From contig NZ_CP028092.1 of assembly GCF_005491705.1 (NCBI RefSeq), forward strand, positions 3,844,001 to 3,908,000: DNA of 64,000 nt, given 5' to 3'. This DNA comes from Pontibacter sp. SGAir0037. GTDB lineage: Bacteria > Bacteroidota > Bacteroidia > Cytophagales > Hymenobacteraceae. The notes beneath the pieces are model-generated. The model did no database searches. It saw only the letters and a program-made list of their open reading frames with translations, and was not told the DNA's origin. Position 1 is the stretch's first letter. Every line of letters begins with the position of its first letter. Positions 1 to 64,000 of the stretch are shown here, piece after piece. A program made the position numbers and the translations under genes.

Positions 1-290
1 GTATCAAATGTAAAATTGAAGTATTTGAAAAACCATAAGAAAAGTAAACTAGTAATTATTGAAATAGCTAAGCCTGTTGCTCTCTTTCCTTTATCTATTA
101 ATAAACCACATAAAAAGTTTATTACGGTTGATGCTAACATTACCAGTACAATTTTGTCTTCTCCCCAAGTGTAAAAAAACAAACTAGCTAAAAAAAGAAT
201 CGCATTTTTTGCCTTGCCTGGTGATACATAATATATAGCTAGCACAATCGGCAAAAAAAGAAATAAGAATAAGGGATTACTAAAGACCAT
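1..290 (-). CDS. MBOAT family O-acyltransferase (AlgI-like), N-terminal part only
   Basis: Reading the minus strand from an ATG at 288-290 gives 96 codons that stay open to the window edge, so the gene continues outside. The protein begins MVFSNPLFLFLFLPIV and has a FFYTWGE motif followed by more hydrophobic segments, which is the usual start of AlgI/DltB-type membrane-bound O-acyltransferases. In this family the enzyme moves acyl (often acetyl) groups onto exported polysaccharides across the inner membrane. The catalytic His lies further on and is not visible, so activity cannot be judged. The segment is clearly more AT-rich than the rest of the window. Family assignment is fairly sure; substrate is unknown. 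Confidence 0.8.
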   Translation of the reverse strand, partial: MVFSNPLFLFLFLPIVLAIYYVSPGKAKNAILFLASLFFYTWGEDKIVLVMLASTVINFLCGLLIDKGKRATGLAISIITSLLFLWFFKYFNFTFD

Positions 291-648
291 GCCCAGGTAT
301 TGTTGCTCAAGTTCAACTTGAAGCTATTATAGATTTTAAGAATTATATAAGCAGCTAATAGGCTTTACAAAGAGTGGCCAAAACACTTTTCAATTATAAA
401 TTAGCCGCAAGGTAGTACATTTTTAGTTGTATGATTTAGATTATGTTTACCTAAATTTTTACTTAATAGAGCTAGCAAATTTAGTGGAGCAGAAGATATA
501 CATTTTATCGTTGTGGTACGAGAGAAAAACCTAGTGCTTAACGATGGGTAGTAGAACCTGGCATATGCAAGAGAATAAAAAGTTCATTTCTTCCACAAGC
601 TGGTTTTGGGAATCTATAAAGGTTTGAACTTTAATATGTATTAAGCAT
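291..648. other. AT-rich intergenic region without a recognisable gene
   Basis: This stretch lies between the MBOAT start and the tRNA-Leu terminator. I find no convincing reading frame, RNA or promoter match on either strand. It shares the high AT content of the MBOAT fragment and may belong to the same acquired segment. Confidence 0.5.
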
Positions 649-684
649 AAAAAAAGCCTCTCACGAACTATAAGAGGCTTTTTT
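649..684 (-). terminator. Rho-independent terminator of tRNA-Leu
   Basis: An inverted repeat AAAAAGCCTCT / AGAGGCTTTTT sits directly downstream of tRNA-Leu on the minus strand and ends in a run of T. It is symmetric enough to work on both strands. Confidence 0.8.
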
Positions 685-689
685 GCTTG

Positions 690-773
690 TACCAGGAGCG
701 GGAATCGAACCCGCACGAGCTTGCGCTCACAAGATTTTAAGTCTTGCGTGTCTACCAGTTCCACCATCCCGGC
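690..773 (-). tRNA. tRNA-Leu (anticodon UAA)
   Basis: The minus strand folds as an 84-nt class II tRNA. The acceptor GCCGGGA pairs with TCCTGGT (two G-U pairs), the D arm is of leucine type (TGGTGGAACTGGTAGACAC), the anticodon loop CTTAAAA reads UAA, the variable arm is long, and the T arm is GCGGG-TTCGATT-CCCGC. Discriminator A at 690 fits leucine. The CCA end is not encoded. It follows tRNA-Gly on the same strand but has its own terminator. Confidence 0.95.
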
Positions 774-802
774 GCCTATCGGAACGTTTTCCGAAGGGTA
801 AT

Positions 803-840
803 TTGAAAAAACAAAGACGTTGTTCAGCACAACGTCTTTG
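803..840 (-). terminator. Terminator between tRNA-Gly and tRNA-Leu
   Basis: A perfect 12-bp stem CAAAGACGTTGT / ACAACGTCTTTG with a 5-nt loop (812-840) is followed on the minus strand by a T run at 811-805. This suggests that tRNA-Gly ends here or is only partly read through into tRNA-Leu. Confidence 0.75.
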
Positions 841-852
841 CAGCAATCTCAG

Positions 853-925
853 AGCGGGAGACGAGGTTCGAACTCGCGACCTCGACCTTGGCAAGGTCGC
901 GCTCTACCAACTGAGCTACTCCCGC
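853..925 (-). tRNA. tRNA-Gly (anticodon GCC)
   Basis: A 73-nt cloverleaf on the minus strand. The acceptor GCGGGAG pairs with CTCCCGC, the D arm is TAGCTCAGTTGGTAGAGC, the anticodon loop TTGCCAA reads GCC, and the T arm carries GTTCGAAC. Discriminator U is normal for glycine. CCA is not encoded. A consensus promoter lies about 40 nt upstream. Confidence 0.97.
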
Positions 926-965
926 TTTTAGTCATTTCCTAAACCGTTGTTGTGATTTAGTGATG

Positions 966-995
966 CAAAGATATAGACAAAATCTGAGATATCAA
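966..995 (-). promoter_or_regulatory. Bacteroidetes-type promoter for tRNA-Gly
   Basis: On the minus strand TTG (995-993) is followed after exactly 19 bases by TATCTTTG (973-966). This matches the Bacteroidetes primary sigma consensus (-33 TTTG, -7 TAnnTTTG). Transcription would begin near 959, giving a leader of about 34 nt before tRNA-Gly. Confidence 0.7.
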
Positions 996-1171
996 TACCC
1001 TCTCCAAAAATTTTCTACTACTTTTTCTTTTCCTACTGATTTTCAGAGAGAAAATTTTCAAAAATTTTTAAAGAAGCTATATAGGGCCATACTTCAGCAT
1101 GGTTTTCTATTGCTGCCTAAGCGATCAAAAGCCTATTTACAGCACAATCTTCTGCACAAAAGTATAAAAGC

Positions 1172-1200
1172 AAAAGAGGCGCCTGTTAAAGCGCCTCCTG
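1172..1200 (-). terminator. Terminator of mutS, with the stop codon in its loop
   Basis: On the minus strand GAGGCGC (ending a longer GGAGGCGC) pairs with GCGCCTC, followed by TTTTGCTTTT. The loop contains the mutS stop codon TAA (1188-1186), so coding region and terminator overlap. Confidence 0.7.
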
Positions 1201-3813
1201 TTTCTTGTCTTTCAGCATCAATTTCAGCTCGTTTAGTTTTAAAAGAGCCTCTACAGGCGTTAAGGTATTTATATCTAAAGTTTCCAGCATGTCCTTTGCC
1301 CGCTGCATCTGCGGATCAGCAGGCTCAAACATACTCAGCTGGAAATTATTCTTTGGAGCAGATTTCATTTTTTGCTGTGGCGCCTGCTCACTTACCTTTT
1401 CCTTCTCCAGGTGATGCATAATTTCATCTGCACGCAGCACTACGCTAGTAGGCATACCCGCCATTTGTGCCACATGTATACCAAAGCTGTGCTCACTCCC
1501 CCCCTCAACCAGCTTGCGCATAAACAGGATTTTCCCTCCTGCTTCTTTCACCGACACATTGTAGTTTCTCACGCGTGGCAAGTCTTCGGCAAGTTGGTTC
1601 AGCTCGTGGTAGTGGGTGGCAAATAAAGTTTTGGCCCTGCACTTCGGGTGGTTGTGCAGGTGCTCTACAATGGCCCAGGCAATTGAAATGCCATCGTAGG
1701 TACTGGTACCACGGCCGATTTCGTCCATCAGCACCAGGCTCCTGTCAGAAAGGTTGTTCAGAATACTGGCTGTTTCTGTCATCTCCACCATAAATGTAGA
1801 TTCGCCTTTTGAAAGATTATCCGAAGCGCCAACCCTGGTAAAAATTTTATCGATGATGCCGATACTGGCAGCCTCAGCAGGTACAAAGCAGCCAATCTGG
1901 GCCATCAGTACAATCAGAGCCGTCTGCCGAAGCAAGGCACTTTTACCCGCCATGTTCGGCCCCGTAATAATGATGATCTGCTGCTCTTCATTATCTAAAA
2001 AGATATTGTTCGGCACATAACTTTCTCCGAGCGGCAGTTGCTTCTCAATAACCGGATGGCGGCCCTTTTTAATGTCCAGCACCCGTGCATCGCTTACCTC
2101 CGGCTTCACATAATTATTAGCTGTAGCAATGGTGGCAAAAGAGCTGAGGCAATCGATAATACCCACCACTTTCGCATTTTGCTGCACCTGCACTACATAA
2201 TCTAAGGCATGTACTACCAGCTCATTAAAAAGACTTAGCTCAATAGCATAAATGCGATCTTCTGCATTCAGGATCTTTTCCTCATATGTTTTGAGCTCTT
2301 CTGTAATATAGCGTTCGGCATTCACCAGCGTTTGCTTGCGAATCCAGGAAGCAGGCACTTTGTCTTTATGCGCATGCGTTACCTCCAGGTAATACCCAAA
2401 TACTTTGTTGTAAGCAATTTTCAGGGAGCTGATTCCTGTATTTTGAGACTCGCGCTGCTGCAATTGCGCCAGGTAATCTTTACCGGAGAAAGCAATTTTG
2501 CGCAATTCATCCAGCTCCTCATGCACCCCATCGTTAATCATGTTGCCCTGGTTGGTCAGCAGCGGGGCCTCCGGTTTCAGTATATTCTTAATCTCTTCGC
2601 GTAAGCCATCGCAGGAAGCCAGCTGATCTGACAGCTTCTGTAGCGCTGGTATACCGCTAGCTGTTAAAACGGCTTTGATAGGCTGGATAGCATCCAATGC
2701 TTTGGCCAGTTGTATCAACTCTCTTGGATTTACCCGGCGCACTGCCACTTTCGATATCAGGCGCTCCAGGTCGTTGATCTGCTTTAGGTGCTGTGTAATC
2801 TCATTAAGGAGCTCCTGATGTTGTGTAAGAGCTTCTACTGTGTTTAAACGACGCCGGATCTGGGCCACATCTTTGAGCGGCAACACTACCCATTTTTTTA
2901 ACAGGCGTGCCCCCATAGGTGTAATGGTTTGGTCCAGTACGTTGATTAGCGGCACTCCCTCCTGGTGCTGTGGGTAAAGCAACTCTAAATTACGCACCGT
3001 AAAACGGTCGAGCCAAACATACTTATCTTCCTCCAGCCGCGCAATATTGGCTATATGGCTGATTTCGGTATGGTGAGTTTCCGAAAGATAATGCAGAATG
3101 GCTCCGGCAGAGATGATACTTTCCTTCATATCCTCTATCCCAAAGCCTTTTAAAGAGGTGGTACCAAAGTGGCGGGTGAGCGATTCGTAGGCAAAGTCGA
3201 GGCTAAAAACCCATTCTTCCAAAGCATAGTAGCGATAGTCGAGGCCGTAGTATTGAAAAAAGTTTTCCTTCTCACGCTTGCAAAACAACACCTCCGCAGG
3301 CGCCAGACTTTGCAGCAGCTTACCGATATAGTTACGATCTCCTTGGGCGGTTATAAACTCACCTGTCGATACATCGAGGAAAGAAATTCCTGCCTCCTGC
3401 TTCCCAAAATGCACGGCAGCCAGGTAATTATTGCTTCGCCTCTCCAGCACCTGGTCGTTAAAGGAAACTCCGGGCGTTACCAGCTCTGTTACCCCACGCT
3501 TTACAATGCCTTTAACAGATTTGGGGTCCTCGAGTTGGTCGCAGATGGCTACACGCTCTCCTGCCCTTACTAACTTAGGCAAATACGTATCTAAAGAGTG
3601 ATGCGGAAAGCCTGCCAGCGCTGTTTCTGAGGCAGAACCATTGCCACGCTTTGTCAGTACAATGTCTAATATCTTACTGGCCTTGATGGCATCCTCGCCA
3701 AAGGTTTCGTAAAAATCCCCTACCCTGAAAAGCAGCAATGCCCCCGGATGCTTCGCCTTGATGGCGTTGTACTGCTTCATAAGTGGGGTTACTGTGCCTG
3801 ATTCTCCTTTCAT
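1186..3813 (-). CDS. mutS: DNA mismatch repair protein MutS
   Basis: MutS recognises base mismatches and small loops and starts repair together with MutL. The 875 residues match the usual family length. The mismatch-reading Phe-x-Glu motif is seen as F34-Y35-E36. The connector and lever/clamp domains follow, then the ABC-type ATPase with Walker A GPNMAGKS (about residue 615), Walker B LVLMDEIGRGTS and the TFATHYHEL switch. The C-terminus carries a short extension with an L-rich dimerisation segment. The start ATG at 3813 gives the normal N-terminus. No mutL lies nearby. It appears to be transcribed alone, behind an AT-rich heptad repeat just upstream of the start. Confidence 0.97.
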   Translation of the reverse strand: MKGESGTVTPLMKQYNAIKAKHPGALLLFRVGDFYETFGEDAIKASKILDIVLTKRGNGSASETALAGFPHHSLDTYLPKLVRAGERVAICDQLEDPKSVKGIVKRGVTELVTPGVSFNDQVLERRSNNYLAAVHFGKQEAGISFLDVSTGEFITAQGDRNYIGKLLQSLAPAEVLFCKREKENFFQYYGLDYRYYALEEWVFSLDFAYESLTRHFGTTSLKGFGIEDMKESIISAGAILHYLSETHHTEISHIANIARLEEDKYVWLDRFTVRNLELLYPQHQEGVPLINVLDQTITPMGARLLKKWVVLPLKDVAQIRRRLNTVEALTQHQELLNEITQHLKQINDLERLISKVAVRRVNPRELIQLAKALDAIQPIKAVLTASGIPALQKLSDQLASCDGLREEIKNILKPEAPLLTNQGNMINDGVHEELDELRKIAFSGKDYLAQLQQRESQNTGISSLKIAYNKVFGYYLEVTHAHKDKVPASWIRKQTLVNAERYITEELKTYEEKILNAEDRIYAIELSLFNELVVHALDYVVQVQQNAKVVGIIDCLSSFATIATANNYVKPEVSDARVLDIKKGRHPVIEKQLPLGESYVPNNIFLDNEEQQIIIITGPNMAGKSALLRQTALIVLMAQIGCFVPAEAASIGIIDKIFTRVGASDNLSKGESTFMVEMTETASILNNLSDRSLVLMDEIGRGTSTYDGISIAWAIVEHLHNHPKCRAKTLFATHYHELNQLAEDLPRVRNYNVSVKEAGGKILFMRKLVEGGSEHSFGIHVAQMAGMPTSVVLRADEIMHHLEKEKVSEQAPQQKMKSAPKNNFQLSMFEPADPQMQRAKDMLETLDINTLTPVEALLKLNELKLMLKDKKQEAL

Positions 3814-3823
3814 ACTATCTGCG

Positions 3824-3855
3824 TAATTATGAATTCTGAATTATTAATTATGAAT
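3824..3855 (-). repeat. Degenerate 7-bp-period AT repeat upstream of mutS
   Basis: The minus strand reads as imperfect heptads of the form nnTAATT (for example TTCATAATT, AATTCAG, AATTCATAATT). It ends 10 bases before the mutS start codon. Similar repeats occur at 17298-17330, 40007-40028, 43357-43385 and 47938-47969. Confidence 0.5.
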
Positions 3856-4112
3856 GGATTTTCACCATTTTGCCACCTTCTCCGCTATTTGTCATTCTTA
3901 TGCTTGCTAATTGCTTTTGTTAGCTGATATAAATCCACTGCCTGCTCTATACTATCAACCTGCACATCAGAAAGAGTTAAACAAACAGCACGCAACAATA
4001 AGTTTGATTTCTGACTTATCTGCCTGACCTTTGTGCGCCGGTAAAGCTATATTTTTTTATGGGCGGATAAAAGATCCTGTGTCTTGCTTCCTGTGTCTTT
4101 AATCTTTTTAAA

Positions 4113-4646
4113 ATGCGTAAACTTTCGATGGACGAACTCAACCGCGATTCGGTTGAAGATTTCAAAAATAAGAAAAAAATACCGTTAGTCTTGGTACTGG
4201 ACAACGTGCGTAGCCTGAATAATGTAGGTTCGGTATTCCGCACCGCCGATGCCTTTATGGTAGAAAAGGTTTATCTCTGCGGCATTACCGGCACCCCTCC
4301 GCACCGCGACATTGAAAAAACGGCTTTAGGTGCCACAGAATCGGTTGAGTGGGAGCATGTACCGGATACTCTGGAGCTCGTGAAGAGGCTGAAAGAGCAG
4401 GGGTATACCATTGCCTCTGTTGAACAGGCAGAAAACAGTGTTATGCTTAACGACCTGAAGCCGGAACCAGGCAAACCGCATGCCTTTGTATTGGGCAACG
4501 AGGTATTTGGCGTAGAGCAGGAGGTTATTAATGCTTCTGACTTTGTACTGGAGATCCCACAGTTTGGCACCAAGCATTCTCTTAACATATCGGTAGCTAC
4601 AGGGGTAGTGGTATGGGATTTCCTGAGCAAAAGCCTACAGGCATAA
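4113..4646 (+). CDS. RNA methyltransferase, SpoU/TrmH family
   Basis: A 177-residue SPOUT-fold methyltransferase that uses S-adenosylmethionine to methylate a ribose 2'-OH of tRNA or rRNA. All three family motifs are present: motif 1 LNNVGSVFRTADAF (about residues 35-48), motif 2 VLGNEVFGV, and motif 3 IPQFGTKHSLNISVATGVV. It has only the catalytic domain, with no N-terminal RNA-binding extension, like short TrmL/TrmH relatives. The target nucleotide cannot be read from the sequence. It is divergent from mutS, with a 299-bp gap. Confidence 0.9.
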   Translation: MRKLSMDELNRDSVEDFKNKKKIPLVLVLDNVRSLNNVGSVFRTADAFMVEKVYLCGITGTPPHRDIEKTALGATESVEWEHVPDTLELVKRLKEQGYTIASVEQAENSVMLNDLKPEPGKPHAFVLGNEVFGVEQEVINASDFVLEIPQFGTKHSLNISVATGVVVWDFLSKSLQA

Positions 4647-5045
4647 CAAGACTTCACTTTGTTAAATTAAAAATCCGGAAATTAGTTTTAGAAGGTAGTG
4701 TAGCTCCATTTATAGCCATCATTCCGGCAACGGCAGGTCGGCCGCTTTTAAAGTTTTATATTTTGCGCTCTCTGGCTCTCCATTTAATATCTAAATAAAA
4801 GCTCCCACGTTAAACCTTTTAGGGATTTACTGGTCAAAACTACACAGGCCTCTTCACCTGCAGGAAATCCCGGTGAGCACAGGCCTTCTCACAAACAGCA
4901 CACGCTGCTGCATCTTTTTATTGCTATACGGGTGTGTGCTGCGGAAAGCGTGGCCTGCGCAGTAGCTTCAGCTTACCATAGCGCCTCCAACTGCCTTGCC
5001 CTTTACTGAATAAAAGCAACAACTAGTATAGCACACACTTTTACT
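4647..5045. other. Intergenic region before the TonB-dependent receptor
   Basis: No gene is supported in these 399 bases. Several short inverted repeats are present, for example CAGCACAC near 4897 and GTGTGCTG near 4936, but none is followed by a T tract. It probably holds the receptor promoter, which I could not place. Confidence 0.4.
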
Positions 5046-7487
5046 ATGAAAATTAAATTCAAAACGTTTTTTCACATTACCTCTTTTTTTCTTCTGCTAC
5101 CGCTTGCCCTGTTTGCCCAGCAACCTGCCGGCAACGGTACTGTAACCGGCACTTTGCAGGATGGCGAATCAGCGGCCCCTGTTGGCTTTGCCAATGTAGT
5201 ATTGCTTTCAGCCCGCGACTCCAGCTTAGTAACTGGTGCAACTTCTAAAGAAAACGGACAATTTACCTTGCAACGGGTACCGGTGGGGCAGTATATTTTA
5301 AGGGCCTCTATGGTAGGTTTCCCAACGCGCTTTGTTCCGGGCATTGTTGTTACTGCTGAAAACTTACAGGTGGCGCTGGGCTCTATCGTGCTTCGGGGAG
5401 CGAACACCAGGTTAAACGAGGTAGTGGTAACGGCGGAGCGACAACTGGTAGAGTTTGACCTCGACAAAAAAGTGGTAAATGTACAGCAGGACATAGCGGC
5501 TCAAAGTGGCAGTATAGCCGAAGTGCTGCAAAATGTACCTTCTGTTACGGTTGATACCGAGGGCAATGTAAGTATGCGCGGAAGTTCTAACGTTACTGTT
5601 CTAGTGGATGGCAAAAGAACGGCTCTTGCGGAAGTAGGCCTCGACCAGATTCCGGCCAGCATGATCGAAAGTGTAGAGCTTATCACAAACCCTTCTTCTA
5701 AATATGATCCGGAAGGCACATCAGGCATCATCAATATTATTCTGAAAAAAGACCGGGCTCCGGGCTTTAACGGTGTGGCCTCTGTAAACGCAGGCACCTA
5801 CGAGAACTATAATACTTCCCTTAACCTGAACTACCACTACAACAAATGGGACTTTAACGCTGGCTACGACTTCAGGAGAAGAAGCCGCCTGGGTAACAGT
5901 AACTCTTTCCGGACCAATTACCCTGGCACCGACCGCACCTCCTACCTGGACCAATCTTCAACCCGAAATGGAAAAGACATCTCGCACAATGTCCGGTTTG
6001 GGGCGGAATATGCTATCAATGCCCACAATTCTGTTTCTGCCTCTGCCCTTTACCGCACCGGCGACGAAGAAAACCTGAACGGCATCACCTACAGAGCACT
6101 TAACAGTGGTCAGCAGCTTGACAGCCTAACCACACGCCATACCTTTGGCACAGAAGTAGACCACGTGTTTGAGTATAACCTCGGCTACCGTCGCACCTTC
6201 GAACGGAAAGGACAGGAATGGACAGCCGATGTTACCTATTTTACGCGCCACGAAGATGAGATAGACGACTTTACCCAACAAACCACTATACGCGATGGGC
6301 TGCCAATCGACCTGGACCCAACGCTGCAGAACACAACCGCTATTAATGGCCGTAGCCGCCTGCTCCTACAGACAGACTATGTGCACCCGATAAACGAAAA
6401 CAGCCGCCTGGAGGCTGGTTACCGGAGCAGCTTCCAGCGCATCGACAACGATAACATGTTCTATAACATTAATCCGGAAACCAGGGCACCTCAACTCAAC
6501 CTGAATGCCTCCAATCATTTTGTGTACGACGAGCACATTCATGCTGCTTATGCCAACTACAGCAATAAAATCAGCAGCCTTAGCTTTCAGGTAGGTGTAC
6601 GAGCCGAGCAAACCAATACCGTTTCCGACCAGCGTACCCAAATGCAGCGGGTTCCTAACAGCTATTTCAGCCTCTTTCCCAGCTTGTTCCTGACACAGGA
6701 GTTTAACCCGGAGAACATGGTGCAGTTTAGCTACAGCCGGCGCATCAACCGGCCTAATGCCTGGAACCTGAATCCTTTTATCGACTATACCGATCCTTCT
6801 AACATACGCTCTGGCAATCCGCTGTTGCGGCCAGAGTACATCAACTCCCTTGAGCTGGGCTATTTGCGTTACTGGGATAATTCGTCGTTTAATACGTCTT
6901 TATTCTACCGACGCACCAACGACCAGGTACAGCGCTTCCGTACCTTTGAGGAGGGTGTTACCTACACCACCTTTATCAACCTTGCCAGCAGTTCGTCTTA
7001 CGGTATAGAACTGATTGGCACGCACAACCCTTACAAGTGGTGGCGCTTAAATGGCAGTGTTTCAGGTTTTAGAGTAGAGTTGAACGATGCGCAAGGAGAT
7101 ACAGAGGTTAGCAACAGCCAATTAAGCTGGAACGCAAAGCTTAATTCTACCTTAACTGTATGGAGCGATCTGGCTATACAGGTTTCGGCTAATTACCGTT
7201 CGCCCATGGCTGACATACAGGGGCGCATGGAGCAGATGTACAGTGCAGACTTAGGACTGAAAAAGGATGTACTGCAGAAGAAAGGCACTGTCTCGCTTCG
7301 TGTAACCGATGTTTTTAACACCCGGCAGTTTAACTTCAGCAGCTATGGCCCTGGCTTTGAGTTTACCAGCCACAATAACCGCCAGACACGCTTCGTATTT
7401 CTCGGTTTTACCTACCGCCTGAACACCGATGAAAAGAACAATAGAGAAGAACGTGAGCAAGGCGGTGACGGAGGCGATGATTTTTAA
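5046..7487 (+). CDS. TonB-dependent outer-membrane receptor with CarboxypepD_reg-like N-terminus
   Basis: 813 residues. Residues 1-25 form a signal peptide ending LFAQQ. Residues about 32-115 form a carboxypeptidase-regulatory-like beta-sandwich (GTLQDGESAAPVGFANVVL). A plug domain follows with VLQNVPSVTVDTEGNVSMRG and IIL at its end. The remaining part, rich in aromatic residues and Asn, is an outer-membrane barrel of the PF14905-type family common in Bacteroidetes. Such receptors take up ligands with TonB energy. No SusD partner lies nearby, so a nutrient or siderophore substrate cannot be named. The C-terminus is a charged EEREQGGDGGDDF tail rather than the usual terminal Phe strand, although the last residue is Phe. 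Confidence 0.9.
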   Translation: MKIKFKTFFHITSFFLLLPLALFAQQPAGNGTVTGTLQDGESAAPVGFANVVLLSARDSSLVTGATSKENGQFTLQRVPVGQYILRASMVGFPTRFVPGIVVTAENLQVALGSIVLRGANTRLNEVVVTAERQLVEFDLDKKVVNVQQDIAAQSGSIAEVLQNVPSVTVDTEGNVSMRGSSNVTVLVDGKRTALAEVGLDQIPASMIESVELITNPSSKYDPEGTSGIINIILKKDRAPGFNGVASVNAGTYENYNTSLNLNYHYNKWDFNAGYDFRRRSRLGNSNSFRTNYPGTDRTSYLDQSSTRNGKDISHNVRFGAEYAINAHNSVSASALYRTGDEENLNGITYRALNSGQQLDSLTTRHTFGTEVDHVFEYNLGYRRTFERKGQEWTADVTYFTRHEDEIDDFTQQTTIRDGLPIDLDPTLQNTTAINGRSRLLLQTDYVHPINENSRLEAGYRSSFQRIDNDNMFYNINPETRAPQLNLNASNHFVYDEHIHAAYANYSNKISSLSFQVGVRAEQTNTVSDQRTQMQRVPNSYFSLFPSLFLTQEFNPENMVQFSYSRRINRPNAWNLNPFIDYTDPSNIRSGNPLLRPEYINSLELGYLRYWDNSSFNTSLFYRRTNDQVQRFRTFEEGVTYTTFINLASSSSYGIELIGTHNPYKWWRLNGSVSGFRVELNDAQGDTEVSNSQLSWNAKLNSTLTVWSDLAIQVSANYRSPMADIQGRMEQMYSADLGLKKDVLQKKGTVSLRVTDVFNTRQFNFSSYGPGFEFTSHNNRQTRFVFLGFTYRLNTDEKNNREEREQGGDGGDDF

Positions 7488-7659
7488 CTATAATAGCATG
7501 TTAGTGCAGCTATTTTACTGCGTAGGCACTTAAAAGGAAATCCATCCGTATACTTACAGAATTTTGTGTGGCTCTTGGGTTTGGTTTAAGCAAAATAGAT
7601 AATCCTTATAGGCCGAAGATTATTTAGTAGTTGTTGTTATACTTTAGTAACTTACTATC

Positions 7660-8058
7660 ATGAAGAAAATACTAGCCTCGGGAGCCTTTGCCCTTATGCT
7701 TTGCTGCTCGCTATTGTTCTCCGCCTGCCAACCCTCTAACACAGACCATATGCGCCACATCGTTGTTTTCAAGTATAAGCCTGATGCCACTGCAACACAG
7801 ATAGCTGAGGTAACTCAGGCTTTCGGTGAGCTAAAAGACAAAATCCCGGGCATTGTAGCTTTCGAGCACGGCATCAACAACAGTCCTGAAAATAAGAACC
7901 TCGGTTTTACCCACGTATACATGCTCACTTTCGAAGATGCTGCTTCCCGGGATGCTTACCTCCCGCACCCAGAGCACCAGAAGTTCGGCGAACTATTGGG
8001 CCGCTTAGGTGTACTGGAAGATGCTTTTGTAGTAGATTATATGCCGGAGATGGAGTAA
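7660..8058 (+). CDS. Dabb (stress-responsive alpha/beta-barrel) domain lipoprotein
   Basis: 132 residues. The N-terminus is a lipoprotein signal with lipobox LFSAC (Cys about residue 23). The mature part starts with HMRHIVVFKYKPDA and shows the Dabb dimeric A/B-barrel pattern (FKYK... FEHGIN... HVYMLTFEDAASRDAYLPHPEHQKF). Family members are small dimeric barrels, some stress-induced and some enzymes. An exported, lipid-anchored form is recurrent in Bacteroidetes but has no clear role. The gene stands alone, 172 bases after the receptor. Confidence 0.85.
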   Translation: MKKILASGAFALMLCCSLLFSACQPSNTDHMRHIVVFKYKPDATATQIAEVTQAFGELKDKIPGIVAFEHGINNSPENKNLGFTHVYMLTFEDAASRDAYLPHPEHQKFGELLGRLGVLEDAFVVDYMPEME

Positions 8059-8166
8059 GGCAAGGCAGTAGCGCTAAATATAAGGCCGTTACTATAGTAA
8101 TTGTCTATTTGCTTGCTTCTGGTTTTTTATTATGCCTTTGCCATAAACAACAGCGGAAGAAACAAA

Positions 8167-8192
8167 AAAGGGAGGACCTAAGCCCTCCCTTT
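8167..8192 (-). terminator. Terminator downstream of nrdA
   Basis: A 9-bp stem AAAGGGAGG / CCTCCCTTT with an 8-nt loop. On the minus strand it is followed by TTTTTTG, so it ends the nrdB-nrdA transcript. The opposite side has a weaker T tract (TTTCTCT) and may also stop reading from the Dabb gene. Confidence 0.8.
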
Positions 8193-8220
8193 CTCTAAAC
8201 TAATATTTATTAGAACCGCC

Positions 8221-10602
8221 TTACGATCCGCAAGCTTCGCAAGCGTCCGGGTTATCCAGGCTACACGCCATGTCGCTGCGGTTTTGGTCCTGGTTGTTGT
8301 AGACAGGCTGTAGTGTTTCGGCAGCCTGTTTTTCTACGGTAAACTTGATGGCATCTACTGCTGCTTTGGTGCGCAGGTAGTACATGCCTGTTTTCAAGCC
8401 TTTCTTCCAGGCGTGGAAGTGCATGGATGTCAGTTTACCGAAATTCACATTCATCACATGCAGGTTCAGCGACTGGCTTTGGCAGATATAAGCACCACGG
8501 TCGGCACTCATATCGATAACTGTACGCTGGCTGATTTCCCACACTGTTTTATACAGATCTTTGATGTGCTGCGGGATATTCGGGATGTCCTGAACAGAGC
8601 CGTTGGCCGCAATGATCTGGTTCTTCATCTTATCGTTCCAGATCCCCAGGCCGATCAGGTCTTTCAGCAGGTGCTTGTTCACCACCATAAATTCACCTGA
8701 AAGCACACGGCGCACATAGATATTAGAAGTATAAGGCTCAAACGATTCGTTATTACCTAATATCTGGGCAGTAGAAGCTGTAGGCATAGGAGCAACTAAA
8801 AGTGAGTTACGCACGCCATACTTCACCACTTCCTGGCGCAGCTCTTCCCAATCCCAACGACCAGACTCAGGTGTAATATTCCACAGATCGAACTGGAACT
8901 TACCTTCTGATAATGGAGAACCTTTAAACGTTTCGTAAGCACCATCTTTCTTCGCCAGATCTTTAGAAGCTGTCATAGCCGCAAAGTAGATCGTCTCGAA
9001 GATATCTTTGTTCAAGCCTTTTGCTTCATCACTCTCAAACGGCATGCGTAGCGCAATAAAAGTATCGGCCAGGCCTTGCACACCTAATCCGATCGGACGG
9101 TGACGCATGTTAGAATTACGAGCCTCCGGAACAGGGTAATAGTTGATATCAATTACCTTGTTCAGGTTTTTAGTAACATGGTAAGTTACATCAAACAGCT
9201 TCTGGTGGTCGAATACTTTGGTACCATTCTCCTCTTTTACATAGCGAGGCAGCGCCAGCGATGCCAAGTTACACACTGCAACTTCGTCTTTGCTGGTATA
9301 CTCCATAATTTCGGTGCAGAGGTTAGAGCTTTTAATGGTACCTAGGTTCTGCTGGTTGCTCTTGCGGTTAGCCGCATCTTTATACAGCATGTATGGCGTA
9401 CCAGTCTCTATCTGCGACTCCAGTATATGGAACCACAGGTCCTGCGCTTTAATGGTTTTACGGGCACGGCCTTCACGCTCGTACTTCTCGTACAGGCGCT
9501 CAAAATCAGCTCCCCAGCAATCTCCCAGGCCAGGTGCTTCGTTCGGACAGAACAGGCTCCATTCCCCGTTTTCTTCTACACGCTTCATAAACAGGTCTGG
9601 CGTCCAAAGCGCATAGAATAAATCACGGGCACGGTTTTCTTCTTTCCCGTGGTTCTTCTTCAGATCCAGGAATTCGAAGATATCGGCATGCCACGGCTCC
9701 AGGTAAATAGCAAAAGCACCTTTACGCTTGCCTCCACCCTGGTCTACGTAGCGGGCAGTATCGTTAAACACTTTCAGCATTGGAATGATACCGTTGGAAG
9801 TACCGTTTGTACCTTTGATATAAGAACCGGTAGCACGCACGTTGTGTATGCTCAGGCCAATACCACCGGCACTTTGTGAAATCTGCGCACATTGCTTCAG
9901 CGTATCGTAAATGCCTGGTATACTATCATCCTGCATGCTCAGCAGGAAGCATGAAGAAAGCTGAGGTTTAGGTGTAGCCGCATTAAACAATGTTGGGGTG
10001 GCGTGTGTAAACCATTTCTCAGACATGAGATTATAAGTCTCGATGGCAGATTCGATGTCGTCCTTATGGATACCCACGGCCACGCGCATCAACATATGCT
10101 GTGGTCGCTCTACAATCTTGCCGTCGAGGCGAAGCAGGTAAGAGCGCTCTAATGTCTTATAGCCGAAGTAATCATAGTTATAGTCGCGGTCGTAAATGAT
10201 AGTTGAATCGAGGGTGGCAGCATGCTTGCGGATTACCTCGTACACATCTTTTGCGATAAGCGATGCATTCTCTCCTGTTTTAGGATCCTGGTAGGTATAC
10301 AGGCGCTTCATGGTATTTGAGAACGACTTGCTTGTTACCTTGTGCAGGTTGGAGATCGCTATACGGGCAGCCAGAACGGCATAGTCAGGGTGTTTGGTCG
10401 TAAGCGATGCCGCCGTTTCAGCAGCCAGGTTGTCCAACTCTACGGTGGTCACACCATCGTAAATACCATCTATTACTTTTTTAGCCACCTCTATAGGCGA
10501 CACAAAATCCATATTCAGGCCATAGCACAGCTTTTCGATGCGTGCTGTAATCTTATCGAACTTAACCGATTCGCGCCTGCCATCTCGTTTTACAACTAAC
10601 AT
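8221..10602 (-). CDS. nrdA: Ribonucleoside-diphosphate reductase, alpha subunit (class Ia)
   Basis: The large subunit reduces ribonucleotides to deoxyribonucleotides with a radical delivered by NrdB. 793 residues. An ATP-cone occupies about 1-90 ([18 protein letters not shown]), the site of allosteric control by ATP/dATP. The catalytic set is visible: Cys in LSSCFLLSM, the NLCTE motif holding Asn, Cys and Glu, and the [18 protein letters not shown] segment. The redox-shuttle cysteines are at the very C-terminus (DACEACGS). It lies 349 bases downstream of nrdB on the same strand. Confidence 0.97.
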
Positions 10603-10951
10603 AACGTATACATTTAGCGGGGTTCAAGGCCCCGGGTTATTAAATAGGTACAGGTATTAAAAAACCTCTGCCTGGGCAGAAGCTGACTCGGGAGTACTTT
10701 AAGTATCACTCGACAATACGCAATACAGGGCGTAAAGCGTTGTAATACTAAACTTTATAGGTAAAGCAAAATACTTTCATGTTTTCATGCGTGGGAATGA
10801 AACATCCCTGACCGGCAATCTATGCCACTATAGTTTCTGGCCGGCACGTGGTAAAAGCAACAGCTTTAGCACCGGCAGCTATTCAGATGGAGCGGTAAAC
10901 AAGGCATCCGCTGCCTTGTCTACCGCTATAAATTCTTAAAATGGCGAAGGG
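10603..10951 (-). other. nrdB-nrdA spacer with a strong stem-loop
   Basis: This 349-base spacer has no gene. The main element is a hairpin at 10892-10926: GCGGTA-A-ACAAGGCA pairs with TGCCTTGT-C-TACCGC, 14 bp with one mismatch and a 5-nt loop. It lies 26 bases after the nrdB stop and has no T tract. A smaller hairpin GGGG/CCCC (about 10618-10634) lies just before nrdA. They could separate or balance nrdB and nrdA expression; this is inference. Confidence 0.5.
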
Positions 10952-11911
10952 CTAAAAGTCTTCGTCCAAGGAGAAAACGTTTTTGTCTTTATCAGACATT
11001 ACACCGGCTTTCTGATAATCTCCCACGCGCTTCTCAAAGAAGTTGGTTTTACCTTGCAGGGAAATCATTTCCATGAAGTCGAACGGATTGGCAGAGTTGT
11101 AAATCTTCTGGCAGCCAAGTGCTACCAGCAGCCGGTCAGCCACAAACTCAATATACTGGCTCATTAACTTCGCGTTCATTCCAATCAGGTCAACAGGCAG
11201 TGCGTCTGTTACAAATTCCTGCTCAATACTTACCGCATCACGAATGATCTCCTGCACACGCTCCTCCGGCAACTTGTTTTGCAGCATACCATACAATAGG
11301 CAGGCAAAGTCGCAGTGTAAGCCTTCGTCACGGCTGATCAACTCATTAGAGAAAGTCAAGCCTGGCATCAGGCCACGTTTCTTCAGCCAGAAAATAGAGC
11401 AGAAAGAACCTGAGAAGAAAATACCTTCTACCGCCGCAAAAGCAATCAGCCGTTCTGCAAAGTTTTCGCTTTCAATCCAACGCAACGCCCACTCTCCTTT
11501 TCTGCCTACAGCCGGCACTGTTTCCAGCGCATTAAACAGGTGGTCTTTTTCAGACTGCTTTTTCACATAAGTGTCTATTAACAGAGAATAGGTTTCCGAA
11601 TGTATATTCTCCATCATGATCTGGAAACCATAAAAGCAACGGGCTTCCGGTATCTGCACCTCGTTCATAAAGTTAACAGCCAGGTTTTCGTTCACAATAC
11701 CATCAGAGGCAGCGAAGAAAGCAAGCACATGACTGATAAAATGACGCTCGCCGTCATTCAGGTTTTCCCAATCTTTCAGGTCCTGAGAAAGATCGATTTC
11801 TTCGGCTGTCCAGAAGCTGGCTTCAGCTTTCTTGTACATCTGCCACACCTCATCGTTTTGAATGGGGAACAAAACAAAGCGGTTAGGATTCTCTTTCAGT
11901 ATTGGCTCCAT
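10952..11911 (-). CDS. nrdB: Ribonucleoside-diphosphate reductase, beta subunit (class Ia)
   Basis: 319 residues of the ferritin-like R2 protein that houses the di-iron centre and the tyrosyl radical. The iron/radical motif E-N-I-H-S-E-T-Y is intact, with Glu and His ligands and the radical Tyr at the position seen in E. coli R2. The second ligand pair is in [10 protein letters not shown]. The C-terminus ends SLDEDF, the usual acidic and aromatic tail that docks on NrdA. The gene comes before nrdA, the reverse of the E. coli order. Upstream lies a cluster of DnaA boxes. Confidence 0.96.
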
Positions 11912-11939
11912 AAGTACGTAAGCATTAATTGTTAAAGGA

Positions 11940-12475
11940 TTAGAGCAAAAATTTGCTATAAAACTTCCTTATATAATTGCCCAAGCTGCACCTGTTTGGT
12001 GTGCTGCAAAATATTAGGAGTTCAAATATATGGAAATGAACTTGAAATCGAGACCTAAAGTTGTTCAATTTATACACAAATATTCAACATATTGATTTAC
12101 TGATAATTATATCAAAATCAACAGCTTTATCAACATCTGTGGACAACTATATATTCGTATGAACATATCTAAATAAAATTATGTTTTTGCAAGTTAATAT
12201 AGGCAATTTAATATTCTGACTGCCGACAAACATTTACAGGCAATAAAGCACGACATTAAGTACAATTTTAGACCTGCTCACCCAATACTTTTTCTATAGA
12301 CTTTACAAACATGTGGATAAGGTGGAAAACAAAACAAGCACACAAACACTTGGCAAATAACTCATTAATCCACTTTTTAAAGGCTTAAAATTTTTACCCT
12401 ATTGATTTCAACAAAGTTATCCACACCACACTGCTTTAAAGCCTGAGCCGACAGAAAGAATTAACGCACAATGAT
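11940..12475. other. AT-rich region with DnaA boxes: candidate oriC or DnaA-controlled nrd promoter
   Basis: Between divergent nrdB and rplU lies a 627-base AT-rich gap. It holds two perfect DnaA boxes, TGTGGATAA at 12312-12320 (minus sense) and TTATCCACA at 12417-12425 (plus sense). It also has a TTATnCACA match TTATACACA at 12070-12078 and two one-mismatch boxes, TTATCAACA at 12127-12135 and TGTGGACAA at 12138-12146, which form an inverted pair 2 bases apart. The stretch 12150-12290 between box groups is very AT-rich and could unwind. Bacteroidetes origins are often not next to dnaA. In E. coli DnaA also regulates nrdAB, so a regulatory role is the main alternative. Confidence 0.5.
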
Positions 12476-12506
12476 TTGCATTTTTGGAATTACCGCCGTA
12501 CTTTTG
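12476..12506 (+). promoter_or_regulatory. Bacteroidetes-type promoter for rplU-rpmA
   Basis: TTG at 12476-12478, a 20-base spacer, and TACTTTTG at 12499-12506, an exact TAnnTTTG -7 box. Transcription would begin near 12513, leaving a leader of about 26 nt before rplU. Confidence 0.65.
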
Positions 12507-12538
12507 CGGACTAAATCTAAAAATATACATTGAAGCTG

Positions 12539-12850
12539 ATGTACGCAATTGTAGAAATCGCAGGTCAACAGACCAAGGTAGAGAGCGGCAAGTTCATCTA
12601 CGCTAACAAGCTTTCCGGCAATGAAGGTGACGCCGTTGAGTTCGCCAATGTTCTTCTTACTGATGACAACGGTACTATTACTGTTGGTGCTCCTTTCGTG
12701 AGCGGTGTTAAGGTGGTAGGTAAAATCCTGACCAGCACTGTGAAAGGTGACAAAGTAATTGTTTTCAAAAAGAAGAGAAGAAAAGGATACCGTAAAAAGA
12801 ATGGCCACCGCCAGCATTTTACAAAAATCCTGATCGAGAGCATTGGATAA
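12539..12850 (+). CDS. rplU: 50S ribosomal protein L21
   Basis: L21 binds 23S rRNA in the large subunit. The sequence MYAIVEIAGQQTKVESGKF is the normal L21 start, so I chose the ATG at 12539. A TTG three codons earlier (12530) would add MKL, which the family lacks. The protein has 103 residues. The C-terminal KKKRRKGYRKKNGHRQHFTKI is the conserved rRNA-binding tail. It is followed 67 bases later by rpmA, the usual pairing. Confidence 0.97.
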   Translation: MYAIVEIAGQQTKVESGKFIYANKLSGNEGDAVEFANVLLTDDNGTITVGAPFVSGVKVVGKILTSTVKGDKVIVFKKKRRKGYRKKNGHRQHFTKILIESIG

Positions 12851-12917
12851 GCAGTAGAAGAAATTAATCGTTTGAAACTTTCAGGTCTGGCAACAGCCTG
12901 CATTAAATAGTAAGAAA

Positions 12918-13187
12918 ATGGCACACAAAAAAGGAGCTGGTAGTTCTAACAACGGTCGTGAGTCGCACTCTAAACGACTGGGTGTTAAGATTTATGGTGG
13001 CCAGGATATCATCGCTGGTAACATCATTGTAAGACAAAGAGGTACTGCGCATCACCCAGGTCAGAACGTGGGTATTGGCAAAGACCATACACTGTTCGCT
13101 TTAACTGACGGTGTTGTACAATTCAAAAAAGGAAAAAAGAACCGTTCTTTCGTTTCTGTAGTTCCTAAAGTACAGGCTGAGGCTTAG
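12918..13187 (+). CDS. rpmA: 50S ribosomal protein L27
   Basis: 89 residues. L27 reaches the peptidyl-transferase centre with its N-terminal tail. The start [24 protein letters not shown] is the classic one; it has no cleavable N-terminal extension of the Firmicutes type. It is co-transcribed with rplU and ends at a strong terminator. Confidence 0.98.
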
Positions 13188-13222
13188 TATTAGAAATAAA
13201 CTGCCACTGGCAGCGTAAGATC

Positions 13223-13256
13223 AAAAAGGGATGCACTTGCATCCCTTTTTCTTTTT
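13223..13256 (+). terminator. Terminator of rplU-rpmA
   Basis: A perfect 12-bp stem AAAAAGGGATGC / GCATCCCTTTTT with a 4-nt loop ACTT, followed by CTTTTT. Confidence 0.9.
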
Positions 13257-13409
13257 CCGACGGCTAACCCGCTGTTGTCCCAGCAAACACCTCTGCCAGG
13301 GCATGCAAACGAACTGGTGGCTCCCGCGCCTACAGCTTATAAACAGGCTGCATAATAATTAAACATAACAAAATTTCATAAACTACTTATATCTTCTTAA
13401 ATTGCAATC

Positions 13410-13515
13410 TCTTATCAAGAAAGACTGAGGGACAGGGCCCGATGATGTCTTAGCAACCATGAATAAAAGCTTGGTGCTAACTCCCTCCTGGTAACCATAT
13501 CCAGGGAAGATAAGA
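13410..13515 (+). ncRNA. SAM-I (S-box) riboswitch aptamer before metH
   Basis: The core features of the SAM-I aptamer are present. P1 pairs TCTTATC (13410-13416) with GATAAGA (13509-13515). P2 has the kink-turn core GAGGGACAGGGCCCGATGA. P3 pairs TTAGC-AACC with GGT-GCTAA. P4 pairs CCTGG with CCAGG. It binds S-adenosylmethionine and lowers metH expression when SAM is plentiful. Downstream, TTCTTGATAAG (13545-13555) is a perfect 11-base complement of the 5' P1 region (13411-13421), so the expression platform may compete for that strand. Confidence 0.92.
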
Positions 13516-13590
13516 TTGATATCCCCTTCTGCACCTGGGTGTCCTTCTTGATAAGCGAAAGCCGAAGACGTAAGAGAAGAAGACACTAAC

Positions 13591-16500
13591 ATGACACATC
13601 CTATTTATAAACTGCTGAAAGAGCGTGTGCTTGTGCTGGATGGTGCCATGGGCACCATGATTCAGCGCTATCAACTGCAGGAGCAAGATTTCAGAGGCGA
13701 CCGCTTTAAAGACCATCAGGGAGACTTAAAAGGCAACAATGACTTGTTATCGATCACCCGCCCTGATGTAATTAAACAGATACATTTAGATTACCTGGAG
13801 GCTGGTGCCGACATTATAGAAACCAACACCTTTAGCGGCACCACCATTGCGATGGCTGATTACCACCTGGAGCACATTGTATATGAGCTCAACTACGAAT
13901 CGGCCCGAATAGCCCGTGAGGCAGCAGACCAGATTACAGCCAGAACGCCAAAGCAGCCACGCTTTGTGGCAGGTGCCATTGGGCCAACCAACCGCACAGC
14001 TTCTCTTTCACCGGATGTAAACAATCCCGGATACCGTGCCATCACCTTCGACCAACTGGTAGAGGCGTATTACGAGCAGGTGCGCGGCCTGGTAGATGGT
14101 GGCTCAGATCTGCTCCTGGTAGAAACAGTTTTCGACACCTTAAACTGTAAAGCTGCGCTATATGCCATACAGCAATTCGTAGACGATGGCGGTAAAAACC
14201 TGCCTATTATGATTTCCGGCACCATTACCGATGCCAGTGGCCGCACCCTCTCCGGGCAAACGGTAGAGGCTTTCTGGAACTCTGTTTCGCATGCGCCCAT
14301 TATCAGCATTGGTTTCAACTGCGCCTTAGGTGCCCGCCAGCTCAAAACACACATTCAGGAACTGTCGCGTATTTCTGACAGGTACATTAGTGCATATCCC
14401 AATGCCGGTTTGCCGAATGCCTTCGGGGGGTACGACGAAACGGCCCAGCAAATGGGGGAGATCGTAGAAGAATACCTGAAGGAGGGGCTGGTAAACATAT
14501 TGGGTGGCTGTTGCGGCACAACACCTATGCACGTAAAGGTAATTGCCGATCTGGCCAAAAAATACAAGCCCCGTAAACCCACAGACTTAGCTCCTCTTCC
14601 ACGCTACAGCGGTTTAGAGCCACTTACTGTTACACCGGAAACGTTGTTCATTAATGTGGGCGAGCGGACCAACGTAACTGGTTCACGCAAATTTGCCCGC
14701 CTTATAGTAGAAGATAAGTACGAAGAGGCGCTGTCGGTAGCGCAGCAGCAGGTAGAGGGAGGTGCACAGATTATCGACGTGAACATGGATGAGGGGATGC
14801 TCGATTCAGAGCAGGCCATGACCAACTTCCTGAACCTGATCGCTTCCGAACCCGATATTGCCAAGCTCCCCATCATGATCGACTCTTCTAAATGGAGTGT
14901 GATTGAGGCAGGCTTGAAATGTGTGCAGGGCAAGTCTATCGTGAATTCCATCAGTTTAAAAGAAGGCGAAGAGAACTTTAAGAAGCTGGCCCGCAAAGTA
15001 CGCCAGTATGGTGCGGCGGTGGTGGTGATGGCTTTTGATGAACAAGGCCAGGCCGATACCTTCGACAGAAGAATTGAAATCTGCGAACGCTCTTACCGCA
15101 TTCTGGTAGAGGAGGTAGGTTTCCCGCCACAGGACATTATTTTCGACCCGAATATATTAGCTATCGCCACTGGTATAGAAGAGCATAATAACTATGCTGT
15201 AGACTATATCGAGACGGTAAAATGGATAAAAGCCAACCTGCCGCACGCCCTCATTAGCGGCGGGGTAAGCAATCTTTCTTTCTCGTTCCGAGGCAACGAT
15301 GCTGTGCGCGAGGCGATGCACACTGTGTTCCTGTACTATGCCGTGCAGGCAGGCATGGACATGGGTATTGTGAATGCCGGTATGCTGGGTATTTACGAAG
15401 AGGTGCCGCTGGAACTACGCAAACTGATTGAGGATGTCATTTTTAACCGACGCCCAGACTCTACTGAACGTCTCGTAAACTACGCTGATACCATAAAAGG
15501 GAAAGGCAAAGGAGCAGCACAGGCTGATAATGCCTGGCGCGAGGCTCCGGTGGAAGAACGACTGAAGCATGCCTTGGTAAAAGGCATTGTAGAGTTTATC
15601 GACGAAGATACCGAAGAAGCCCGGCAACAGGCCTCTAAAACCCTGGATGTGATAGAGGGCCCTCTGATGGCTGGCATGCAGGTGGTAGGCGACTTGTTCG
15701 GCGCAGGTAAAATGTTTTTGCCACAGGTGGTAAAAAGTGCCCGTGTAATGAAAAAAGCCGTGGCTTACCTCATGCCTTTTATGGAAGCAGAGAAAGCGGG
15801 AACATCGTCGTCGGCTGGCAAAATTTTACTTGCTACTGTAAAGGGTGATGTGCACGACATCGGGAAAAACATTGTGGGTGTAGTACTGGCCTGTAACAAC
15901 TATGAGATTATAGACCTGGGCGTGATGGTGCCGCTGGATAAGATTCTGGCAGAGGCAGAGGCACAACAGGTAGATGTGATTGGTTTAAGCGGACTGATTA
16001 CACCTTCGCTGGATGAAATGGTGTATGTAGCGCAGGAAATGGAGCGCCGTGGCATGAAGGTACCGCTGCTCATTGGTGGAGCTACTACCTCGCGTGTACA
16101 TACGGCCGTAAAAATTGCCCCGCAATACAATGGACCTGTCGTACACGTGCACGATGCCTCCCGAAGCGTAACGGTTGTGAGCAACCTGCTCGGCAGCAAC
16201 AGCGCAAGCTATGTAGCTGAGATAAAGGCAGAATATGCCCAACTGCGCGAAGACCATTTAGGACGCGCCAAAGACCGTGCTTTTGCGTCTATAGAAGAGG
16301 CCCGTGCCAACAAGTATAAAGTAGACTGGGCGGCCACGCAGGTTACCAGGCCAAATTTTACCGGCACCAAAGTTTTCGAAAATTACCCGCTGTCTGAGAT
16401 TGTGCCTTACATCGACTGGACGCCCTTTTTCCATACCTGGGAGCTGAAGCGGCAGTACCCTAAAATTCTGGATGATCCGGAATATGGCACGGAAGCACGG

Positions 16501-17289
16501 AAGCTGTTTGCCGATGCGCAGGAAATGCTGCAGCAGATCGTAGACGAGAAGCTATTGGAAGCACGCGCCGTAGTTGGCTTCTATCCGGCCAATGTGGAGG
16601 CAGACGATACCATAGAAGTATATACTGACGATTCACGTGAAAGCGTGCTGGCGGAGTTCCATACACTGCGCCAGCAGGGTAAGAAAGGCGATAAAGTGCC
16701 GAACCTGGCTTTCTCAGATTTTGTAGCGCCTAAAGAAACCGGCATTCCCGATTATATCGGAGGCTTTGCCGTATCGGCAGGCTTCGGCATCGAAAAGCTG
16801 ATAGAGCAGTATGAAGCCGACCACGATGACTACCGCTCCATTATGGTAAAAGCCCTGGCCGACCGTTTGGCAGAAGCCTTTGCAGAACTGATGCACGCCA
16901 AAGTGCGCAGAGAACTGTGGGGCTATGCACCAGATGAACAGCTTCGCAACGAGGACCTGATAAAAGAGCAGTACCAAGGTATTCGTCCTGCGCCTGGTTA
17001 TCCCGGCTGCCCCGATCATACCGAAAAAATTACGCTGTTTAACCTGCTAAAGGCTGAAGAGCAGACAGGCATTATCTTAACTGAAAACCTGGCCATGTAC
17101 CCGGCCTCCTCGGTAAGTGGTCTGTACTTCTCTCACCCGGAGTCCCGCTACTTTGGCTTAGGAAAGATAGGCGAAGACCAGGTAGCCGATATTGCACAGC
17201 GCAAAGGCATGGCACAGTCGGACCTGGAACGTTGGTTATCGCCAAACCTTAACTATGAGCCAAAGCTGGTAGCACAGCAGGCAGTTTAA
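13591..17289 (+). CDS. metH: Cobalamin-dependent methionine synthase
   Basis: MetH moves a methyl group from 5-methyl-tetrahydrofolate through cobalamin to homocysteine. 1232 residues with all four modules. The homocysteine domain (1-330) begins [10 protein letters not shown] and has the zinc cysteines in GFNCALG and GGCCGTTP. The pterin domain (about 350-620) begins [14 protein letters not shown]. The B12 domain (about 660-890) has the DVHDIGKN cobalamin His motif. The SAM-binding reactivation domain ends with [15 protein letters not shown] and the C-terminal helices. The start ATG follows the SAM-I riboswitch directly. metF lies 116 bases downstream. Confidence 0.98.
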
Positions 17290-17297
17290 TTTTTATA

Positions 17298-17330
17298 TGT
17301 TAGATAATAGACGTTAGATTTTAGATTTCA
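17298..17330 (-). repeat. Degenerate 7-bp-period repeat between metH and metF
   Basis: On the minus strand it reads as heptads ATCTAAA, ATCTAAC, GTCTATT, ATCTAAC. A shorter related run (ATCTAAAGTCTAAAAG) occurs in the opposite sense at about 17369-17385. It belongs to the dispersed heptad family noted in the findings. Confidence 0.5.
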
Positions 17331-17405
17331 CTGATGTATGAACAACAGAATCGCTGACGAACCAAAGCATCTAAAGTCTAAAAGAAGCATTCACCCAAAA
17401 AACAG

Positions 17406-18362
17406 ATGAAAGTAACTGATCATTTCAAGAACGCCGGAGACAAAACCCTCTTCACTTTTGAGATACTGCCTCCTCTGAAAGGAGAAAACATGAAAACGCT
17501 GTTCGACCACATTGATCCGCTAATGGAGTTTAACCCTCCGTTTATAGATGTGACGTACCACAGAGAAGAATATGTTTATAAACAGCGGGAAAACGGCCTT
17601 CTGGAGAAGATTACCACACGAAAACGACCAGGAACAGTGGGTATATGTGCGGCTATCCAGAACTACTATAAAGTAGATACAGTGCCGCATCTTATCTGCG
17701 GGGGCTTTAATAAAGAAGAAACAGAAAATGCATTGATAGATCTGCACTTCCTGGGCATCGACAATGTGCTGGTGCTGCGCGGAGACTGCGTGAAAAGCGA
17801 AAGCCGTTTTGTTCCGGAACCAGGCGGCCATCATTACGCAACACAACTGATTGAGCAGGTTGTAGACATGAACAATGGCCGCTACCTGGATGATGAGCAG
17901 GCTTATACCAATGGCACCAACTTCTGCATTGGCGTAGCCGGTTATCCGGAAAAGCATTCCGAAGCACCTAACCTGAAAGCAGATTTACGCTGGCTGAAAA
18001 AGAAAATAGAATTAGGCGCTAATTACATTGTTACGCAAATGTTTTTCGATAACCAGAAATACATAGACTTTGTGAAGCTGTGCCGCGAGGAAGGGATTGA
18101 CGTGCCCATTATACCAGGTCTGAAGCCAATAACCACCAAGAACCAGTTAACCGTTCTGCCGAGCGTGTTTCACATCGATATTCCGGCCGACTTAGCCGAT
18201 GCGGTAGAAGCCTGCGCCGATAACAAAGCAGCAGCACAGGTAGGTATTGAGTGGGCTATCAAACAATCGAAAGAGCTGATGGAGTTTGGTGTGCCTTGCC
18301 TGCATTACTATTCGATGGGGCGCTCTGGCTCTGTTAGAAAAGTGGCCGAAGCTTTATTTTAG
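17406..18362 (+). CDS. metF: Methylenetetrahydrofolate reductase
   Basis: A flavoprotein of 318 residues that reduces 5,10-methylene- to 5-methyl-tetrahydrofolate, the methyl donor for MetH. The N-terminal TFEILPP holds the catalytic Glu of the TIM barrel. NVLVLRGD and the GVAGYPEKHSEA and TQMFFDNQ motifs are family signatures for FAD and folate binding. It directly follows metH and is probably covered by the same SAM-controlled transcript, although a heptad repeat separates them. Confidence 0.96.
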   Translation: MKVTDHFKNAGDKTLFTFEILPPLKGENMKTLFDHIDPLMEFNPPFIDVTYHREEYVYKQRENGLLEKITTRKRPGTVGICAAIQNYYKVDTVPHLICGGFNKEETENALIDLHFLGIDNVLVLRGDCVKSESRFVPEPGGHHYATQLIEQVVDMNNGRYLDDEQAYTNGTNFCIGVAGYPEKHSEAPNLKADLRWLKKKIELGANYIVTQMFFDNQKYIDFVKLCREEGIDVPIIPGLKPITTKNQLTVLPSVFHIDIPADLADAVEACADNKAAAQVGIEWAIKQSKELMEFGVPCLHYYSMGRSGSVRKVAEALF

Positions 18363-18380
18363 AGTTCTTTCATTTAAAGG

Positions 18381-18424
18381 CAAAGGCTTGTAAGGCATAT
18401 ATACTTTACAAGCCTTTGTTTTAT
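18381..18424 (+). terminator. Terminator of metF
   Basis: A 13-bp stem CAAAGGCTTGTAA / TTACAAGCCTTTG with a 12-nt loop, followed by TTTTA. Confidence 0.85.
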
Positions 18425-18556
18425 CTTATAATGCCTTCGTCGTTGCTATGGATGCACGGCACCTGTATCTTTATCCGCCTTTACAGAACATAAACTAAAA
18501 GCGGATAATATCGTTTTCTCAGCAAAGGCTCGAGTATAACACGTGCATAGGCATTT

Positions 18557-19570
18557 ATGACAAACAACATGACTTCCCGGCTCCCTATAATTGACCTGCA
18601 TTGCGACCTGCTGGTTTACCTTTCTGATGTACCAGGTGCTACCATTGATAATATAGCTGAGATAGGCTGTGCCCTACCGGCTCTAACCGAAGGAAATGTG
18701 AAACTACAGGTAATGGCTATTTACTGCCCGACAGAACCGGGCAGCTCGCACTATTCCTATTTGCAGAGCCAGGTTTTTCAGAAGCTAGTTCAGGAACAAG
18801 CACATTGCTTAAATGCTGTAGCCGATACAGCCTCGCTGCAACACGCACTGGAAAACCAGCAAGGCATAGGTATGGTAGCAGCCATCGAAAACGCGGCTGG
18901 CTTCTGCGAGGAAGACGACCACTTAGATGCTGGCTTTAAGAAGCTGGAAAAGATTATTGAAAATGTAGGGAGGCTGCTGTACATCAGTTTTACCCATCAT
19001 ACAGCCAACCGTTTTGGCGGAGGCAACGCCACCGATATGGGCATTACCAGCGATGGCCGGGTATTGCTGGAGTACCTGCACGATCGCCGCATTGCCGTAG
19101 ACCTCTCCCATACCAGCGACACCCTGGCCCATGATATTTTAAACCACATCGATGCTGCCGGTTTAAATATTCCCATCATAGCCAGCCACTCTAACTTCAG
19201 ATCGGTGTGGAAGCATGAGCGTAATTTACCTGATGAACTCGTGCAGGAAGTAATCCGGCGAGAGGGCCTGATTGGCATCAACTTTCTTCGGGCCTTTCTG
19301 AACACCGAAGATCCGGAAGCACTGGCACACCACATAAAATACGGTTTTGCACATGGGGCCGAAGATACTATTGCTTTTGGTGCAGATTACTTCTATACCC
19401 TGAGCAATACCGATCCCAGCCGTGTTCCCTTTTATTTTAAAGAGCATGAGCAGGCAGGCAGTAGCTATACAACCCTGCTAAATCGCCTGACGCAGGAACT
19501 ATCAGACGAGCAACTTCAGAAGCTTGCTTATAAAAATGCTCAACGTTTTATACAGAAACTGTGGTCATAA
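18557..19570 (+). CDS. Membrane-dipeptidase-like protein, peptidase family M19
   Basis: 337 residues with the M19 TIM-barrel metal sites: HCD in IDLHCDLL near the N-terminus, Glu in AAIENAAGF, the HT motif in DLSHTSDTLAHDI, ASHSNFRSV, and Asp in FGADYF. Family members cleave dipeptides, often with a D-residue. There is no signal peptide, so it is probably cytoplasmic. ATG at 18557 is used; a second ATG four codons on (18569) is equally possible. Confidence 0.9.
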   Translation: MTNNMTSRLPIIDLHCDLLVYLSDVPGATIDNIAEIGCALPALTEGNVKLQVMAIYCPTEPGSSHYSYLQSQVFQKLVQEQAHCLNAVADTASLQHALENQQGIGMVAAIENAAGFCEEDDHLDAGFKKLEKIIENVGRLLYISFTHHTANRFGGGNATDMGITSDGRVLLEYLHDRRIAVDLSHTSDTLAHDILNHIDAAGLNIPIIASHSNFRSVWKHERNLPDELVQEVIRREGLIGINFLRAFLNTEDPEALAHHIKYGFAHGAEDTIAFGADYFYTLSNTDPSRVPFYFKEHEQAGSSYTTLLNRLTQELSDEQLQKLAYKNAQRFIQKLWS

Positions 19571-20030
19571 TCAAGAGTGTAGCTGCTGCATTACCAGGAT
19601 ACAAAGCACAGCGTAACCAAGCCGGATAATCGAACAGCTAAAATTTTAAAGAAAAGCCGCCGATTATTATGAACTTTAAATAAAAAATTATTTATATTTA
19701 AAGTTAACTATACTTTTAATCTTAATCAGATAAAAGAGAGTTAAACATTCGCTCATACTTAAACTTAAAATAATCTAGTTCATTAACTTAATCGGATACT
19801 CCCTGCTGTTTGCAATGCTGTTATCTGGCTAATATTTTGAACCATAATTATTTACTTGGTATTATTGAAATACATAACTGGTGAGCAAGTGCAGCCATAT
19901 TATTTACAGCGTGCAAATTATATATAGATAGTCTGCCATAGAATACAAAATTGCGTATATGTATTAACAGCACCTGCATGGAGTCGCCCAGGCTGCTTTA
20001 ACAAATTTTTCATTATAAGCTTAAGAAGCC
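19571..20030. other. AT-rich intergenic region
   Basis: 460 bases, strongly AT-rich, with no reading frame, RNA fold or consensus promoter that I can support. It probably carries the promoter of the gene at 20031. Confidence 0.4.
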
Positions 20031-20687
20031 ATGGACACTCCTGAATATTCTCCGCGTTACATACAGCTGAACGAACTATACATAGACACAGTAGTTATAG
20101 ACGATACTGAGTTTATTACGCTTTGGTGCTTTAGCATTGTAGATGATGAATACAAGTTTATCTACCTGGGCTGCGATTTTACGCAGTTTAACCAGGTACT
20201 GATTGGTGCCGGAGAAAAAGGAAAGGAAATAGCCCTGCATATGGCCGATATTCTGAATAAGCCTTATGATGTGCCTACGCTTATTCCTGTAAAAGAAAGG
20301 TTTGACGAATACCTGGAGCTTTCGGGCTTCGATATTATTGTGTATGAGCCGCTGGCCGTAGAAGATGATTTTGAAGAGATAGAAGATGACGACGATTTGC
20401 CGCTGGAACATTTGCTGGGCGGCCCATCGAACAATAACTCCACTAAGTACCTTATTTATCAGCTTGATAAGCTTTACCCTTCCAAAGTATTTGAGCCGGA
20501 AAGACGTAGCCCTGAAAGCCTGGCAGAAACTTTTGAGGATGACACCCTGGAGCTTGCCCAGCTTTACTACGATTACCTGAATGCCATGGAAAACGGCTAC
20601 AACGAAGCCGAGGCAAGACAGGTAGCAGGGCTGGAAAAAGAGTTGTTCTTTCGAATGGCTCAGAAAGCTGCCGATCTCTGGCATTAA
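20031..20687 (+). CDS. Acidic protein of unknown function
   Basis: 218 residues, not recognised. It is very acidic, with a run EEIEDDDDLPLE at about 117-128 that splits it into two parts. The N-terminal half looks like alternating beta strands (YIDTVVIDDTEFITLWCF). The C-terminal part is helical and ends EARQVAGLEKELFFRMAQKAADLWH. It has no signal peptide or membrane segment. The stop codon overlaps the stop of the convergent M28 peptidase gene by 4 bases. Coding is supported by length and by the absence of a better frame. Confidence 0.7.
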   Translation: MDTPEYSPRYIQLNELYIDTVVIDDTEFITLWCFSIVDDEYKFIYLGCDFTQFNQVLIGAGEKGKEIALHMADILNKPYDVPTLIPVKERFDEYLELSGFDIIVYEPLAVEDDFEEIEDDDDLPLEHLLGGPSNNNSTKYLIYQLDKLYPSKVFEPERRSPESLAETFEDDTLELAQLYYDYLNAMENGYNEAEARQVAGLEKELFFRMAQKAADLWH

Positions 20688-22999
20688 AATTCATACTTCT
20701 TCCGCACCACCACCAGGTTACTGAACCTTCCTTGTGCAGGTACCACATCGGCAGGCATAGGGGAAGGTAATAACTGCTGTGGCAGTCCGATAGACTGATC
20801 GTACAGTAGCAAGCCTACCTTACTTCCCGGTGTAGCTTCAACTTCCAGTATGGCTTCTTTAGAGAGCGGCAACCCATACAGCCGAAGCATATAAATTGCT
20901 CCTTCTGCTGTATCCAGTGGTTGCATCGTGCAAAGCTGTCCGTTAAGCCTGATAGCCTTTATATCTTCCGCATTTTCTGGTTGCAATACCAGTTCCAGGT
21001 GCTGTGCCCCACGCACCGATCGCAGCTGTACCTGAACAACTCTGCTGTTACCGGCAGTGGAATCCTGCACTACCTCCGCCTCGGGCGCCTGTAAAGGCAA
21101 TTGCGGAGCACTGGTGATATGGTACTGTAAACTGGCATGTGGGTATAGAGAGGTCAACGCTGTTTTGGTACTGTTCTTTGTGAAGAAGCTGCCGGTCCAG
21201 TTGTCGTGCCGTGAGTTTCCTGATGCCCAAAGAGCCTCTCCTGTATCAGCATTAAGATAGTAACTCAGCTGCGTTTTAAACGGCTGCCCTGGCCCTGGCT
21301 TTTCTGCATTAATCGCTGCCATTGTAAGAACGGCTCCTGCCAGTATGAGTAAGGCAGGCAAAACTGGTAGATCCCTTACCCGGAAACCTCCCTCTATGTA
21401 TAGTAGCAAGGGCAGCAACAAACCCATTAAAACAGCCAAAGCACTTACCATAGCTACAGGCATGTTCAGGTCAAAAATGATCATGAGTAATTGTACAACA
21501 GGCGTCCACATAAACAGAGCAGGAAGTGCCGCCACCAACAAGCCAAGAGGATAGGCAACAGAACCCGGAGTTTTAAAAGAGCGCCCCTTCGTTACGAACA
21601 ACAGTCCGGCCAGGCAAAACATCAACGGGAAAAGAAAGAGATACGCTGCCGAAGGGACTGACATCATCACCACAGCAAATGCCACAAACCAAATGAGGCA
21701 AGCGCCCATAGCCAGTGCCAAAGGCTTTAGCCATACCTGTGCCAACCTGTATAGCAGCAGGAAAAGCCCCATACCTAACAGCAAATAGGCCCCTAGAAAC
21801 AGGTATATGTTATAAGTACCGCTTTCGGTAAAATAAGGCATCGCGCCCGTTACAAGGTTGTTGATCGGCAGGAACAGTCCTGCTACGACTCCCAGCACCA
21901 GTACGTATACCAGGGCTCCTGCCAGGGCACGCATTCCTGTAAATGCTTTGCGTTTTGTGCCAACAGCCCATACCACCACGAGCAAAAGTGTTACAATACC
22001 GCCCCACAGCATGTTAAGCCCTACCGGGTACTGCACCAGCCATTTACCAACCGGGTTAAAAAACACCCGATCCGGTGCTTTGGTATTGTCCAAAGGAATA
22101 CTGCCAAAGTGTTTGGCCAGCGCCAGCATATTACTGCCATGGTGCTGCAAGCTGTTCTGGTTCAGGTTCTCTGGCGTATCCGTCATACTATGATAGTTTA
22201 CAAAGCCCTCCACAAAGGCACTGTTCACGCCTGTAATTCCTGCATCGCTAAAAACAGTAAAGTCGGTGCTGTTCGGCATCTTCTTGTATACCTCATACAT
22301 AATAGAGCCCGCCATCGGATAAGGCGCCGCTTTGGCAAATTCCTGCACTACCCAGCCGTTTTCAGAACTCATTTCAAAAGAAGCGCTGGCCCCGCTGTTT
22401 CCGCGTGCCTCCACATTTATAACTACACCTGCCTCCTGAGCCCACGGGTGCTGCATAAACCCTCTGGCTCCTAGTAAACCATACTCTTCACCATCCGTCA
22501 GCAGAAAAATGATATCGTTCTGCAGTTGTTCGCCCTGCCTTAAAGCACGGGCTGTTTCCAGCAAAGCAGCCACACCTGTTGCATCGTCGCCGGCACCGGG
22601 TGTATTGGGCTGTGAGTCGTAGTGGGCAACGAGCAGCACTGCTTTACCTGGCCGGTTGCCTTTCAGCCTGCCTAAAACATTATAGACATAACCGGCATAG
22701 CAAACCTGCCCTGCTTCCAGCACAGCTGTTGTTTCCTGCACCTGTGGGTTAAGGCCGAGCTTCTGCATTTCCTGAAGCAGATACGCTCTTACCCGCGCGT
22801 GTGCCGGTGTACCCATGGCATGAGGTTCCTTGGCTACTTCCCGTACATAAGCCATAGCCCGCGTCGCGGAGAACTCATCCTGCGGAGCATCGGCAGGTTG
22901 TGCCTGAGGAGGCAGAGTCAGGTAGACACTAAGCACAGCCATACCAGCCAAAGCCAGTAACAACAGGAATGAAAGTAAGCTTTGGTTAATTTTGAGCAT
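20684..22999 (-). CDS. M28-family zinc aminopeptidase with multi-pass membrane region
   Basis: 771 residues. An N-terminal membrane anchor (LLSFLLLLALAGMAVLSVY) is followed by an M28 zinc-peptidase domain (about 45-300). Metal ligands are visible in LLVAHYDSQ, GAGDDATGV, LTDGEEYGLLG, NVEARGN and YHSMTDT. The middle (about 320-570) holds about eight transmembrane helices. The C-terminus is a soluble beta-rich domain. The layout resembles eukaryotic ERMP1/Fxna, with the peptidase outside the cytoplasm. Substrate unknown. Confidence 0.88.
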   Translation of the reverse strand: MLKINQSLLSFLLLLALAGMAVLSVYLTLPPQAQPADAPQDEFSATRAMAYVREVAKEPHAMGTPAHARVRAYLLQEMQKLGLNPQVQETTAVLEAGQVCYAGYVYNVLGRLKGNRPGKAVLLVAHYDSQPNTPGAGDDATGVAALLETARALRQGEQLQNDIIFLLTDGEEYGLLGARGFMQHPWAQEAGVVINVEARGNSGASASFEMSSENGWVVQEFAKAAPYPMAGSIMYEVYKKMPNSTDFTVFSDAGITGVNSAFVEGFVNYHSMTDTPENLNQNSLQHHGSNMLALAKHFGSIPLDNTKAPDRVFFNPVGKWLVQYPVGLNMLWGGIVTLLLVVVWAVGTKRKAFTGMRALAGALVYVLVLGVVAGLFLPINNLVTGAMPYFTESGTYNIYLFLGAYLLLGMGLFLLLYRLAQVWLKPLALAMGACLIWFVAFAVVMMSVPSAAYLFLFPLMFCLAGLLFVTKGRSFKTPGSVAYPLGLLVAALPALFMWTPVVQLLMIIFDLNMPVAMVSALAVLMGLLLPLLLYIEGGFRVRDLPVLPALLILAGAVLTMAAINAEKPGPGQPFKTQLSYYLNADTGEALWASGNSRHDNWTGSFFTKNSTKTALTSLYPHASLQYHITSAPQLPLQAPEAEVVQDSTAGNSRVVQVQLRSVRGAQHLELVLQPENAEDIKAIRLNGQLCTMQPLDTAEGAIYMLRLYGLPLSKEAILEVEATPGSKVGLLLYDQSIGLPQQLLPSPMPADVVPAQGRFSNLVVVRKKYEF

Positions 23000-23094
23000 G
23001 CCTTCTGACAGAGTAAAATGGCTTTAAATATTTTGCTTAACTAATATAACTGTTTAATTTAAAGCTAATGCTGTAGCTATAAGTTATTTAAATA

Positions 23095-23130
23095 AAAAAG
23101 GCGGCTTTGTTTCTCCAAAGCCGCCTTTTT
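23095..23130 (-). terminator. Terminator of the terC-type gene
   Basis: A 15-bp perfect stem AAAAAGGCGGCTTTG / CAAAGCCGCCTTTTT with a 6-nt loop. It ends in T runs on both strands and lies 14 bases past the stop of the minus-strand gene. Confidence 0.9.
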
Positions 23131-23143
23131 TATGTTTTACTGC

Positions 23144-23923
23144 CTATTGTAGCTGGTCTGCGTTTTCCTTCACCTCGCTTTGCCGTAGCTTAACAGGATC
23201 AGTAGGTTTGCGCAGGCGCATGTTCAGCATTTCTACCACTAACGAGAAGAACATCGCAAAATAGATGTAGCCTTTCGGTATGTGCATGTGCAATGCTTCC
23301 ACCACCAGCATAAAGCCTATCAGGATCAGGAACGAAAGCGCCAGCATCTTTACGGTCGGGTGCTTATTTACAAACTCGCTTACATACTTGGCAAAGATTA
23401 GCATAATACCCATTGCCAGGATAACGGCAACAATCATGATCTCCACGTGCTGCGCCAGCCCAACCGCCGTTAAGATAGAGTCGAAGGAGAACACAATATC
23501 AATAAGCACAATCTGCACCAGTACTTTCGAGAGCGAAACAACCTTCGCCGCAGCACCATGTCCTTCTTCTTCGCCTTCCAGTTTGTTATGGATTTCGGTT
23601 GTACTCTTAGCCAATAAAAAGAGGCCACCGGCAAAGAGAATGATATCCCGCCACGAAACAGCAAAGTCCTCAGGTGTAAAGGGCAGGTTAATAGTGAAAA
23701 GAGGTTTATCGGCACCTACAATCCAGGAGATAAATAACAACAGGATAATTCTGAAAACAAGCGCCATAGACAGGCCAATCGTACGGCCTTTCCCCTGCTG
23801 GTCGTGGGGCAGCCTGCCTACCACAATAGAAATAAACACGATGTTATCGATGCCTAACACCACCTCCATAAAAGTTAGTGTCAGGAGGCTTAACCAGGTA
23901 TCCGGATTAGCGAAGATTTCCAT
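23144..23923 (-). CDS. TerC-family integral membrane protein
   Basis: 259 residues with about seven transmembrane helices. The two family half-motifs with buried acidic residues are present: VVLGIDNIVFIS near the start and DIVFSFDSILTAVG in the middle. TerC proteins are linked to tellurite resistance and to export or loading of metal ions such as manganese. No CBS or CorC domain is attached, and no tellurium operon is nearby, so a metal-ion role is more likely. Confidence 0.9.
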   Translation of the reverse strand: MEIFANPDTWLSLLTLTFMEVVLGIDNIVFISIVVGRLPHDQQGKGRTIGLSMALVFRIILLLFISWIVGADKPLFTINLPFTPEDFAVSWRDIILFAGGLFLLAKSTTEIHNKLEGEEEGHGAAAKVVSLSKVLVQIVLIDIVFSFDSILTAVGLAQHVEIMIVAVILAMGIMLIFAKYVSEFVNKHPTVKMLALSFLILIGFMLVVEALHMHIPKGYIYFAMFFSLVVEMLNMRLRKPTDPVKLRQSEVKENADQLQ

Positions 23924-24012
23924 AGATTTTCATTTTGATGTTGTGCGTAAGAAGCAAATGTAAGTATTAAATCTTTGTTCGCGTCTCACACTTCAGCTAA
24001 ATATTTTATACA

Positions 24013-24046
24013 AAAAAAGGGCAAGCAGCACCTGCTTTACCCTTCT
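24013..24046 (-). terminator. Terminator of the yajQ gene
   Basis: On the minus strand an imperfect stem (GGGTAAAGCAG / CTGCTTGCCC) is followed by TTTTTTTG. It lies about 25 bases after the stop. Confidence 0.7.
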
Positions 24047-24069
24047 CAAATCTTTAGCAATACGTTAAC

Positions 24070-24567
24070 CTAAGACTTCATGTTTACATATTGCAGCGGC
24101 ATACCTATTTCTTCGCTGTTGCCACGCATAATTGCCATAACAGCCTGCAGGTCATCAATTTTCTTACCTGTTACCCGTATGGTTTCATCCATCATGGCGG
24201 CCGACACCTTCAGCTTGCTGTCTTTTATCAGCTTCATGATTTTTTTTGAAGTCTCTTTGTCTATACCGGCCTTCACTTTAATGTCTTTCTTCACCATCGC
24301 GCCCGACTGATACGCTTCTTTAGAAAAGTCGAGGGCAGTTGCATCAAGCCCCTGCTTTACCATTTTGCTGATCAGCACATCCTCTGTATGCTGCAGCCGC
24401 ATATCGTTTTCCATCGAAATGTGCACTTCATTGGATTTCTTATCGTAATCGAGGCTACCTTTAGTATCACGGAAGTCATAGCGGTTCATTATTTCCTTGC
24501 GGGCTGTATTTACAGCATTGTCCATGGTCTGAGGATCTACCTTGCTTATAATGTCGAAAGATGCCAT
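24070..24567 (-). CDS. YajQ-family nucleotide-binding protein (DUF520)
   Basis: 165 residues, the usual family length, with the conserved start MASFDIISKVD and the NRYDFRDTKG and RVTGKKIDDLQ motifs. YajQ proteins have two ferredoxin-like domains, and some bind cyclic di-GMP as signalling effectors. In Bacteroidetes, where cyclic di-GMP signalling is sparse, the ligand is uncertain. It is monocistronic with its own terminator. Confidence 0.93.
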   Translation of the reverse strand: MASFDIISKVDPQTMDNAVNTARKEIMNRYDFRDTKGSLDYDKKSNEVHISMENDMRLQHTEDVLISKMVKQGLDATALDFSKEAYQSGAMVKKDIKVKAGIDKETSKKIMKLIKDSKLKVSAAMMDETIRVTGKKIDDLQAVMAIMRGNSEEIGMPLQYVNMKS

Positions 24568-24705
24568 ATTCGTTTTTCTTTGTCCTTAAAATTGATTTAC
24601 ACGTTTTAGTGCTCACAAAGTTATTTCTTTTAGGCATAAGACACAGTGCCTGCATTAAAACTCCGGCGCAGCAGTTAACCTATATGAACCATACCTTTAC
24701 CCGCT

Positions 24706-25137
24706 ATGCAGATCATAGAGCCTCGAACACCCGAAGATTTTGAGAAGTATTACCGCCTGCGATACGAAACGCTGCGCCAGCCCTGGAACCAGCCAGCGGG
24801 TAGCGAGCGTGTAGACGATGATGCCACCGCCATTCATGCCATGCTTTTAAACGACGCAGGCGAAGCCCTTGGCATCTGCCGGCTTCACCTGAACTCACCC
24901 GAAGAAGGCCAGTTACGCTTTATGGGCATTCGGGCAGATATGCAAGGGCAGCGCTTGGGAGACCTGCTGATGCAGCACCTGGAGAGCAAGGCCAGGGAGC
25001 TCGGAGCAACTTACATCACTTTACAGGCCAGGGAAAATGCTGTAAACTTTTATCGCCGCAACGGGTATGAAGTAGTAGAAAAAACATACCTGCTTTTTAA
25101 TAGCATTCAGCATTATAAAATGCTAAAGCAGCTGTAA
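24706..25137 (+). CDS. GNAT-family N-acetyltransferase
   Basis: 143 residues of a single GNAT domain. The acetyl-CoA motif is RFMGIRADMQGQRLGDLLM (a Q/R-x-x-G-x-G/A variant), followed by the C-terminal ENAVNFYRRNGYE element typical of the fold. The substrate is unknown. The lipocalin gene follows after 13 bases, so the two are probably co-transcribed. Confidence 0.88.
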   Translation: MQIIEPRTPEDFEKYYRLRYETLRQPWNQPAGSERVDDDATAIHAMLLNDAGEALGICRLHLNSPEEGQLRFMGIRADMQGQRLGDLLMQHLESKARELGATYITLQARENAVNFYRRNGYEVVEKTYLLFNSIQHYKMLKQL

Positions 25138-25150
25138 TACTAGTTATCTT

Positions 25151-25702
25151 ATGATTTTAAGCAACAGAAGCAAATTATTGGTAGGCGCCGGAGCCATATT
25201 AGTGGGTGCACTACTGATCAGTAGCTGCTCCAGCAGCAATGCTCCTTTAGAAACTGTGCCTGCAGTAGATCTGAAACGCTACGCTGGCACCTGGTACGAA
25301 ATTGCCGCTTTGCCGCAGCGCTTCGAGAAAGGCTGCCATTGCGTACAGGCTAAGTATAGCCTAAACCCGGAAGGTTATGTAGAAGTACTTAATATTTGCC
25401 GCAAAGGAGGACCAGACGGAGAGGTAGACGAAGCAAAAGGCAAAGCATTTCCTGTAGAAGGCAGCAGCAACAGCAAATTAAAAGTCCAGTTCTTTTGGCC
25501 ATTTAAAGGCGATTACTGGATTCTGGAGCTCGATCCAAACTATCAGTATGTGATGGTTGGCTCCCCGGACCGAGAAAGCCTCTGGTTTCTCTCCCGTACA
25601 CCTTCACTCGATACAGCTACTATAAACCGCCTGGAGCAGTTAGCTACCAGTAAAGGCTTTCCTGTAAATAAGATGCGCAGGATGGACCAAAGCTGCTTTT
25701 AA
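25151..25702 (+). CDS. Bacterial lipocalin, outer-membrane lipoprotein (Blc-like)
   Basis: 183 residues. A lipoprotein signal ends in LLISSCSSS (Cys about 26). The lipocalin barrel starts with the family motif GTWYEIAALPQRFEKGC and ends with SLWFLSRTPSLD and a C-terminal helix. Blc proteins bind lysophospholipids or fatty acids at the outer membrane. Extra cysteines (KGCHC, NIC, SCF) could form disulfides. It follows a GNAT gene closely. Confidence 0.92.
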   Translation: MILSNRSKLLVGAGAILVGALLISSCSSSNAPLETVPAVDLKRYAGTWYEIAALPQRFEKGCHCVQAKYSLNPEGYVEVLNICRKGGPDGEVDEAKGKAFPVEGSSNSKLKVQFFWPFKGDYWILELDPNYQYVMVGSPDRESLWFLSRTPSLDTATINRLEQLATSKGFPVNKMRRMDQSCF

Positions 25703-25877
25703 CATTAAGGATTCTGGAGTGGCACCGTATGTTGCCACCCATTACTCCTAAAATTACTTATGCATTTCCTGCACATTAACCTTCTGATAATAAGCGACAA
25801 TTAAGTATTAACTCCTTCAAACCTTTTCTTCCTCATCCGTACGTAGTTAAATAGCTGAATACGTTAGCCAATTAGGT

Positions 25878-26483
25878 ATGAGCATTTATCAACATCACAT
25901 CTACTACCCGGAAGCATACCACGAGCAGCCCGGGAAAGAGTGGCCACTAATCGTGTTTTTACATGGGGCAGGTGAAAGAGGTGATAACCTTGAAAAGGTA
26001 AAACGCCAGGGCTTGCCTAAATATCTGGTCGGAAAAAATGACTTTCCGTTTGTAGTGGCTTACCCGCAGTGCCCCTACCGCATGCAGTGGACCATCCCTT
26101 TTCTGAAAGAGTGGCTAAAACAGGTTCTGAAGGAGGTAAGAGCCGATAAATCCAGAATTTACCTGACAGGCATTAGTATGGGCGGCTTCGGCACCTGGTA
26201 TTGGGCTGCCACACATCCTGAATGTTTTGCCGCCATTATTCCCATCTGCGGAGGCGGCGACAGAGGCCTGGCAGCAAAGCTTATGTCTGTACCTATCTGG
26301 GCTTTTCATGGAGCGAAAGATGATATTGTACCAATAAACTATACCCTGGAAATGGTTGATGCAGTAGAACAGGCCGGCGGGAAACCGCAACTCACTGTTT
26401 ACCCTGACCTATACCACGACTCCTGGACCGAAACCTATAGCAACCCGCTTATTTACGAATGGCTGCTACAGCATAAAAAGTAG
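25878..26483 (+). CDS. Alpha/beta-hydrolase esterase (phospholipase/carboxylesterase type)
   Basis: 201 residues. The oxyanion motif FLHGAGERGDN is at about 28-38 and the nucleophile elbow GISMGGFG at about 98-105. Asp is likely in HGAKDDIVP and His in YHDSW, giving a complete Ser-Asp-His triad. No signal peptide is seen. Relatives hydrolyse acyl or feruloyl esters. The exact substrate is unknown. Confidence 0.9.
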   Translation: MSIYQHHIYYPEAYHEQPGKEWPLIVFLHGAGERGDNLEKVKRQGLPKYLVGKNDFPFVVAYPQCPYRMQWTIPFLKEWLKQVLKEVRADKSRIYLTGISMGGFGTWYWAATHPECFAAIIPICGGGDRGLAAKLMSVPIWAFHGAKDDIVPINYTLEMVDAVEQAGGKPQLTVYPDLYHDSWTETYSNPLIYEWLLQHKK

Positions 26484-26499
26484 CTGTCTGCCCTCCCGG

Positions 26500-27729
26500 C
26501 TATAAGCCATAATCCAATGGCAGCATTTCAGCCATCTTTTCCCAGCCCCAGTAGCCTTCCAGAAAAACATCCAGCGGGTTAGCTGTGCTGCCATTCTTCT
26601 CCAGGTACACCGCATCAGTAGTTAAAGAAATAACCGATGTCTGGTACGAAGGCGTAATAGAGCCGCCTCTTCTGTACCTGATATAAGCTGCTTCTTCTTT
26701 CTCACCTGTATAGACTACCTGAAAATATCCTTTGAATGCCAGCCTTGCATATCCTCCATCAAAAGACAGGTACTCGCTGTAAGGCACCGGGTTAATATCC
26801 AGCTGCTCTACTACTTTAGGCAGACCCGCACGGGAAATAATATCTCCAACAGAGTCGGCACGTGTGAGCAAAGGGCTGTTTCCTTTGCTTTTAATCGTAA
26901 TGTAGTTCCCTTGCAAACTTTGCTCTCTGAGATAAGCTCTGGCAGCAGTAATTTCTTCTTCGCTTGGTCTTTCAGGGTTGGGGGTTCTGTAAAGCCGGCG
27001 CAGGTTAAACCCTTCTTCTTCCAGTCTTTTGTTTTGCAGTGCCCTGAAAAAGTGCATCAAGGAACCATTAAAAGAGGCTTCGCGGTTTTTAACCCACCGT
27101 CGCTGCTTTCCTTTGCCACCTTCTGCCAACTCATATTTTGGGTAGCCGACAAATGAAATATAACTTTCTTTAGCCCTGTATTCAAAATTTGTCAGGAGGT
27201 ATTCTATTTTATACCCTAAACCAGCGTTCTCTATAATAAGCGGAACTTCAGCACTTACTGTTAAAACGGATGTGGCTGCATCGAACTGGATAGACAGCAC
27301 CTCCGGATTTAGCAGTTTGCAGGTACCGGCCAGAGCACTGGTTCCCAGAAAAGACTCTTTAAAAACCTCCAGGTTTCTGTACCACATTTCATCACGCTTA
27401 CCCTTTACTTCTACCATCCCCAGCTTATTCTCTTTCAGCCTTAGCTTAAAAAGAACAGAACCCGGTAAATTTTCTGTATCAATGGGGTAAATAATGGGCT
27501 CATAACCCAGAAAGGAAACCACTACCTCATACTTTCCGGCAGGCACAGCTAAAGCAAACGCACCCTTCTCGTTTGTTGCCGTTCCCCTGGTAGTTGTATT
27601 CAGATATATCGAAACAAAGCCCAGCGGTTCATTGGTGTTTTCATCTACTACTCTTCCTTTCAGCTCGTATTGTGCCCATGCAGCTACATGTACCGTCAGA
27701 AGCAGCAGGAGAAGCAGAATCTTTTTCAT
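26500..27729 (-). CDS. Exported protein with CarboxypepD_reg-like domain
   Basis: About 409 residues. The signal peptide MKKILLLLLLLTVHVAAWAQ argues for the ATG at 27729; an ATG two codons upstream (27735) is also possible, and a far upstream ATG (27759) would bury the signal. Residues 21-105 form a carboxypeptidase-regulatory-like sandwich (LKGRVVDENTNEPLGFVSIYL). The rest has no recognised catalytic motif but is typical of Bacteroidetes cell-surface proteins. It is convergent with the esterase (16-base gap). Confidence 0.85.
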   Translation of the reverse strand: MKKILLLLLLLTVHVAAWAQYELKGRVVDENTNEPLGFVSIYLNTTTRGTATNEKGAFALAVPAGKYEVVVSFLGYEPIIYPIDTENLPGSVLFKLRLKENKLGMVEVKGKRDEMWYRNLEVFKESFLGTSALAGTCKLLNPEVLSIQFDAATSVLTVSAEVPLIIENAGLGYKIEYLLTNFEYRAKESYISFVGYPKYELAEGGKGKQRRWVKNREASFNGSLMHFFRALQNKRLEEEGFNLRRLYRTPNPERPSEEEITAARAYLREQSLQGNYITIKSKGNSPLLTRADSVGDIISRAGLPKVVEQLDINPVPYSEYLSFDGGYARLAFKGYFQVVYTGEKEEAAYIRYRRGGSITPSYQTSVISLTTDAVYLEKNGSTANPLDVFLEGYWGWEKMAEMLPLDYGL

Positions 27730-27902
27730 AAGCATCGGGGGCTGCCTAAATAACAGCACCAGTTTTTATATAAATCTAATTTTACATAAAAATAAGGTAC
27801 TTGCAGTTCATTCAGCCTTTTTTGCCCGACTTTAACTTTTCTTTAAGATTTAAACGAAGCAGGCCATCCAAGCCCGGTGTTTGCACAGGTGAGCCATGCA
27901 GG

Positions 27903-28700
27903 CTATTGCCGGCTCTCCTGAATCTTTAGAACCATATTTCGCAAAATGGAGCGCGGCACCAGCTTCAGCAGGTGGGGCAAAGCTTTGTTCTTTAGGCCAG
28001 GGAGTACAATGTTTTCCCCTTTCATTAATCCGGTATAACCAGCTTCGGCTACCTCTCTGGCATCTTCTTTAAACATTGCGCTGAACCTGCTGGAGCTATC
28101 CAGATTGGCACGTTCCTTAAAATCTGTATCGGTTGGGCCAGGGCAGAGGGTGGTTACGGTAACGTTGTGCTTCTCCAGCTCACCTTTTATCGCCTCCGAA
28201 AAAGAAAGCACATATGCTTTGCTGGCATAATATATCGCCATATAAGGGCCCGATAAAAAAGCTGCAACAGACGATACATTCAGAATTTTACCAGGAGTTC
28301 CCGCAGGCAACTGGTACAGGAAAAGCTTGCTCAGGTGCGTTAGCGCCACCACATTCAGCTGCAGCATATCCAGCTCCTTTTGCAGGTTTGTTTCTCTGAA
28401 AGGGCCATAATTGCCTACACCAGCATTGTTTACCAGCACATCTACTACCATGTTTGCCTGCTTCAGCTCATCGAACAGGCGCTGCGGCGCAGCAGGATCA
28501 GAAAGGTCTGCTGCAATTACTTTAGCGTATACTTTGTAGTTGGTGGCATAGCGCATCGCCAACCGGTATAGTTTATCTTCCGAACGCGCCACCAGTACCA
28601 GGTTATGGCCGTTCCTGGCAAATACCTCTGCCAGTTCCATACCTATACCTCCGGATGCGCCTGTAATGAGTACTGTTGATTTATGCTTTTTTGCAGCCAT
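27903..28700 (-). CDS. Short-chain dehydrogenase/reductase (SDR)
   Basis: 265 residues. The Rossmann NAD(P) motif TGASGGIG is at about 13-20, NNAGVGNYG at about 91, catalytic Ser in NVSSVAAF and Tyr/Lys in YYASKAY. It resembles the YqjQ/DltE type of SDR, and a paralogue lies at 41426-42232 with the same ELDMLQLN and LCPGPTDT segments. The substrate is unknown. Confidence 0.92.
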   Translation of the reverse strand: MAAKKHKSTVLITGASGGIGMELAEVFARNGHNLVLVARSEDKLYRLAMRYATNYKVYAKVIAADLSDPAAPQRLFDELKQANMVVDVLVNNAGVGNYGPFRETNLQKELDMLQLNVVALTHLSKLFLYQLPAGTPGKILNVSSVAAFLSGPYMAIYYASKAYVLSFSEAIKGELEKHNVTVTTLCPGPTDTDFKERANLDSSSRFSAMFKEDAREVAEAGYTGLMKGENIVLPGLKNKALPHLLKLVPRSILRNMVLKIQESRQ

Positions 28701-28868
28701 TATCGTTGATGTTATCTTTCCTAAACTTTAAGGTATTTTCTACATCATACGCCTCCGCTGCTAAGAAGATATTATGCCGCTTATGCTTCCGTTTATTTCG
28801 CACCAGTGCTCTTCCAATTATTTATCGGCATGGTCAGAAGTTGATAAGCCGTTATTTCTGATCCATGG

Positions 28869-29795
28869 TTAAGCTACCAGGTAAGCCGCACCAAATACGC
28901 CTGCGCTGTCTCCTAAAGAAGGTTTTACCACGTGTGCATCAAAGATATTGTCCAGCGCAAATTTGCGGATTGCCTCCACCCCATCGGTATACAGCCTATC
29001 AATGTTACCTACACCTCCGCCAATAACAATCACATCCGGATCAATAACATTGACAATATTGCTGATCGCTCTTCCGAAGCCTTCTATCAACCTGTCTAGT
29101 GTTTTAGTGGCTGCCTCATCTGTTCCAGCTTCAGCCCTTTCTACAATTTCTTTCAGCCCCAGTTTTTGCCCTGTGAGTTCGTTGTAGTAATGCTCCAGCG
29201 AAGGCCCCGCCAGTATACTTTCGTTACAGCCTTTTTTGCCACAGAAACACTGTCTGCCTTCCATTCCGGGCAAATAGTTATGGCCCCACTCGCCACCGTT
29301 GCCGTGGTGCCCGTTTAGGATGTGGCCATTTATCACAACGCCACCACCTACACCAGTGCCAAAAATAATTCCGAATACCACTTTAGCTCCAGGAAATTTT
29401 TCTTTCACTACCCCCAGATGCGTTTCTGCAAGGGCAAAGCAGTTCGCATCATTTGCAAATGCCAGTTCAATTCCGAGGTACTTTTCCAGATCCGCTTTAA
29501 AAGGCCTTCCGTTCAGAATCGTGGTATTGGAATTTTTCATCAGGCCTGTGCCTGGAACCAGAACACCTGGTGTTCCCATGCCTATTCTGGCAGCTTTATA
29601 TCCAGCGGCGGCTTCCATTTTATTTACCAGTTTTTGTACCTGCCCCATCACGTGCTCATACCCTAAAGCTGCTTCTGTGGGCACCCGGTCCCTAAAGATG
29701 ACTTCCGGCTCATCAACAGACTTCAATATTACACCCTCTATCTTGGTGCCACCCATATCCAAACCCCACAAATTCCCTTTGCTAAAGCTACTCAT
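28869..29795 (-). CDS. ROK-family sugar kinase
   Basis: 308 residues. It phosphorylates a hexose or N-acetyl-hexosamine with ATP. The N-terminal phosphate motif is LDMGGTKIEG, the catalytic Asp is in FANDANCFA, the ROK zinc motif is CFCGKKGCNE, and the adenosine motif is IGGGVGN. I place the start at ATG 29795 (MSSFSKGNLWGLDMGG); an upstream ATG at 29822 would add nine unconserved residues. It is divergent from the kdgK-eda unit and may serve sugar catabolism. Confidence 0.9.
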   Translation of the reverse strand: MSSFSKGNLWGLDMGGTKIEGVILKSVDEPEVIFRDRVPTEAALGYEHVMGQVQKLVNKMEAAAGYKAARIGMGTPGVLVPGTGLMKNSNTTILNGRPFKADLEKYLGIELAFANDANCFALAETHLGVVKEKFPGAKVVFGIIFGTGVGGGVVINGHILNGHHGNGGEWGHNYLPGMEGRQCFCGKKGCNESILAGPSLEHYYNELTGQKLGLKEIVERAEAGTDEAATKTLDRLIEGFGRAISNIVNVIDPDVIVIGGGVGNIDRLYTDGVEAIRKFALDNIFDAHVVKPSLGDSAGVFGAAYLVA

Positions 29796-30018
29796 TCTTC
29801 TAAAATACCCGGTTAGGTTCAAAAATCATTTAAGGGCGAAGATAGCTCTTTTGCATAATTTGTTTAATAATCTTCATCTAGAGAAGGAAATTTAATCTAA
29901 TTTACCTCTCTTAAGACAGGTAATACCAAAAACGACAGGCACTGAGGCAGCATTCAGAAGAGCAGCCAATGCTCCTTTTGCGGCACCACCTTTCAGGTTT
30001 AAACTGGTTAATACTTTG

Positions 30019-30032
30019 TGCAATCGTTTGCA
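30019..30032. promoter_or_regulatory. LacI/GalR-type operator before kdgK-eda
   Basis: TGCAATCGTTTGCA is a 14-base near-palindrome (12 of 14 positions symmetric) with a central CG. This is the shape of LacI/GalR-family operators. It lies 83 bases before the kdgK start and in the gap shared with the divergent ROK kinase. No LacI-type regulator gene is in the window. Confidence 0.5.
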
Positions 30033-30114
30033 AAAAGTGATATTTATGAGCAAATTTGGTTGTAAGAAGATTCAGGTACAGAAAACAGCACTAACTAAAG
30101 ATTATGAACAACAC

Positions 30115-31140
30115 ATGAGCGACGGGAAAGTACTCCTCTTTGGCGAGTTGTTGTGGCGCCTTGCCGCCGCCGACAGCCGTTTAGCAAATGCCGAAAACTT
30201 ACTGCAGATGAACCCTGGCGGGGCAGAAGCCAATGTGGCTGCTTCCTTAGGTTTATGGCAGGTACCATGCTCTTACCTTTCCTGCGCTCCCAACAATGAG
30301 CTGGCCGACAGAGCTCTGGCAAAATTAAACAGCTGTGGCGCAGCAACTGACCTGGTGCTGCGGCAGGGCGACAGGGTAGGCCTGTATTTTCTGCTTTCTG
30401 CAAATGGGCTTAGCACCGGACAGGTAGTATACGACCGCAAATATTCTTCCTTCAGCCAGCTAAAACCAGGCAGGATAGACTGGGATGCAATGCTGGAAGG
30501 CTTTAGCTGGTTCCATTGGAGCGCACTTACACCGGCCCTTAACCCTGACCTGGCCGCTGTTTGCAAAGAGGCTCTGGTAGCTGCCAAAAAGAAAGGCCTT
30601 ACAGTTTCTGTTGACCTTAACTACAGAAACAGGCTCTGGGACTATGGCAAAGAGCCTATCGATGTAATGCCTGAGCTGACGCAGTATTGTGATGTGATTA
30701 TGGGGAACATCTGGGCGGCTAATAAAATGCTGGGCACACCTGTGGCAGATCATTTAAACCGCCACACAAGTGTAAACGAGTATCTGGAGCATGCAGCACA
30801 ATCGGCCAGAGCTGTGATGGAACAATTTCCGCAGTGCAGGCATGTAGCCTATACCTTCCGGTTTATGGATAGCGCCAGCCATAACCTCTTTTATGGCACC
30901 TATTACGATGGAAAAAGGCAATATAATTCTGCGGTTTACGAAACATTTGAGCTGGTGGATCGCATTGGCAGCGGCGATGCTTTTATGGCCGGATTACTGT
31001 ACAGTATTTATAAAAACTTTGCCGGGCAGGATATAGTAGATTACGCAACTGCTGCTGCTTTCCAGAAGCTTTTTGTTCCTGGCGATTTTGGTGCTCACAC
31101 TGCAGAACAGATAAAAGAAAGTATAAAACCCACCACCTAA
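30115..31140 (+). CDS. kdgK: 2-dehydro-3-deoxygluconokinase (PfkB family)
   Basis: 341 residues. The enzyme phosphorylates 2-keto-3-deoxygluconate to KDPG. N-terminal LLFGELLWRL, the NPGGAEANVAASL substrate motif, the VDLNYRNRLW segment typical of KDG kinases, and the C-terminal DRIGSGDAFMAGLLY with the catalytic Asp are all present. The open frame extends upstream to 30016, but that part overlaps a likely operator. ATG 30115 gives the normal family N-terminus. The aldolase gene follows after three bases, which strongly supports the function. Confidence 0.9.
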   Translation: MSDGKVLLFGELLWRLAAADSRLANAENLLQMNPGGAEANVAASLGLWQVPCSYLSCAPNNELADRALAKLNSCGAATDLVLRQGDRVGLYFLLSANGLSTGQVVYDRKYSSFSQLKPGRIDWDAMLEGFSWFHWSALTPALNPDLAAVCKEALVAAKKKGLTVSVDLNYRNRLWDYGKEPIDVMPELTQYCDVIMGNIWAANKMLGTPVADHLNRHTSVNEYLEHAAQSARAVMEQFPQCRHVAYTFRFMDSASHNLFYGTYYDGKRQYNSAVYETFELVDRIGSGDAFMAGLLYSIYKNFAGQDIVDYATAAAFQKLFVPGDFGAHTAEQIKESIKPTT

Positions 31141-31143
31141 AAA

Positions 31144-31803
31144 ATGGCAACAGATAAAAACCAAGTACTAGAGAAGATTAAAGAAACCCCGGCCATACCT
31201 GTATACTATAATGCAGATCCGGAAACATGCAAAGCAGTACTGGATGCCTGCTATGCAGGAGGCATGCGTGTTTTTGAATTTACCAACAGAGGTGAAAAGG
31301 CGCTGGAAAACTTTAAAATTCTGAAAGAGGTTACCAATGAGCGCTATCCGGATCTTAAGCTTGGCATCGGCACTATAAAGGATGCTGCAAGTGCTGAAGA
31401 ATACGTGGCCGCTGGGGCCGATTTTATTGTGAGCCCTATTACTGATATCTCTGTTGCGGAGGCGGTACAGGCACATGGCCTGCTTTGGATACCAGGCTGC
31501 ATGACTCCGACTGAAATTGCGCAAGCCGAAAAAGCAGGCGCTTCTCTTGTTAAACTGTTCCCGGGTAATGTGCTTGGCTCCGGGTTCCTGAAAGCGATAA
31601 AAGAGCTGTTCCCGAACCTGCTCTTTATGCCTACTGGCGGCGTTGCTCCAACTGCCGACAGCCTGAACGAATGGTTTGGCGCAGGTGTAACTGCCGTTGG
31701 CCTTGGTTCAAAGCTTTTCGAAAAAGACCCAACTTCGCAAGGCTACGAATGGCTCACAGAGCGGTCGGCCCAGGTGCTACAATTAGCGCTACAGGCAAAA
31801 TAA
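31144..31803 (+). CDS. eda: KDPG / 4-hydroxy-2-oxoglutarate aldolase
   Basis: 219 residues of a class I TIM-barrel aldolase that splits KDPG into pyruvate and glyceraldehyde-3-phosphate. The Schiff-base Lys is in SLVKLFPGN, with the upstream catalytic Glu in FEFTNRGEKAL and the phosphate-binding PTGGV motif. It is translationally close to kdgK. Together they complete the hexuronate pathway; the earlier enzymes are not in the window. Confidence 0.93.
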   Translation: MATDKNQVLEKIKETPAIPVYYNADPETCKAVLDACYAGGMRVFEFTNRGEKALENFKILKEVTNERYPDLKLGIGTIKDAASAEEYVAAGADFIVSPITDISVAEAVQAHGLLWIPGCMTPTEIAQAEKAGASLVKLFPGNVLGSGFLKAIKELFPNLLFMPTGGVAPTADSLNEWFGAGVTAVGLGSKLFEKDPTSQGYEWLTERSAQVLQLALQAK

Positions 31804-31809
31804 AACCTG

Positions 31810-31837
31810 GCCTTTCCTGTGTAAGTGCAGGAAAGGC
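31810..31837 (+). terminator. Hairpin terminator between eda and the convergent GNAT gene
   Basis: A perfect 10-bp stem GCCTTTCCTG / CAGGAAAGGC with an 8-nt loop. The plus-strand tail is TATTCCTCTTCC, a weak T tract. The minus-strand tail is TTTTATTTT, so it may work better for the GNAT gene, whose stop lies at its edge. Confidence 0.6.
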
Positions 31838-32418
31838 TATTCCTCTTCCGTTTTGGCTTCGGTAAGCGCGGCTTTATTTACCAGCCCGTAATGCCTGATA
31901 TCCAGCAGCACTCCACGGCCACTCCTATACTCCTGCCTGTGCGTTCCTTCCAGCTCAAAACCTAATTTAGTTACCACAGCTATACTTTTTTTGTTGGCTG
32001 GAATTATTCTGGCGTAAATTTTAAGCAGTTTCAGCTCATCGAAACAATAAGCCCGTAGGGCACGAAGCCCTTCCGTTACCAGGCCTTCTCCCTCATATTC
32101 TCCAGATATAAAATATCCTAATTCACCTTTAGGAATGTTCCAGTCGACATTCTTCAGTATAAGTTCACCGATCAGCTTCCCTTTATACCAGGCACCATAG
32201 TATACCGATTCTCCTGCATCATTCTCCTCTTTCAACTCCTTGAGGTAAGCAAGCGCCGTTTCCCTGTTCTTCATTTTATGAACAGTTACCGGAAAACTTT
32301 CCCGCAGTCTATCTCTGTTCTTTTCCACCAGGCTAAGCCAGCAACCTACGTCACGCTCTTCCAGTACTCTTAGCCGGAGCCTTTCTGTCTGTAGCTGCTC
32401 TTTAAATAATACTCCCAT
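31837..32418 (-). CDS. GNAT acetyltransferase, RimJ/RimL-like
   Basis: 193 residues. It has the RimL-type pattern: N-terminal QTERLRLRVLEERDVGCWL, GELGYFISGEYEGEGLVTEGL as acetyl-CoA motif, and NKKSIAVVTKLGFELEGTHRQEY near the end. RimL relatives acetylate protein N-termini or small molecules. The target is unknown. It is the nearest gene upstream of the first tRNA-like RNA, transcribed away from it. Confidence 0.88.
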   Translation of the reverse strand: MGVLFKEQLQTERLRLRVLEERDVGCWLSLVEKNRDRLRESFPVTVHKMKNRETALAYLKELKEENDAGESVYYGAWYKGKLIGELILKNVDWNIPKGELGYFISGEYEGEGLVTEGLRALRAYCFDELKLLKIYARIIPANKKSIAVVTKLGFELEGTHRQEYRSGRGVLLDIRHYGLVNKAALTEAKTEEE

Positions 32419-32607
32419 GCTTATACCACTCTTTGTGAAGCATACGATTTACAACCAGGTATTAGCTACCTTCAACCAGCTAAATGTAACGAATTAAACG
32501 GCAGCAGCCATTTTGCATCATGCTAATCCATACAGGCTGACGCTTATTAAAATTTCATTAAAATTATTTATAAATAATCAATTATATAAAAATAAGCGAC
32601 ATTAATT

Positions 32608-32637
32608 TTGACAATGAAAATAAAACAAATACATTTG
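32608..32637 (+). promoter_or_regulatory. Bacteroidetes-type promoter for tRNA-like RNA 1
   Basis: TTG (32608-32610), exactly 19 bases, then TACATTTG (32630-32637), a perfect TAnnTTTG -7 box. Transcription would begin near 32644, about 12 nt before the RNA's folded 5' end. Confidence 0.75.
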
Positions 32638-32655
32638 CACACACCTAAACAACAG

Positions 32656-32768
32656 TGTAGGGTGTTGAAATTGGCAGACAAGCCCTCCTATCTCGGGGGT
32701 GGAGGTCATAGAATAAAGCAAGCTATTTGTCTAACTACTCCGTGGAGGTTCGACTCCTCCCCCTACAG
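32656..32768 (+). ncRNA. tRNA-like RNA 1 (class II fold, expanded variable arm)
   Basis: The 113 nt fold as a full tRNA. Acceptor TGTAGGG pairs with CCCTACA (7 bp, U1-A72) with discriminator G73. U8 is present. The D stem TTG/CAA encloses a leucine-like loop AAATTGGCAGA with G18-G19. The anticodon stem CCCTC/GGGGG has loop CTATCTC with U33 and putative anticodon AUC. The T arm is GGAGG-TTCGACT-CCTCC. The variable region is 44 nt, about twice that of normal class II tRNAs, with a GGAG/CTCC stem and an inner ATAG/CTAT helix. Position 37 is U instead of the normal purine. CCA is not encoded. A second copy lies at 35840. It fits no standard isoacceptor; role unknown. Confidence 0.75.
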
Positions 32769-32770
32769 CA

Positions 32771-32807
32771 GAAAGGCCGCTCTCACTTACAGTGAGGCGG
32801 CCTTTTC
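32771..32807 (+). terminator. Terminator of tRNA-like RNA 1
   Basis: A long hairpin starts two bases after the folded RNA: GAAAGGCCGC pairs with GCGGCCTTTTC, with CTCAC/GTGAG inside. The 3' arm itself supplies the TTTT tract. Confidence 0.8.
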
Positions 32808-32925
32808 ATTAACCCATTATCAGAAAACTGCCATAACAAACTATTCCCGATAATCAATTTAAAATAACAACTCAAGCTGTTATATTGTATCTGTAACAGG
32901 TACTCCAGAAAGCAGCTTAAACAAA

Positions 32926-33876
32926 GTGGAACACCCAGCACACCTACAGACAAAAGCACCACTCAAAACACGCATTGCCCCTACCCCCAGTGGTTACCTG
33001 CACCTCGGCAATGTATTGTCTTTTGCCATTACCTGGGCACTCGCACGCCAGCAGCAGGGAGAGCTGGTGCTTCGTATAGATGATATTGATAATGAACGGG
33101 TAAGGTCAGCCTATGTAGAGGACATCTTCGAAACGCTGGATTTTTTAGGCATTGATTACGACGAAGGCCCTATAGATGCGCCGGATTTCTACCGGCACTA
33201 CTCACAGCACCACCGCCTCGACCTGTATAATAACACCCTTGACCAACTGGCTCAGCAACGCCTGGTTTATGCCTGCCTCTATTCCCGCACCCAAATAAAG
33301 GTTCGCTCTGCGAAAGGCGATTATCCTCTCACCTGCCGCTCCAGGCAACTTGCCTTGGATACACCCAACAGTGCCTGGCGCCTGCTTATACCGGAAGACA
33401 CAACAATTGCCTTTCAAGACCTTTTGCTAGGCGAAACAACTGTGCCTTTGTTTAACAAAATGCCAGATTTTGTGGTACGCCGTAAAAACAAACTCCCTTC
33501 TTACCAGGTAGCTTCTTTTTGCGATGATGTTTTGATGGGTATAAACACGATAGTACGGGGCAGCGATTTACTTACCTCTACAGCAGCTCAGCTTTTTATT
33601 GCGCGGCAGACTGGCACAGCCACATTTGCTGCGATTAATTTTATACATCACCCCCTTATTCAGGAAGAAAATGGCAACAAACTATCCAAATCCCATGGCT
33701 CGCTTTCGATTAACCAGATGCGCCGGAACGGTTTAAAAGCAGCTGATATCTGGCAAACTTTAGGAAACTTGCTGGGCTGGCAGGAAAACCCGATAACAGA
33801 CTCAAATACTTTTCTGCAACGGTTTAAACTGGAAGATGTAAAGCTGAAAGCTGCTACTTTACCTACGGCTTTCTGA
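32926..33876 (+). CDS. Glutamyl-tRNA synthetase-like protein without anticodon-binding domain (GluQ-RS type)
   Basis: 316 residues, only the class I catalytic core. Both ATP motifs are intact: the HIGH-type SGYLHLGN (22-29) and KLSKS (252-256). RGSDLL (211-216) and MGINTIVRG match the GluRS/GluQ-RS active site. GluQ-RS glutamylates queuosine in tRNA-Asp and has this length. The zinc site of GluQ-RS is C-x-C...Y-x3-C; here it reads C117, Y119, Y133, C137, so one Cys is replaced. The start is GTG at 32926; no ATG is suitable. It lies 119 bases after the terminator of tRNA-like RNA 1. Either it is GluQ-RS or a relative serving the tRNA-like RNAs. Confidence 0.85.
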   Translation: MEHPAHLQTKAPLKTRIAPTPSGYLHLGNVLSFAITWALARQQQGELVLRIDDIDNERVRSAYVEDIFETLDFLGIDYDEGPIDAPDFYRHYSQHHRLDLYNNTLDQLAQQRLVYACLYSRTQIKVRSAKGDYPLTCRSRQLALDTPNSAWRLLIPEDTTIAFQDLLLGETTVPLFNKMPDFVVRRKNKLPSYQVASFCDDVLMGINTIVRGSDLLTSTAAQLFIARQTGTATFAAINFIHHPLIQEENGNKLSKSHGSLSINQMRRNGLKAADIWQTLGNLLGWQENPITDSNTFLQRFKLEDVKLKAATLPTAF

Positions 33877-33881
33877 AGGCA

Positions 33882-34676
33882 CTATACCTTAGCACTCTTT
33901 TCCGGTTGCTCTTCCGGCTGATTTACCAGCCTGTTCAGCGTTTTATCATAATTAGGATGCGTGGTTTTCATAAGTTCGTCCCAAACACGCAGGTACAACC
34001 CATAGTTGCCTTTGAAATACTTATGATGCATGTTATGATTGGTAGAAGTATTAAGCCACTTGCCAAGACGGCTATGTACCAGCCAGCGCGGGTAAATCTC
34101 ATAGCCTAAATGGCCATACACGTTATACACCGTCATAAAAAGCAGAAAGGCCAGTATAGCGTATGTGTGCATGGGTATCAGCAGCACAATTACAAAAATA
34201 ATTCCGCCTTCTACCAGTGCCTCCAGCGGGCTGAAAGAGAATGCCGCCCAGGGCGAAGGATTAACAGATCGGTGGTGTGTCAGGTGAAACCATTTAAAAA
34301 GCCTGGGGTGGTGCATCAGGCGGTGGGTCCAGTAGAAATACGTATCATGGATCAGCAGGGCCAGCACAATGCTTAATCCAAAATACCACCAGCTATACTC
34401 ACTTAGATCGGTATAGATTTTTGTGTATGGCCTTACCGCTGAAGATGAAAGTATGATTGCTATAGTGGCAAAGGCAAAGAAGGTAAGAAAAGAATAACCT
34501 ACTTCCCGCATGTAATCCTTGCGTTTCGGAAACAAGGACTGAATCTTGAGCCTGGAAAACTTTGACGGAAAAAAGATATAAAACAATAAAAAGGCCCCTC
34601 CGGCCACAATTATATAGCGAGCTGCCAGTATGGCGTACATTAACCAAAAATAAGTGTTCATCGCTTTTACTTCCAT
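33882..34676 (-). CDS. Fatty acid hydroxylase / sterol desaturase family membrane protein
   Basis: 264 residues, a membrane di-iron enzyme with about four transmembrane helices. The histidine boxes are complete: HDTYFYWTHRLMHH, HLTHHRS and NHNMHH. Family members hydroxylate or desaturate lipids, carotenoids or sterols. Nothing nearby indicates the lipid. It is convergent with the GluRS-like gene (5-base gap). Start at 34676 is used; an internal ATG five codons later is possible. Confidence 0.92.
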   Translation of the reverse strand: MEVKAMNTYFWLMYAILAARYIIVAGGAFLLFYIFFPSKFSRLKIQSLFPKRKDYMREVGYSFLTFFAFATIAIILSSSAVRPYTKIYTDLSEYSWWYFGLSIVLALLIHDTYFYWTHRLMHHPRLFKWFHLTHHRSVNPSPWAAFSFSPLEALVEGGIIFVIVLLIPMHTYAILAFLLFMTVYNVYGHLGYEIYPRWLVHSRLGKWLNTSTNHNMHHKYFKGNYGLYLRVWDELMKTTHPNYDKTLNRLVNQPEEQPEKSAKV

Positions 34677-34783
34677 AGATAAAATACCTGCCTGTAAAAT
34701 TACAGCCTCTCCACAAAAACGATAAAAAAGTATAAATAAGTTTATTCTTTAAGTGGATTCTACTTCACAATTTCTATAAAAAC

Positions 34784-34816
34784 AAAAGAGCAGGCATTAT
34801 ACATGCCTGCTCTTTT
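34784..34816 (-). terminator. Terminator of the DUF2911 gene
   Basis: A perfect 14-bp stem AAAAGAGCAGGCAT / ATGCCTGCTCTTTT with a 5-nt loop, followed by T-rich sequence on the minus strand. Confidence 0.85.
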
Positions 34817-34856
34817 ATGTAAGCATTACAACTTACGTCTTCACCTGTATCAATGG

Positions 34857-35393
34857 CTATATCTTATTACCGGACTTCACTGAAACAGGCACTTCCAGAT
34901 TTTCCCAGCGCAGCACAAAGCCGTTATTCGTTACGTCGTAAGCAAGTCTTTCGCTCATAGAGGCCGCTTTACGGGGTTTAGTGGTTACCCGCAATTGGTC
35001 TTGCTTTTCGTCATACTGTGTGCCCCACTGCTTTGCTACTTTATTAAAGATAATCGTCCACTGGGCCTCGCCTGGTATGGCATACAGGCTGTATGTACCT
35101 GCAGGCAGGTTTTCACCTTCCACCATTACATCTTTGTCTACAGTAAAGGTAGTTGCCTCATTAGCACCTGCACGCCAAACTTTACCATACGGCACAAGTT
35201 CTCCCCATACAGTACGGCCTTTTACACCTGGGCTGCTATAGTTAATAGTTATGTTAGCTTCCCCAACCTTACCGGAAGCGGAAGCAGAAGGGCTTGGCTT
35301 GCTTGCATTAGCATTCTGAGCCCACGATACAGTAGTGAGCAGCATACTTACCAGCAGTACTGCTGCAAAACTTAAAACAGAGTTCTTCTTCAT
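34857..35393 (-). CDS. DUF2911 domain exported protein
   Basis: 178 residues. The signal peptide is cleaved after VSWAQ. The domain shows the DUF2911 pattern ITINYSSPGVKGRTVWGELVPYGKVWRAGANEATTF and LPAGTYSLYAIPGEAQWTIIFN. The family is abundant in Bacteroidetes, probably periplasmic and beta-rich, with no known function. It stands alone with its own terminator. Confidence 0.92.
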   Translation of the reverse strand: MKKNSVLSFAAVLLVSMLLTTVSWAQNANASKPSPSASASGKVGEANITINYSSPGVKGRTVWGELVPYGKVWRAGANEATTFTVDKDVMVEGENLPAGTYSLYAIPGEAQWTIIFNKVAKQWGTQYDEKQDQLRVTTKPRKAASMSERLAYDVTNNGFVLRWENLEVPVSVKSGNKI

Positions 35394-35785
35394 GGTTTAT
35401 TTTGTTTTGAATTTGTATGAAAAGATAGAGCTTTCTTATCAGAAATCCGTCACCAGACACCATATATTATCTGAAGCTACTCAACAACTCATGCTTTTGC
35501 AGCACCTTTGTTCGAACGCATACCACCTTTCGTACCTGTAATGATTTTACAGTTTACCATTTTCAGTAAAAAAAATTTCAATCTTTCAAGCTCGACAAAC
35601 TACTTTATTCCTCCTTTCAGACTTTTACCAGTTATACAACGTGAGCAATTAATCACTTATAAAACAATGAGTTAGATACTCTTCCCATTAATTTTCCTCC
35701 TTGTTTCAACATCCTTATAAATATGTTAAGCATGTTTACTTATTGTTGAAACAAAAATAATTTTAAATAATTTTTGTTAAAATAT
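35394..35785. other. AT-rich intergenic region before tRNA-like RNA 2
   Basis: About 390 bases without a supported gene. The AT content rises towards the promoter of tRNA-like RNA 2. The promoter of the minus-strand DUF2911 gene is presumably at its left end. Confidence 0.4.
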
Positions 35786-35815
35786 TTGCAATTACGATTT
35801 CAGTGTGTACCTTTA
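35786..35815 (+). promoter_or_regulatory. Bacteroidetes-type promoter for tRNA-like RNA 2
   Basis: TTG (35786-35788), exactly 19 bases, then TACCTTTA (35808-35815), one mismatch from TAnnTTTG. The predicted start near 35822 gives an 18-nt leader. Confidence 0.65.
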
Positions 35816-35839
35816 CATCATCAGAATAAAACAACACAA

Positions 35840-35976
35840 TGTAGGGTGTTGAAACTGGCAGACAAGCCCTCCTATCTCGGGGGTGGAGAATCTGGGATAA
35901 AGCAACTTTTGAACTAACACTAGTACCAAGATATTTGCCTAACTACTCCGTGGAGGTTCGATTCCTCCCCCTACAG
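35840..35976 (+). ncRNA. tRNA-like RNA 2 (paralogue with a longer variable arm)
   Basis: 137 nt, with the same acceptor (TGTAGGG/CCCTACA, G73), D arm, anticodon arm (CCCTC-CTATCTC-GGGGG) and T arm as RNA 1. Outside the variable arm the two differ at only two positions, one in the D loop (T to C) and one in the T loop (C to T). The variable region is 68 nt because of a 24-nt insertion. The inner helix is kept with changed bases: ATCT/AGAT here against ATAG/CTAT in RNA 1. The ATAAAGCAA and CTAACTA segments in the arm are conserved. It has its own promoter and terminator. It is not a normal isoacceptor. Confidence 0.75.
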
Positions 35977-35980
35977 CAAC

Positions 35981-36019
35981 AAAAAGCCTCCTCAAGAGAA
36001 ATCTTGAGGAGGCTTTTTT
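35981..36019 (+). terminator. Terminator of tRNA-like RNA 2
   Basis: A perfect 17-bp stem (AAAAAGCCTCCTCAAGA with its complement) and a short GAAA-type loop, ending in TTTTTT. It starts five bases after the folded RNA. Confidence 0.9.
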
Positions 36020-36075
36020 ATGGGCTATAACTTAGCTGCTACTGCCACTCTATGTTTATAATAGTATATACGCTG

Positions 36076-37134
36076 TTAAAGTGCCGTTTCTTGTTTAGCA
36101 AAGCCACTGCTTGGCACTTTGTCTTCGGCTCCTGCAACAACTGGTTTCGCTGTTTTTCTACCATACCAGTTTTTAATCAACTGCATGGATGGCTGCTCCA
36201 CATAGGTAGTAATAAGATAGGCACAGGCTATACTGAACAGAATTGGCGGTACAATTACGAACACGCTGTTTCCGAAATATTCTTTTGTATAGTTTAAAAT
36301 GATGTATCCAATAAACTGATGGAATAAGTACAGCGAATAAGAGATACTACCCAAAAAAGTAAAGGGCTTATTAATCAGGAAATCCAGTTTACCACTTATA
36401 CCAAGATAGAATATAGCATAGATACCAGCCACTATCGCCATATCAGCTAATCCTTTTTTTGCATAAATAGACAGGGCAAGGGCCAGCGAAAGAGCAAGAC
36501 AGGCTAAGATTGTCTTCTTTTTTTCTGGCTCAAATTTCAGGAGGTAAAACAGGATACCGGAATAAAAGAACACCCCGTAGTAGAGGTTCAGAATGGCATT
36601 GAAATGTTTTATTTCGAAAACATGCACGTTTATGAAGCTCAAAGCCATCCAGGCTATTCCGATGTACAGCATCTTGTCCAGCTTCTTAACCATAAAAATC
36701 CCGAGCAGCATCAGGTAAAACATCCACTCCTGAAAAAGGGTCCAGTATACCCAGTCGACGTTTGGCACCCCTACCAGCTTCTGGAACATCGTCAAGTTTA
36801 CCAGCATTTCACTAAAGGAAGTCTCAAACCCAGGCAGCCCGAAAAGCTGTACACACAGGAAAGTAGCCAACACACTTATCCAGTAAGCCGGGTATAACCT
36901 TCCGGCTCTCTTTATCAGAAATTCTTTGCTACTGGTAATTTTTCTGAAGCTGAAAAAGATCACAAACCCACTTATCATAAAAAAGAGCTCCACGCCATAG
37001 TTTCCGTAATTAATATCAAAGGCAGGTGAGAAGTTATGGCCGAAAACATCCCGGTAAGTGGCTGTGTAATGAAAAAGAACAACAAAAAGCGCAGCAAATC
37101 CTCTTAAGGAATCTAAAAATAAAAATCTGTTCAT
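36076..37134 (-). CDS. Acyltransferase family 3 membrane protein (OatA/NodX type)
   Basis: 352 residues with about ten transmembrane helices. It begins RFLFLDSLRGFAALFVVLFHY, the family start with the catalytic His, and has KRAGRLYPAYW, the conserved Arg motif. Such proteins acylate (often O-acetylate) exported polysaccharides or lipids. It has no attached SGNH domain; an SGNH hydrolase gene lies 1.4 kb away but is periplasmic and separate. Confidence 0.9.
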   Translation of the reverse strand: MNRFLFLDSLRGFAALFVVLFHYTATYRDVFGHNFSPAFDINYGNYGVELFFMISGFVIFFSFRKITSSKEFLIKRAGRLYPAYWISVLATFLCVQLFGLPGFETSFSEMLVNLTMFQKLVGVPNVDWVYWTLFQEWMFYLMLLGIFMVKKLDKMLYIGIAWMALSFINVHVFEIKHFNAILNLYYGVFFYSGILFYLLKFEPEKKKTILACLALSLALALSIYAKKGLADMAIVAGIYAIFYLGISGKLDFLINKPFTFLGSISYSLYLFHQFIGYIILNYTKEYFGNSVFVIVPPILFSIACAYLITTYVEQPSMQLIKNWYGRKTAKPVVAGAEDKVPSSGFAKQETAL

Positions 37135-37455
37135 GCTACAAGTATCCCTCGGTATCTACGTATCTTCCTGCTTGCACAGGACTTCACTCTATATTGGAGT
37201 ATCTGAAATTTTATAGTATAATCCGTTTATTTCTATACAATACCTTAGTTTTAGAAGTTAGGTTAAGGTTAAAGACCAGTATTTTTATGCATCAAGGAAT
37301 ATTTGCAGACTATCTTAATTTTATATATATACATACAGGAATAGTTTAATAACAAGCTTAATTTGTTTAATCGTTAAACTGCTTCTTATACAACAACTTC
37401 CGGCCTCAACAGTAAAATATAAGGCGCTACCTTTACCTGTTAAACCTCTTGTGCT
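37135..37455. other. AT-rich intergenic region
   Basis: 321 bases between divergent genes, AT-rich, with no gene or RNA that I can support. It should hold the promoters of both neighbours; no exact consensus was found. Confidence 0.4.
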
Positions 37456-38535
37456 ATGTCAAAAGTAAATCCCGCTGCCTCAGCACTTATCCCTCAGATC
37501 GGAACTGATGAGACAACAAAGCAGCTATCTAAACTTCAACAGCAGTTTAACAAAAAAATTAACCAGATAAACAAGCTCAAGCAGGCGATGGCGGAGCGGG
37601 AGGAACTTCTTGCACAGGGGCGAAAACACATGCAAAAAGAGCTCCAGCCACTTATTGCTCAGATTGTGGCAAAGCGGGTAGAGCTGGTATACCTGCTGGA
37701 CAGCTCCTACGACATGAGCTTTTTCAGAAAAAGAGAAAAGCAGAAACTAGCTGATCTTATAGTAAGTATCTCCGAAGAACTGATAGATGCCTACGACAAA
37801 GAAGAACTGGTTGACCTGCACGACAAATACGCCGAACAGGCGCGTGCGGCAATCACAGCTCAGGACGAAGAAGAAATAAAAGACTTAGCACAGGATATGT
37901 TAAGAAACATGTTTGGCGTGGATATAGAGATCAATGATCTGAATGACTTTGAACAGATACAGGCACAACTGGACAAGGAGATGGAGCAACGGGAACAAGA
38001 AAGGCAGCAGCGCCAGAAAGCCCGCAAAACCAAAGCACAACAAGCTAAAGAAGATAAAATAAAGGCAGAGCTGAGCAACATCAGCAAAGCCAGCCGCCGC
38101 GTGTATACTGAACTTGCCAAACAGCTGCATCCCGATACAGAACAGGATGAGGCCATAAAAGCTCAGAAAGAAGAAACCATGAAAAAAGTAACGCACGCTT
38201 ACAAGCAAAACGACTTCTTCGAGCTCCTGAAACTACAAATGGAATTTATACAGACCCGGGATAAGGCTTTAGACAGTGTGCCTGAAGACCAGCTAAAGTA
38301 TTATGTAAAAATCCTTCAGGAGCAGATAAAGGAGCTTCAGGAGGAACAGTATAGCTTCGAATACGGACCTGATGCCGCGTTCTATCACCGCTTTTGCGGC
38401 TCTGCGAAACAAATGAATCAAAAGTTCAGGTACGCCAAAGAAGATCTCCAGCTCGAACTGGTACAGCTAAAGCAGGACTTACGCCATTTTACTGATCCGC
38501 AGTACCTGCGGGACTTCCTGAAAGAGATACGGTAG
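37456..38535 (+). CDS. Coiled-coil protein with a degenerate J domain
   Basis: 359 residues, mostly charged helix: coiled coils at about 20-75 and 165-205 (KEMEQREQERQQRQKARKTK) and again at 270-350. At about 212-255 lies SRRVYTELAKQLHPDTEQDE followed by KKVTHAYKQNDFFELLKL, which is a J-domain helix II-HPD loop-helix III pattern. J domains stimulate DnaK. No glycine-rich or zinc domain is present, so it is not DnaJ itself. A specialised Hsp70 partner is likely. No signal peptide is seen. Confidence 0.8.
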   Translation: MSKVNPAASALIPQIGTDETTKQLSKLQQQFNKKINQINKLKQAMAEREELLAQGRKHMQKELQPLIAQIVAKRVELVYLLDSSYDMSFFRKREKQKLADLIVSISEELIDAYDKEELVDLHDKYAEQARAAITAQDEEEIKDLAQDMLRNMFGVDIEINDLNDFEQIQAQLDKEMEQREQERQQRQKARKTKAQQAKEDKIKAELSNISKASRRVYTELAKQLHPDTEQDEAIKAQKEETMKKVTHAYKQNDFFELLKLQMEFIQTRDKALDSVPEDQLKYYVKILQEQIKELQEEQYSFEYGPDAAFYHRFCGSAKQMNQKFRYAKEDLQLELVQLKQDLRHFTDPQYLRDFLKEIR

Positions 38536-38564
38536 TTGAATACACCAGCCAAAGCTGCACAACC

Positions 38565-39230
38565 TTACTTTTTTGCCCGCATTTCAGACTTTACCTGCAA
38601 TACCTGGTACACCTCATTTGCCAGTAATGCGGCTCCTTCATCGTTGGGATGCACGCCATCGTATGTTAGATCAGCTTTACCGATAAAAGGAGTATAAAGA
38701 TCGATGGGTTGTGCTTTCGTTTTTTTGGCTACTTTTTTTAATGTTGGAATGATCTCTTCTTTTACGATACTTTCGGTAATACCCCATTTATCTTCAAACA
38801 CAGGTATAGGATAACAGATATACACTTTGGGCTTCGATGGCAGATTCTGAAATGATTTTACAAACTCCGTATAATCTTTTTTGAAGTCTTTCTCATGCTG
38901 CCAGTTCTGAGGCTTGGAATCATTTGTACCTAATTTGATAATAACTATATCTGGATTCCAGTTAAGCACTTCCTGGTACTTTTCTTCGTTCCAGTAAGGA
39001 TGATCGCCTTTCTTTAAAAGTGTTCTGCCGCCCAGCCCGTAGTTGTTTACCACATATTCTTCACCCATTAATTCCTGCAGCGCCATCGGATAAGTTTTGC
39101 TCAAGCCATACCCTTCGGTGATACTGTTGCCTACACAGGCTACTTTAATTTTTTGCTGTGCAGATACCGAAAGTGAACAAAAGCTCATTAAAGCAGCAAT
39201 AACAAACGACAGGCTTACATATTTTCTCAT
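38565..39230 (-). CDS. Exported SGNH/GDSL esterase
   Basis: 221 residues. The signal peptide ends SVSAQQ. The four SGNH blocks are present: GNSITEGYG (Ser nucleophile), Gly in YGLGGRTLL, GTNDSK (Asn), and DGVHPND (Asp/His). Relatives remove acetyl groups from glycans or act on lipids. The substrate is unknown. Periplasmic. Confidence 0.92.
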   Translation of the reverse strand: MRKYVSLSFVIAALMSFCSLSVSAQQKIKVACVGNSITEGYGLSKTYPMALQELMGEEYVVNNYGLGGRTLLKKGDHPYWNEEKYQEVLNWNPDIVIIKLGTNDSKPQNWQHEKDFKKDYTEFVKSFQNLPSKPKVYICYPIPVFEDKWGITESIVKEEIIPTLKKVAKKTKAQPIDLYTPFIGKADLTYDGVHPNDEGAALLANEVYQVLQVKSEMRAKK

Positions 39231-39298
39231 ACCCTTATAGTTAGTTTGATCCTGATAAAGTAAGAGAAAATACCTGAAAAAATATAATTCCAGAATAA

Positions 39299-39997
39299 TT
39301 AAAACTTGAAAACAGAGGTCAGACCCTCCCGGTAAGTCCGGCCTATCGGAATTTCTGTGCCGGCTATGCGCACCTGGTAGCTCTCTATAATATCGATATG
39401 CGGCAACGCCACCACATAAGATTTATGTACTCTGACAAACCTGTCGGCAGGAAGAGTGCTTTGCACTTCGCTTAAGCTATTTAATGTGGCTACTTTTTTA
39501 TCTTTGGTAACAAACGTTACATAATTGCCCGAAGCCTCCAGGTATAGAATTTCTTCCAGTTTCAGTTGATATGTTTGCACGCCACTTTTCACCAGTATAG
39601 TTTCTCCTTTGTTACTACCTGTATCTTTCTGCGGCCTGCCTTTCAGTTTAAGCAAGGTAGCCGCTTTATTTACTGCCTTTAAAAACTTCTGAAAATCGAT
39701 AGGCTTGAGCAGGTAACCAGCCGCTTCCCAATCATAGCTCTCTACAGCGTATTCGGAGTAAGCCGTGGTAAATATTACCAGCGGAGGCTGCTGCTGTGCC
39801 TTCAAAAACTCAATACCTGTCAGGTCGGGCATGTTAATATCCAGGAAAACAAGATCTACCTGCTCCTGCTGCAAATATGCCAAGGCATCGATGCTGCTCC
39901 TGAAAGTTTGCGCCAACTGCACAGAAGGCACCTTAGCAGCATAATGTGCTATCACGGCAAGCGCTTTCGGTTCATCATCTATGGCAATGCATTTCAT
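39299..39997 (-). CDS. LytTR-type response regulator
   Basis: 232 residues. The receiver domain (1-120) has the phosphorylation Asp in LVFLDINMPDL and the Lys in LKPIDF. The LytTR DNA-binding domain covers about 135-232 (ETILVKSGVQTYQLKLEEILYLEA... GRTYREGL). It pairs with the adjacent LytS-like kinase. A heptad repeat lies 10 bases upstream of the start. Targets unknown. Confidence 0.95.
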   Translation of the reverse strand: MKCIAIDDEPKALAVIAHYAAKVPSVQLAQTFRSSIDALAYLQQEQVDLVFLDINMPDLTGIEFLKAQQQPPLVIFTTAYSEYAVESYDWEAAGYLLKPIDFQKFLKAVNKAATLLKLKGRPQKDTGSNKGETILVKSGVQTYQLKLEEILYLEASGNYVTFVTKDKKVATLNSLSEVQSTLPADRFVRVHKSYVVALPHIDIIESYQVRIAGTEIPIGRTYREGLTSVFKF

Positions 39998-40006
39998 ATT
40001 TGCGGT

Positions 40007-40028
40007 AAATTAGAAATCATAAATTAAG
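40007..40028 (-). repeat. Degenerate 7-bp-period AT repeat upstream of the LytTR gene
   Basis: On the minus strand it reads CTTAATT, TATGATT, TCTAATT in 7-base steps and ends 9 bases before the start codon. Confidence 0.45.
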
Positions 40029-40117
40029 TTGTAAAATCTCTGTCCGAAAAACGCCGTGCTCCTGGGATCAATAAACCAAAGTTAATGTCTAAGCTCAAAA
40101 CTCTAAATTCTTTTCCC

Positions 40118-41236
40118 TTATTGAAGTGCTGTTATAGCTACCTGTGTTTTCTGGAGTTCCAGTCGCAAAACAGTTTTGTAGATATTGTTTTCCTCAGTAA
40201 TAGAGAGGTTATGGCGACCAGGGTACTGTAGTTGCAGCAATTTTTTAACGTGCTCCAGGCCAAAACCGGCATGTTTTACCGCAGCAGTTTTGTTCTGCCG
40301 GTAAATAGTATTTTCTACAGTAAAGAAAAGCTCACTTTCAGTGATTCTTAGCTCAATGAGGATATACGACTCCTGTTTCAGGCTTACCCCGTGCTTAAAC
40401 GCATTCTCTACAAAGTTGATGAGCAGCATAGGCGAAATACGCACTTGTTGCCTGTCTCCCTCCACATCAAAGCGAATAGTGATTTCTTCCTCGCCTGAAA
40501 ACCTTAGTTTCTGCAGCTTAATGTAGTTTTCTATATACTCTACCTCCCGCTGCAGCTCGATAAAGGGCACATGGCTTTCATAGATAGAATAGCGCATCAG
40601 GTGCGTAAGCTGTGCTATACTTTCGGCCAGTTCATCGGCATTCTTTTCTATTGCCATCGAGAAAAGGTTGTTAAGCGTATTAAACAGAAAGTGCGGGTTC
40701 ACCTGATTTTTCAGCAGCGCCAGCTCTGCCGCCGTCACATCAAGCTTCTGCAAGCCCTCTTTATCCAGAAGCCACTGTTTGGAAGCCCAGTAGGCATACG
40801 AAGCCAGTAAAACAGCCAGGTACACAAAGAAACCATCAGAGACTGGTGAGTAATCAAACCTGATGTAATAGTCTTCCGACAGCATGTTGAGCATACTGTT
40901 GGTGCCCCAGGTAAACATCAGCACCTCAATGGTGAAGCACCACCCTAAGCTCACCAGCAATGGCAGCAGGTACTTCCGCTGATAGCCGGAAGCCCTGTAC
41001 CTGGGGAAAATAAGCAATATGTTTACATAGAAAAAGATTGCCTTGAAAACAAGCAGCAGGAAATAATGCAGCAACTGCTTTTTGTGCAGGCTGGAGAAAA
41101 TACCAAAATCAGCGAGATATGGGTCGTGTATAAACTCGGTTCTTGTTTTAAAGTAAATAAGCAAGGCAACCACAAACCAGAAAGTAAGGTGAAGCAACAG
41201 CTCCACGTGCTTTCGCAGAAACGATAACTTTTTCAT
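40118..41236 (-). CDS. LytS-like sensor histidine kinase (His_kinase family)
   Basis: 372 residues with four transmembrane helices in the first 165 and no extracellular sensor domain. The phospho-acceptor motif is NPHFLFNTLNNLF, and the ATP lid region has NFVENAFKHG and GFGLEHVKKLL. It lacks a classical HisKA, as usual for the LytS class. It lies 120 bases upstream of the LytTR regulator on the same strand, so the two form a two-component system. Confidence 0.94.
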   Translation of the reverse strand: MKKLSFLRKHVELLLHLTFWFVVALLIYFKTRTEFIHDPYLADFGIFSSLHKKQLLHYFLLLVFKAIFFYVNILLIFPRYRASGYQRKYLLPLLVSLGWCFTIEVLMFTWGTNSMLNMLSEDYYIRFDYSPVSDGFFVYLAVLLASYAYWASKQWLLDKEGLQKLDVTAAELALLKNQVNPHFLFNTLNNLFSMAIEKNADELAESIAQLTHLMRYSIYESHVPFIELQREVEYIENYIKLQKLRFSGEEEITIRFDVEGDRQQVRISPMLLINFVENAFKHGVSLKQESYILIELRITESELFFTVENTIYRQNKTAAVKHAGFGLEHVKKLLQLQYPGRHNLSITEENNIYKTVLRLELQKTQVAITALQ

Positions 41237-41381
41237 AGATACAGGCAGGTTTTAATTCAAAGCTACCACTCTCTCTAAGATATTCTGCATTTGGTTTACA
41301 AACAACTTGTTTTTGCATGTGAATGGCTGAAATATCACAAGGCGAGCCTCTGCTGCTACACCGGGTATCAGCCTATAAGAA

Positions 41382-41407
41382 TGCCCCAACCGGCACTGGC
41401 TGGGGCA
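41382..41407 (-). terminator. Hairpin terminator after the SDR gene
   Basis: On the minus strand TGCCCCAGCC pairs with GGTTGGGGCA with a 6-nt loop, followed by TTCTTAT. The T tract is weak. Confidence 0.55.
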
Positions 41408-41425
41408 CTGTTTCCGGAGGTATTT

Positions 41426-42232
41426 TTACTCTTTATCGCTCTTGTCGGTTGGTGCGGCTTGCTTATGCATTGTTTCAGCTACCATACTATCCGGCATTAC
41501 CTTAGTAGCACCTACCATAGCTTTGTTCTTGAGGCCCGATATAATCTCCAGTTTACCGGCCATTAAAGCCTCATACCCATCTCTGGCCACTTTAGCCGGA
41601 TCAGCCAGGTCTCCGTCCTGCACTATTTTAGATTCTTCCATACTTGCTTTCGAGAAGAATTCAGTGTCAGTAGGACCAGGAAGCAGTTTAGTGATGGTGA
41701 TGTTAGTGTCTTTTAGCTCGTTCTGAATAGACTCTGTAAAAGTAGTAACAAAGGCTTTAGTGCCATGATATACAGCCTGAAGAGGACCGGGCATTTCGCC
41801 TGCGACAGATGTTACCATCAGAATTTTACCTTCGTTGCGGGCTACCATTTCCTGCAGGAAACACTTCGTCAGCACCAGGTAAGCGCCGATGTTCAACTGC
41901 AGCATATCCAGCTCTTTGTTAATATCGGTTTTTATAAACTCACCATACTCTCCCTGTGCCGCATCGTTTACCAGCACATCTACCCGAATACCTTTTGACT
42001 TCACCTCCTCATACACCTCAAAAGGCGCTTCTCTTTTAAACAGGTCTTTCGAGATAGTTGTTACCTCTATTCTAAACTGCTGCTGTAGCTCTGTGGCTGT
42101 TTTAGAAAGCTGATCTTCGCTGCGAGCTACTATAATTAAGTTATACTTGTTCTCTGCAAATATTCTGGCCAGTTCATAGCCAATGCCTTCGGTTGCACCT
42201 GTTATCAGGGCATACTTTTGTCCATTTTCCAT
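41426..42232 (-). CDS. Short-chain dehydrogenase/reductase (SDR), second copy
   Basis: 268 residues, a paralogue of the SDR at 27903-28700. TGATEGIG is the nucleotide motif, NDAAQGEYG takes the place of NNAG, catalytic Ser is in MVTSVAGEM, and the YHGTKAF motif holds Tyr and Lys. The shared ELDMLQLN and LPGPTDTEF segments show recent common origin. The replacement of the usual NNAG Asn-Ala is an oddity. Substrate unknown. Confidence 0.9.
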   Translation of the reverse strand: MENGQKYALITGATEGIGYELARIFAENKYNLIIVARSEDQLSKTATELQQQFRIEVTTISKDLFKREAPFEVYEEVKSKGIRVDVLVNDAAQGEYGEFIKTDINKELDMLQLNIGAYLVLTKCFLQEMVARNEGKILMVTSVAGEMPGPLQAVYHGTKAFVTTFTESIQNELKDTNITITKLLPGPTDTEFFSKASMEESKIVQDGDLADPAKVARDGYEALMAGKLEIISGLKNKAMVGATKVMPDSMVAETMHKQAAPTDKSDKE

Positions 42233-42367
42233 AGTCGTTAGGTATTGTATGTTATAACTTTATACTTAACGACTTTAACTATTTCTTGTTCAAACGGAAA
42301 CGCGGTATAAAGTATAACCTAACAGAAAGGATGTAAAGCGCACCAAAGCATGAGCAAGCACATCAGT

Positions 42368-43348
42368 TTACCTGGTATAACTACTGGAGTCTATCAGCTG
42401 GTTTGTTTTGCCATCGTGCACCGCATAGTTAAAGCCCGGATGGATGCAGTAAGAGCCATACTCTCCCTGCTTATTCAGCGCCAGGTAACCTACCTGCAAA
42501 TCTTTATAATTCTTCTGCTTTCTAACAATGCGGTTCACAGCCTCTTCACATGCTTTTTGTGGTGGATACCCCTGCCGCATCAGCTCCACTACCAGGTGAC
42601 TGCCAACTGTTTTCATTACGGCTTCTCCCAGACCAGTGGCACAGGCACCCCCCACCTCGTTGTCTACAAACAGAGCGGCTCCTATAATAGGAGAATCGCC
42701 TACACGGCCATGCATTTTCCAGGCAGCACCACTGGTGGTACAGGCGCCAGACATATTACCTGCTTCATCCAGGGCCAGCATACTAATCGTGTCGTGGTTT
42801 TCTATATTGATAACAGGCTTATAGTTGGCAGTTTTAAGCCACTCTTTCCAGGCCTTCTCTGCTTCTTTTGTAAGCAGATTTTGCTTTTTAAAGCCCTGGC
42901 TTAAGGCAAACTGCTGCGCGCCCTCTCCTACCAGCATCACATGCGGTGTTTTTTCCATTACCAAACGTGCCACCGAAATCGGGTGCATGATGTTCTGCAA
43001 AAAAGCCACCGAGCCGCAATTCCCTTCTTCATCCATAATACAGGCATCCAGCGTTACCTTTCCCTCCCTGTCTGGCCAGCCGCCATACCCTACGGTAGTT
43101 ACCTTCGGATCAGCCTCTGTTACCCGTACTCCTGCCTCTACTGCATCCAGGGCACGGCCTTTTGCCTGCAGCACCTTCCAGGCGGCCTCGTTAGCGGCCA
43201 GTCCATGGTTCCATGTGGAAATTACAAGTGGCTTTTTAGGAGCTTTAGCGGTAAGCGGGCCGGCTACAGTGCTTAACAAGGGTGCCACACCAGATAAAAA
43301 GGTGGTGCTTAGTAAAGACTTTATAAGAAATTTTCTTCTGCTGGACAT
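42368..43348 (-). CDS. N4-(beta-N-acetylglucosaminyl)-L-asparaginase-like Ntn hydrolase
   Basis: 326 residues. A Tat-type signal (SSRRKFLIK, then a hydrophobic stretch) directs export. The self-cleavage/nucleophile motif NHDTISML lies near residue 187, followed by GNMSGACTTSG, as in glycosylasparaginases. The precursor would be cut before Thr to give two chains. The family removes N-glycan-linked GlcNAc from Asn or acts as plant-type asparaginase. A periplasmic role in glycoprotein breakdown is plausible. Confidence 0.9.
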   Translation of the reverse strand: MSSRRKFLIKSLLSTTFLSGVAPLLSTVAGPLTAKAPKKPLVISTWNHGLAANEAAWKVLQAKGRALDAVEAGVRVTEADPKVTTVGYGGWPDREGKVTLDACIMDEEGNCGSVAFLQNIMHPISVARLVMEKTPHVMLVGEGAQQFALSQGFKKQNLLTKEAEKAWKEWLKTANYKPVINIENHDTISMLALDEAGNMSGACTTSGAAWKMHGRVGDSPIIGAALFVDNEVGGACATGLGEAVMKTVGSHLVVELMRQGYPPQKACEEAVNRIVRKQKNYKDLQVGYLALNKQGEYGSYCIHPGFNYAVHDGKTNQLIDSSSYTR

Positions 43349-43356
43349 TATGGATG

Positions 43357-43385
43357 TAATTAGAAACTAAAAATTAGAAATTATG
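43357..43385 (-). repeat. Degenerate 7-bp-period AT repeat upstream of the asparaginase gene
   Basis: On the minus strand it reads CATAATT, TCTAATT, TTTAGTT, TCTAATT in 7-base steps and ends 8 bases before the start codon. Confidence 0.5.
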
Positions 43386-43473
43386 CTTTAAAAAGCAAAC
43401 AGAAGCATAAAGCTTATCAAGTATAGCTGCTTCCTGGTTACAGTTAACTTAAATAAACTTCTTGCCTGAAATT

Positions 43474-44244
43474 CTAATCGGCTATTAGCCCGGTAAGTTT
43501 GGCTATTTTTTCGGCATCGGCCACAAAGCGTGTGTACTCAGGCAGGCGCAGGTCGCCTCCCATAAACACATGTTCCTGCCTGTACTCCATACTGCTTTCC
43601 ACACGTCTGCGGCCAGACAAGTGCACATCCTGCACACCTGTCTCCTGCAGTATACGCCGCACATTTCGCTCCGAAACGCCTCCTCCGGCCATGATCCTGA
43701 TTCTACCCTGAGCAACCTGCACCAGCTGTTTCAGCAATGGGATTCCCTCTACAGCACTTCTTTCCTGGCCGCTCGTTAAAATCAAATCGATGCCAAGCGC
43801 TATACTATCTTCCAAAGCCTGCAACGGGTTCGGCGTCATGTCAAATGCCCGGTGTAAAGTCACTTTCATGGGCCTGGCCAGCTCTACAAGCCTGGCCATA
43901 CGTTTCTTATCGATGTGCCCGTCTGGCTGCAAAACACCTATCACCACGCCATCTGCGCCCAAGTCTTTTGCCAGCTGCAGGTCGTAACATATACTTTCAA
44001 ACTCTGAGTCAGAATAGCAAAAGTCACCCCCACGAGGCCGCAGAATAACATGCAACCCAATGCTGATGTTCTTCCTGGCCTCCCGTATGATACCTGCACT
44101 TGGCGTTGTTCCTCCTTCAAACAGGTTTGCACATAGTTCTACTCTTGTAGCACCGCCTGCCTGGGCAGCGATACAGGATTCTACTGAATCAACGCAAATT
44201 TCGACCGCAACACTTTCAGCCATAGCTCCTGGTATATTATTCAT
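43474..44244 (-). CDS. cutC: CutC family protein (copper homeostasis)
   Basis: 256 residues from the ATG at 44244; ATG 44223 (MAESVAVEICVDS) is also possible. The longer open frame to 44322 would overlap the upstream DinB gene and has no family match. TIM-barrel motifs are GGATRVELCANL, EGGTTPSAG, HRAFDMT, ILTSGQ and MAGGGV. CutC was linked to copper tolerance in E. coli, but its reaction is unknown. It starts 25 bases after the DinB stop, so the two are probably co-transcribed. Confidence 0.9.
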   Translation of the reverse strand: MNNIPGAMAESVAVEICVDSVESCIAAQAGGATRVELCANLFEGGTTPSAGIIREARKNISIGLHVILRPRGGDFCYSDSEFESICYDLQLAKDLGADGVVIGVLQPDGHIDKKRMARLVELARPMKVTLHRAFDMTPNPLQALEDSIALGIDLILTSGQERSAVEGIPLLKQLVQVAQGRIRIMAGGGVSERNVRRILQETGVQDVHLSGRRRVESSMEYRQEHVFMGGDLRLPEYTRFVADAEKIAKLTGLIAD

Positions 44245-44269
44245 TACAAATGATGTGTTTCTACTATTT

Positions 44270-44746
44270 TTACAGCACCAGCTTTCGGAGTGCCATCGCA
44301 TATCCCAGGTGCAAGCCATCATGCATCGAAATGGCTTTTACAGCATCTCCGGTATTAGATATTTCTATACCCATACTTGTAGTGATAGGTGAATAACTTG
44401 TGAAGAGACCACTTTCAAAATCTTTAGCTGTCTGCTCTACTGTACTGAGCAGGTATTGTTTCAGCACTTCAACTTCCTCGGCGCTTACAGATACTGCTGG
44501 CCTTGTTCCTTTTCTGTATTTAACAATATACTCCTCCGCTATAAGTGGCTTTTGCCCGGCAAGCGTATAACATAGCGACTGCTGTGTAGAAATAATGTGC
44601 CCAAAATTCCAGATGATATTGTTGTTAAAACCTGCAGGAACATGGTTTAACTGTTCCAATGTAAGATGATTTACCAGCTGCAGAAAATTATTTCTGGCAC
44701 CCCTGATTATAGCAAAAACATGTTCCATACTATTCATTTTTTTCAA
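44270..44746 (-). CDS. DinB-superfamily protein
   Basis: 158 residues, a four-helix bundle of the DinB/YfiT type. Metal-binding His residues are seen in FGHIISTQQ and DGLHLGYAM. Members are often thiol-dependent transferases using mycothiol or bacillithiol. Bacteroidetes can make bacillithiol, so that is possible here. Upstream partner of cutC. Confidence 0.87.
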   Translation of the reverse strand: MKKMNSMEHVFAIIRGARNNFLQLVNHLTLEQLNHVPAGFNNNIIWNFGHIISTQQSLCYTLAGQKPLIAEEYIVKYRKGTRPAVSVSAEEVEVLKQYLLSTVEQTAKDFESGLFTSYSPITTSMGIEISNTGDAVKAISMHDGLHLGYAMALRKLVL

Positions 44747-44913
44747 CTGGTAAAACTATAGCATTTAAAGGTAATTCCTACACCAGAACCTATATCCGGA
44801 TGCAAAGATTATCATACCCAATCAGGAATTATTTTGAACAACCTAATTTCAGATTTGAAGTTAAACAAGAGGCTTCCTTTACAGGAGAATTGTGTTGCTA
44901 GATCTTGTTGTTT

Positions 44914-46614
44914 ATGTACTCGAAGTATCTTCTTTTTATTTGCCTGTTTACATGGGCTCGTATCACCGTTGTTGCTCAAACTATTACTGGCCCTCAAGGA
45001 GAGCAATTCAAAGCAAAGGTAGTTGCCAAAGGTTTAAGCGATCCGTGGGAAATTACGTATGGCCCCGATAATCATTTATGGGTAACCGAGGCAAAAGGCT
45101 ATCGTGTGAGCCGCATAAACCCCGAAAACGGGAAAAAAACAGTTATACTTGATCTGGGTACAGAAAAGAACTTCCCGAGATACGATAAAATGCCGGAAGA
45201 GCTAAGCGAGGGAAAGCCCTGGCCTCAAGGTGGCTTAATGGGGCTTGCCCTGCATCCGCAACTTCTTCATGGCAAACCTTACGTGTACCTGGCCTACATT
45301 TATCGTTTCGAGGGTGCTGATGAGAAAGGAGAAGGTTGTGACACAAAATATGGAGGCTGTTTCTTTAAAACTAAACTGGTACGCTACGAATATGATCTAC
45401 AGCAGCAAAAGCTTCACAAACCCTTTGTTCTCTGCGACTCTGTTCCGGGCAGCAACGATCATAACTCCGGGCGTTTACTTATTGCTCCCGTAGATGGCAA
45501 AGATTACCTTTTTTACACGGTGGGTGATATGGGAGCAGGACAATTTAAAAATGCAGGTCGTGAAAACAATGCTCAGAATATCAACAAGTATGAAGGAAAA
45601 ATTCTGAGGTTTAACTTGGAGCCCGATAAAGATACCGGCAAGCTCGACAGATGGATTCCAGACGACAATCCTTTTACCGCGAACGGTCAGAATGCCGTCT
45701 GGAGCTACGGGCACCGCAATGCACAGGGATTAGCTTATGCAATAGCAGGAAATAGCGGCCGCATCTATACAGCAGAACATGGCCCGTTTGGCGACGATGA
45801 GATCAACATTATTGAGAAAGGTAAAAACTATGGGCACCCACTGGTAATCGGGTACAACGATGGCAACTACAACGGCTTGGCCGCCGGCGTTACCAGCCAC
45901 CAATACCTGCCTGGGAAATGGCATACAACTTATCCTTTTATTCAATCGGAAGCAGCCAATGTTAAAGCGATCGGTACAGAAAACTACAAAGATCCTATTT
46001 ACAGCTTTTATCCAGCTTCTAATTCGGTTCTTACAGCCCTTCTAACTAAGAGCAGGCAAAGCGAAGATGCCAAACCTGAATGGCCCGCCCTTGCTCCCAG
46101 CAGCATAAGTGTGTATACTGCTTCGGCTATACCTGGCTGGCAAAACTCCTTACTGATAACAAGCCTGAAAGAGAAACGGCTGGTTCGCCTGAAATTAAAT
46201 GCTTCCGGCAACGGTGTTACAGGCGATACTCTCACGTACTTTAAAGCACCTGCCCGTTACCGAGACTTGGCCTTCTCTCCTGATGGGCGCAGCATTTATT
46301 TAGCGATAGATAGCGCTGAGACTTCTTCAGGTCCGTCAGAAGAGTCGGAGGAGCAGCAGAGCCAATGCAGCGGCTGTATTATTTCATATACTTACCAGGC
46401 TGCAGCCGGGGAACAGCATGCATGGCAGGAAGTCAGGGCGCTGGTTCAGCACATGGACCGGAAAAAACAACGTGCTGTAAGAACCAGGCTTTCTCCTGCA
46501 CAGTGGCCAACATTCGACCTGCTGCTAAAACCTGCGCTAACGCCAAAAGAAGAAAAGCAGCTGCAACAGGCCGCGGCGGAGCTACTGGAGGAGCTAAAAT
46601 ATAAGAGCCAATGA
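44914..46614 (+). CDS. PQQ-dependent sugar dehydrogenase-type beta-propeller, exported
   Basis: 566 residues. I use the ATG at 44914 (MYSKYLLFICLFTWA), which gives a clean signal peptide ending VVAQ; a TTG at 44905 is less likely. The soluble-glucose-dehydrogenase/Hip-like propeller spans about 30-440: GLSDPWEITYGPDNHLWVTE, GLMGLALHP, GSNDHNSGRL, WSYGHRNAQGLAY, AEHGPFGDDEIN. A C-terminal extension of about 120 residues, with CSGC and many charged residues, is not part of the known fold. PQQ synthesis genes are not in the window. The next lipoprotein overlaps the stop. Confidence 0.88.
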   Translation: MYSKYLLFICLFTWARITVVAQTITGPQGEQFKAKVVAKGLSDPWEITYGPDNHLWVTEAKGYRVSRINPENGKKTVILDLGTEKNFPRYDKMPEELSEGKPWPQGGLMGLALHPQLLHGKPYVYLAYIYRFEGADEKGEGCDTKYGGCFFKTKLVRYEYDLQQQKLHKPFVLCDSVPGSNDHNSGRLLIAPVDGKDYLFYTVGDMGAGQFKNAGRENNAQNINKYEGKILRFNLEPDKDTGKLDRWIPDDNPFTANGQNAVWSYGHRNAQGLAYAIAGNSGRIYTAEHGPFGDDEINIIEKGKNYGHPLVIGYNDGNYNGLAAGVTSHQYLPGKWHTTYPFIQSEAANVKAIGTENYKDPIYSFYPASNSVLTALLTKSRQSEDAKPEWPALAPSSISVYTASAIPGWQNSLLITSLKEKRLVRLKLNASGNGVTGDTLTYFKAPARYRDLAFSPDGRSIYLAIDSAETSSGPSEESEEQQSQCSGCIISYTYQAAAGEQHAWQEVRALVQHMDRKKQRAVRTRLSPAQWPTFDLLLKPALTPKEEKQLQQAAAELLEELKYKSQ

Positions 46615-46616
46615 TC

Positions 46617-47243
46617 ATGAAAAAACACCTTTTCATAATTTTTGCAGGTTTGCTAACAGTTGCCTGCCAGCCTGAAAGACAAGAAGCAGACACCTCGGCT
46701 ACTGCACCGGAAACAAAAACCACACAAGCTCCTGCACAGAGCCAAGGCTCTACTCCAGATCAGTTGATACGACCCGGGAAAGGTATAGGCAAAATCTCTG
46801 TAAACGACAGAGCAGAAACTGTTTTCGCCACCTTAGGGCAGCCCGACGGTGGTGATGCAGCGATGGGCAAGGCCTGGTCTATTTGGTACTCCAAAGCCCC
46901 AAACAGCACAACCGACACTACTCGTTATAGCACTTCGGTTTTCACCTCCAGGCAAATGGGTGTGGGCGACGAAGCAAACATGGTAAAGCAGGCCAGGGTT
47001 ACGTCTCCTTTTTTCAGAACAGAAGAAGGCATACAGGTTGGAGCTACACTCCCGCAAATTTCTGAGCAGTTTCCGGATATGAAACAAGCACCAAATCAGG
47101 ATTTAGAGGAGCGAAACAGCATCATATATGATGATGTGAAACGCGGCATTGCTTTTGAGATAAACGAGGAGCAGGTATGTACCGCCATTACGGTTCATCC
47201 TCCCGGTGAGGAAGTAACAGCCATTTATATTGGGATGCCATAA
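46617..47243 (+). CDS. Lipoprotein of unknown function
   Basis: 208 residues. The lipobox LLTVAC gives a lipidated Cys at about 17. After a Ser/Thr/Gln-rich linker comes a folded part with GIGKISVNDRAETVFATLGQPD, similar in style to periplasmic proteins of unknown function. ATG 46617 is used, while ATG 46611 overlaps the previous stop by 4 bases. The overlap suggests translational coupling to the dehydrogenase. Confidence 0.82.
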   Translation: MKKHLFIIFAGLLTVACQPERQEADTSATAPETKTTQAPAQSQGSTPDQLIRPGKGIGKISVNDRAETVFATLGQPDGGDAAMGKAWSIWYSKAPNSTTDTTRYSTSVFTSRQMGVGDEANMVKQARVTSPFFRTEEGIQVGATLPQISEQFPDMKQAPNQDLEERNSIIYDDVKRGIAFEINEEQVCTAITVHPPGEEVTAIYIGMP

Positions 47244-47265
47244 TAATTGTTGATTATGACCTTTA

Positions 47266-47736
47266 TCATCTGGTTAGGTCCCTTACCTCAACCTCTAAAT
47301 CTTTTGCCATTTGCTGAAGCTTTTGCAGCGCCTTGGCTTTATCTGCTTCCTGCACGACAGCAAACTTTACCCCATCACTTAATTGAATGAATCCATCAAA
47401 ACAATAAGTATGCGTTGTAGTGGAGGAGCCTCTGCTTTGCATCGTTCTGGTATACCTGTTTTTCTTCAGATAAAGGCAATCTACTCCAGGAAACGGTTTT
47501 TCTTCGGCAATAAGATTTCCTGCTATACTATAGCCAGCACGATACAAGCCGCCATACAAATCAAACTCTACCTGCCTCGCCAGTATGAAGGGGATAAAGC
47601 CCAATACCAGTAGAACTATTCCAAAATAAGAAGTATGAATCGTAACATAGACTCCAGCCGCAAACATCACAACACCTATTAATTTAACGGTAGCATCGGG
47701 TGAATCTGTGGTGTAACGAAGTACTGATTTCTTCAT
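47266..47736 (-). CDS. Small membrane protein of unknown function
   Basis: 156 residues. Two adjacent transmembrane helices at about 17-55 (LIGVVMFAAGVYVTI and YFGIVLLVLGFIPFIL) are followed by a cytoplasmic domain with LYLKKNRYTRTM and FDGFIQLSDGVKFAV. It resembles bacterial PH-like or DUF-type envelope proteins, but I do not recognise a family. Confidence 0.75.
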   Translation of the reverse strand: MKKSVLRYTTDSPDATVKLIGVVMFAAGVYVTIHTSYFGIVLLVLGFIPFILARQVEFDLYGGLYRAGYSIAGNLIAEEKPFPGVDCLYLKKNRYTRTMQSRGSSTTTHTYCFDGFIQLSDGVKFAVVQEADKAKALQKLQQMAKDLEVEVRDLTR

Positions 47737-47771
47737 GAGTTAATTTTATACTTTTAATATCAAGCCGCTTT

Positions 47772-47894
47772 TTCGGATTTGCAATCCGAAGACAACTATT
47801 ATCATAATTTGTAATCCACTTTTATATTCTTGCTACAGCAATTTTGCCACACCTGAAGCCATCCATCGCCTTTGAAGGTCGGATTGCAAATCCG
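47772..47894. repeat. REP-like inverted pair around CGGATTTGCAATCCG
   Basis: CGGATTTGCAATCCG (47774-47788, flanked TT/AA) is a hairpin with stem CGGATT/AATCCG. CGGATTGCAAATCCG (47880-47894) is its exact reverse complement. A degenerate third copy, ATTTGTAATCC, is between them (near 47807-47817). The paired, inverted arrangement is like BIME/REP elements mobilised by REP-associated transposases. No such gene is in the window. Confidence 0.6.
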
Positions 47895-47937
47895 GAAGAA
47901 CGGATGAGCGGGCAAGCAGAAAACAACTGTTTCCCCT

Positions 47938-47969
47938 ATTCATAATTCATAATTTCTAATTCTTAATTG
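47938..47969 (+). repeat. Degenerate 7-bp-period AT repeat
   Basis: Plus strand heptads ATTCATA, ATTCATA, ATTTCTA, ATTCTTA, ATT. This is the clearest copy of the dispersed family. Confidence 0.55.
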
Positions 47970-48202
47970 CCGCAGGCATTTCACAACCTCCTCCCCCTCC
48001 TTTCTGTTCTGATAAAACATTTTCTTATAGTATCTTTGTATAAGAACTATAAAAGGCAAAGCATCCTAAAACTTGGTCGCCAAGTATAACACGTTGGACA
48101 GTGATATAATATATTACTGCGTAAAAAGTCTAATATGTAGCGCCTGTTGTTTAACATCCAAACAGGTGCTTGTGCCTTAGTAAAACCAGGAACTGAATTA
48201 CT

Positions 48203-51200
48203 TTGAAAGTTAAAGATTTCTTAGAACTGTACCGCCTCGACAGCGTGGTGCAAACCATTGCTGAACGGCTGAAGGCTGATACGAAATACCGCCTGCAATT
48301 AAAAGGCTTGTCTGGCAGTCTGGATGCTGTAATAGCCTCGGCAGTTTATACCATAAATCCGAAGCACCAACTTTTTGTACTACACGACAGAGAGGAGGCT
48401 GCCTATTTTTTTACCGATATCAAGAACCTGCTCGGCGACGAGAAGGATATCCTGCTTTTCCCGACTTCATACAAGCGGCCTTACAGCTTCGACGAAACCG
48501 AGAATGCTAATATCCTGATGCGGGCTGAGGTGCTTAACCGGCTCAACCAGAAATCGAGCAAAGGCGAACTAATTGTAACTTACCCGGAAGCGCTAACCGA
48601 AAAAGTGATTAACAGAAAATCACTGGTAGAAAACACACTGGGTGCCAAGGAAGGCGAGAAACTGGATGTAAACTTTCTGAGCGAGATGCTGGCAGAGTAT
48701 GGCTTCGAGCGTACTGAGTTCGTGTATGAAGCTGGCCAGTATGCCGTGCGCGGTGGTATTGTGGATGTATACTCTTATGCCAATGACCTGCCGTATCGCA
48801 TCGAGCTTTTTGGCGATGAAATAGAGAGCATTCGGACCTTCGATCCGGAAACACAGCTTTCGGTGGAGGCCAAGAAAGCTATTTCCATTATTCCAAACGT
48901 ACAAACCAAGTTGCTCCAGGAAACGCGTGAAGCTTTCCTGGACTTCCTGCCCGACAATACCAACATCTGGTTTAAAGATGTGCGGCAGACACTCGATGTG
49001 ATTGAGGAATATTTTGACAAAGCGTCGCATGCTTTTGAGAAGATGCTGGCTGGCAGCGGTGGCACTCAGATTGTGTCTGACCCTGAACAGCTGTTCCAGA
49101 CACAGAAACAGTTTAAGCAGCTGCTCGAAAACTATAATGTGGTGGAAATGGGCAAACGTTTTCATTTCCGTACCGCCGAGGTTATGCAACTACAGTCTAA
49201 GCCTCAGCCCTCTTTCAACAAAGATTTTAAACGTCTGGTGAAGGACCTGCACGAGCAGCAAGGCGCAGGTTTCGTGAACGTAATCGCTACCGATTCGCCA
49301 CGCCAGATCAACCGCCTCACCATGATTTTTGATGAGTTGGACCACGATGTGCGGTTTCAGCACCTGCCCATCTCCTTACGTGAAGGCTTCATAGATCAGA
49401 CGCTGAAAGTTACCTGCTATACCGACCACCAGTTATTCGACCGTTTTTACCAGCACAAAGCCAAAGAAGGGCATTCTAAGTCGAAGGCGATGACGCTGAA
49501 AGAGCTGCGCTCGCTGCAGCCCGGCGACTACGTAACCCACACCGACTATGGCATCGGTCGCTTTGCCGGCCTGGAGAAGGTGGAAGTAGGCGGGCGTATG
49601 CAGGAGGCAATCAGGCTGGTATACCGCGACGATGACTTGCTTTATGTGAGCATCCATGCGCTGCACAAAATAAGCAAGTACAGCGGCAAAGAAGGCGGCC
49701 CGCCCAGTATGAGCAAGTTGGGTTCGCCGGAGTGGGAGAACAAGAAGAAGAAGGTTAAGAGCAAAGTTAAAGACATAGCACATGAGCTCATCAGCCTGTA
49801 TGCCAAGCGAAAAGCTGCACCGGGCTATGCTTTCAGCCGTGATGGCTTTCTGCAGGCAGAGCTGGAATCGTCGTTTATTTACGAAGACACACCGGACCAG
49901 GGCAAGGCAACCGAAGATGTAAAGGCCGATATGGAACAGCCACACCCGATGGACCGCCTGGTGTGTGGCGATGTGGGCTTTGGTAAGACAGAGGTCGCCA
50001 TCCGTGCCGCCTTTAAGGCCGCCTGCGATGGAAAACAGGTGGCTGTGCTGGTGCCCACCACTATTCTGGCTATGCAGCATTTCCGAACCTTCCGCGACAG
50101 GTTAGAGCAGTTCCCGATTACGGTAGACTACATTAACCGCTTTAAAACCGCCAAAGACACTAAAGAAACCCTTAAGCGTGTAGCAGAAGGCAAGGTAGAT
50201 ATCTTGATTGGCACACACCGCATTGTGAGCAAAGATGTGAAGTTTAAGGATCTTGGCCTCATGATTATAGACGAAGAGCAGAAGTTCGGTGTAAAAACAA
50301 AGGACAAGCTGAAAGAAATGAAGGTAAATGTGGACACGCTTACGCTAACAGCCACGCCTATACCTCGTACACTGCACTTCTCGCTAATGGGAGCCCGCGA
50401 CCTTTCTGTAATAGCCACACCACCACCGAACCGCCAGCCTGTAAAAACAGAACTACATGTGTTCGACGAAGCACTTATTCGTGATGCCGTTGTGCATGAG
50501 ATGAAACGGGGCGGACAGGTGTTCTTTGTGCACAACCGCATTAAAGACATCGAAGAAGTAGCCGGTATGATCCTGCGCCTCGTGCCTGACTGCAAAGTAA
50601 CCTACGCACACGGGCAAATGGACCCTGAGAAGCTGGAGAAACGCATGATGAAGTTTGTAAACGGCGACTACGACGTGCTGGTATCTACCAATATCATAGA
50701 ATCAGGGCTTGACATCGAGAATGCCAATACCATTATCATTAACCGCGCGCACATGTTCGGACTTTCCGACCTGCACCAGATGCGCGGGCGTGTTGGCCGT
50801 TCCAATAAAAAGGCTTATTGCTACCTCCTGACACCACCTGTAGCCGGTCTGCCTTCTGATGCCCGCAAGCGCCTGAGCACTCTAGAGGAATTCTCCGATC
50901 TTGGGGAAGGTTTTAAAATTGCGATGCGCGACCTCGACATTCGTGGGGCAGGCAACCTGCTGGGCGGCGAACAAAGTGGCTTTATTACCGACCTCGGCTT
51001 TGAAATGTACCACCAGGTGCTCGACGATGCCATCAAAGAACTGAAAGAAACAGAATTCAGGGAGCTGTTCCTGGGCGATAACCTGGAGCAGTTCATAGAG
51101 CCGGTGCGGGAGTGTAATATCGAAACAGATATGGAGGTGCTGATACCGGAAAGCTATGTCGGTAACATTTCTGAACGCCTGAACCTTTACAGCAAGCTCG

Positions 51201-51568
51201 ATAGCACCAAAGACCTACAGGAGCTGGAAAAGCTGCAAAACAGCATCATAGACCGCTTTGGCCCGCTGCCGGAGGAGGTACAAAAGCTGATTGAGATTGT
51301 TAAACTACGCTGGCAGGCACAGCAGCTTGGTTTCGAGAAGCTCACCATCAAAAAAGAAGTGATGAAGGGCTACCTGCCTTCCGAGAACAACGATGCTTAT
51401 TTTCAGTCAGAAGTATTTGGCAATATCCTGAAGTATGTGCAGCAACATTCACGACGCTCACGCCTGAAGGAAGCTAAGAATAAGCTTATTGTTATTGTAG
51501 AAGACATCCGCAATATAAAAGACGCCAAAGAAGTATTTGAAGGCTTAGGGGTGGAAGCAGTTGCCTGA
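48203..51568 (+). CDS. mfd: Transcription-repair coupling factor Mfd
   Basis: Mfd removes stalled RNA polymerase and recruits UvrA to lesions. 1121 residues. The UvrB-homology region is at about 1-330 and the CarD-like polymerase-interacting domain begins near GDYVTHTDYGIGRF (about 436). The SF2 translocase has CGDVGFGKTEVA (Walker A), IIDEEQKFG (motif II) and the TATPIPRTLH, ESGLDIENANT and QMRGRVGRS motifs. The C-terminal regulatory domain has RFGPLPEEVQ. The start is TTG at 48203: an in-frame TGA lies three codons upstream and no ATG is near. Confidence 0.96.
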   Translation: MKVKDFLELYRLDSVVQTIAERLKADTKYRLQLKGLSGSLDAVIASAVYTINPKHQLFVLHDREEAAYFFTDIKNLLGDEKDILLFPTSYKRPYSFDETENANILMRAEVLNRLNQKSSKGELIVTYPEALTEKVINRKSLVENTLGAKEGEKLDVNFLSEMLAEYGFERTEFVYEAGQYAVRGGIVDVYSYANDLPYRIELFGDEIESIRTFDPETQLSVEAKKAISIIPNVQTKLLQETREAFLDFLPDNTNIWFKDVRQTLDVIEEYFDKASHAFEKMLAGSGGTQIVSDPEQLFQTQKQFKQLLENYNVVEMGKRFHFRTAEVMQLQSKPQPSFNKDFKRLVKDLHEQQGAGFVNVIATDSPRQINRLTMIFDELDHDVRFQHLPISLREGFIDQTLKVTCYTDHQLFDRFYQHKAKEGHSKSKAMTLKELRSLQPGDYVTHTDYGIGRFAGLEKVEVGGRMQEAIRLVYRDDDLLYVSIHALHKISKYSGKEGGPPSMSKLGSPEWENKKKKVKSKVKDIAHELISLYAKRKAAPGYAFSRDGFLQAELESSFIYEDTPDQGKATEDVKADMEQPHPMDRLVCGDVGFGKTEVAIRAAFKAACDGKQVAVLVPTTILAMQHFRTFRDRLEQFPITVDYINRFKTAKDTKETLKRVAEGKVDILIGTHRIVSKDVKFKDLGLMIIDEEQKFGVKTKDKLKEMKVNVDTLTLTATPIPRTLHFSLMGARDLSVIATPPPNRQPVKTELHVFDEALIRDAVVHEMKRGGQVFFVHNRIKDIEEVAGMILRLVPDCKVTYAHGQMDPEKLEKRMMKFVNGDYDVLVSTNIIESGLDIENANTIIINRAHMFGLSDLHQMRGRVGRSNKKAYCYLLTPPVAGLPSDARKRLSTLEEFSDLGEGFKIAMRDLDIRGAGNLLGGEQSGFITDLGFEMYHQVLDDAIKELKETEFRELFLGDNLEQFIEPVRECNIETDMEVLIPESYVGNISERLNLYSKLDSTKDLQELEKLQNSIIDRFGPLPEEVQKLIEIVKLRWQAQQLGFEKLTIKKEVMKGYLPSENNDAYFQSEVFGNILKYVQQHSRRSRLKEAKNKLIVIVEDIRNIKDAKEVFEGLGVEAVA

Positions 51569-51862
51569 TTTTTTCCTTTCCGGGAAATAAAAATTTATTA
51601 AAACCATACAGCTGGCATGCGTATATTACACGTTTCGGATTTGAACGAGGGGTAAAACGTGCTGGCTGGTGTTTTCTTCGGAAAAGCAGAAGGCATAGCG
51701 TGAGCCATATACAACTATGCAAGAAGGAGAGCAGAACATTAGCGAAAGCTATGTTGTGCTTTCCTACCTGCAAAAAACTAGAACACAAATCGCCTCCTGT
51801 TTCTTTCTGATCATTATAATTGCTTATATTTATTCATAAAGGCAGTATAGCTTTGTATGTAA
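51569..51862. other. Intergenic region between mfd and the PAS kinase
   Basis: 294 bases with no supported gene. A TAGCTTTG box (51848-51855) matches the -7 consensus but lacks a TTG at the right distance. Confidence 0.35.
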
Positions 51863-54800
51863 ATGGAAAATACTTCGGCTTTGCAGGATAAATTAAATTT
51901 TGAACATCTCTTTCAGGCACTGCCGGGGCAGTATATTATTTTATCGCCTGAACTGGAGGTACTGGCCGTAAGCGATGCTTATTTAAAAGCTACTCATTCG
52001 TCCCGTGCTATGCTAGTAGGGCGGCATATCATGGATGTTTTCCCGGACACTGCCGCACCCGGCACCCGCAAACCCGAAGAATCACCTGAGTACTCGATGC
52101 TCTATGCGCTGAAGTACAAAAAAGATCATTCTTCTCCGGCTGTGCGGTACGATATACATCACCCTGAAGGCGGAGGGCACATAGAACAACACTACTGGCA
52201 CCTGACAAGCAAGCCCATCTTAAACGAAACCGGAGAGGTTGCCTATATTATACACGAAGCCCGCGATATTACAGAGCAATACCTGATGGAGCAGCAGGCA
52301 AAGTCAGCGCAGGAGAGCCTGCAGCGCATGGCTAAAGTTGCCGGTGGTGCCGTGTGGGAGTATGATGTACCCAGAAACAAACTTATCTGGAGCGAATCCT
52401 ACAAAGACTTATTCGGCTACAAAGACAGCTCGTTGGAAGTAGACCCTACTACCTGGGATGAGCTGGTGCACCCGAACGATTTGCCCCTGATACGCCACAA
52501 CATAGATGTAGCCGTCAGGTCCAAAGCCAAAACCTGGATGGGAGAATACCGCTACCGAAAAGCAGATGGCACCTACGCCGATGTGATAGACCATGGGTAT
52601 ATTCTGTACGACAGCCTGAAAATGCCTATGCGCATGTTTGGCACTATGGTAGATGTAACCTGGCAAAAAGACTACGAGCGGGAACTACAGGAAAGCCAGA
52701 AACGCTTCGAGCTGGTGGCCATGACAACCAATGACGTTATCTGGGACTGGAACCTCCTGGATGACACTATCTGGTGGAACGAAGGCTTTAAAACATTATT
52801 CGGTTACAAAGAAGAAGACATAGAGCCAACTGTTATTTCCTGGACCGGCCGCCTGCATCCTGATGATATGCAACGGGTAAAAGGCAGTATTTACCAGGTT
52901 ATAAACGGAGGCGATACATCCTGGGAGTGCGAATACCAGTTCCGCTGCGCTGATGGCTCCTACAAAATAGTTCATGATTCAGGGCATGTAATCCACAACA
53001 ATGAAGGCACGCCAGTGAGAATGCTGGGTGCCATGCGCGATATTACCGAAAACAGGAAGTATGAGCTACAACTGGAGGATAACCTGGCCATGGCCCGCCA
53101 GATACTCGAATCGCTGCCACACCTGGCTTGGACAGCTACTCCCGATGGCGCTGTTAACTACTACAATCAGAACTGGTACGACTATACGGGCTTAAGCTTT
53201 GCAGAACTTGGCGCATGGGGCTGGGCCAAAAGTATACATCCTGATGACTACCCGGCAACGCTGAAGCTTTGGGAAGAAGCCATTGCCACTGGCAAGGATT
53301 ATATGGCAGAAAACCGGTGGCGTTCCATGAGCACAGGAAAATACCGCTGGTTTCTGGCCAGAAGCCTTCCTATCCGCGACAGCAATGGGCACTTAACCAT
53401 GTGGGTAGGCACACTTACAGATATTGAAGATCATAAGCAGGCTCAACTGGCTCTCCAGGAAAGCAAGGATAAATTTAGATTTTTAGCCGAATCTATTCCT
53501 CAAATGGTATGGAGCGCCAACCCGGATGGCCATATTGACTATACCAACCACCGCTGGTACGAATACTCCAAAATGGATGAGGAGTCGCTGGGCTTCGGCT
53601 GGGCACCTGCTATACATCCTAATGAACGCCAACTGCTCATTGATACCTGGATGCGTTGTGTTCAGACAGGTGAAAAGCTCGAAATGGAAGTTCGCTTTCA
53701 GGATACCGAGGCCAAAACATACAGGTGGTTTCTTTTGCTGGCAGAACCTATGTACGGCAACGGCGGCGAAATTATGAAATGGTTTGGCACCGCCACCGAC
53801 ATTCACGAGCAAAAACTACTGAGGGAGCAGCTGGAGGAATCAGAGAAACAATTCCGATTTCTGGCCGAGTCTATTCCTCAGATGGTCTGGACCACGCGCC
53901 CCGATGGCTACCACGACTACTTTAACCAGCGTTGGATGGATTACACCGGCCTTACCATGGAAGAAAGCATGGGCATGGTATGGAGCAAACTGGTACACCC
54001 CGACGACCGTGAAAGGTCTAAGACCCGCTGGCTGCACTCCCTGGAAACAGGAGTATTCTATGAAGTAGAGTACCGCTTTAGGAATGGCCATGACGGCACC
54101 TATCGCTGGTTTCTGGGGCAGGCCATTCCGATGCGGGACAGCGAGGGCAACATTGTGAAGTGGTTTGGAACCTGTACCGATATAGAAGACCATAAAAAAG
54201 CCGAAGAGGAGCTGGTGGAGAAGAACCTGGAGCTGGAACGCATTAACCAGGACCTGGATAGCTTTGTATACACAGCCTCTCACGACCTGAAACTGCCTAT
54301 CATCAACATGGCGGGTATCTTTGAAGAACTTATTCAGTCTGCCGATTTTAAAGATCCTGATGCTCCTAAAATGGTGGCTATGTTTAACAAGTCGCTGGAA
54401 CAGATACATGGTACCATTCACGACCTGGGCGAGGTAGTAAAAGTACAGAAAGCAAAATCCAAAGAGCAGGAACTCGTTAACCTGGAAGAGCTCACCGAGA
54501 ATGTAAAGTTAAGCATACAGGACATGCTAAAGCATTCTAATGCCACTATTATTACTAACTTTGAAGCTGCACCGGAGCTGGCATTCTCCAGATCGAGCCT
54601 GAGAAGCATTTTTTACAACCTGATCAGCAACGCTATTAAATATCGTTCGCATGAGCGCCAGCCGGAAATACACCTCAGTACAGAAGTTAAAGGCGACTTT
54701 GTAGAGCTAAAAGTGCAGGACAACGGTTTAGGAATCGATATGAACAAACATCAGAGCAAACTGTTTCAGATGTTCAAACGCTTCCACAATCATGTAAACG

Positions 54801-54925
54801 GTTCAGGTTTAGGTTTGTATATTGTAAACAGGCTGATAACCAACAATGGAGGTTATATTAATATCGAAAGTACTTTAAATGAAGGGACAACCTTTTACCT
54901 TTATTTCAAGAAAAAGAAAGTTTAA
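51863..54925 (+). CDS. Sensor histidine kinase with six PAS domains
   Basis: 1020 residues, no transmembrane segment, so a cytoplasmic sensor. Six PAS/PAC units follow each other at about 15-140, 155-275, 285-395, 410-530, 540-655 and 660-785. The last two start almost identically (FRFLAESIPQMVW) and the fourth is related, so they arose by internal duplication. HisKA has SHDLKLPI with the phospho-His. The ATPase domain has NLISNAIKYR, DNGLGID and GSGLGLYIV. Signal unknown. The response regulator gene follows 24 bases later. Confidence 0.95.
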   Translation: MENTSALQDKLNFEHLFQALPGQYIILSPELEVLAVSDAYLKATHSSRAMLVGRHIMDVFPDTAAPGTRKPEESPEYSMLYALKYKKDHSSPAVRYDIHHPEGGGHIEQHYWHLTSKPILNETGEVAYIIHEARDITEQYLMEQQAKSAQESLQRMAKVAGGAVWEYDVPRNKLIWSESYKDLFGYKDSSLEVDPTTWDELVHPNDLPLIRHNIDVAVRSKAKTWMGEYRYRKADGTYADVIDHGYILYDSLKMPMRMFGTMVDVTWQKDYERELQESQKRFELVAMTTNDVIWDWNLLDDTIWWNEGFKTLFGYKEEDIEPTVISWTGRLHPDDMQRVKGSIYQVINGGDTSWECEYQFRCADGSYKIVHDSGHVIHNNEGTPVRMLGAMRDITENRKYELQLEDNLAMARQILESLPHLAWTATPDGAVNYYNQNWYDYTGLSFAELGAWGWAKSIHPDDYPATLKLWEEAIATGKDYMAENRWRSMSTGKYRWFLARSLPIRDSNGHLTMWVGTLTDIEDHKQAQLALQESKDKFRFLAESIPQMVWSANPDGHIDYTNHRWYEYSKMDEESLGFGWAPAIHPNERQLLIDTWMRCVQTGEKLEMEVRFQDTEAKTYRWFLLLAEPMYGNGGEIMKWFGTATDIHEQKLLREQLEESEKQFRFLAESIPQMVWTTRPDGYHDYFNQRWMDYTGLTMEESMGMVWSKLVHPDDRERSKTRWLHSLETGVFYEVEYRFRNGHDGTYRWFLGQAIPMRDSEGNIVKWFGTCTDIEDHKKAEEELVEKNLELERINQDLDSFVYTASHDLKLPIINMAGIFEELIQSADFKDPDAPKMVAMFNKSLEQIHGTIHDLGEVVKVQKAKSKEQELVNLEELTENVKLSIQDMLKHSNATIITNFEAAPELAFSRSSLRSIFYNLISNAIKYRSHERQPEIHLSTEVKGDFVELKVQDNGLGIDMNKHQSKLFQMFKRFHNHVNGSGLGLYIVNRLITNNGGYINIESTLNEGTTFYLYFKKKKV

Positions 54926-54949
54926 CCAGCAGTATCCACATTAAGGAAT

Positions 54950-55357
54950 ATGAAGCCGCTCACAACAATACTTTTAATAGACGACGACGAAACAACAAAT
55001 TACTTGAATCATCGTCTTCTTTCGCGCATGAACATTGCAGAGGAAATACGTGTGGTAACTAACGGTGAAGAGGCGCTGGAGTACCTGCAAAAGGCATTTG
55101 CCGGAAGCGTGGAGTATCCGATGCCCGACCTGATTTTTGTCGATATTAAGATGTCGGTGATGGATGGTTTTGAGTTTCTGGATGAGTATCAGAAATTCGA
55201 TGAAGACGATAAGAATCAGACTGTGATGATGATGCTGACCTCCTCCGCCAGCTTTTACGACCTGGAGCGGCTTAAAAAGTATCCGGAGGTGCGCAAACAT
55301 TATTCCAAGCCCCTGGCCGAAGCCGACGTACGGGAAATTCTGGCTGAAAACTTCTAG
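54950..55357 (+). CDS. Single-domain response regulator
   Basis: 135 residues, receiver domain only. The acidic pair is in LLIDDDETTNY, the phospho-Asp in LIFVDIKMSVMDG, Thr in MLTSSASF and Lys in SKPL. It resembles Rcp1-type regulators that pair with PAS kinases. No output domain, so it likely acts through protein contacts. Same operon as the PAS kinase. Confidence 0.95.
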   Translation: MKPLTTILLIDDDETTNYLNHRLLSRMNIAEEIRVVTNGEEALEYLQKAFAGSVEYPMPDLIFVDIKMSVMDGFEFLDEYQKFDEDDKNQTVMMMLTSSASFYDLERLKKYPEVRKHYSKPLAEADVREILAENF

Positions 55358-55659
55358 ACACGATACACATTATAAAGCAACAGGCGCTTCTGCACAAGAG
55401 GCGCCTGTTGCTTTATACCCCCGATGCTCCGGCTTTGCGGCAGCTATCTAACAATACCTCAGAAAACTTCGTAAACAGAATAGCTTATACCGCTAAAGTG
55501 TAAGCACAAGCAGTCTGTATGTTTTCAACTTTGCTTCTGTCTGAGGCGAGGTTAGCACCCAAAACGAAGAATGCCTAACACTGCCATTCATTCCGGTGCT
55601 CCCGAAAACATTTCACGCTTGTTAGTTAATGTTAATTACACAAGATAAACCATAAAACT
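55358..55659. other. Intergenic region with terminator
   Basis: 302 bases. The terminator at 55373-55415 is the only element I can support. The rest probably carries the promoter of the disordered-protein gene. Confidence 0.4.
55373..55415 (+). terminator. Terminator of the PAS kinase-regulator operon
   Basis: A perfect 15-bp stem TAAAGCAACAGGCGC / GCGCCTGTTGCTTTA with a 13-nt loop. The T tract is only CTTTAT. Confidence 0.7.
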
Positions 55660-56496
55660 ATGATGGAACGCGAAGAAAACCGAGGCCGGCCAGGAGCTAA
55701 GAACCAACAGATCGGCAAGGAACTATATAACCAGGACAGAAGAAACAACGAAGACAATGGGCAGGGCCAAAGCCGCTATGGCTACAGAGGCAACCCTTCT
55801 CAGAGAGATTGGGACGAAGGCAACTTCTTCCATACGGGACCAAGTAACCGTGGTGCGCAGGATCAGCGCCACCCACGCGATTACGACCGGGAGCATTACA
55901 GAGGCGGAAGCAGCAACAGCTCGTACCAGCAAGGGCAAAATGCTCACCTGAACGACCACTACGGCAGCCGCTCCGACAGCCCTTACCGGAATGAGCGATC
56001 TTACCTGAACCATGGCGACCGCGGGCATAATCAGAACCAGTACATGCATGGCAATGCGGGCGGTTCTCAGCCGGGCAACTATAACGAGCTGCCTTCTTCA
56101 CCGGATAAACTGCACCGCGAAGGCCCGGGCACCCGAAGCCGTTACAAAGAATCAGACTACCGTTATGGCAGCGGCTCCCACAATTGGTACAGAGAGAACC
56201 GTTACTCACCGGATGAAGAAAGAGAGTCGCGCGACGACAGAGGCTTTTTTGACAAAGTGCGCGACGGCTGGAACGACATTATGCACTCAGATGACCCGGA
56301 TTACCAGCCAAGAAATCGTGGCAATGAGCGCCAGGCAGAAGAGTTAAGCAGCAGAAAACGTTATGGTGGTGAGCAGTACCGCGACAGAAATTACAACAAC
56401 GGGTATGAAGGTGGTCCGCGCTGGGCAGATGAAACAGACTCAGGCGATGATGATTACTACAATAATTCTGATCGCAACCAACGTTATCGTAGATAA
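55660..56496 (+). CDS. Disordered, hydrophilic protein 1 (Gly/Asn/Arg/Tyr-rich)
   Basis: 278 residues with almost no aliphatic residues and no Cys. Dominated by Gly, Asn, Arg, Asp, Ser, Tyr and Gln. Short, irregular repeats such as YRENRYSP, RYGGEQYRDRNY and RNNEDNGQG. The only less polar spot is GFFDKVRDGWNDIMH at about 205-219. No signal peptide. Not recognised; by composition it is an intrinsically disordered hydrophilin-like protein. A second one follows after 248 bases. Coding is supported by biased, consistent composition over the whole frame. Confidence 0.75.
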   Translation: MMEREENRGRPGAKNQQIGKELYNQDRRNNEDNGQGQSRYGYRGNPSQRDWDEGNFFHTGPSNRGAQDQRHPRDYDREHYRGGSSNSSYQQGQNAHLNDHYGSRSDSPYRNERSYLNHGDRGHNQNQYMHGNAGGSQPGNYNELPSSPDKLHREGPGTRSRYKESDYRYGSGSHNWYRENRYSPDEERESRDDRGFFDKVRDGWNDIMHSDDPDYQPRNRGNERQAEELSSRKRYGGEQYRDRNYNNGYEGGPRWADETDSGDDDYYNNSDRNQRYRR

Positions 56497-56559
56497 ATCG
56501 TATACAAAACCAGATTAGGTAGATTTGGTAGTAGATTACTTTTAAGTGATTTTTTTAAT

Positions 56560-56582
56560 AAAGCCAGCATTAAGCTGGCTTT
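56560..56582 (+). terminator. Terminator of disordered-protein gene 1
   Basis: A 9-bp stem AAAGCCAGC / GCTGGCTTT with a 5-nt loop, followed by ATTTGTTTT. Confidence 0.75.
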
Positions 56583-56744
56583 ATTTGTTTTATAGCAAAA
56601 ACTTTGCTTATTTTATATTGATATAGCAAATTTCTACTTGATTGTTTTCATTTTGACATCTGTTCTGCTGAACAACTCAAGTGTACACCCGTACATTCAG
56701 AAATAGCTTAGTCCCTGGTATTCACAAAATTAAAACTTTTAGAA

Positions 56745-57260
56745 ATGCGTTACGAGGAAGAAGACCAAAGAGAACAGGATTACGACGAACACCCCGAGCA
56801 CAGAGATAGCAGAGGTGAAAGAGCACCACGAGAAGGAGAAGAGTTTAACGACTTCAGAAGCCGTTGGGATGAACCTGTACCTCTTTTCAGGAACCAGCGC
56901 CGACGCTTCTATGAAAATGACGACCAGCCTTTCCGCGAGTACATGAACCAGCGCCACCCCGAAGACCTTCGCCGGAGAGAGGAATGGCGCCCACAAAACC
57001 GCAGAGAGGATTACAGAGAACAAGAAGGCAACAGGTATGATGGCTCCGGGCAGGAACCCAACTGGCGCAGACAAGACGTAGATTTTAACGAGGAGAACCA
57101 GCATGCCAACGACCGGTGGTCTCAGGACAACTACATGCCACACCCTGAGCGCCAGCGGGAAGAGTATGAGCGCTACAGATGGGAGCTTGAACAAAGACGC
57201 AACCGTTTACGCAACAGGCAAGGCTACCGTAATGGCGAAGAACACGAAAGAAACGATTGA
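56745..57260 (+). CDS. Disordered, hydrophilic protein 2 (Arg/Glu/Asn-rich)
   Basis: 171 residues, rich in Arg, Glu, Asp, Asn and Gln, poor in aliphatic residues. The pattern EEDQREQDYDEHPEH... RRREEWRPQNRREDYREQ continues to the end. It could form a long charged helix in the C-terminal part (QREEYERYRWELEQRRNRLR). No signal peptide or known domain. Its style matches the gene before it, but it has its own upstream gap and terminator. Confidence 0.72.
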   Translation: MRYEEEDQREQDYDEHPEHRDSRGERAPREGEEFNDFRSRWDEPVPLFRNQRRRFYENDDQPFREYMNQRHPEDLRRREEWRPQNRREDYREQEGNRYDGSGQEPNWRRQDVDFNEENQHANDRWSQDNYMPHPERQREEYERYRWELEQRRNRLRNRQGYRNGEEHERND

Positions 57261-57344
57261 AGCTATAGCAGACAGGAGTTAGCAACTTAAGCTTTCTTCT
57301 TTTGTAGCCTATGCAGCCGCACCGGCTCTCAAATGTATAATACA

Positions 57345-57373
57345 GGCCCGCGCTTTAGCGCTGGCCTTCTTTT
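57345..57373 (+). terminator. Terminator of disordered-protein gene 2
   Basis: Stem GGCC-GCGC / GCGC-GGCC with a TTTA loop and one bulge on each side, followed by TTCTTTTTTT on the plus strand. It lies between two convergent genes. Confidence 0.8.
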
Positions 57374-57374
57374 T

Positions 57375-57965
57375 TTAGAACCGGTGCCTTATACCCACTC
57401 CGAAAGAGATAAGCTCCGGCAAACCCGGCACCAGGTTTACAGACAAATCATTCTGAGCTGAAACTTTATAATTATACTCAAACTCACCTCCATACCAGTA
57501 AAACTTATATTGCCAGTCGCCACGCCTTCTGAAATAGCCGTCATCCCGGTATCCCTCCAGGCGGTTCCAGTCGCGTCGGTATACAAGAGTAGGGCCTATA
57601 CCCCCATTCAACGAATGTTTCCCTTTTTTGAAAATCTGCCCGCGCCAACCGATATGCGTAAAGCCTGCCAGCGAAGCAGCGCAATCTCCATAAAGCCCTT
57701 GCTCCACCCGAATGCTCATTACATCACGCTTAAAGAACCTGTCGTAGCCCACTATAGCACCGTAATTAGCCACCAATACTCCGTTATCATCCACTCTGTT
57801 AGGAAAAATCTCAGGATAAGGGCTCTGCTTCAGATGCACACTTAAACCAAACATCTTTACCGTAAAAGCATTTTTGTAGATTAACTCCTCCTGCTGGGCC
57901 AGTACCTGCTCTGCAGCAGAACACAGGCAAAGTATAACTAATAAAACTAGCTTTTTCCTTAACAT
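57375..57965 (-). CDS. Small outer-membrane beta-barrel-like protein
   Basis: 196 residues. A signal peptide (MLRKKLVLLVILCLCSAAEQVLAQ) is followed by alternating polar/aromatic strands (KFYWYGGEFEYNYKV, GVGIRHRF). The final Phe and the strand pattern suggest an eight-stranded barrel of the Bacteroidetes outer membrane. No family is recognised. Confidence 0.75.
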   Translation of the reverse strand: MLRKKLVLLVILCLCSAAEQVLAQQEELIYKNAFTVKMFGLSVHLKQSPYPEIFPNRVDDNGVLVANYGAIVGYDRFFKRDVMSIRVEQGLYGDCAASLAGFTHIGWRGQIFKKGKHSLNGGIGPTLVYRRDWNRLEGYRDDGYFRRRGDWQYKFYWYGGEFEYNYKVSAQNDLSVNLVPGLPELISFGVGIRHRF

Positions 57966-58124
57966 ATACTCCTGCTATACTAGAACACCTTGTTTAAGTT
58001 AATATAAAGCACAGAAACAGCTCTCACGAATAGTCTGCGTTGTTCATATCAGGCCTTTCTTTAACTTTCAACTTTCCCCTCTCCTGCTGTATCTTTGCCA
58101 TCTCGTTTACCTGCATTAGTAACC

Positions 58125-58706
58125 ATGGAGCAGTTGGAAAGTTTATTGGCGAAAGTTCGTGCCTGCCGCATTTGTGAAGAAAGCCTACCCTTAGGCCCTA
58201 ACCCGGTAGTAAGAGCCGCCGCTACGGCAAAGCTGCTTATAGTAGGGCAGGCGCCCGGTACCAGGGTACATGCCAGCGGCATTCCGTGGGACGACCAGAG
58301 CGGCAAACGACTACGCCAATGGCTGGGCATTGATGCTGCTACTTTTTACGATACTTCTAAGGTTGCCATTATTCCGATGGGCTTCTGCTACCCCGGCAAA
58401 GGTAAAAGCGGCGACCTGCCTCCCCGCCCGGAATGCGCTCAACATTGGCATCAGCTGCTCTTAGCGCAACTTCCTGCAATAGAACTAACGCTTCTGGTTG
58501 GCAAATACGCACAGGATTATTTTCTGGGGCACACTGCAAAAGGCACTTTAACAGAAACCGTTGCAGCCTGGCAATCGTATCTGCCTCACTATATGCCCAT
58601 GCCCCACCCTTCGCCTCGTAACCAGTTCTGGCTTAAACGGCACCCATGGTTCGAAGCAGAGGCAGTACCAGCGCTTAGAAAAACAACAGAATACTTATTG
58701 CAGTAA
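58125..58706 (+). CDS. Uracil-DNA glycosylase superfamily protein
   Basis: 193 residues. The start ATG at 58125 (MEQLESLLAKVRAC) is chosen over a TTG at 58095. Motif A GQAPGTRVH is at about 46, and motif B MPHPSPRN at about 167 has the His-Pro-Ser turn. A CxxC pair (RACRICEE) is near the N-terminus. Enzymes of this group remove uracil from DNA; the short Cys-poor form is less studied than UdgA, and substrate range is uncertain. Confidence 0.88.
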   Translation: MEQLESLLAKVRACRICEESLPLGPNPVVRAAATAKLLIVGQAPGTRVHASGIPWDDQSGKRLRQWLGIDAATFYDTSKVAIIPMGFCYPGKGKSGDLPPRPECAQHWHQLLLAQLPAIELTLLVGKYAQDYFLGHTAKGTLTETVAAWQSYLPHYMPMPHPSPRNQFWLKRHPWFEAEAVPALRKTTEYLLQ

Positions 58707-58817
58707 ACTCACTTGTAGAATTACCGTTGCGAGTGAGTGTATAATGAATTATTTGCATCTTCAACAGATAAATTATAACGCTGATCTTAATACCTTTGAG
58801 CATTAGCTATTCACCCG

Positions 58818-59966
58818 ATGATAAACTACCCTTCCAGCAAATTACCTGATATAGGCACTACTATATTTACTGTTATGTCGGCTCTGGCTAACGAGCAGCA
58901 AGCTATTAACCTGTCGCAGGGTTTCCCGGACTTTAACTGCCCGGAAGAACTGGTAGAGCTGGTGGCGAAGTATATGCGCGAAGGCTATAACCAGTACGCG
59001 CCTATGCCCGGGGTGCTGCACCTGCGCGAGAAGATCAGCGAGAAAACAGAGAAACTATATGGCTACCGTCCAAATCCTGAAACAGAAGTAACCGTTACTT
59101 CTGGAGCAACGGAAGCTTTGTTTGCAGCTATTACAGCAATTGTAAAGCCAGGTGATGAGGTAGTGGTGCTGGAGCCCTGCTACGACTCTTATGCTCCGGC
59201 AATCCGTTTAAGCGGCGGCGTACCTATTTATGTATCACTTGCGCTGCCGGATTTCCATGTGGATTGGGAGCAGGTAAAAAAGCGTATCTCATCCCGCACC
59301 AGGCTGATTATCATGAACACGCCCCATAACCCGACAGGTGCCGTTATGACGCAGCAGGATATGCAAACTTTAGCCACTTTAACCAATGGCTCTGATATTT
59401 TTGTGATCAGTGATGAGGTGTACGAGCATATGGTGTTTGATGAAAGACAGCATACCAGTGTGCTGCAGCACCCGGCATTGCGGGAGCGAAGCATTGCCAT
59501 CTCGTCGTTTGGGAAAACCTACCATACTACCGGCTGGAAAATAGGATATGCCATAGCTCCACCTGCACTTACCAACGAGCTCCGCAAGATACACCAGTAC
59601 CTTACCTTTGCATCTCCTACTCCCCTGCAATTAGCCATTGCCGATTTTATGGAGAACGAAGAACATTACCTCCGTCTGCCAGACTTTTATCAGCAGAAGC
59701 GGGATCTGTTTATGGAGCTGGTACAGCCTTCCAGGTTCGAGTTAATCCCTTCTGCCGGCACATACTTCCAGTTGCTGAAGTACGACGCTATTTCAGATGA
59801 ATACGATGTGGATTTTGCCAAAAGACTAACCCGGGAGATTGGCGTTGCCGCTATACCTGTATCAGCTTTTTACCACGACAAAGCCGACCACAAGTATCTT
59901 CGTTTCTGTTTTGCCAAAGGAGAAGATACGCTGCGTAAAGCGGCTGAAAGGCTGGTACAGCTATAG
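58818..59966 (+). CDS. PLP aminotransferase, methionine/glutamine-transaminase type
   Basis: 382 residues, class I/II fold. NTPHNPTGAV and SDEVYEHMVF are PLP/substrate motifs; Schiff-base Lys is in SSFGKTYHTTGWKIGY; carboxylate Arg is in YLRFCFAKG. It resembles YbdL/glutamine transaminase K, which makes methionine from its keto acid using glutamine. The omega-amidase gene at 61303 supports this, as that enzyme removes the 2-oxoglutaramate product. Confidence 0.9.
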   Translation: MINYPSSKLPDIGTTIFTVMSALANEQQAINLSQGFPDFNCPEELVELVAKYMREGYNQYAPMPGVLHLREKISEKTEKLYGYRPNPETEVTVTSGATEALFAAITAIVKPGDEVVVLEPCYDSYAPAIRLSGGVPIYVSLALPDFHVDWEQVKKRISSRTRLIIMNTPHNPTGAVMTQQDMQTLATLTNGSDIFVISDEVYEHMVFDERQHTSVLQHPALRERSIAISSFGKTYHTTGWKIGYAIAPPALTNELRKIHQYLTFASPTPLQLAIADFMENEEHYLRLPDFYQQKRDLFMELVQPSRFELIPSAGTYFQLLKYDAISDEYDVDFAKRLTREIGVAAIPVSAFYHDKADHKYLRFCFAKGEDTLRKAAERLVQL

Positions 59967-59969
59967 ATT

Positions 59970-61196
59970 TTACTCTCTGCGGATAGCTTCGACCGGATCT
60001 AGTTTAGCAGCTCTCATGGCAGGATAGGTGCCAAAAACAATACCAATTATAATGGCTACAATAGTAATTACGATGAAGGTATTCCAGGTATAAGCTGCCT
60101 CGAAGGGTACATCTGCAATTGATTTGATAATGGGCACAGCCACCATAGAAAGAGCAATGCCCATTGCCAATCCCAGCATACTACCTAAAAAAGATACTGT
60201 AACTGACTCCGACAGGAACTGCAGCATAATATCAGATTTCTTGGCCCCCATAGCTTTTCTCACTCCTATTTCTACCGTACGTTCTGTAACAGAGATGAGC
60301 AGCACATTCATAACGCCAATACCTCCCACAAGTACAGATATACCTACAATCAGCCCCATTACAACCCTAAAAAGAAGAAATCCTTGTGCCGCCTGTGCTA
60401 CTCTCGCCTCATTTGTTCCTACATTAAAATCTGTGCTATCGCTTTTAAAGTGATTTGTTAGCCAAGCCTCTACCTCTGTTTTTAAAGCAGGTACATTCTC
60501 AACGCTTTTGGCTTCAATCATACAAACTGGTGGCACCGTCTTCAGCTCCTCATCCGTTAATATCGTAATCGGAAAATAAACCTCTGGCGTTTGTGTATTA
60601 TCATCAACTAAGACACCTATGATTTTTAGTTGTTTTTCCTTGAAGACTATAGTTCTTCCCAGAATATACTGAGCCGAATCTTTACCTAATACCTGCCTGG
60701 CAAAAGCAAAATTTACATACGCTACAGGATTACGTTCTGCAATATCATTCTCTGAAAAAGGTTTACCATGCCATATAGCTGCTTCATGCCAACTGCTGGC
60801 ACCTTTCCCGACAAGCAAAGCTCCTACCGCCAAACCTTGCTCTGCTATGGTAACTTCAGCATTTTGTCTATTCCCAATAAAGCCGCTTGCAGGATAAGAT
60901 AAGGAAGCGGCAAGCTGCGCAAAGTCGTTATGTGTGAAGTAAGCGTAATTTTCCTTTTTCAGCCATACATTGTTTACTCTTTTATTTGTATTGGTGGCGA
61001 TCATGATAGAATTAAGGGAAGTAGTACTCGATATCTGTTCATGCGCATATTTCTCCAACCCATCAATCAGCGACAGTACAACAACCAATGCTGCCACACC
61101 TATCACAATACCCAAAACTGACAGTAAAGTATGCAACAGGCGCGCCCTTGTATTTTGCAAGGCCATTAAAAAGGATAGCAGGATTTTCTTAAGCAT
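59970..61196 (-). CDS. ABC transporter permease, MacB/FtsX type
   Basis: 408 residues. TM1 is at about 20-44, then a large periplasmic MacB-core domain (about 45-275), then three TM helices with the FtsX motif ISVTERTVEIGVRKAMGAK. It ends PAMRAAKLDPVEAIRRE, the usual C-terminus. The ATPase and the membrane-fusion partner are not in the window. Such proteins move peptides, lipids or toxic molecules by mechanotransmission. Confidence 0.9.
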   Translation of the reverse strand: MLKKILLSFLMALQNTRARLLHTLLSVLGIVIGVAALVVVLSLIDGLEKYAHEQISSTTSLNSIMIATNTNKRVNNVWLKKENYAYFTHNDFAQLAASLSYPASGFIGNRQNAEVTIAEQGLAVGALLVGKGASSWHEAAIWHGKPFSENDIAERNPVAYVNFAFARQVLGKDSAQYILGRTIVFKEKQLKIIGVLVDDNTQTPEVYFPITILTDEELKTVPPVCMIEAKSVENVPALKTEVEAWLTNHFKSDSTDFNVGTNEARVAQAAQGFLLFRVVMGLIVGISVLVGGIGVMNVLLISVTERTVEIGVRKAMGAKKSDIMLQFLSESVTVSFLGSMLGLAMGIALSMVAVPIIKSIADVPFEAAYTWNTFIVITIVAIIIGIVFGTYPAMRAAKLDPVEAIRRE

Positions 61197-61302
61197 AGGT
61201 CATTCTCTAAAGCATAACTATATTGCTAAAAAATTTTCATCAAACCAAGGGGATGAGTAATTTAGAGATCAGGAATTAAATTTCTTACTTCTGCAACCAC
61301 CC

Positions 61303-62076
61303 ATGCAAGACTTAACTGTTACCATCGTTCAAACCACGCTACACTGGCATGATGCAGCCAGCAACCGGCAGATGTTTACCGACAAATTAGCCACGGCTGC
61401 TCCTAAAACCGATTTAATTGTACTGCCAGAGATGTTCCCGACCGGCTTTAGCATGGAGGCCGCTTCTCTTGCCGAAGAACCGGAAGGAGAAACATTGGCG
61501 TGGATGCAGAAAATGGCAAAGCAGCACCAGGCAGTTATAACGGGCAGCCTGATTGTAAAAGAAGGAGAACACTACTATAACCGCCTGCTGTGGGTAAGGC
61601 CGGACGGCAGCTATGCCAGGTACGATAAAAGGCACCTGTTTCGGATGGCTAAGGAACACCATACCTATACGGCAGGCAAAGAGAAGCTGCTGGTAGCGCT
61701 AAATGGCTGGAAAATATGCCCGCTGGTATGCTACGACCTGCGTTTCCCGGTGTGGAGCCGCAACAGGAACAACAGCTATGACCTGCTTTTATATGTGGCA
61801 AACTGGCCTAAGCCCCGCAATGTGGCCTGGCGTTCTCTTTTACAGGCGCGTGCTATAGAAAACCTGGCTTATGTGGTGGGTGTAAACCGTGTAGGCACAG
61901 ATGGAAACGGCCATCCTTACTCCGGCGATTCTGCTGTTATTCACCCCAAAGGTTACAAGCTGCTAGAAACAACCGAACAGGAAGGAATACACACTGTTAC
62001 CTTAAGCTGGCAGGAACTGAAAAGCTTTAGAGAAGCCTTTCCGGTACACCTGGATGCAGATGATTTTACGATGTAA
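61303..62076 (+). CDS. Omega-amidase / nitrilase-superfamily hydrolase (YafV type)
   Basis: 257 residues. The catalytic triad is complete: Glu in LPEMFPTGFS, Lys in YDKRHLF and Cys in PLVCYDLRFP. The RMAKEHHTYTAG segment is typical for omega-amidases. The enzyme hydrolyses 2-oxoglutaramate or 2-oxosuccinamate to the acid plus ammonia. The nearby glutamine-type aminotransferase makes that product. Confidence 0.9.
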   Translation: MQDLTVTIVQTTLHWHDAASNRQMFTDKLATAAPKTDLIVLPEMFPTGFSMEAASLAEEPEGETLAWMQKMAKQHQAVITGSLIVKEGEHYYNRLLWVRPDGSYARYDKRHLFRMAKEHHTYTAGKEKLLVALNGWKICPLVCYDLRFPVWSRNRNNSYDLLLYVANWPKPRNVAWRSLLQARAIENLAYVVGVNRVGTDGNGHPYSGDSAVIHPKGYKLLETTEQEGIHTVTLSWQELKSFREAFPVHLDADDFTM

Positions 62077-62090
62077 ATGTAAAGCTCATA

Positions 62091-62483
62091 CTACGCTGAA
62101 AAGAACTGCTGCACTGCTGCCTTCAACTCTGCGTTGCTGCGTATAGTTGTAAATTTCATATCAGGCCTTGCTTCAAAAACCCGTTGCAGCCGCAAATGCT
62201 CCCCCTGTAGTACAACCAGCCTGTTGAGGTGGGGCATAAGCAGCTCCTGCAACAATGGCACTACTCTGCCAAAAGCCGCCTGACCTTCTGCTTTCAGGCA
62301 GACGATACTGGCCGTTGCTTCGCGTAATAACCGCAGCGCATACTGCTGCATCAGTTCATCCGACTGTGCATCCAGATCGAACGGAACTACGTTGGCGTAC
62401 TGCTGCTTTACCCAATCCAGCATAGGGTCACCAAAGGTAATAGCTCCTGAGTCTGCTATATGCACAAGTATAAAAGCGCGCAT
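62091..62483 (-). CDS. Small protein of unknown function
   Basis: 130 residues from the ATG at 62483, whose first base is the last base of the upstream stop (TGATG). The sequence is mixed alpha/beta (MRAFILVHIADSG... LNRLVVLQGEH), possibly a Rossmann-like or STAS-like small domain. No signal peptide or motif is recognised. Tight coupling to the T9SS protein gene is the main clue. Confidence 0.7.
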   Translation of the reverse strand: MRAFILVHIADSGAITFGDPMLDWVKQQYANVVPFDLDAQSDELMQQYALRLLREATASIVCLKAEGQAAFGRVVPLLQELLMPHLNRLVVLQGEHLRLQRVFEARPDMKFTTIRSNAELKAAVQQFFSA

Positions 62484-64000
62484 CAATTTAAAACCACCTT
62501 TCTAACCTGGTGCTTACCTTCCTGTGAGGTAGCCCTCAGAAAATATACACCACTTCTTACCTGAGGCAACTTCAGGCTATGCACCTTTTGCAATCTGCTA
62601 CCTGACGAGTAAACTTTTTTGCCAACAGCATCATATACCTCCACCGCGACATCCACGGTTGCCTGCACCCTGAAAGTTTCTTCTGCGCGGGTTACATCGG
62701 CAGGATTCGGGTACACCAGTAAATGAAACGCTTCTTCTGCCGCACCAGGATTATTGTCTCCTCCTGCGGTTTGCTCTAACAGATATAAGCCTCCTCCCTG
62801 TGTACCAATGGCCGCAAACAGCTTCCCTTCATCGCCTAAAGCACCAATGGCTATTCCCAGGTTCTTACCGAGTTTAGTAGGTTGCACCTGTTTTGTCAGG
62901 TTGTTTTCCAGCAGGTTCGTCTGCGCCTCAAACAAAGCGTTCAGGTCTTTCGTGAAGTCTGTGTACACCCGTATTGCGCCACTGTTATCTACCGTTACCA
63001 GGTCGGGAGTGCCGTTGCCGTTTAAATCGGCTATAGCAGGATAAAGGCTATACCGGAAAACATTGTAGCTGATACCGCCTAAGTCATCCCTCTCCTTTAC
63101 AAAAACCGGATTACTGATGCTGCCCGTATTCCGGTGGAACTCCAGAAATCCCAACGTTTTGCCAATAAGCATATCCAGGTCTCCGTCTCCGTCTACATCT
63201 GCAAAACATGGAGAATCGCCAGGAGTTACCGCGAGAAGAGGCCATCTGTTTGCCCAGTCCAGTTGCCATTCCTGCCCCGGCTCACCTGTATTTGAAATAT
63301 AAATGATCTGAGTAGCTCCCGTTTGTTTATCTGAAACAGTTAAGACTAGATCTGCCGCACCATTGCCGTTTATATCAGCAAAAGCAGGTTTTATATCTAC
63401 AAACCCCTGCCCGGCCAGCCCCAGGTAATTATCTGATATGAGGGTAAAAGCCGGTTCGCTGGCAGTGCCAACATTGCGCAGATAGGCCAGGCTGCCTGTG
63501 TAGCCTCCATTCCTATAAGAGCTGCGGTTACCTATCAGCATATCCAGCTTTCCGTCACCGTCGAGGTCGGCAAAAGCCGGGTAAGCGCCATCGCCTAAAT
63601 CGAGCATTTCTTTTTGCAGAAAATTGTTCTGCTCATACACAAAATCCGGATGATCTGCCGTGCGGTTATTTTTATACAGTAATACAGAACGCTGCAGCTC
63701 TACTTTGTTTTCAGTGTTATTACTGCTGTTAGAGGCCACAATTAAATCCGGAATGCCATCAAATGTTACGTCTTCGTAATAGGCAGCAGGAAAAAGATTG
63801 AGTTGGGCAGGCGAAGTGTTCAGCGGGAAAAGCGGCTCAAAGCTATCCATATAGGCTACCGTTTTGCTGCCTTTGTTTTCCATCATCACCAGGTTATCGC
63901 ACTCTACGCTGCCAATCAGCAGGTCTTTCACCCCGTTCCCGTTCAGATCTATTGTGAGTAAAGAAGAACCGTCGTGGCCAGAATGTAAAGGAGCTGCCAC
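62483..64000 (-). CDS. T9SS-exported FG-GAP/VCBS repeat protein, N-terminus missing
   Basis: 505 residues, open at the window edge. It has at least five FG-GAP/VCBS blades with calcium-binding loops (DLDGDGKLDMLIGN, DINGNGAADLVL, DVDGDGDLDMLIGK, DLNGNGTPDLVTV), giving a beta-propeller. The C-terminal about 75 residues are a type A T9SS sorting domain (VYPNPAD... VEVYDAVGKKVYSS... LPQVRSGVYFLRA), so it is secreted across the outer membrane and anchored or released. Upstream part may contain more propeller repeats or an enzyme domain. Confidence 0.9.
   Translation of the reverse strand: MAAPLHSGHDGSSLLTIDLNGNGVKDLLIGSVECDNLVMMENKGSKTVAYMDSFEPLFPLNTSPAQLNLFPAAYYEDVTFDGIPDLIVASNSSNNTENKVELQRSVLLYKNNRTADHPDFVYEQNNFLQKEMLDLGDGAYPAFADLDGDGKLDMLIGNRSSYRNGGYTGSLAYLRNVGTASEPAFTLISDNYLGLAGQGFVDIKPAFADINGNGAADLVLTVSDKQTGATQIIYISNTGEPGQEWQLDWANRWPLLAVTPGDSPCFADVDGDGDLDMLIGKTLGFLEFHRNTGSISNPVFVKERDDLGGISYNVFRYSLYPAIADLNGNGTPDLVTVDNSGAIRVYTDFTKDLNALFEAQTNLLENNLTKQVQPTKLGKNLGIAIGALGDEGKLFAAIGTQGGGLYLLEQTAGGDNNPGAAEEAFHLLVYPNPADVTRAEETFRVQATVDVAVEVYDAVGKKVYSSGSRLQKVHSLKLPQVRSGVYFLRATSQEGKHQVRKVVLN

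Follow-up and report, generated by a model that had tools for sequence, protein, structure and literature searches.

Two tRNA-like genes of Pontibacter sp. SGAir0037 belong to a real, conserved RNA family with a tRNA-like fold and a set of invariant positions. The genes, here called RNA1 and RNA2, lie in a window of 64,000 nucleotides, which is the whole stretch of DNA analysed (contig NZ_CP028092.1, positions 3,844,001 to 3,908,000). The sequence features of the family suggest that its members do not decode but serve specifically as amino-acid acceptors in the synthesis of asparagine, charged by AspRS and amidated by GatCAB, a reading to which we give a little less than an even chance. The family extends across much of the phylum and was overlooked by the tRNA finder and the Rfam searches used, so that it is worth recording in itself.

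Structure and distribution of the RNA family

RNA1 (32656..32768) and RNA2 (35840..35976), both on the forward strand like all features given below, measure 113 and 137 nt to G73. Each has a 7-bp acceptor stem, U8, A14, G18-G19, and a T arm with a 5-bp stem and a TTCGA loop, giving 12 bp (7+5) in the acceptor/T stack. The acceptor end U1-G2-U3 of RNA1 (32656..32658), which is invariant in the family, pairs with A70-C71-A72 (32765-32767) and is completed by G73 at 32768. The same end in RNA2 (35840..35842) pairs with A70-C71-A72 at 35973-35975, with G73 at 35976. Both have the anticodon-type loop CUAUCUC (32688..32694 and 35872..35878), in which A34, U35, C36, U37 and C38 are found. The anticodon stem and T stem are separated by 44 nt in RNA1 and 68 nt in RNA2, and outside this interval the two RNAs differ at two positions. 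The variable region of RNA1 (32700..32743) consists of a stem, GGAG (32701-32704) with CTCC (32738-32741), followed by the internal loop GAATAAA / CTAACTA and a capping hairpin. In RNA2 (35884..35951) the stem is GGAG (35885-35888) with CTCC (35946-35949), the internal loop is GGGATAAA / CTAACTA, and the capping hairpin is longer. The first-pass annotation had described the core tRNA features, the U1-A72 and G73 acceptor end, the arm lengths and the two differing positions, and all of these, with the sequences and coordinates, proved exact. It also listed U33, which is present in both RNAs but is not a feature of the family, and it counted two paralogues; both are real, but a third copy lies elsewhere in the genome.

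Homologues, which the annotation had expected in related genomes, are present in 10 of the 50 genomes of the genus and 63 of the 150 genomes of the taxonomic family. Beyond these they are found throughout Cytophagales, in other Bacteroidia and in one further class, and tandem arrays are frequent. ARAGORN called neither RNA1 nor RNA2, and Rfam gave no match to them at the gathering score or at E up to 10, where only chance matches located elsewhere appeared. The family was also absent from the literature searched. No match was found in phage or plasmid records, and an origin from a phage or mobile element was dropped.

Comparative evidence supports the cloverleaf. In an alignment of 32 sequences, 99.6% of stem cells are paired, six pairs have changed on both sides, and the covariation score is 0.199 compared to 0.081 for shuffled alignments (reached in 0 of 500 shuffles). 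These compensatory changes carry the structural argument, since the folding energies of the single sequences are no better than those of shuffles (z of -0.8 and -1.3 for the two RNAs) and are uninformative.

The variable arm is 39 to 106 nt long, lineage-specific in length, and contains a conserved internal loop. Nearly all members have it, but one natural member is armless and retains exactly the acceptor end and the loop, showing that the long arm is not the defining part of the RNA. This armless relative is the exception to the failure of ARAGORN to recognize the family; it is read as tRNA-Asp. The segment CCUCCUAUCU presumably resembles the 3' end of Bacteroidota 16S rRNA. Mimicry of the anti-Shine-Dalgarno sequence was considered, but the bases lie partly within a paired arm and the resemblance is probably a coincidence.

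Identity elements

The acceptor end and anticodon-type loop combine the recognition elements of AspRS and GatCAB. Among 94 distinct complete members, on which all position counts are based, U1-A72, G2-C71, U3-A70 and G73 are identical in every one, while acceptor pairs 4-7 covary. U35, C36 and C38 are likewise identical in all 94. The tRNA-Asp of Pontibacter sp. SGAir0037 has G1-C72, G2-C71, U3-A70, G73 and the loop CUGUCAC. The acceptor end of the RNA is thus that of the host tRNA-Asp except at pair 1, where G-C has become U-A, and the commonest loop in the family, CUGUCUC, differs only at position 37. The U1-A72 pair is found in the host tRNA-Asn and tRNA-Gln. Aspartate identity depends on G73, G34, U35, C36 and C38, with a minor contribution from G2-C71 (PMC9976931), and amidation by GatCAB is conferred by U1-A72 and prevented by G1-C72 (PMC4206432). 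All 94 members have G73, U35, C36, C38 and G2-C71 as expected of an AspRS substrate, and all have the U1-A72 expected of a GatCAB substrate. The earlier remark that U1-A72 with G73 fits neither Leu nor Ser was therefore well observed but incomplete, as together with U35, C36 and C38 these positions match aspartate identity and the GatCAB pair. A weak point is position 34. G34 is a strong aspartate determinant and occurs in 74 of the 94 members, but the others have A34, C34 or U34, and A34 is found in RNA1 and RNA2. Glutamate or glutamine in place of aspartate is less likely, since A73 is found in the host tRNA-Glu and tRNA-Gln, the former of which also lacks C38.

The RNA very probably does not serve as a decoding tRNA. 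The family has the cloverleaf, T loop, G18-G19, U8 and 7+5 stack of one, but across the 94 members it does not keep to the U33 and purine 37 of a decoding 7-nt loop: all four nucleotides occur at position 33, and U predominates at position 37. Conservation, covariation, these unsuitable positions and the lack of an Rfam match strongly support the first-pass view of a maintained RNA family whose job lies outside translation.

Expression and genomic context

Promoters and terminators read from the sequence flank both genes. RNA1 is preceded by TTTG (32607-32610), 19 nt and TACATTTG (32630-32637), together spanning 32607..32637, and RNA2 by TTTG (35785-35788), 19 nt and TACCTTTA (35808-35815), spanning 35785..35815. 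The terminator hairpins are AAGGCCGC...GCGGCCTTTT (32773..32807) for RNA1 and AAAGCCTCCTCAAG...CTTGAGGAGGCTTTTTT (35982..36020) for RNA2. A -7-like promoter box is present at 50 of 51 distinct loci of the family, compared to 15 in shuffles, and a terminator passing a strict test at 28 of 51, compared to 0.3. Both signals had been proposed for the two genes and are enriched family-wide, with the correction that the promoter follows the Bacteroidota pattern, TTTG and TAnnTTTG separated by 19 nt. A GluQRS-like gene (32926..33876) adjoins RNA1 and is probably an incidental neighbor; two other genomes (G008 and G030) have such a gene roughly 2 kb or less from a copy, but the presence of the gene does not track that of the RNA.

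The RNA is linked to an AsnC-like regulator and alternates with asparagine synthetase A at the AsnC locus. A divergently oriented AsnC-like gene adjoins the RNA gene in most lineages, including most of those with a single copy (families f1, f4, f11, f15, f19, f23, f24 and f66), and it is the only recurrent gene partner. The orthologous regulator of Pontibacter and of genus g6 instead faces an archaeal-type asparagine synthetase A, and the RNA lies elsewhere in Pontibacter; the copies of Pontibacter sp. SGAir0037 are not beside AsnC. The RNA and this synthetase tend to be mutually exclusive, with exceptions among the genomes of the genus, five of which have both and four neither. In flavobacterial and Bacteroides-like genomes, no RNA adjoins the AsnC relatives. 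GatCAB is useless as a marker within the taxonomic family of the window, in which gatB is near-universal (149 of 150 genomes).

Proposed function and alternatives

We infer charging, amidation and asparagine release as follows. After processing and CCA addition, cellular AspRS would aspartylate the RNA, recognizing G73, G2-C71, U35, C36 and C38, plus G34 in most lineages. GatCAB would then convert Asp-RNA to Asn-RNA, because pair 1 is U1-A72 rather than the G1-C72 of tRNA-Asp. Finally, in the weakest step, asparagine would be released or passed on. The changes at positions 33 and 37, along with the long arm, may keep an Asn-carrying RNA with an aspartate-type anticodon off aspartate codons, and in most lineages the divergently encoded regulator would control expression of the RNA, as AsnC does that of asparagine synthetase A in E. 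coli. In its fullest form, which we advance more tentatively, the RNA would be an AsnC-controlled cofactor with AspRS identity and the GatCAB pair, supplying free asparagine instead of asparagine synthetase across much of Bacteroidota. The first-pass suggestions of delivery to an envelope component or metabolite, or of mimicry, were guesses; asparagine supply is indicated by the linkage to AsnC and by the alternation with asparagine synthetase A. Several points count against this role. Besides A34, the genomes of the genus with both or neither of RNA and synthetase, and the location of the Pontibacter sp. SGAir0037 copies away from AsnC, we know of no asparagine-releasing enzyme, and most RNA-positive genomes encode an AsnB-like protein of about 630 amino acids that could make asparagine. 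In favor of the role, neither an AsnB-family match nor a fourth class-IIb match is present in G506, a genome that has the RNA.

Other functions can be weighed against the same evidence. As a sensor or decoy in an AsnC circuit, the RNA would mimic a substrate of AspRS and GatCAB and titrate these enzymes or report asparagine status, with no net synthesis. The AsnC linkage, the conserved internal loop of the arm as a possible protein-binding site, and the dose raised by tandem copies agree with this, but such a role alone is unlikely, as it leaves unexplained why the RNA and asparagine synthetase share the same slot and why a productive AspRS and GatCAB identity set is invariant. Donation of Asp or Asn to lipids, the cell wall or a peptide would suit an intact acceptor end with a non-decoding loop, and non-ribosomal users of aminoacyl-tRNA have known precedents. 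It is nevertheless rather improbable, since AsnC is the sole recurrent partner and no transferase gene recurs next to the RNA. The very long, lineage-specific arms (39-106 nt) would fit an uncharged regulatory small RNA that has inherited only its fold from a tRNA and works through base pairing or by binding a protein; the acceptor end and G73, however, are the most conserved positions and are kept even after arm loss, making this very improbable.

Two readings as a conventional acceptor are hardly plausible. A minor tRNA-Asp isoacceptor working in translation would account for the GUC found in 74 of the 94 members, the full cloverleaf and the ARAGORN call on the armless relative. Against it, position 33 is any nucleotide and 37 mostly U, the genome already has an ordinary tRNA-Asp(GUC), and U1-A72 would open the RNA to amidation, so that aspartate codons would be misread. 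A long arm and G73 are features that SerRS recognizes (PMC7609411), and the RNA has both, but charging with serine is just as doubtful. Two unpaired bases lie between the arm and the T stem, as in the host tRNA-Leu, where tRNA-Ser(GCT) appears by eye to have fewer; an armless member exists; and the invariant U35, C36 and C38 and the asparagine link would be left unexplained.

If the proposed acceptor mechanism is true, tRNA-dependent amino-acid synthesis has been uncoupled from translation by the evolution of a separate RNA acceptor, and RNA serves as a coenzyme-like handle in amino-acid synthesis. It would also explain where Bacteroidota with no obvious housekeeping asparagine synthetase obtain asparagine.

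Comparison with known systems

The RNA shares features with several known classes of RNA. Like class II tRNA-Leu it has a 3-bp D stem, the D loop AACTGGYAGA, U44 and two unpaired bases after the arm, but it differs in G73, U1-A72, the aspartate-type loop, and an arm that contains a conserved internal loop and reaches 106 nt. Allo-tRNAs and tRNA-Sec (reviewed in PMC7609411) likewise have tRNA-like genes, an unusual architecture and a long arm. Their acceptor/T stacks are 8/4, 9/3 or 8/5, whereas the RNA has a 7+5 stack with a 3-bp D stem, and its loop is not of the kind that decodes stop or sense codons. As in tmRNA, a tRNA-like acceptor end would serve outside ordinary decoding, but the RNA has full D and anticodon arms and no tag reading frame, and ARAGORN called no tmRNA.

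The closest parallels to the proposed role are in asparagine metabolism. In Deinococcus, Thermus and Bdellovibrio, AspRS charges tRNA-Asn and GatCAB amidates the product, a route used where asparagine synthetases are missing (PMC4206432). The U1-A72 amidation signal is common to both systems, the aspartate identity positions other than G34 are invariant in the RNA, and the GatCAB of that route has its counterpart in the near-universal gatB of the taxonomic family of the window. In that route the acceptor is an ordinary decoding tRNA-Asn and the asparagine enters protein, while here a distinct RNA would be the acceptor, one whose aspartate-type loop is not suited to decoding. In E. coli, asnC and asnA share a locus, and asparagine synthetase A is under the control of AsnC (PMC4482635). 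The arrangement in Bacteroidota is similar in pairing an AsnC-type regulator with a putative asparagine-supply gene, which in Pontibacter is asparagine synthetase A itself; in most Bacteroidota lineages carrying the regulator, its partner is instead the RNA gene.

Copies, signals and distribution

The window genome carries three copies of the tRNA-like RNA, each of which receives no call from ARAGORN or Rfam. The first-pass annotation described RNA1 (32656-32768) and RNA2 (35840-35976), and its coordinates and description hold on the sequence. Its count of two was too low, as a third copy lies elsewhere in the same genome (G000:C1:3438602-3438740). The promoters and terminators that it assigned are also borne out: RNA1 and RNA2 are each preceded by a promoter of the Bacteroidota type (TTTG, 19 nt, TAnnTTTG), and a terminator hairpin closely follows the acceptor end. 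These signals are enriched relative to shuffles among 51 distinct loci of the Hymenobacteraceae. Of these loci, 50 have a -7-like box (15 expected), 31 the two-box promoter pattern (0.9 expected), and 28 a terminator that passes a strict test (0.3 expected).

The RNAs are flanked by genes for a fatty-acid hydroxylase (33882-34676), a DUF2911 protein (34857-35393), and an acyltransferase-3 (36076-37134). In eight further Pontibacter loci the RNA has a DUF2911 homologue at a distance of a few kb at most, which is probably old synteny. The GluQRS-like gene adjoining RNA1, considered as a partner, is absent from three RNA-positive genomes (G014, G036, G041) and present in four RNA-negative ones (G001, G005, G011, G045); its position is probably incidental. 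Between the hydroxylase and DUF2911 genes, A and T runs flank a strong hairpin (34782-34818), probably a terminator; Rfam matches there to the L20 leader and sraA fall below threshold. The window also contains a SAM riboswitch (13409-13516; RF00162, 77 bits) and, on the minus strand at 690-925, ordinary tRNA-Leu(TAA) and tRNA-Gly(GCC) genes.

The RNA family is widespread in Cytophagales. DNA searches find it in 10 of 50 Pontibacter genomes, with two to four copies each, and in 63 of 150 genomes of the Hymenobacteraceae, mostly as single copies outside the genus. Named relatives with the RNA include Pontibacter silvestris, P. ummariensis, P. pamirensis, and Botryobacter ruber. A covariance model built from 32 members detects it throughout Cytophagales, most best matches having E values of 1e-20 to 1e-35, while genomes without the RNA give matches of only about 1e-11 to 1e-13, the level of ordinary tRNA-Leu. 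The model also finds it in other families of Bacteroidia and in a single family outside that class, and finds none in the sampled genomes that we read as flavobacterial and Bacteroides-like. Phage and plasmid records contain no match. Tandem arrays are common, with up to seven copies. In arrays of six to seven copies (L139 6368-7398, L142 6331-7435, L144 7041-8300), the arms differ in length and sequence, as if variants were kept side by side. The open-access literature searched has no description of such an RNA, and publication outside it is possible.

Structure and invariant positions

Covariation supports the cloverleaf. In an alignment of 32 members, 99.6% of stem cells pair and six pairs have changed at both positions. 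The covariation score is 0.199 versus 0.081 for shuffles, none of 500 shuffles reaching it, and slid controls score at most 0.088. Compensated changes occur in the first pair of the D stem (U-A, G-C, or A-U), in acceptor pairs 6 and 7 (GG/CC to AA/UU), and in the arm stem (GGAG/CUCC to GAAG/CUUC or GGUG/CACC). The region between the anticodon and T stems spans 39-106 nt. Its arm consists of a 4-bp stem, an internal loop (GGGAUAAA-like on the 5' side, CUAAC-like on the 3' side), and a capping hairpin, which varies greatly in length and in some members is only GC-UUCG-GC. Many long-armed members share a GGGTTGACCAC stretch in the outer arm (L114, L115, L116, L120, L125-L127, L131-L135, L141).

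In one Hymenobacteraceae genome, a 76-nt member has lost the arm (L244 439-514 = G053:C23:55338-55413, minus strand), and ARAGORN calls it tRNA-Asp (atc). The arm is dispensable there, because UGU/ACA, G73, and the loop (CUAUCUC) are all kept. G098 and G101 have similar model scores and may carry the armless form too.

The RNA family is very probably not used for decoding. Among 94 distinct complete members, all four bases (U, C, A, and G) occur at position 33, and U is almost universal at position 37. An ordinary tRNA-Asp(GUC) is present in the window genome, along with the rest of the usual tRNAs.

The invariant positions are those that would be expected of an RNA aspartylated by AspRS and then amidated by GatCAB. 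U1-A72, G2-C71, U3-A70, and G73 are the same in all 94 members, and acceptor pairs 4-7 show compensated variation. The loop always has U35, C36, and C38; G34 is found in 74 of 94, and CUGUCUC is the commonest loop sequence. Aspartate identity depends on G73, G34, U35, C36, and C38, with G2-C71 as a minor element (PMC9976931). For Asp-tRNA, U1-A72 confers amidation and G1-C72 prevents it (PMC4206432). The window copies have A34 and some members have C34 or U34, which weakens the AspRS reading, since G34 is a strong determinant. The ability of bacterial AspRS to use tRNA-Glu as well, with glutamate (PMC6523644), suggests, without proving, some tolerance at position 34.

Probable link to asparagine metabolism

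Gene neighborhoods make it very likely that the RNA family is linked to asparagine metabolism. In single-copy lineages (families f1, f4, f11, f15, f19, f23, f24, and f66), an AsnC-like gene, matched by NF008384 at E about 1e-48 but under the curated cut-off, is oriented divergently to the RNA, usually at a distance of 120-200 bp. Its orthologue in Pontibacter and genus g6 instead faces an archaeal-type asparagine synthetase A of 317 aa (NF005054, over cut-off; nearest PDB entries 1nnh and 3p8t). The RNA and the synthetase thus share one regulatory slot, as AsnC orthologues face either. In a tree of 54 regulators, which is midpoint-rooted and has some weak forks, those linked to the synthetase fall among those linked to the RNA. 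In E. coli, AsnC is an activator of asparagine synthetase A, an effect that asparagine abolishes (PMC4482635). In genus g3 (L073-L078), the AsnC-like gene adjoins the RNA and is followed by a convergent AspRS gene.

The RNA and the synthetase tend to occur in different genomes. By DNA search, which undercounts the RNA, and counting genomes without regard to shared descent, the Hymenobacteraceae include 58 genomes with the RNA only, 46 with the synthetase only, 5 with both, and 41 with neither; for Pontibacter the numbers are 5, 36, 5, and 4 (Fisher p = 0.01). The Pontibacter genomes with both or neither are a weak point of the asparagine reading.

Within the Hymenobacteraceae, gatB is found in 149 of 150 genomes, and the one without it is an incomplete assembly. 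Each sampled genome has one match of AspRS size and score. A fourth class-IIb match tracks asparagine synthetase in Pontibacter and g6, and such a match also occurs in a few Hymenobacter-like genomes. The Hymenobacteraceae have no GlnRS-sized match, while most other sampled families have one; GatCAB therefore presumably also serves tRNA-Gln, and is presumably the source of Gln-tRNA in the window genome. All but one of the sampled RNA-positive genomes have an AsnB-family protein of the 600-700-aa kind. Those of the window genome and G074 adjoin a sugar-nucleotide dehydrogenase gene and score about 300 against the AsnB cut-off of 499. Only RNA-negative genomes gave partial matches of the kind found in E. 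coli (560 aa), and one of these was confirmed (913 bits). RNA-positive G506 has neither an AsnB-family match nor a fourth class-IIb match.

Proposed mechanism and comparison with known tRNAs

The RNA may serve as a handle for making asparagine. AspRS would load aspartate onto it, a step that the sequence makes somewhat likely, and GatCAB would turn the bound aspartate into asparagine, for which we put the chances at about even. The altered loop and the arm would hold the product away from the ribosome, and the asparagine would be let go or passed on, with AsnC tuning RNA supply. Several copies would fit a stoichiometric handle. Free asparagine as the output is a tentative proposal, and no enzyme that would release it is known.

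The body of the RNA resembles tRNA-Leu. The tRNA-Gln of the window genome has the same first three acceptor pairs (UGU/ACA), and tRNA-Gln and tRNA-Glu there have A73. The tRNA-Asp of the window genome has G1-C72, G2-C71, U3-A70, G73, and the loop CUGUCAC. The RNA family has the same acceptor end with the first pair changed to U-A, and its loop typically differs by U in place of A37.
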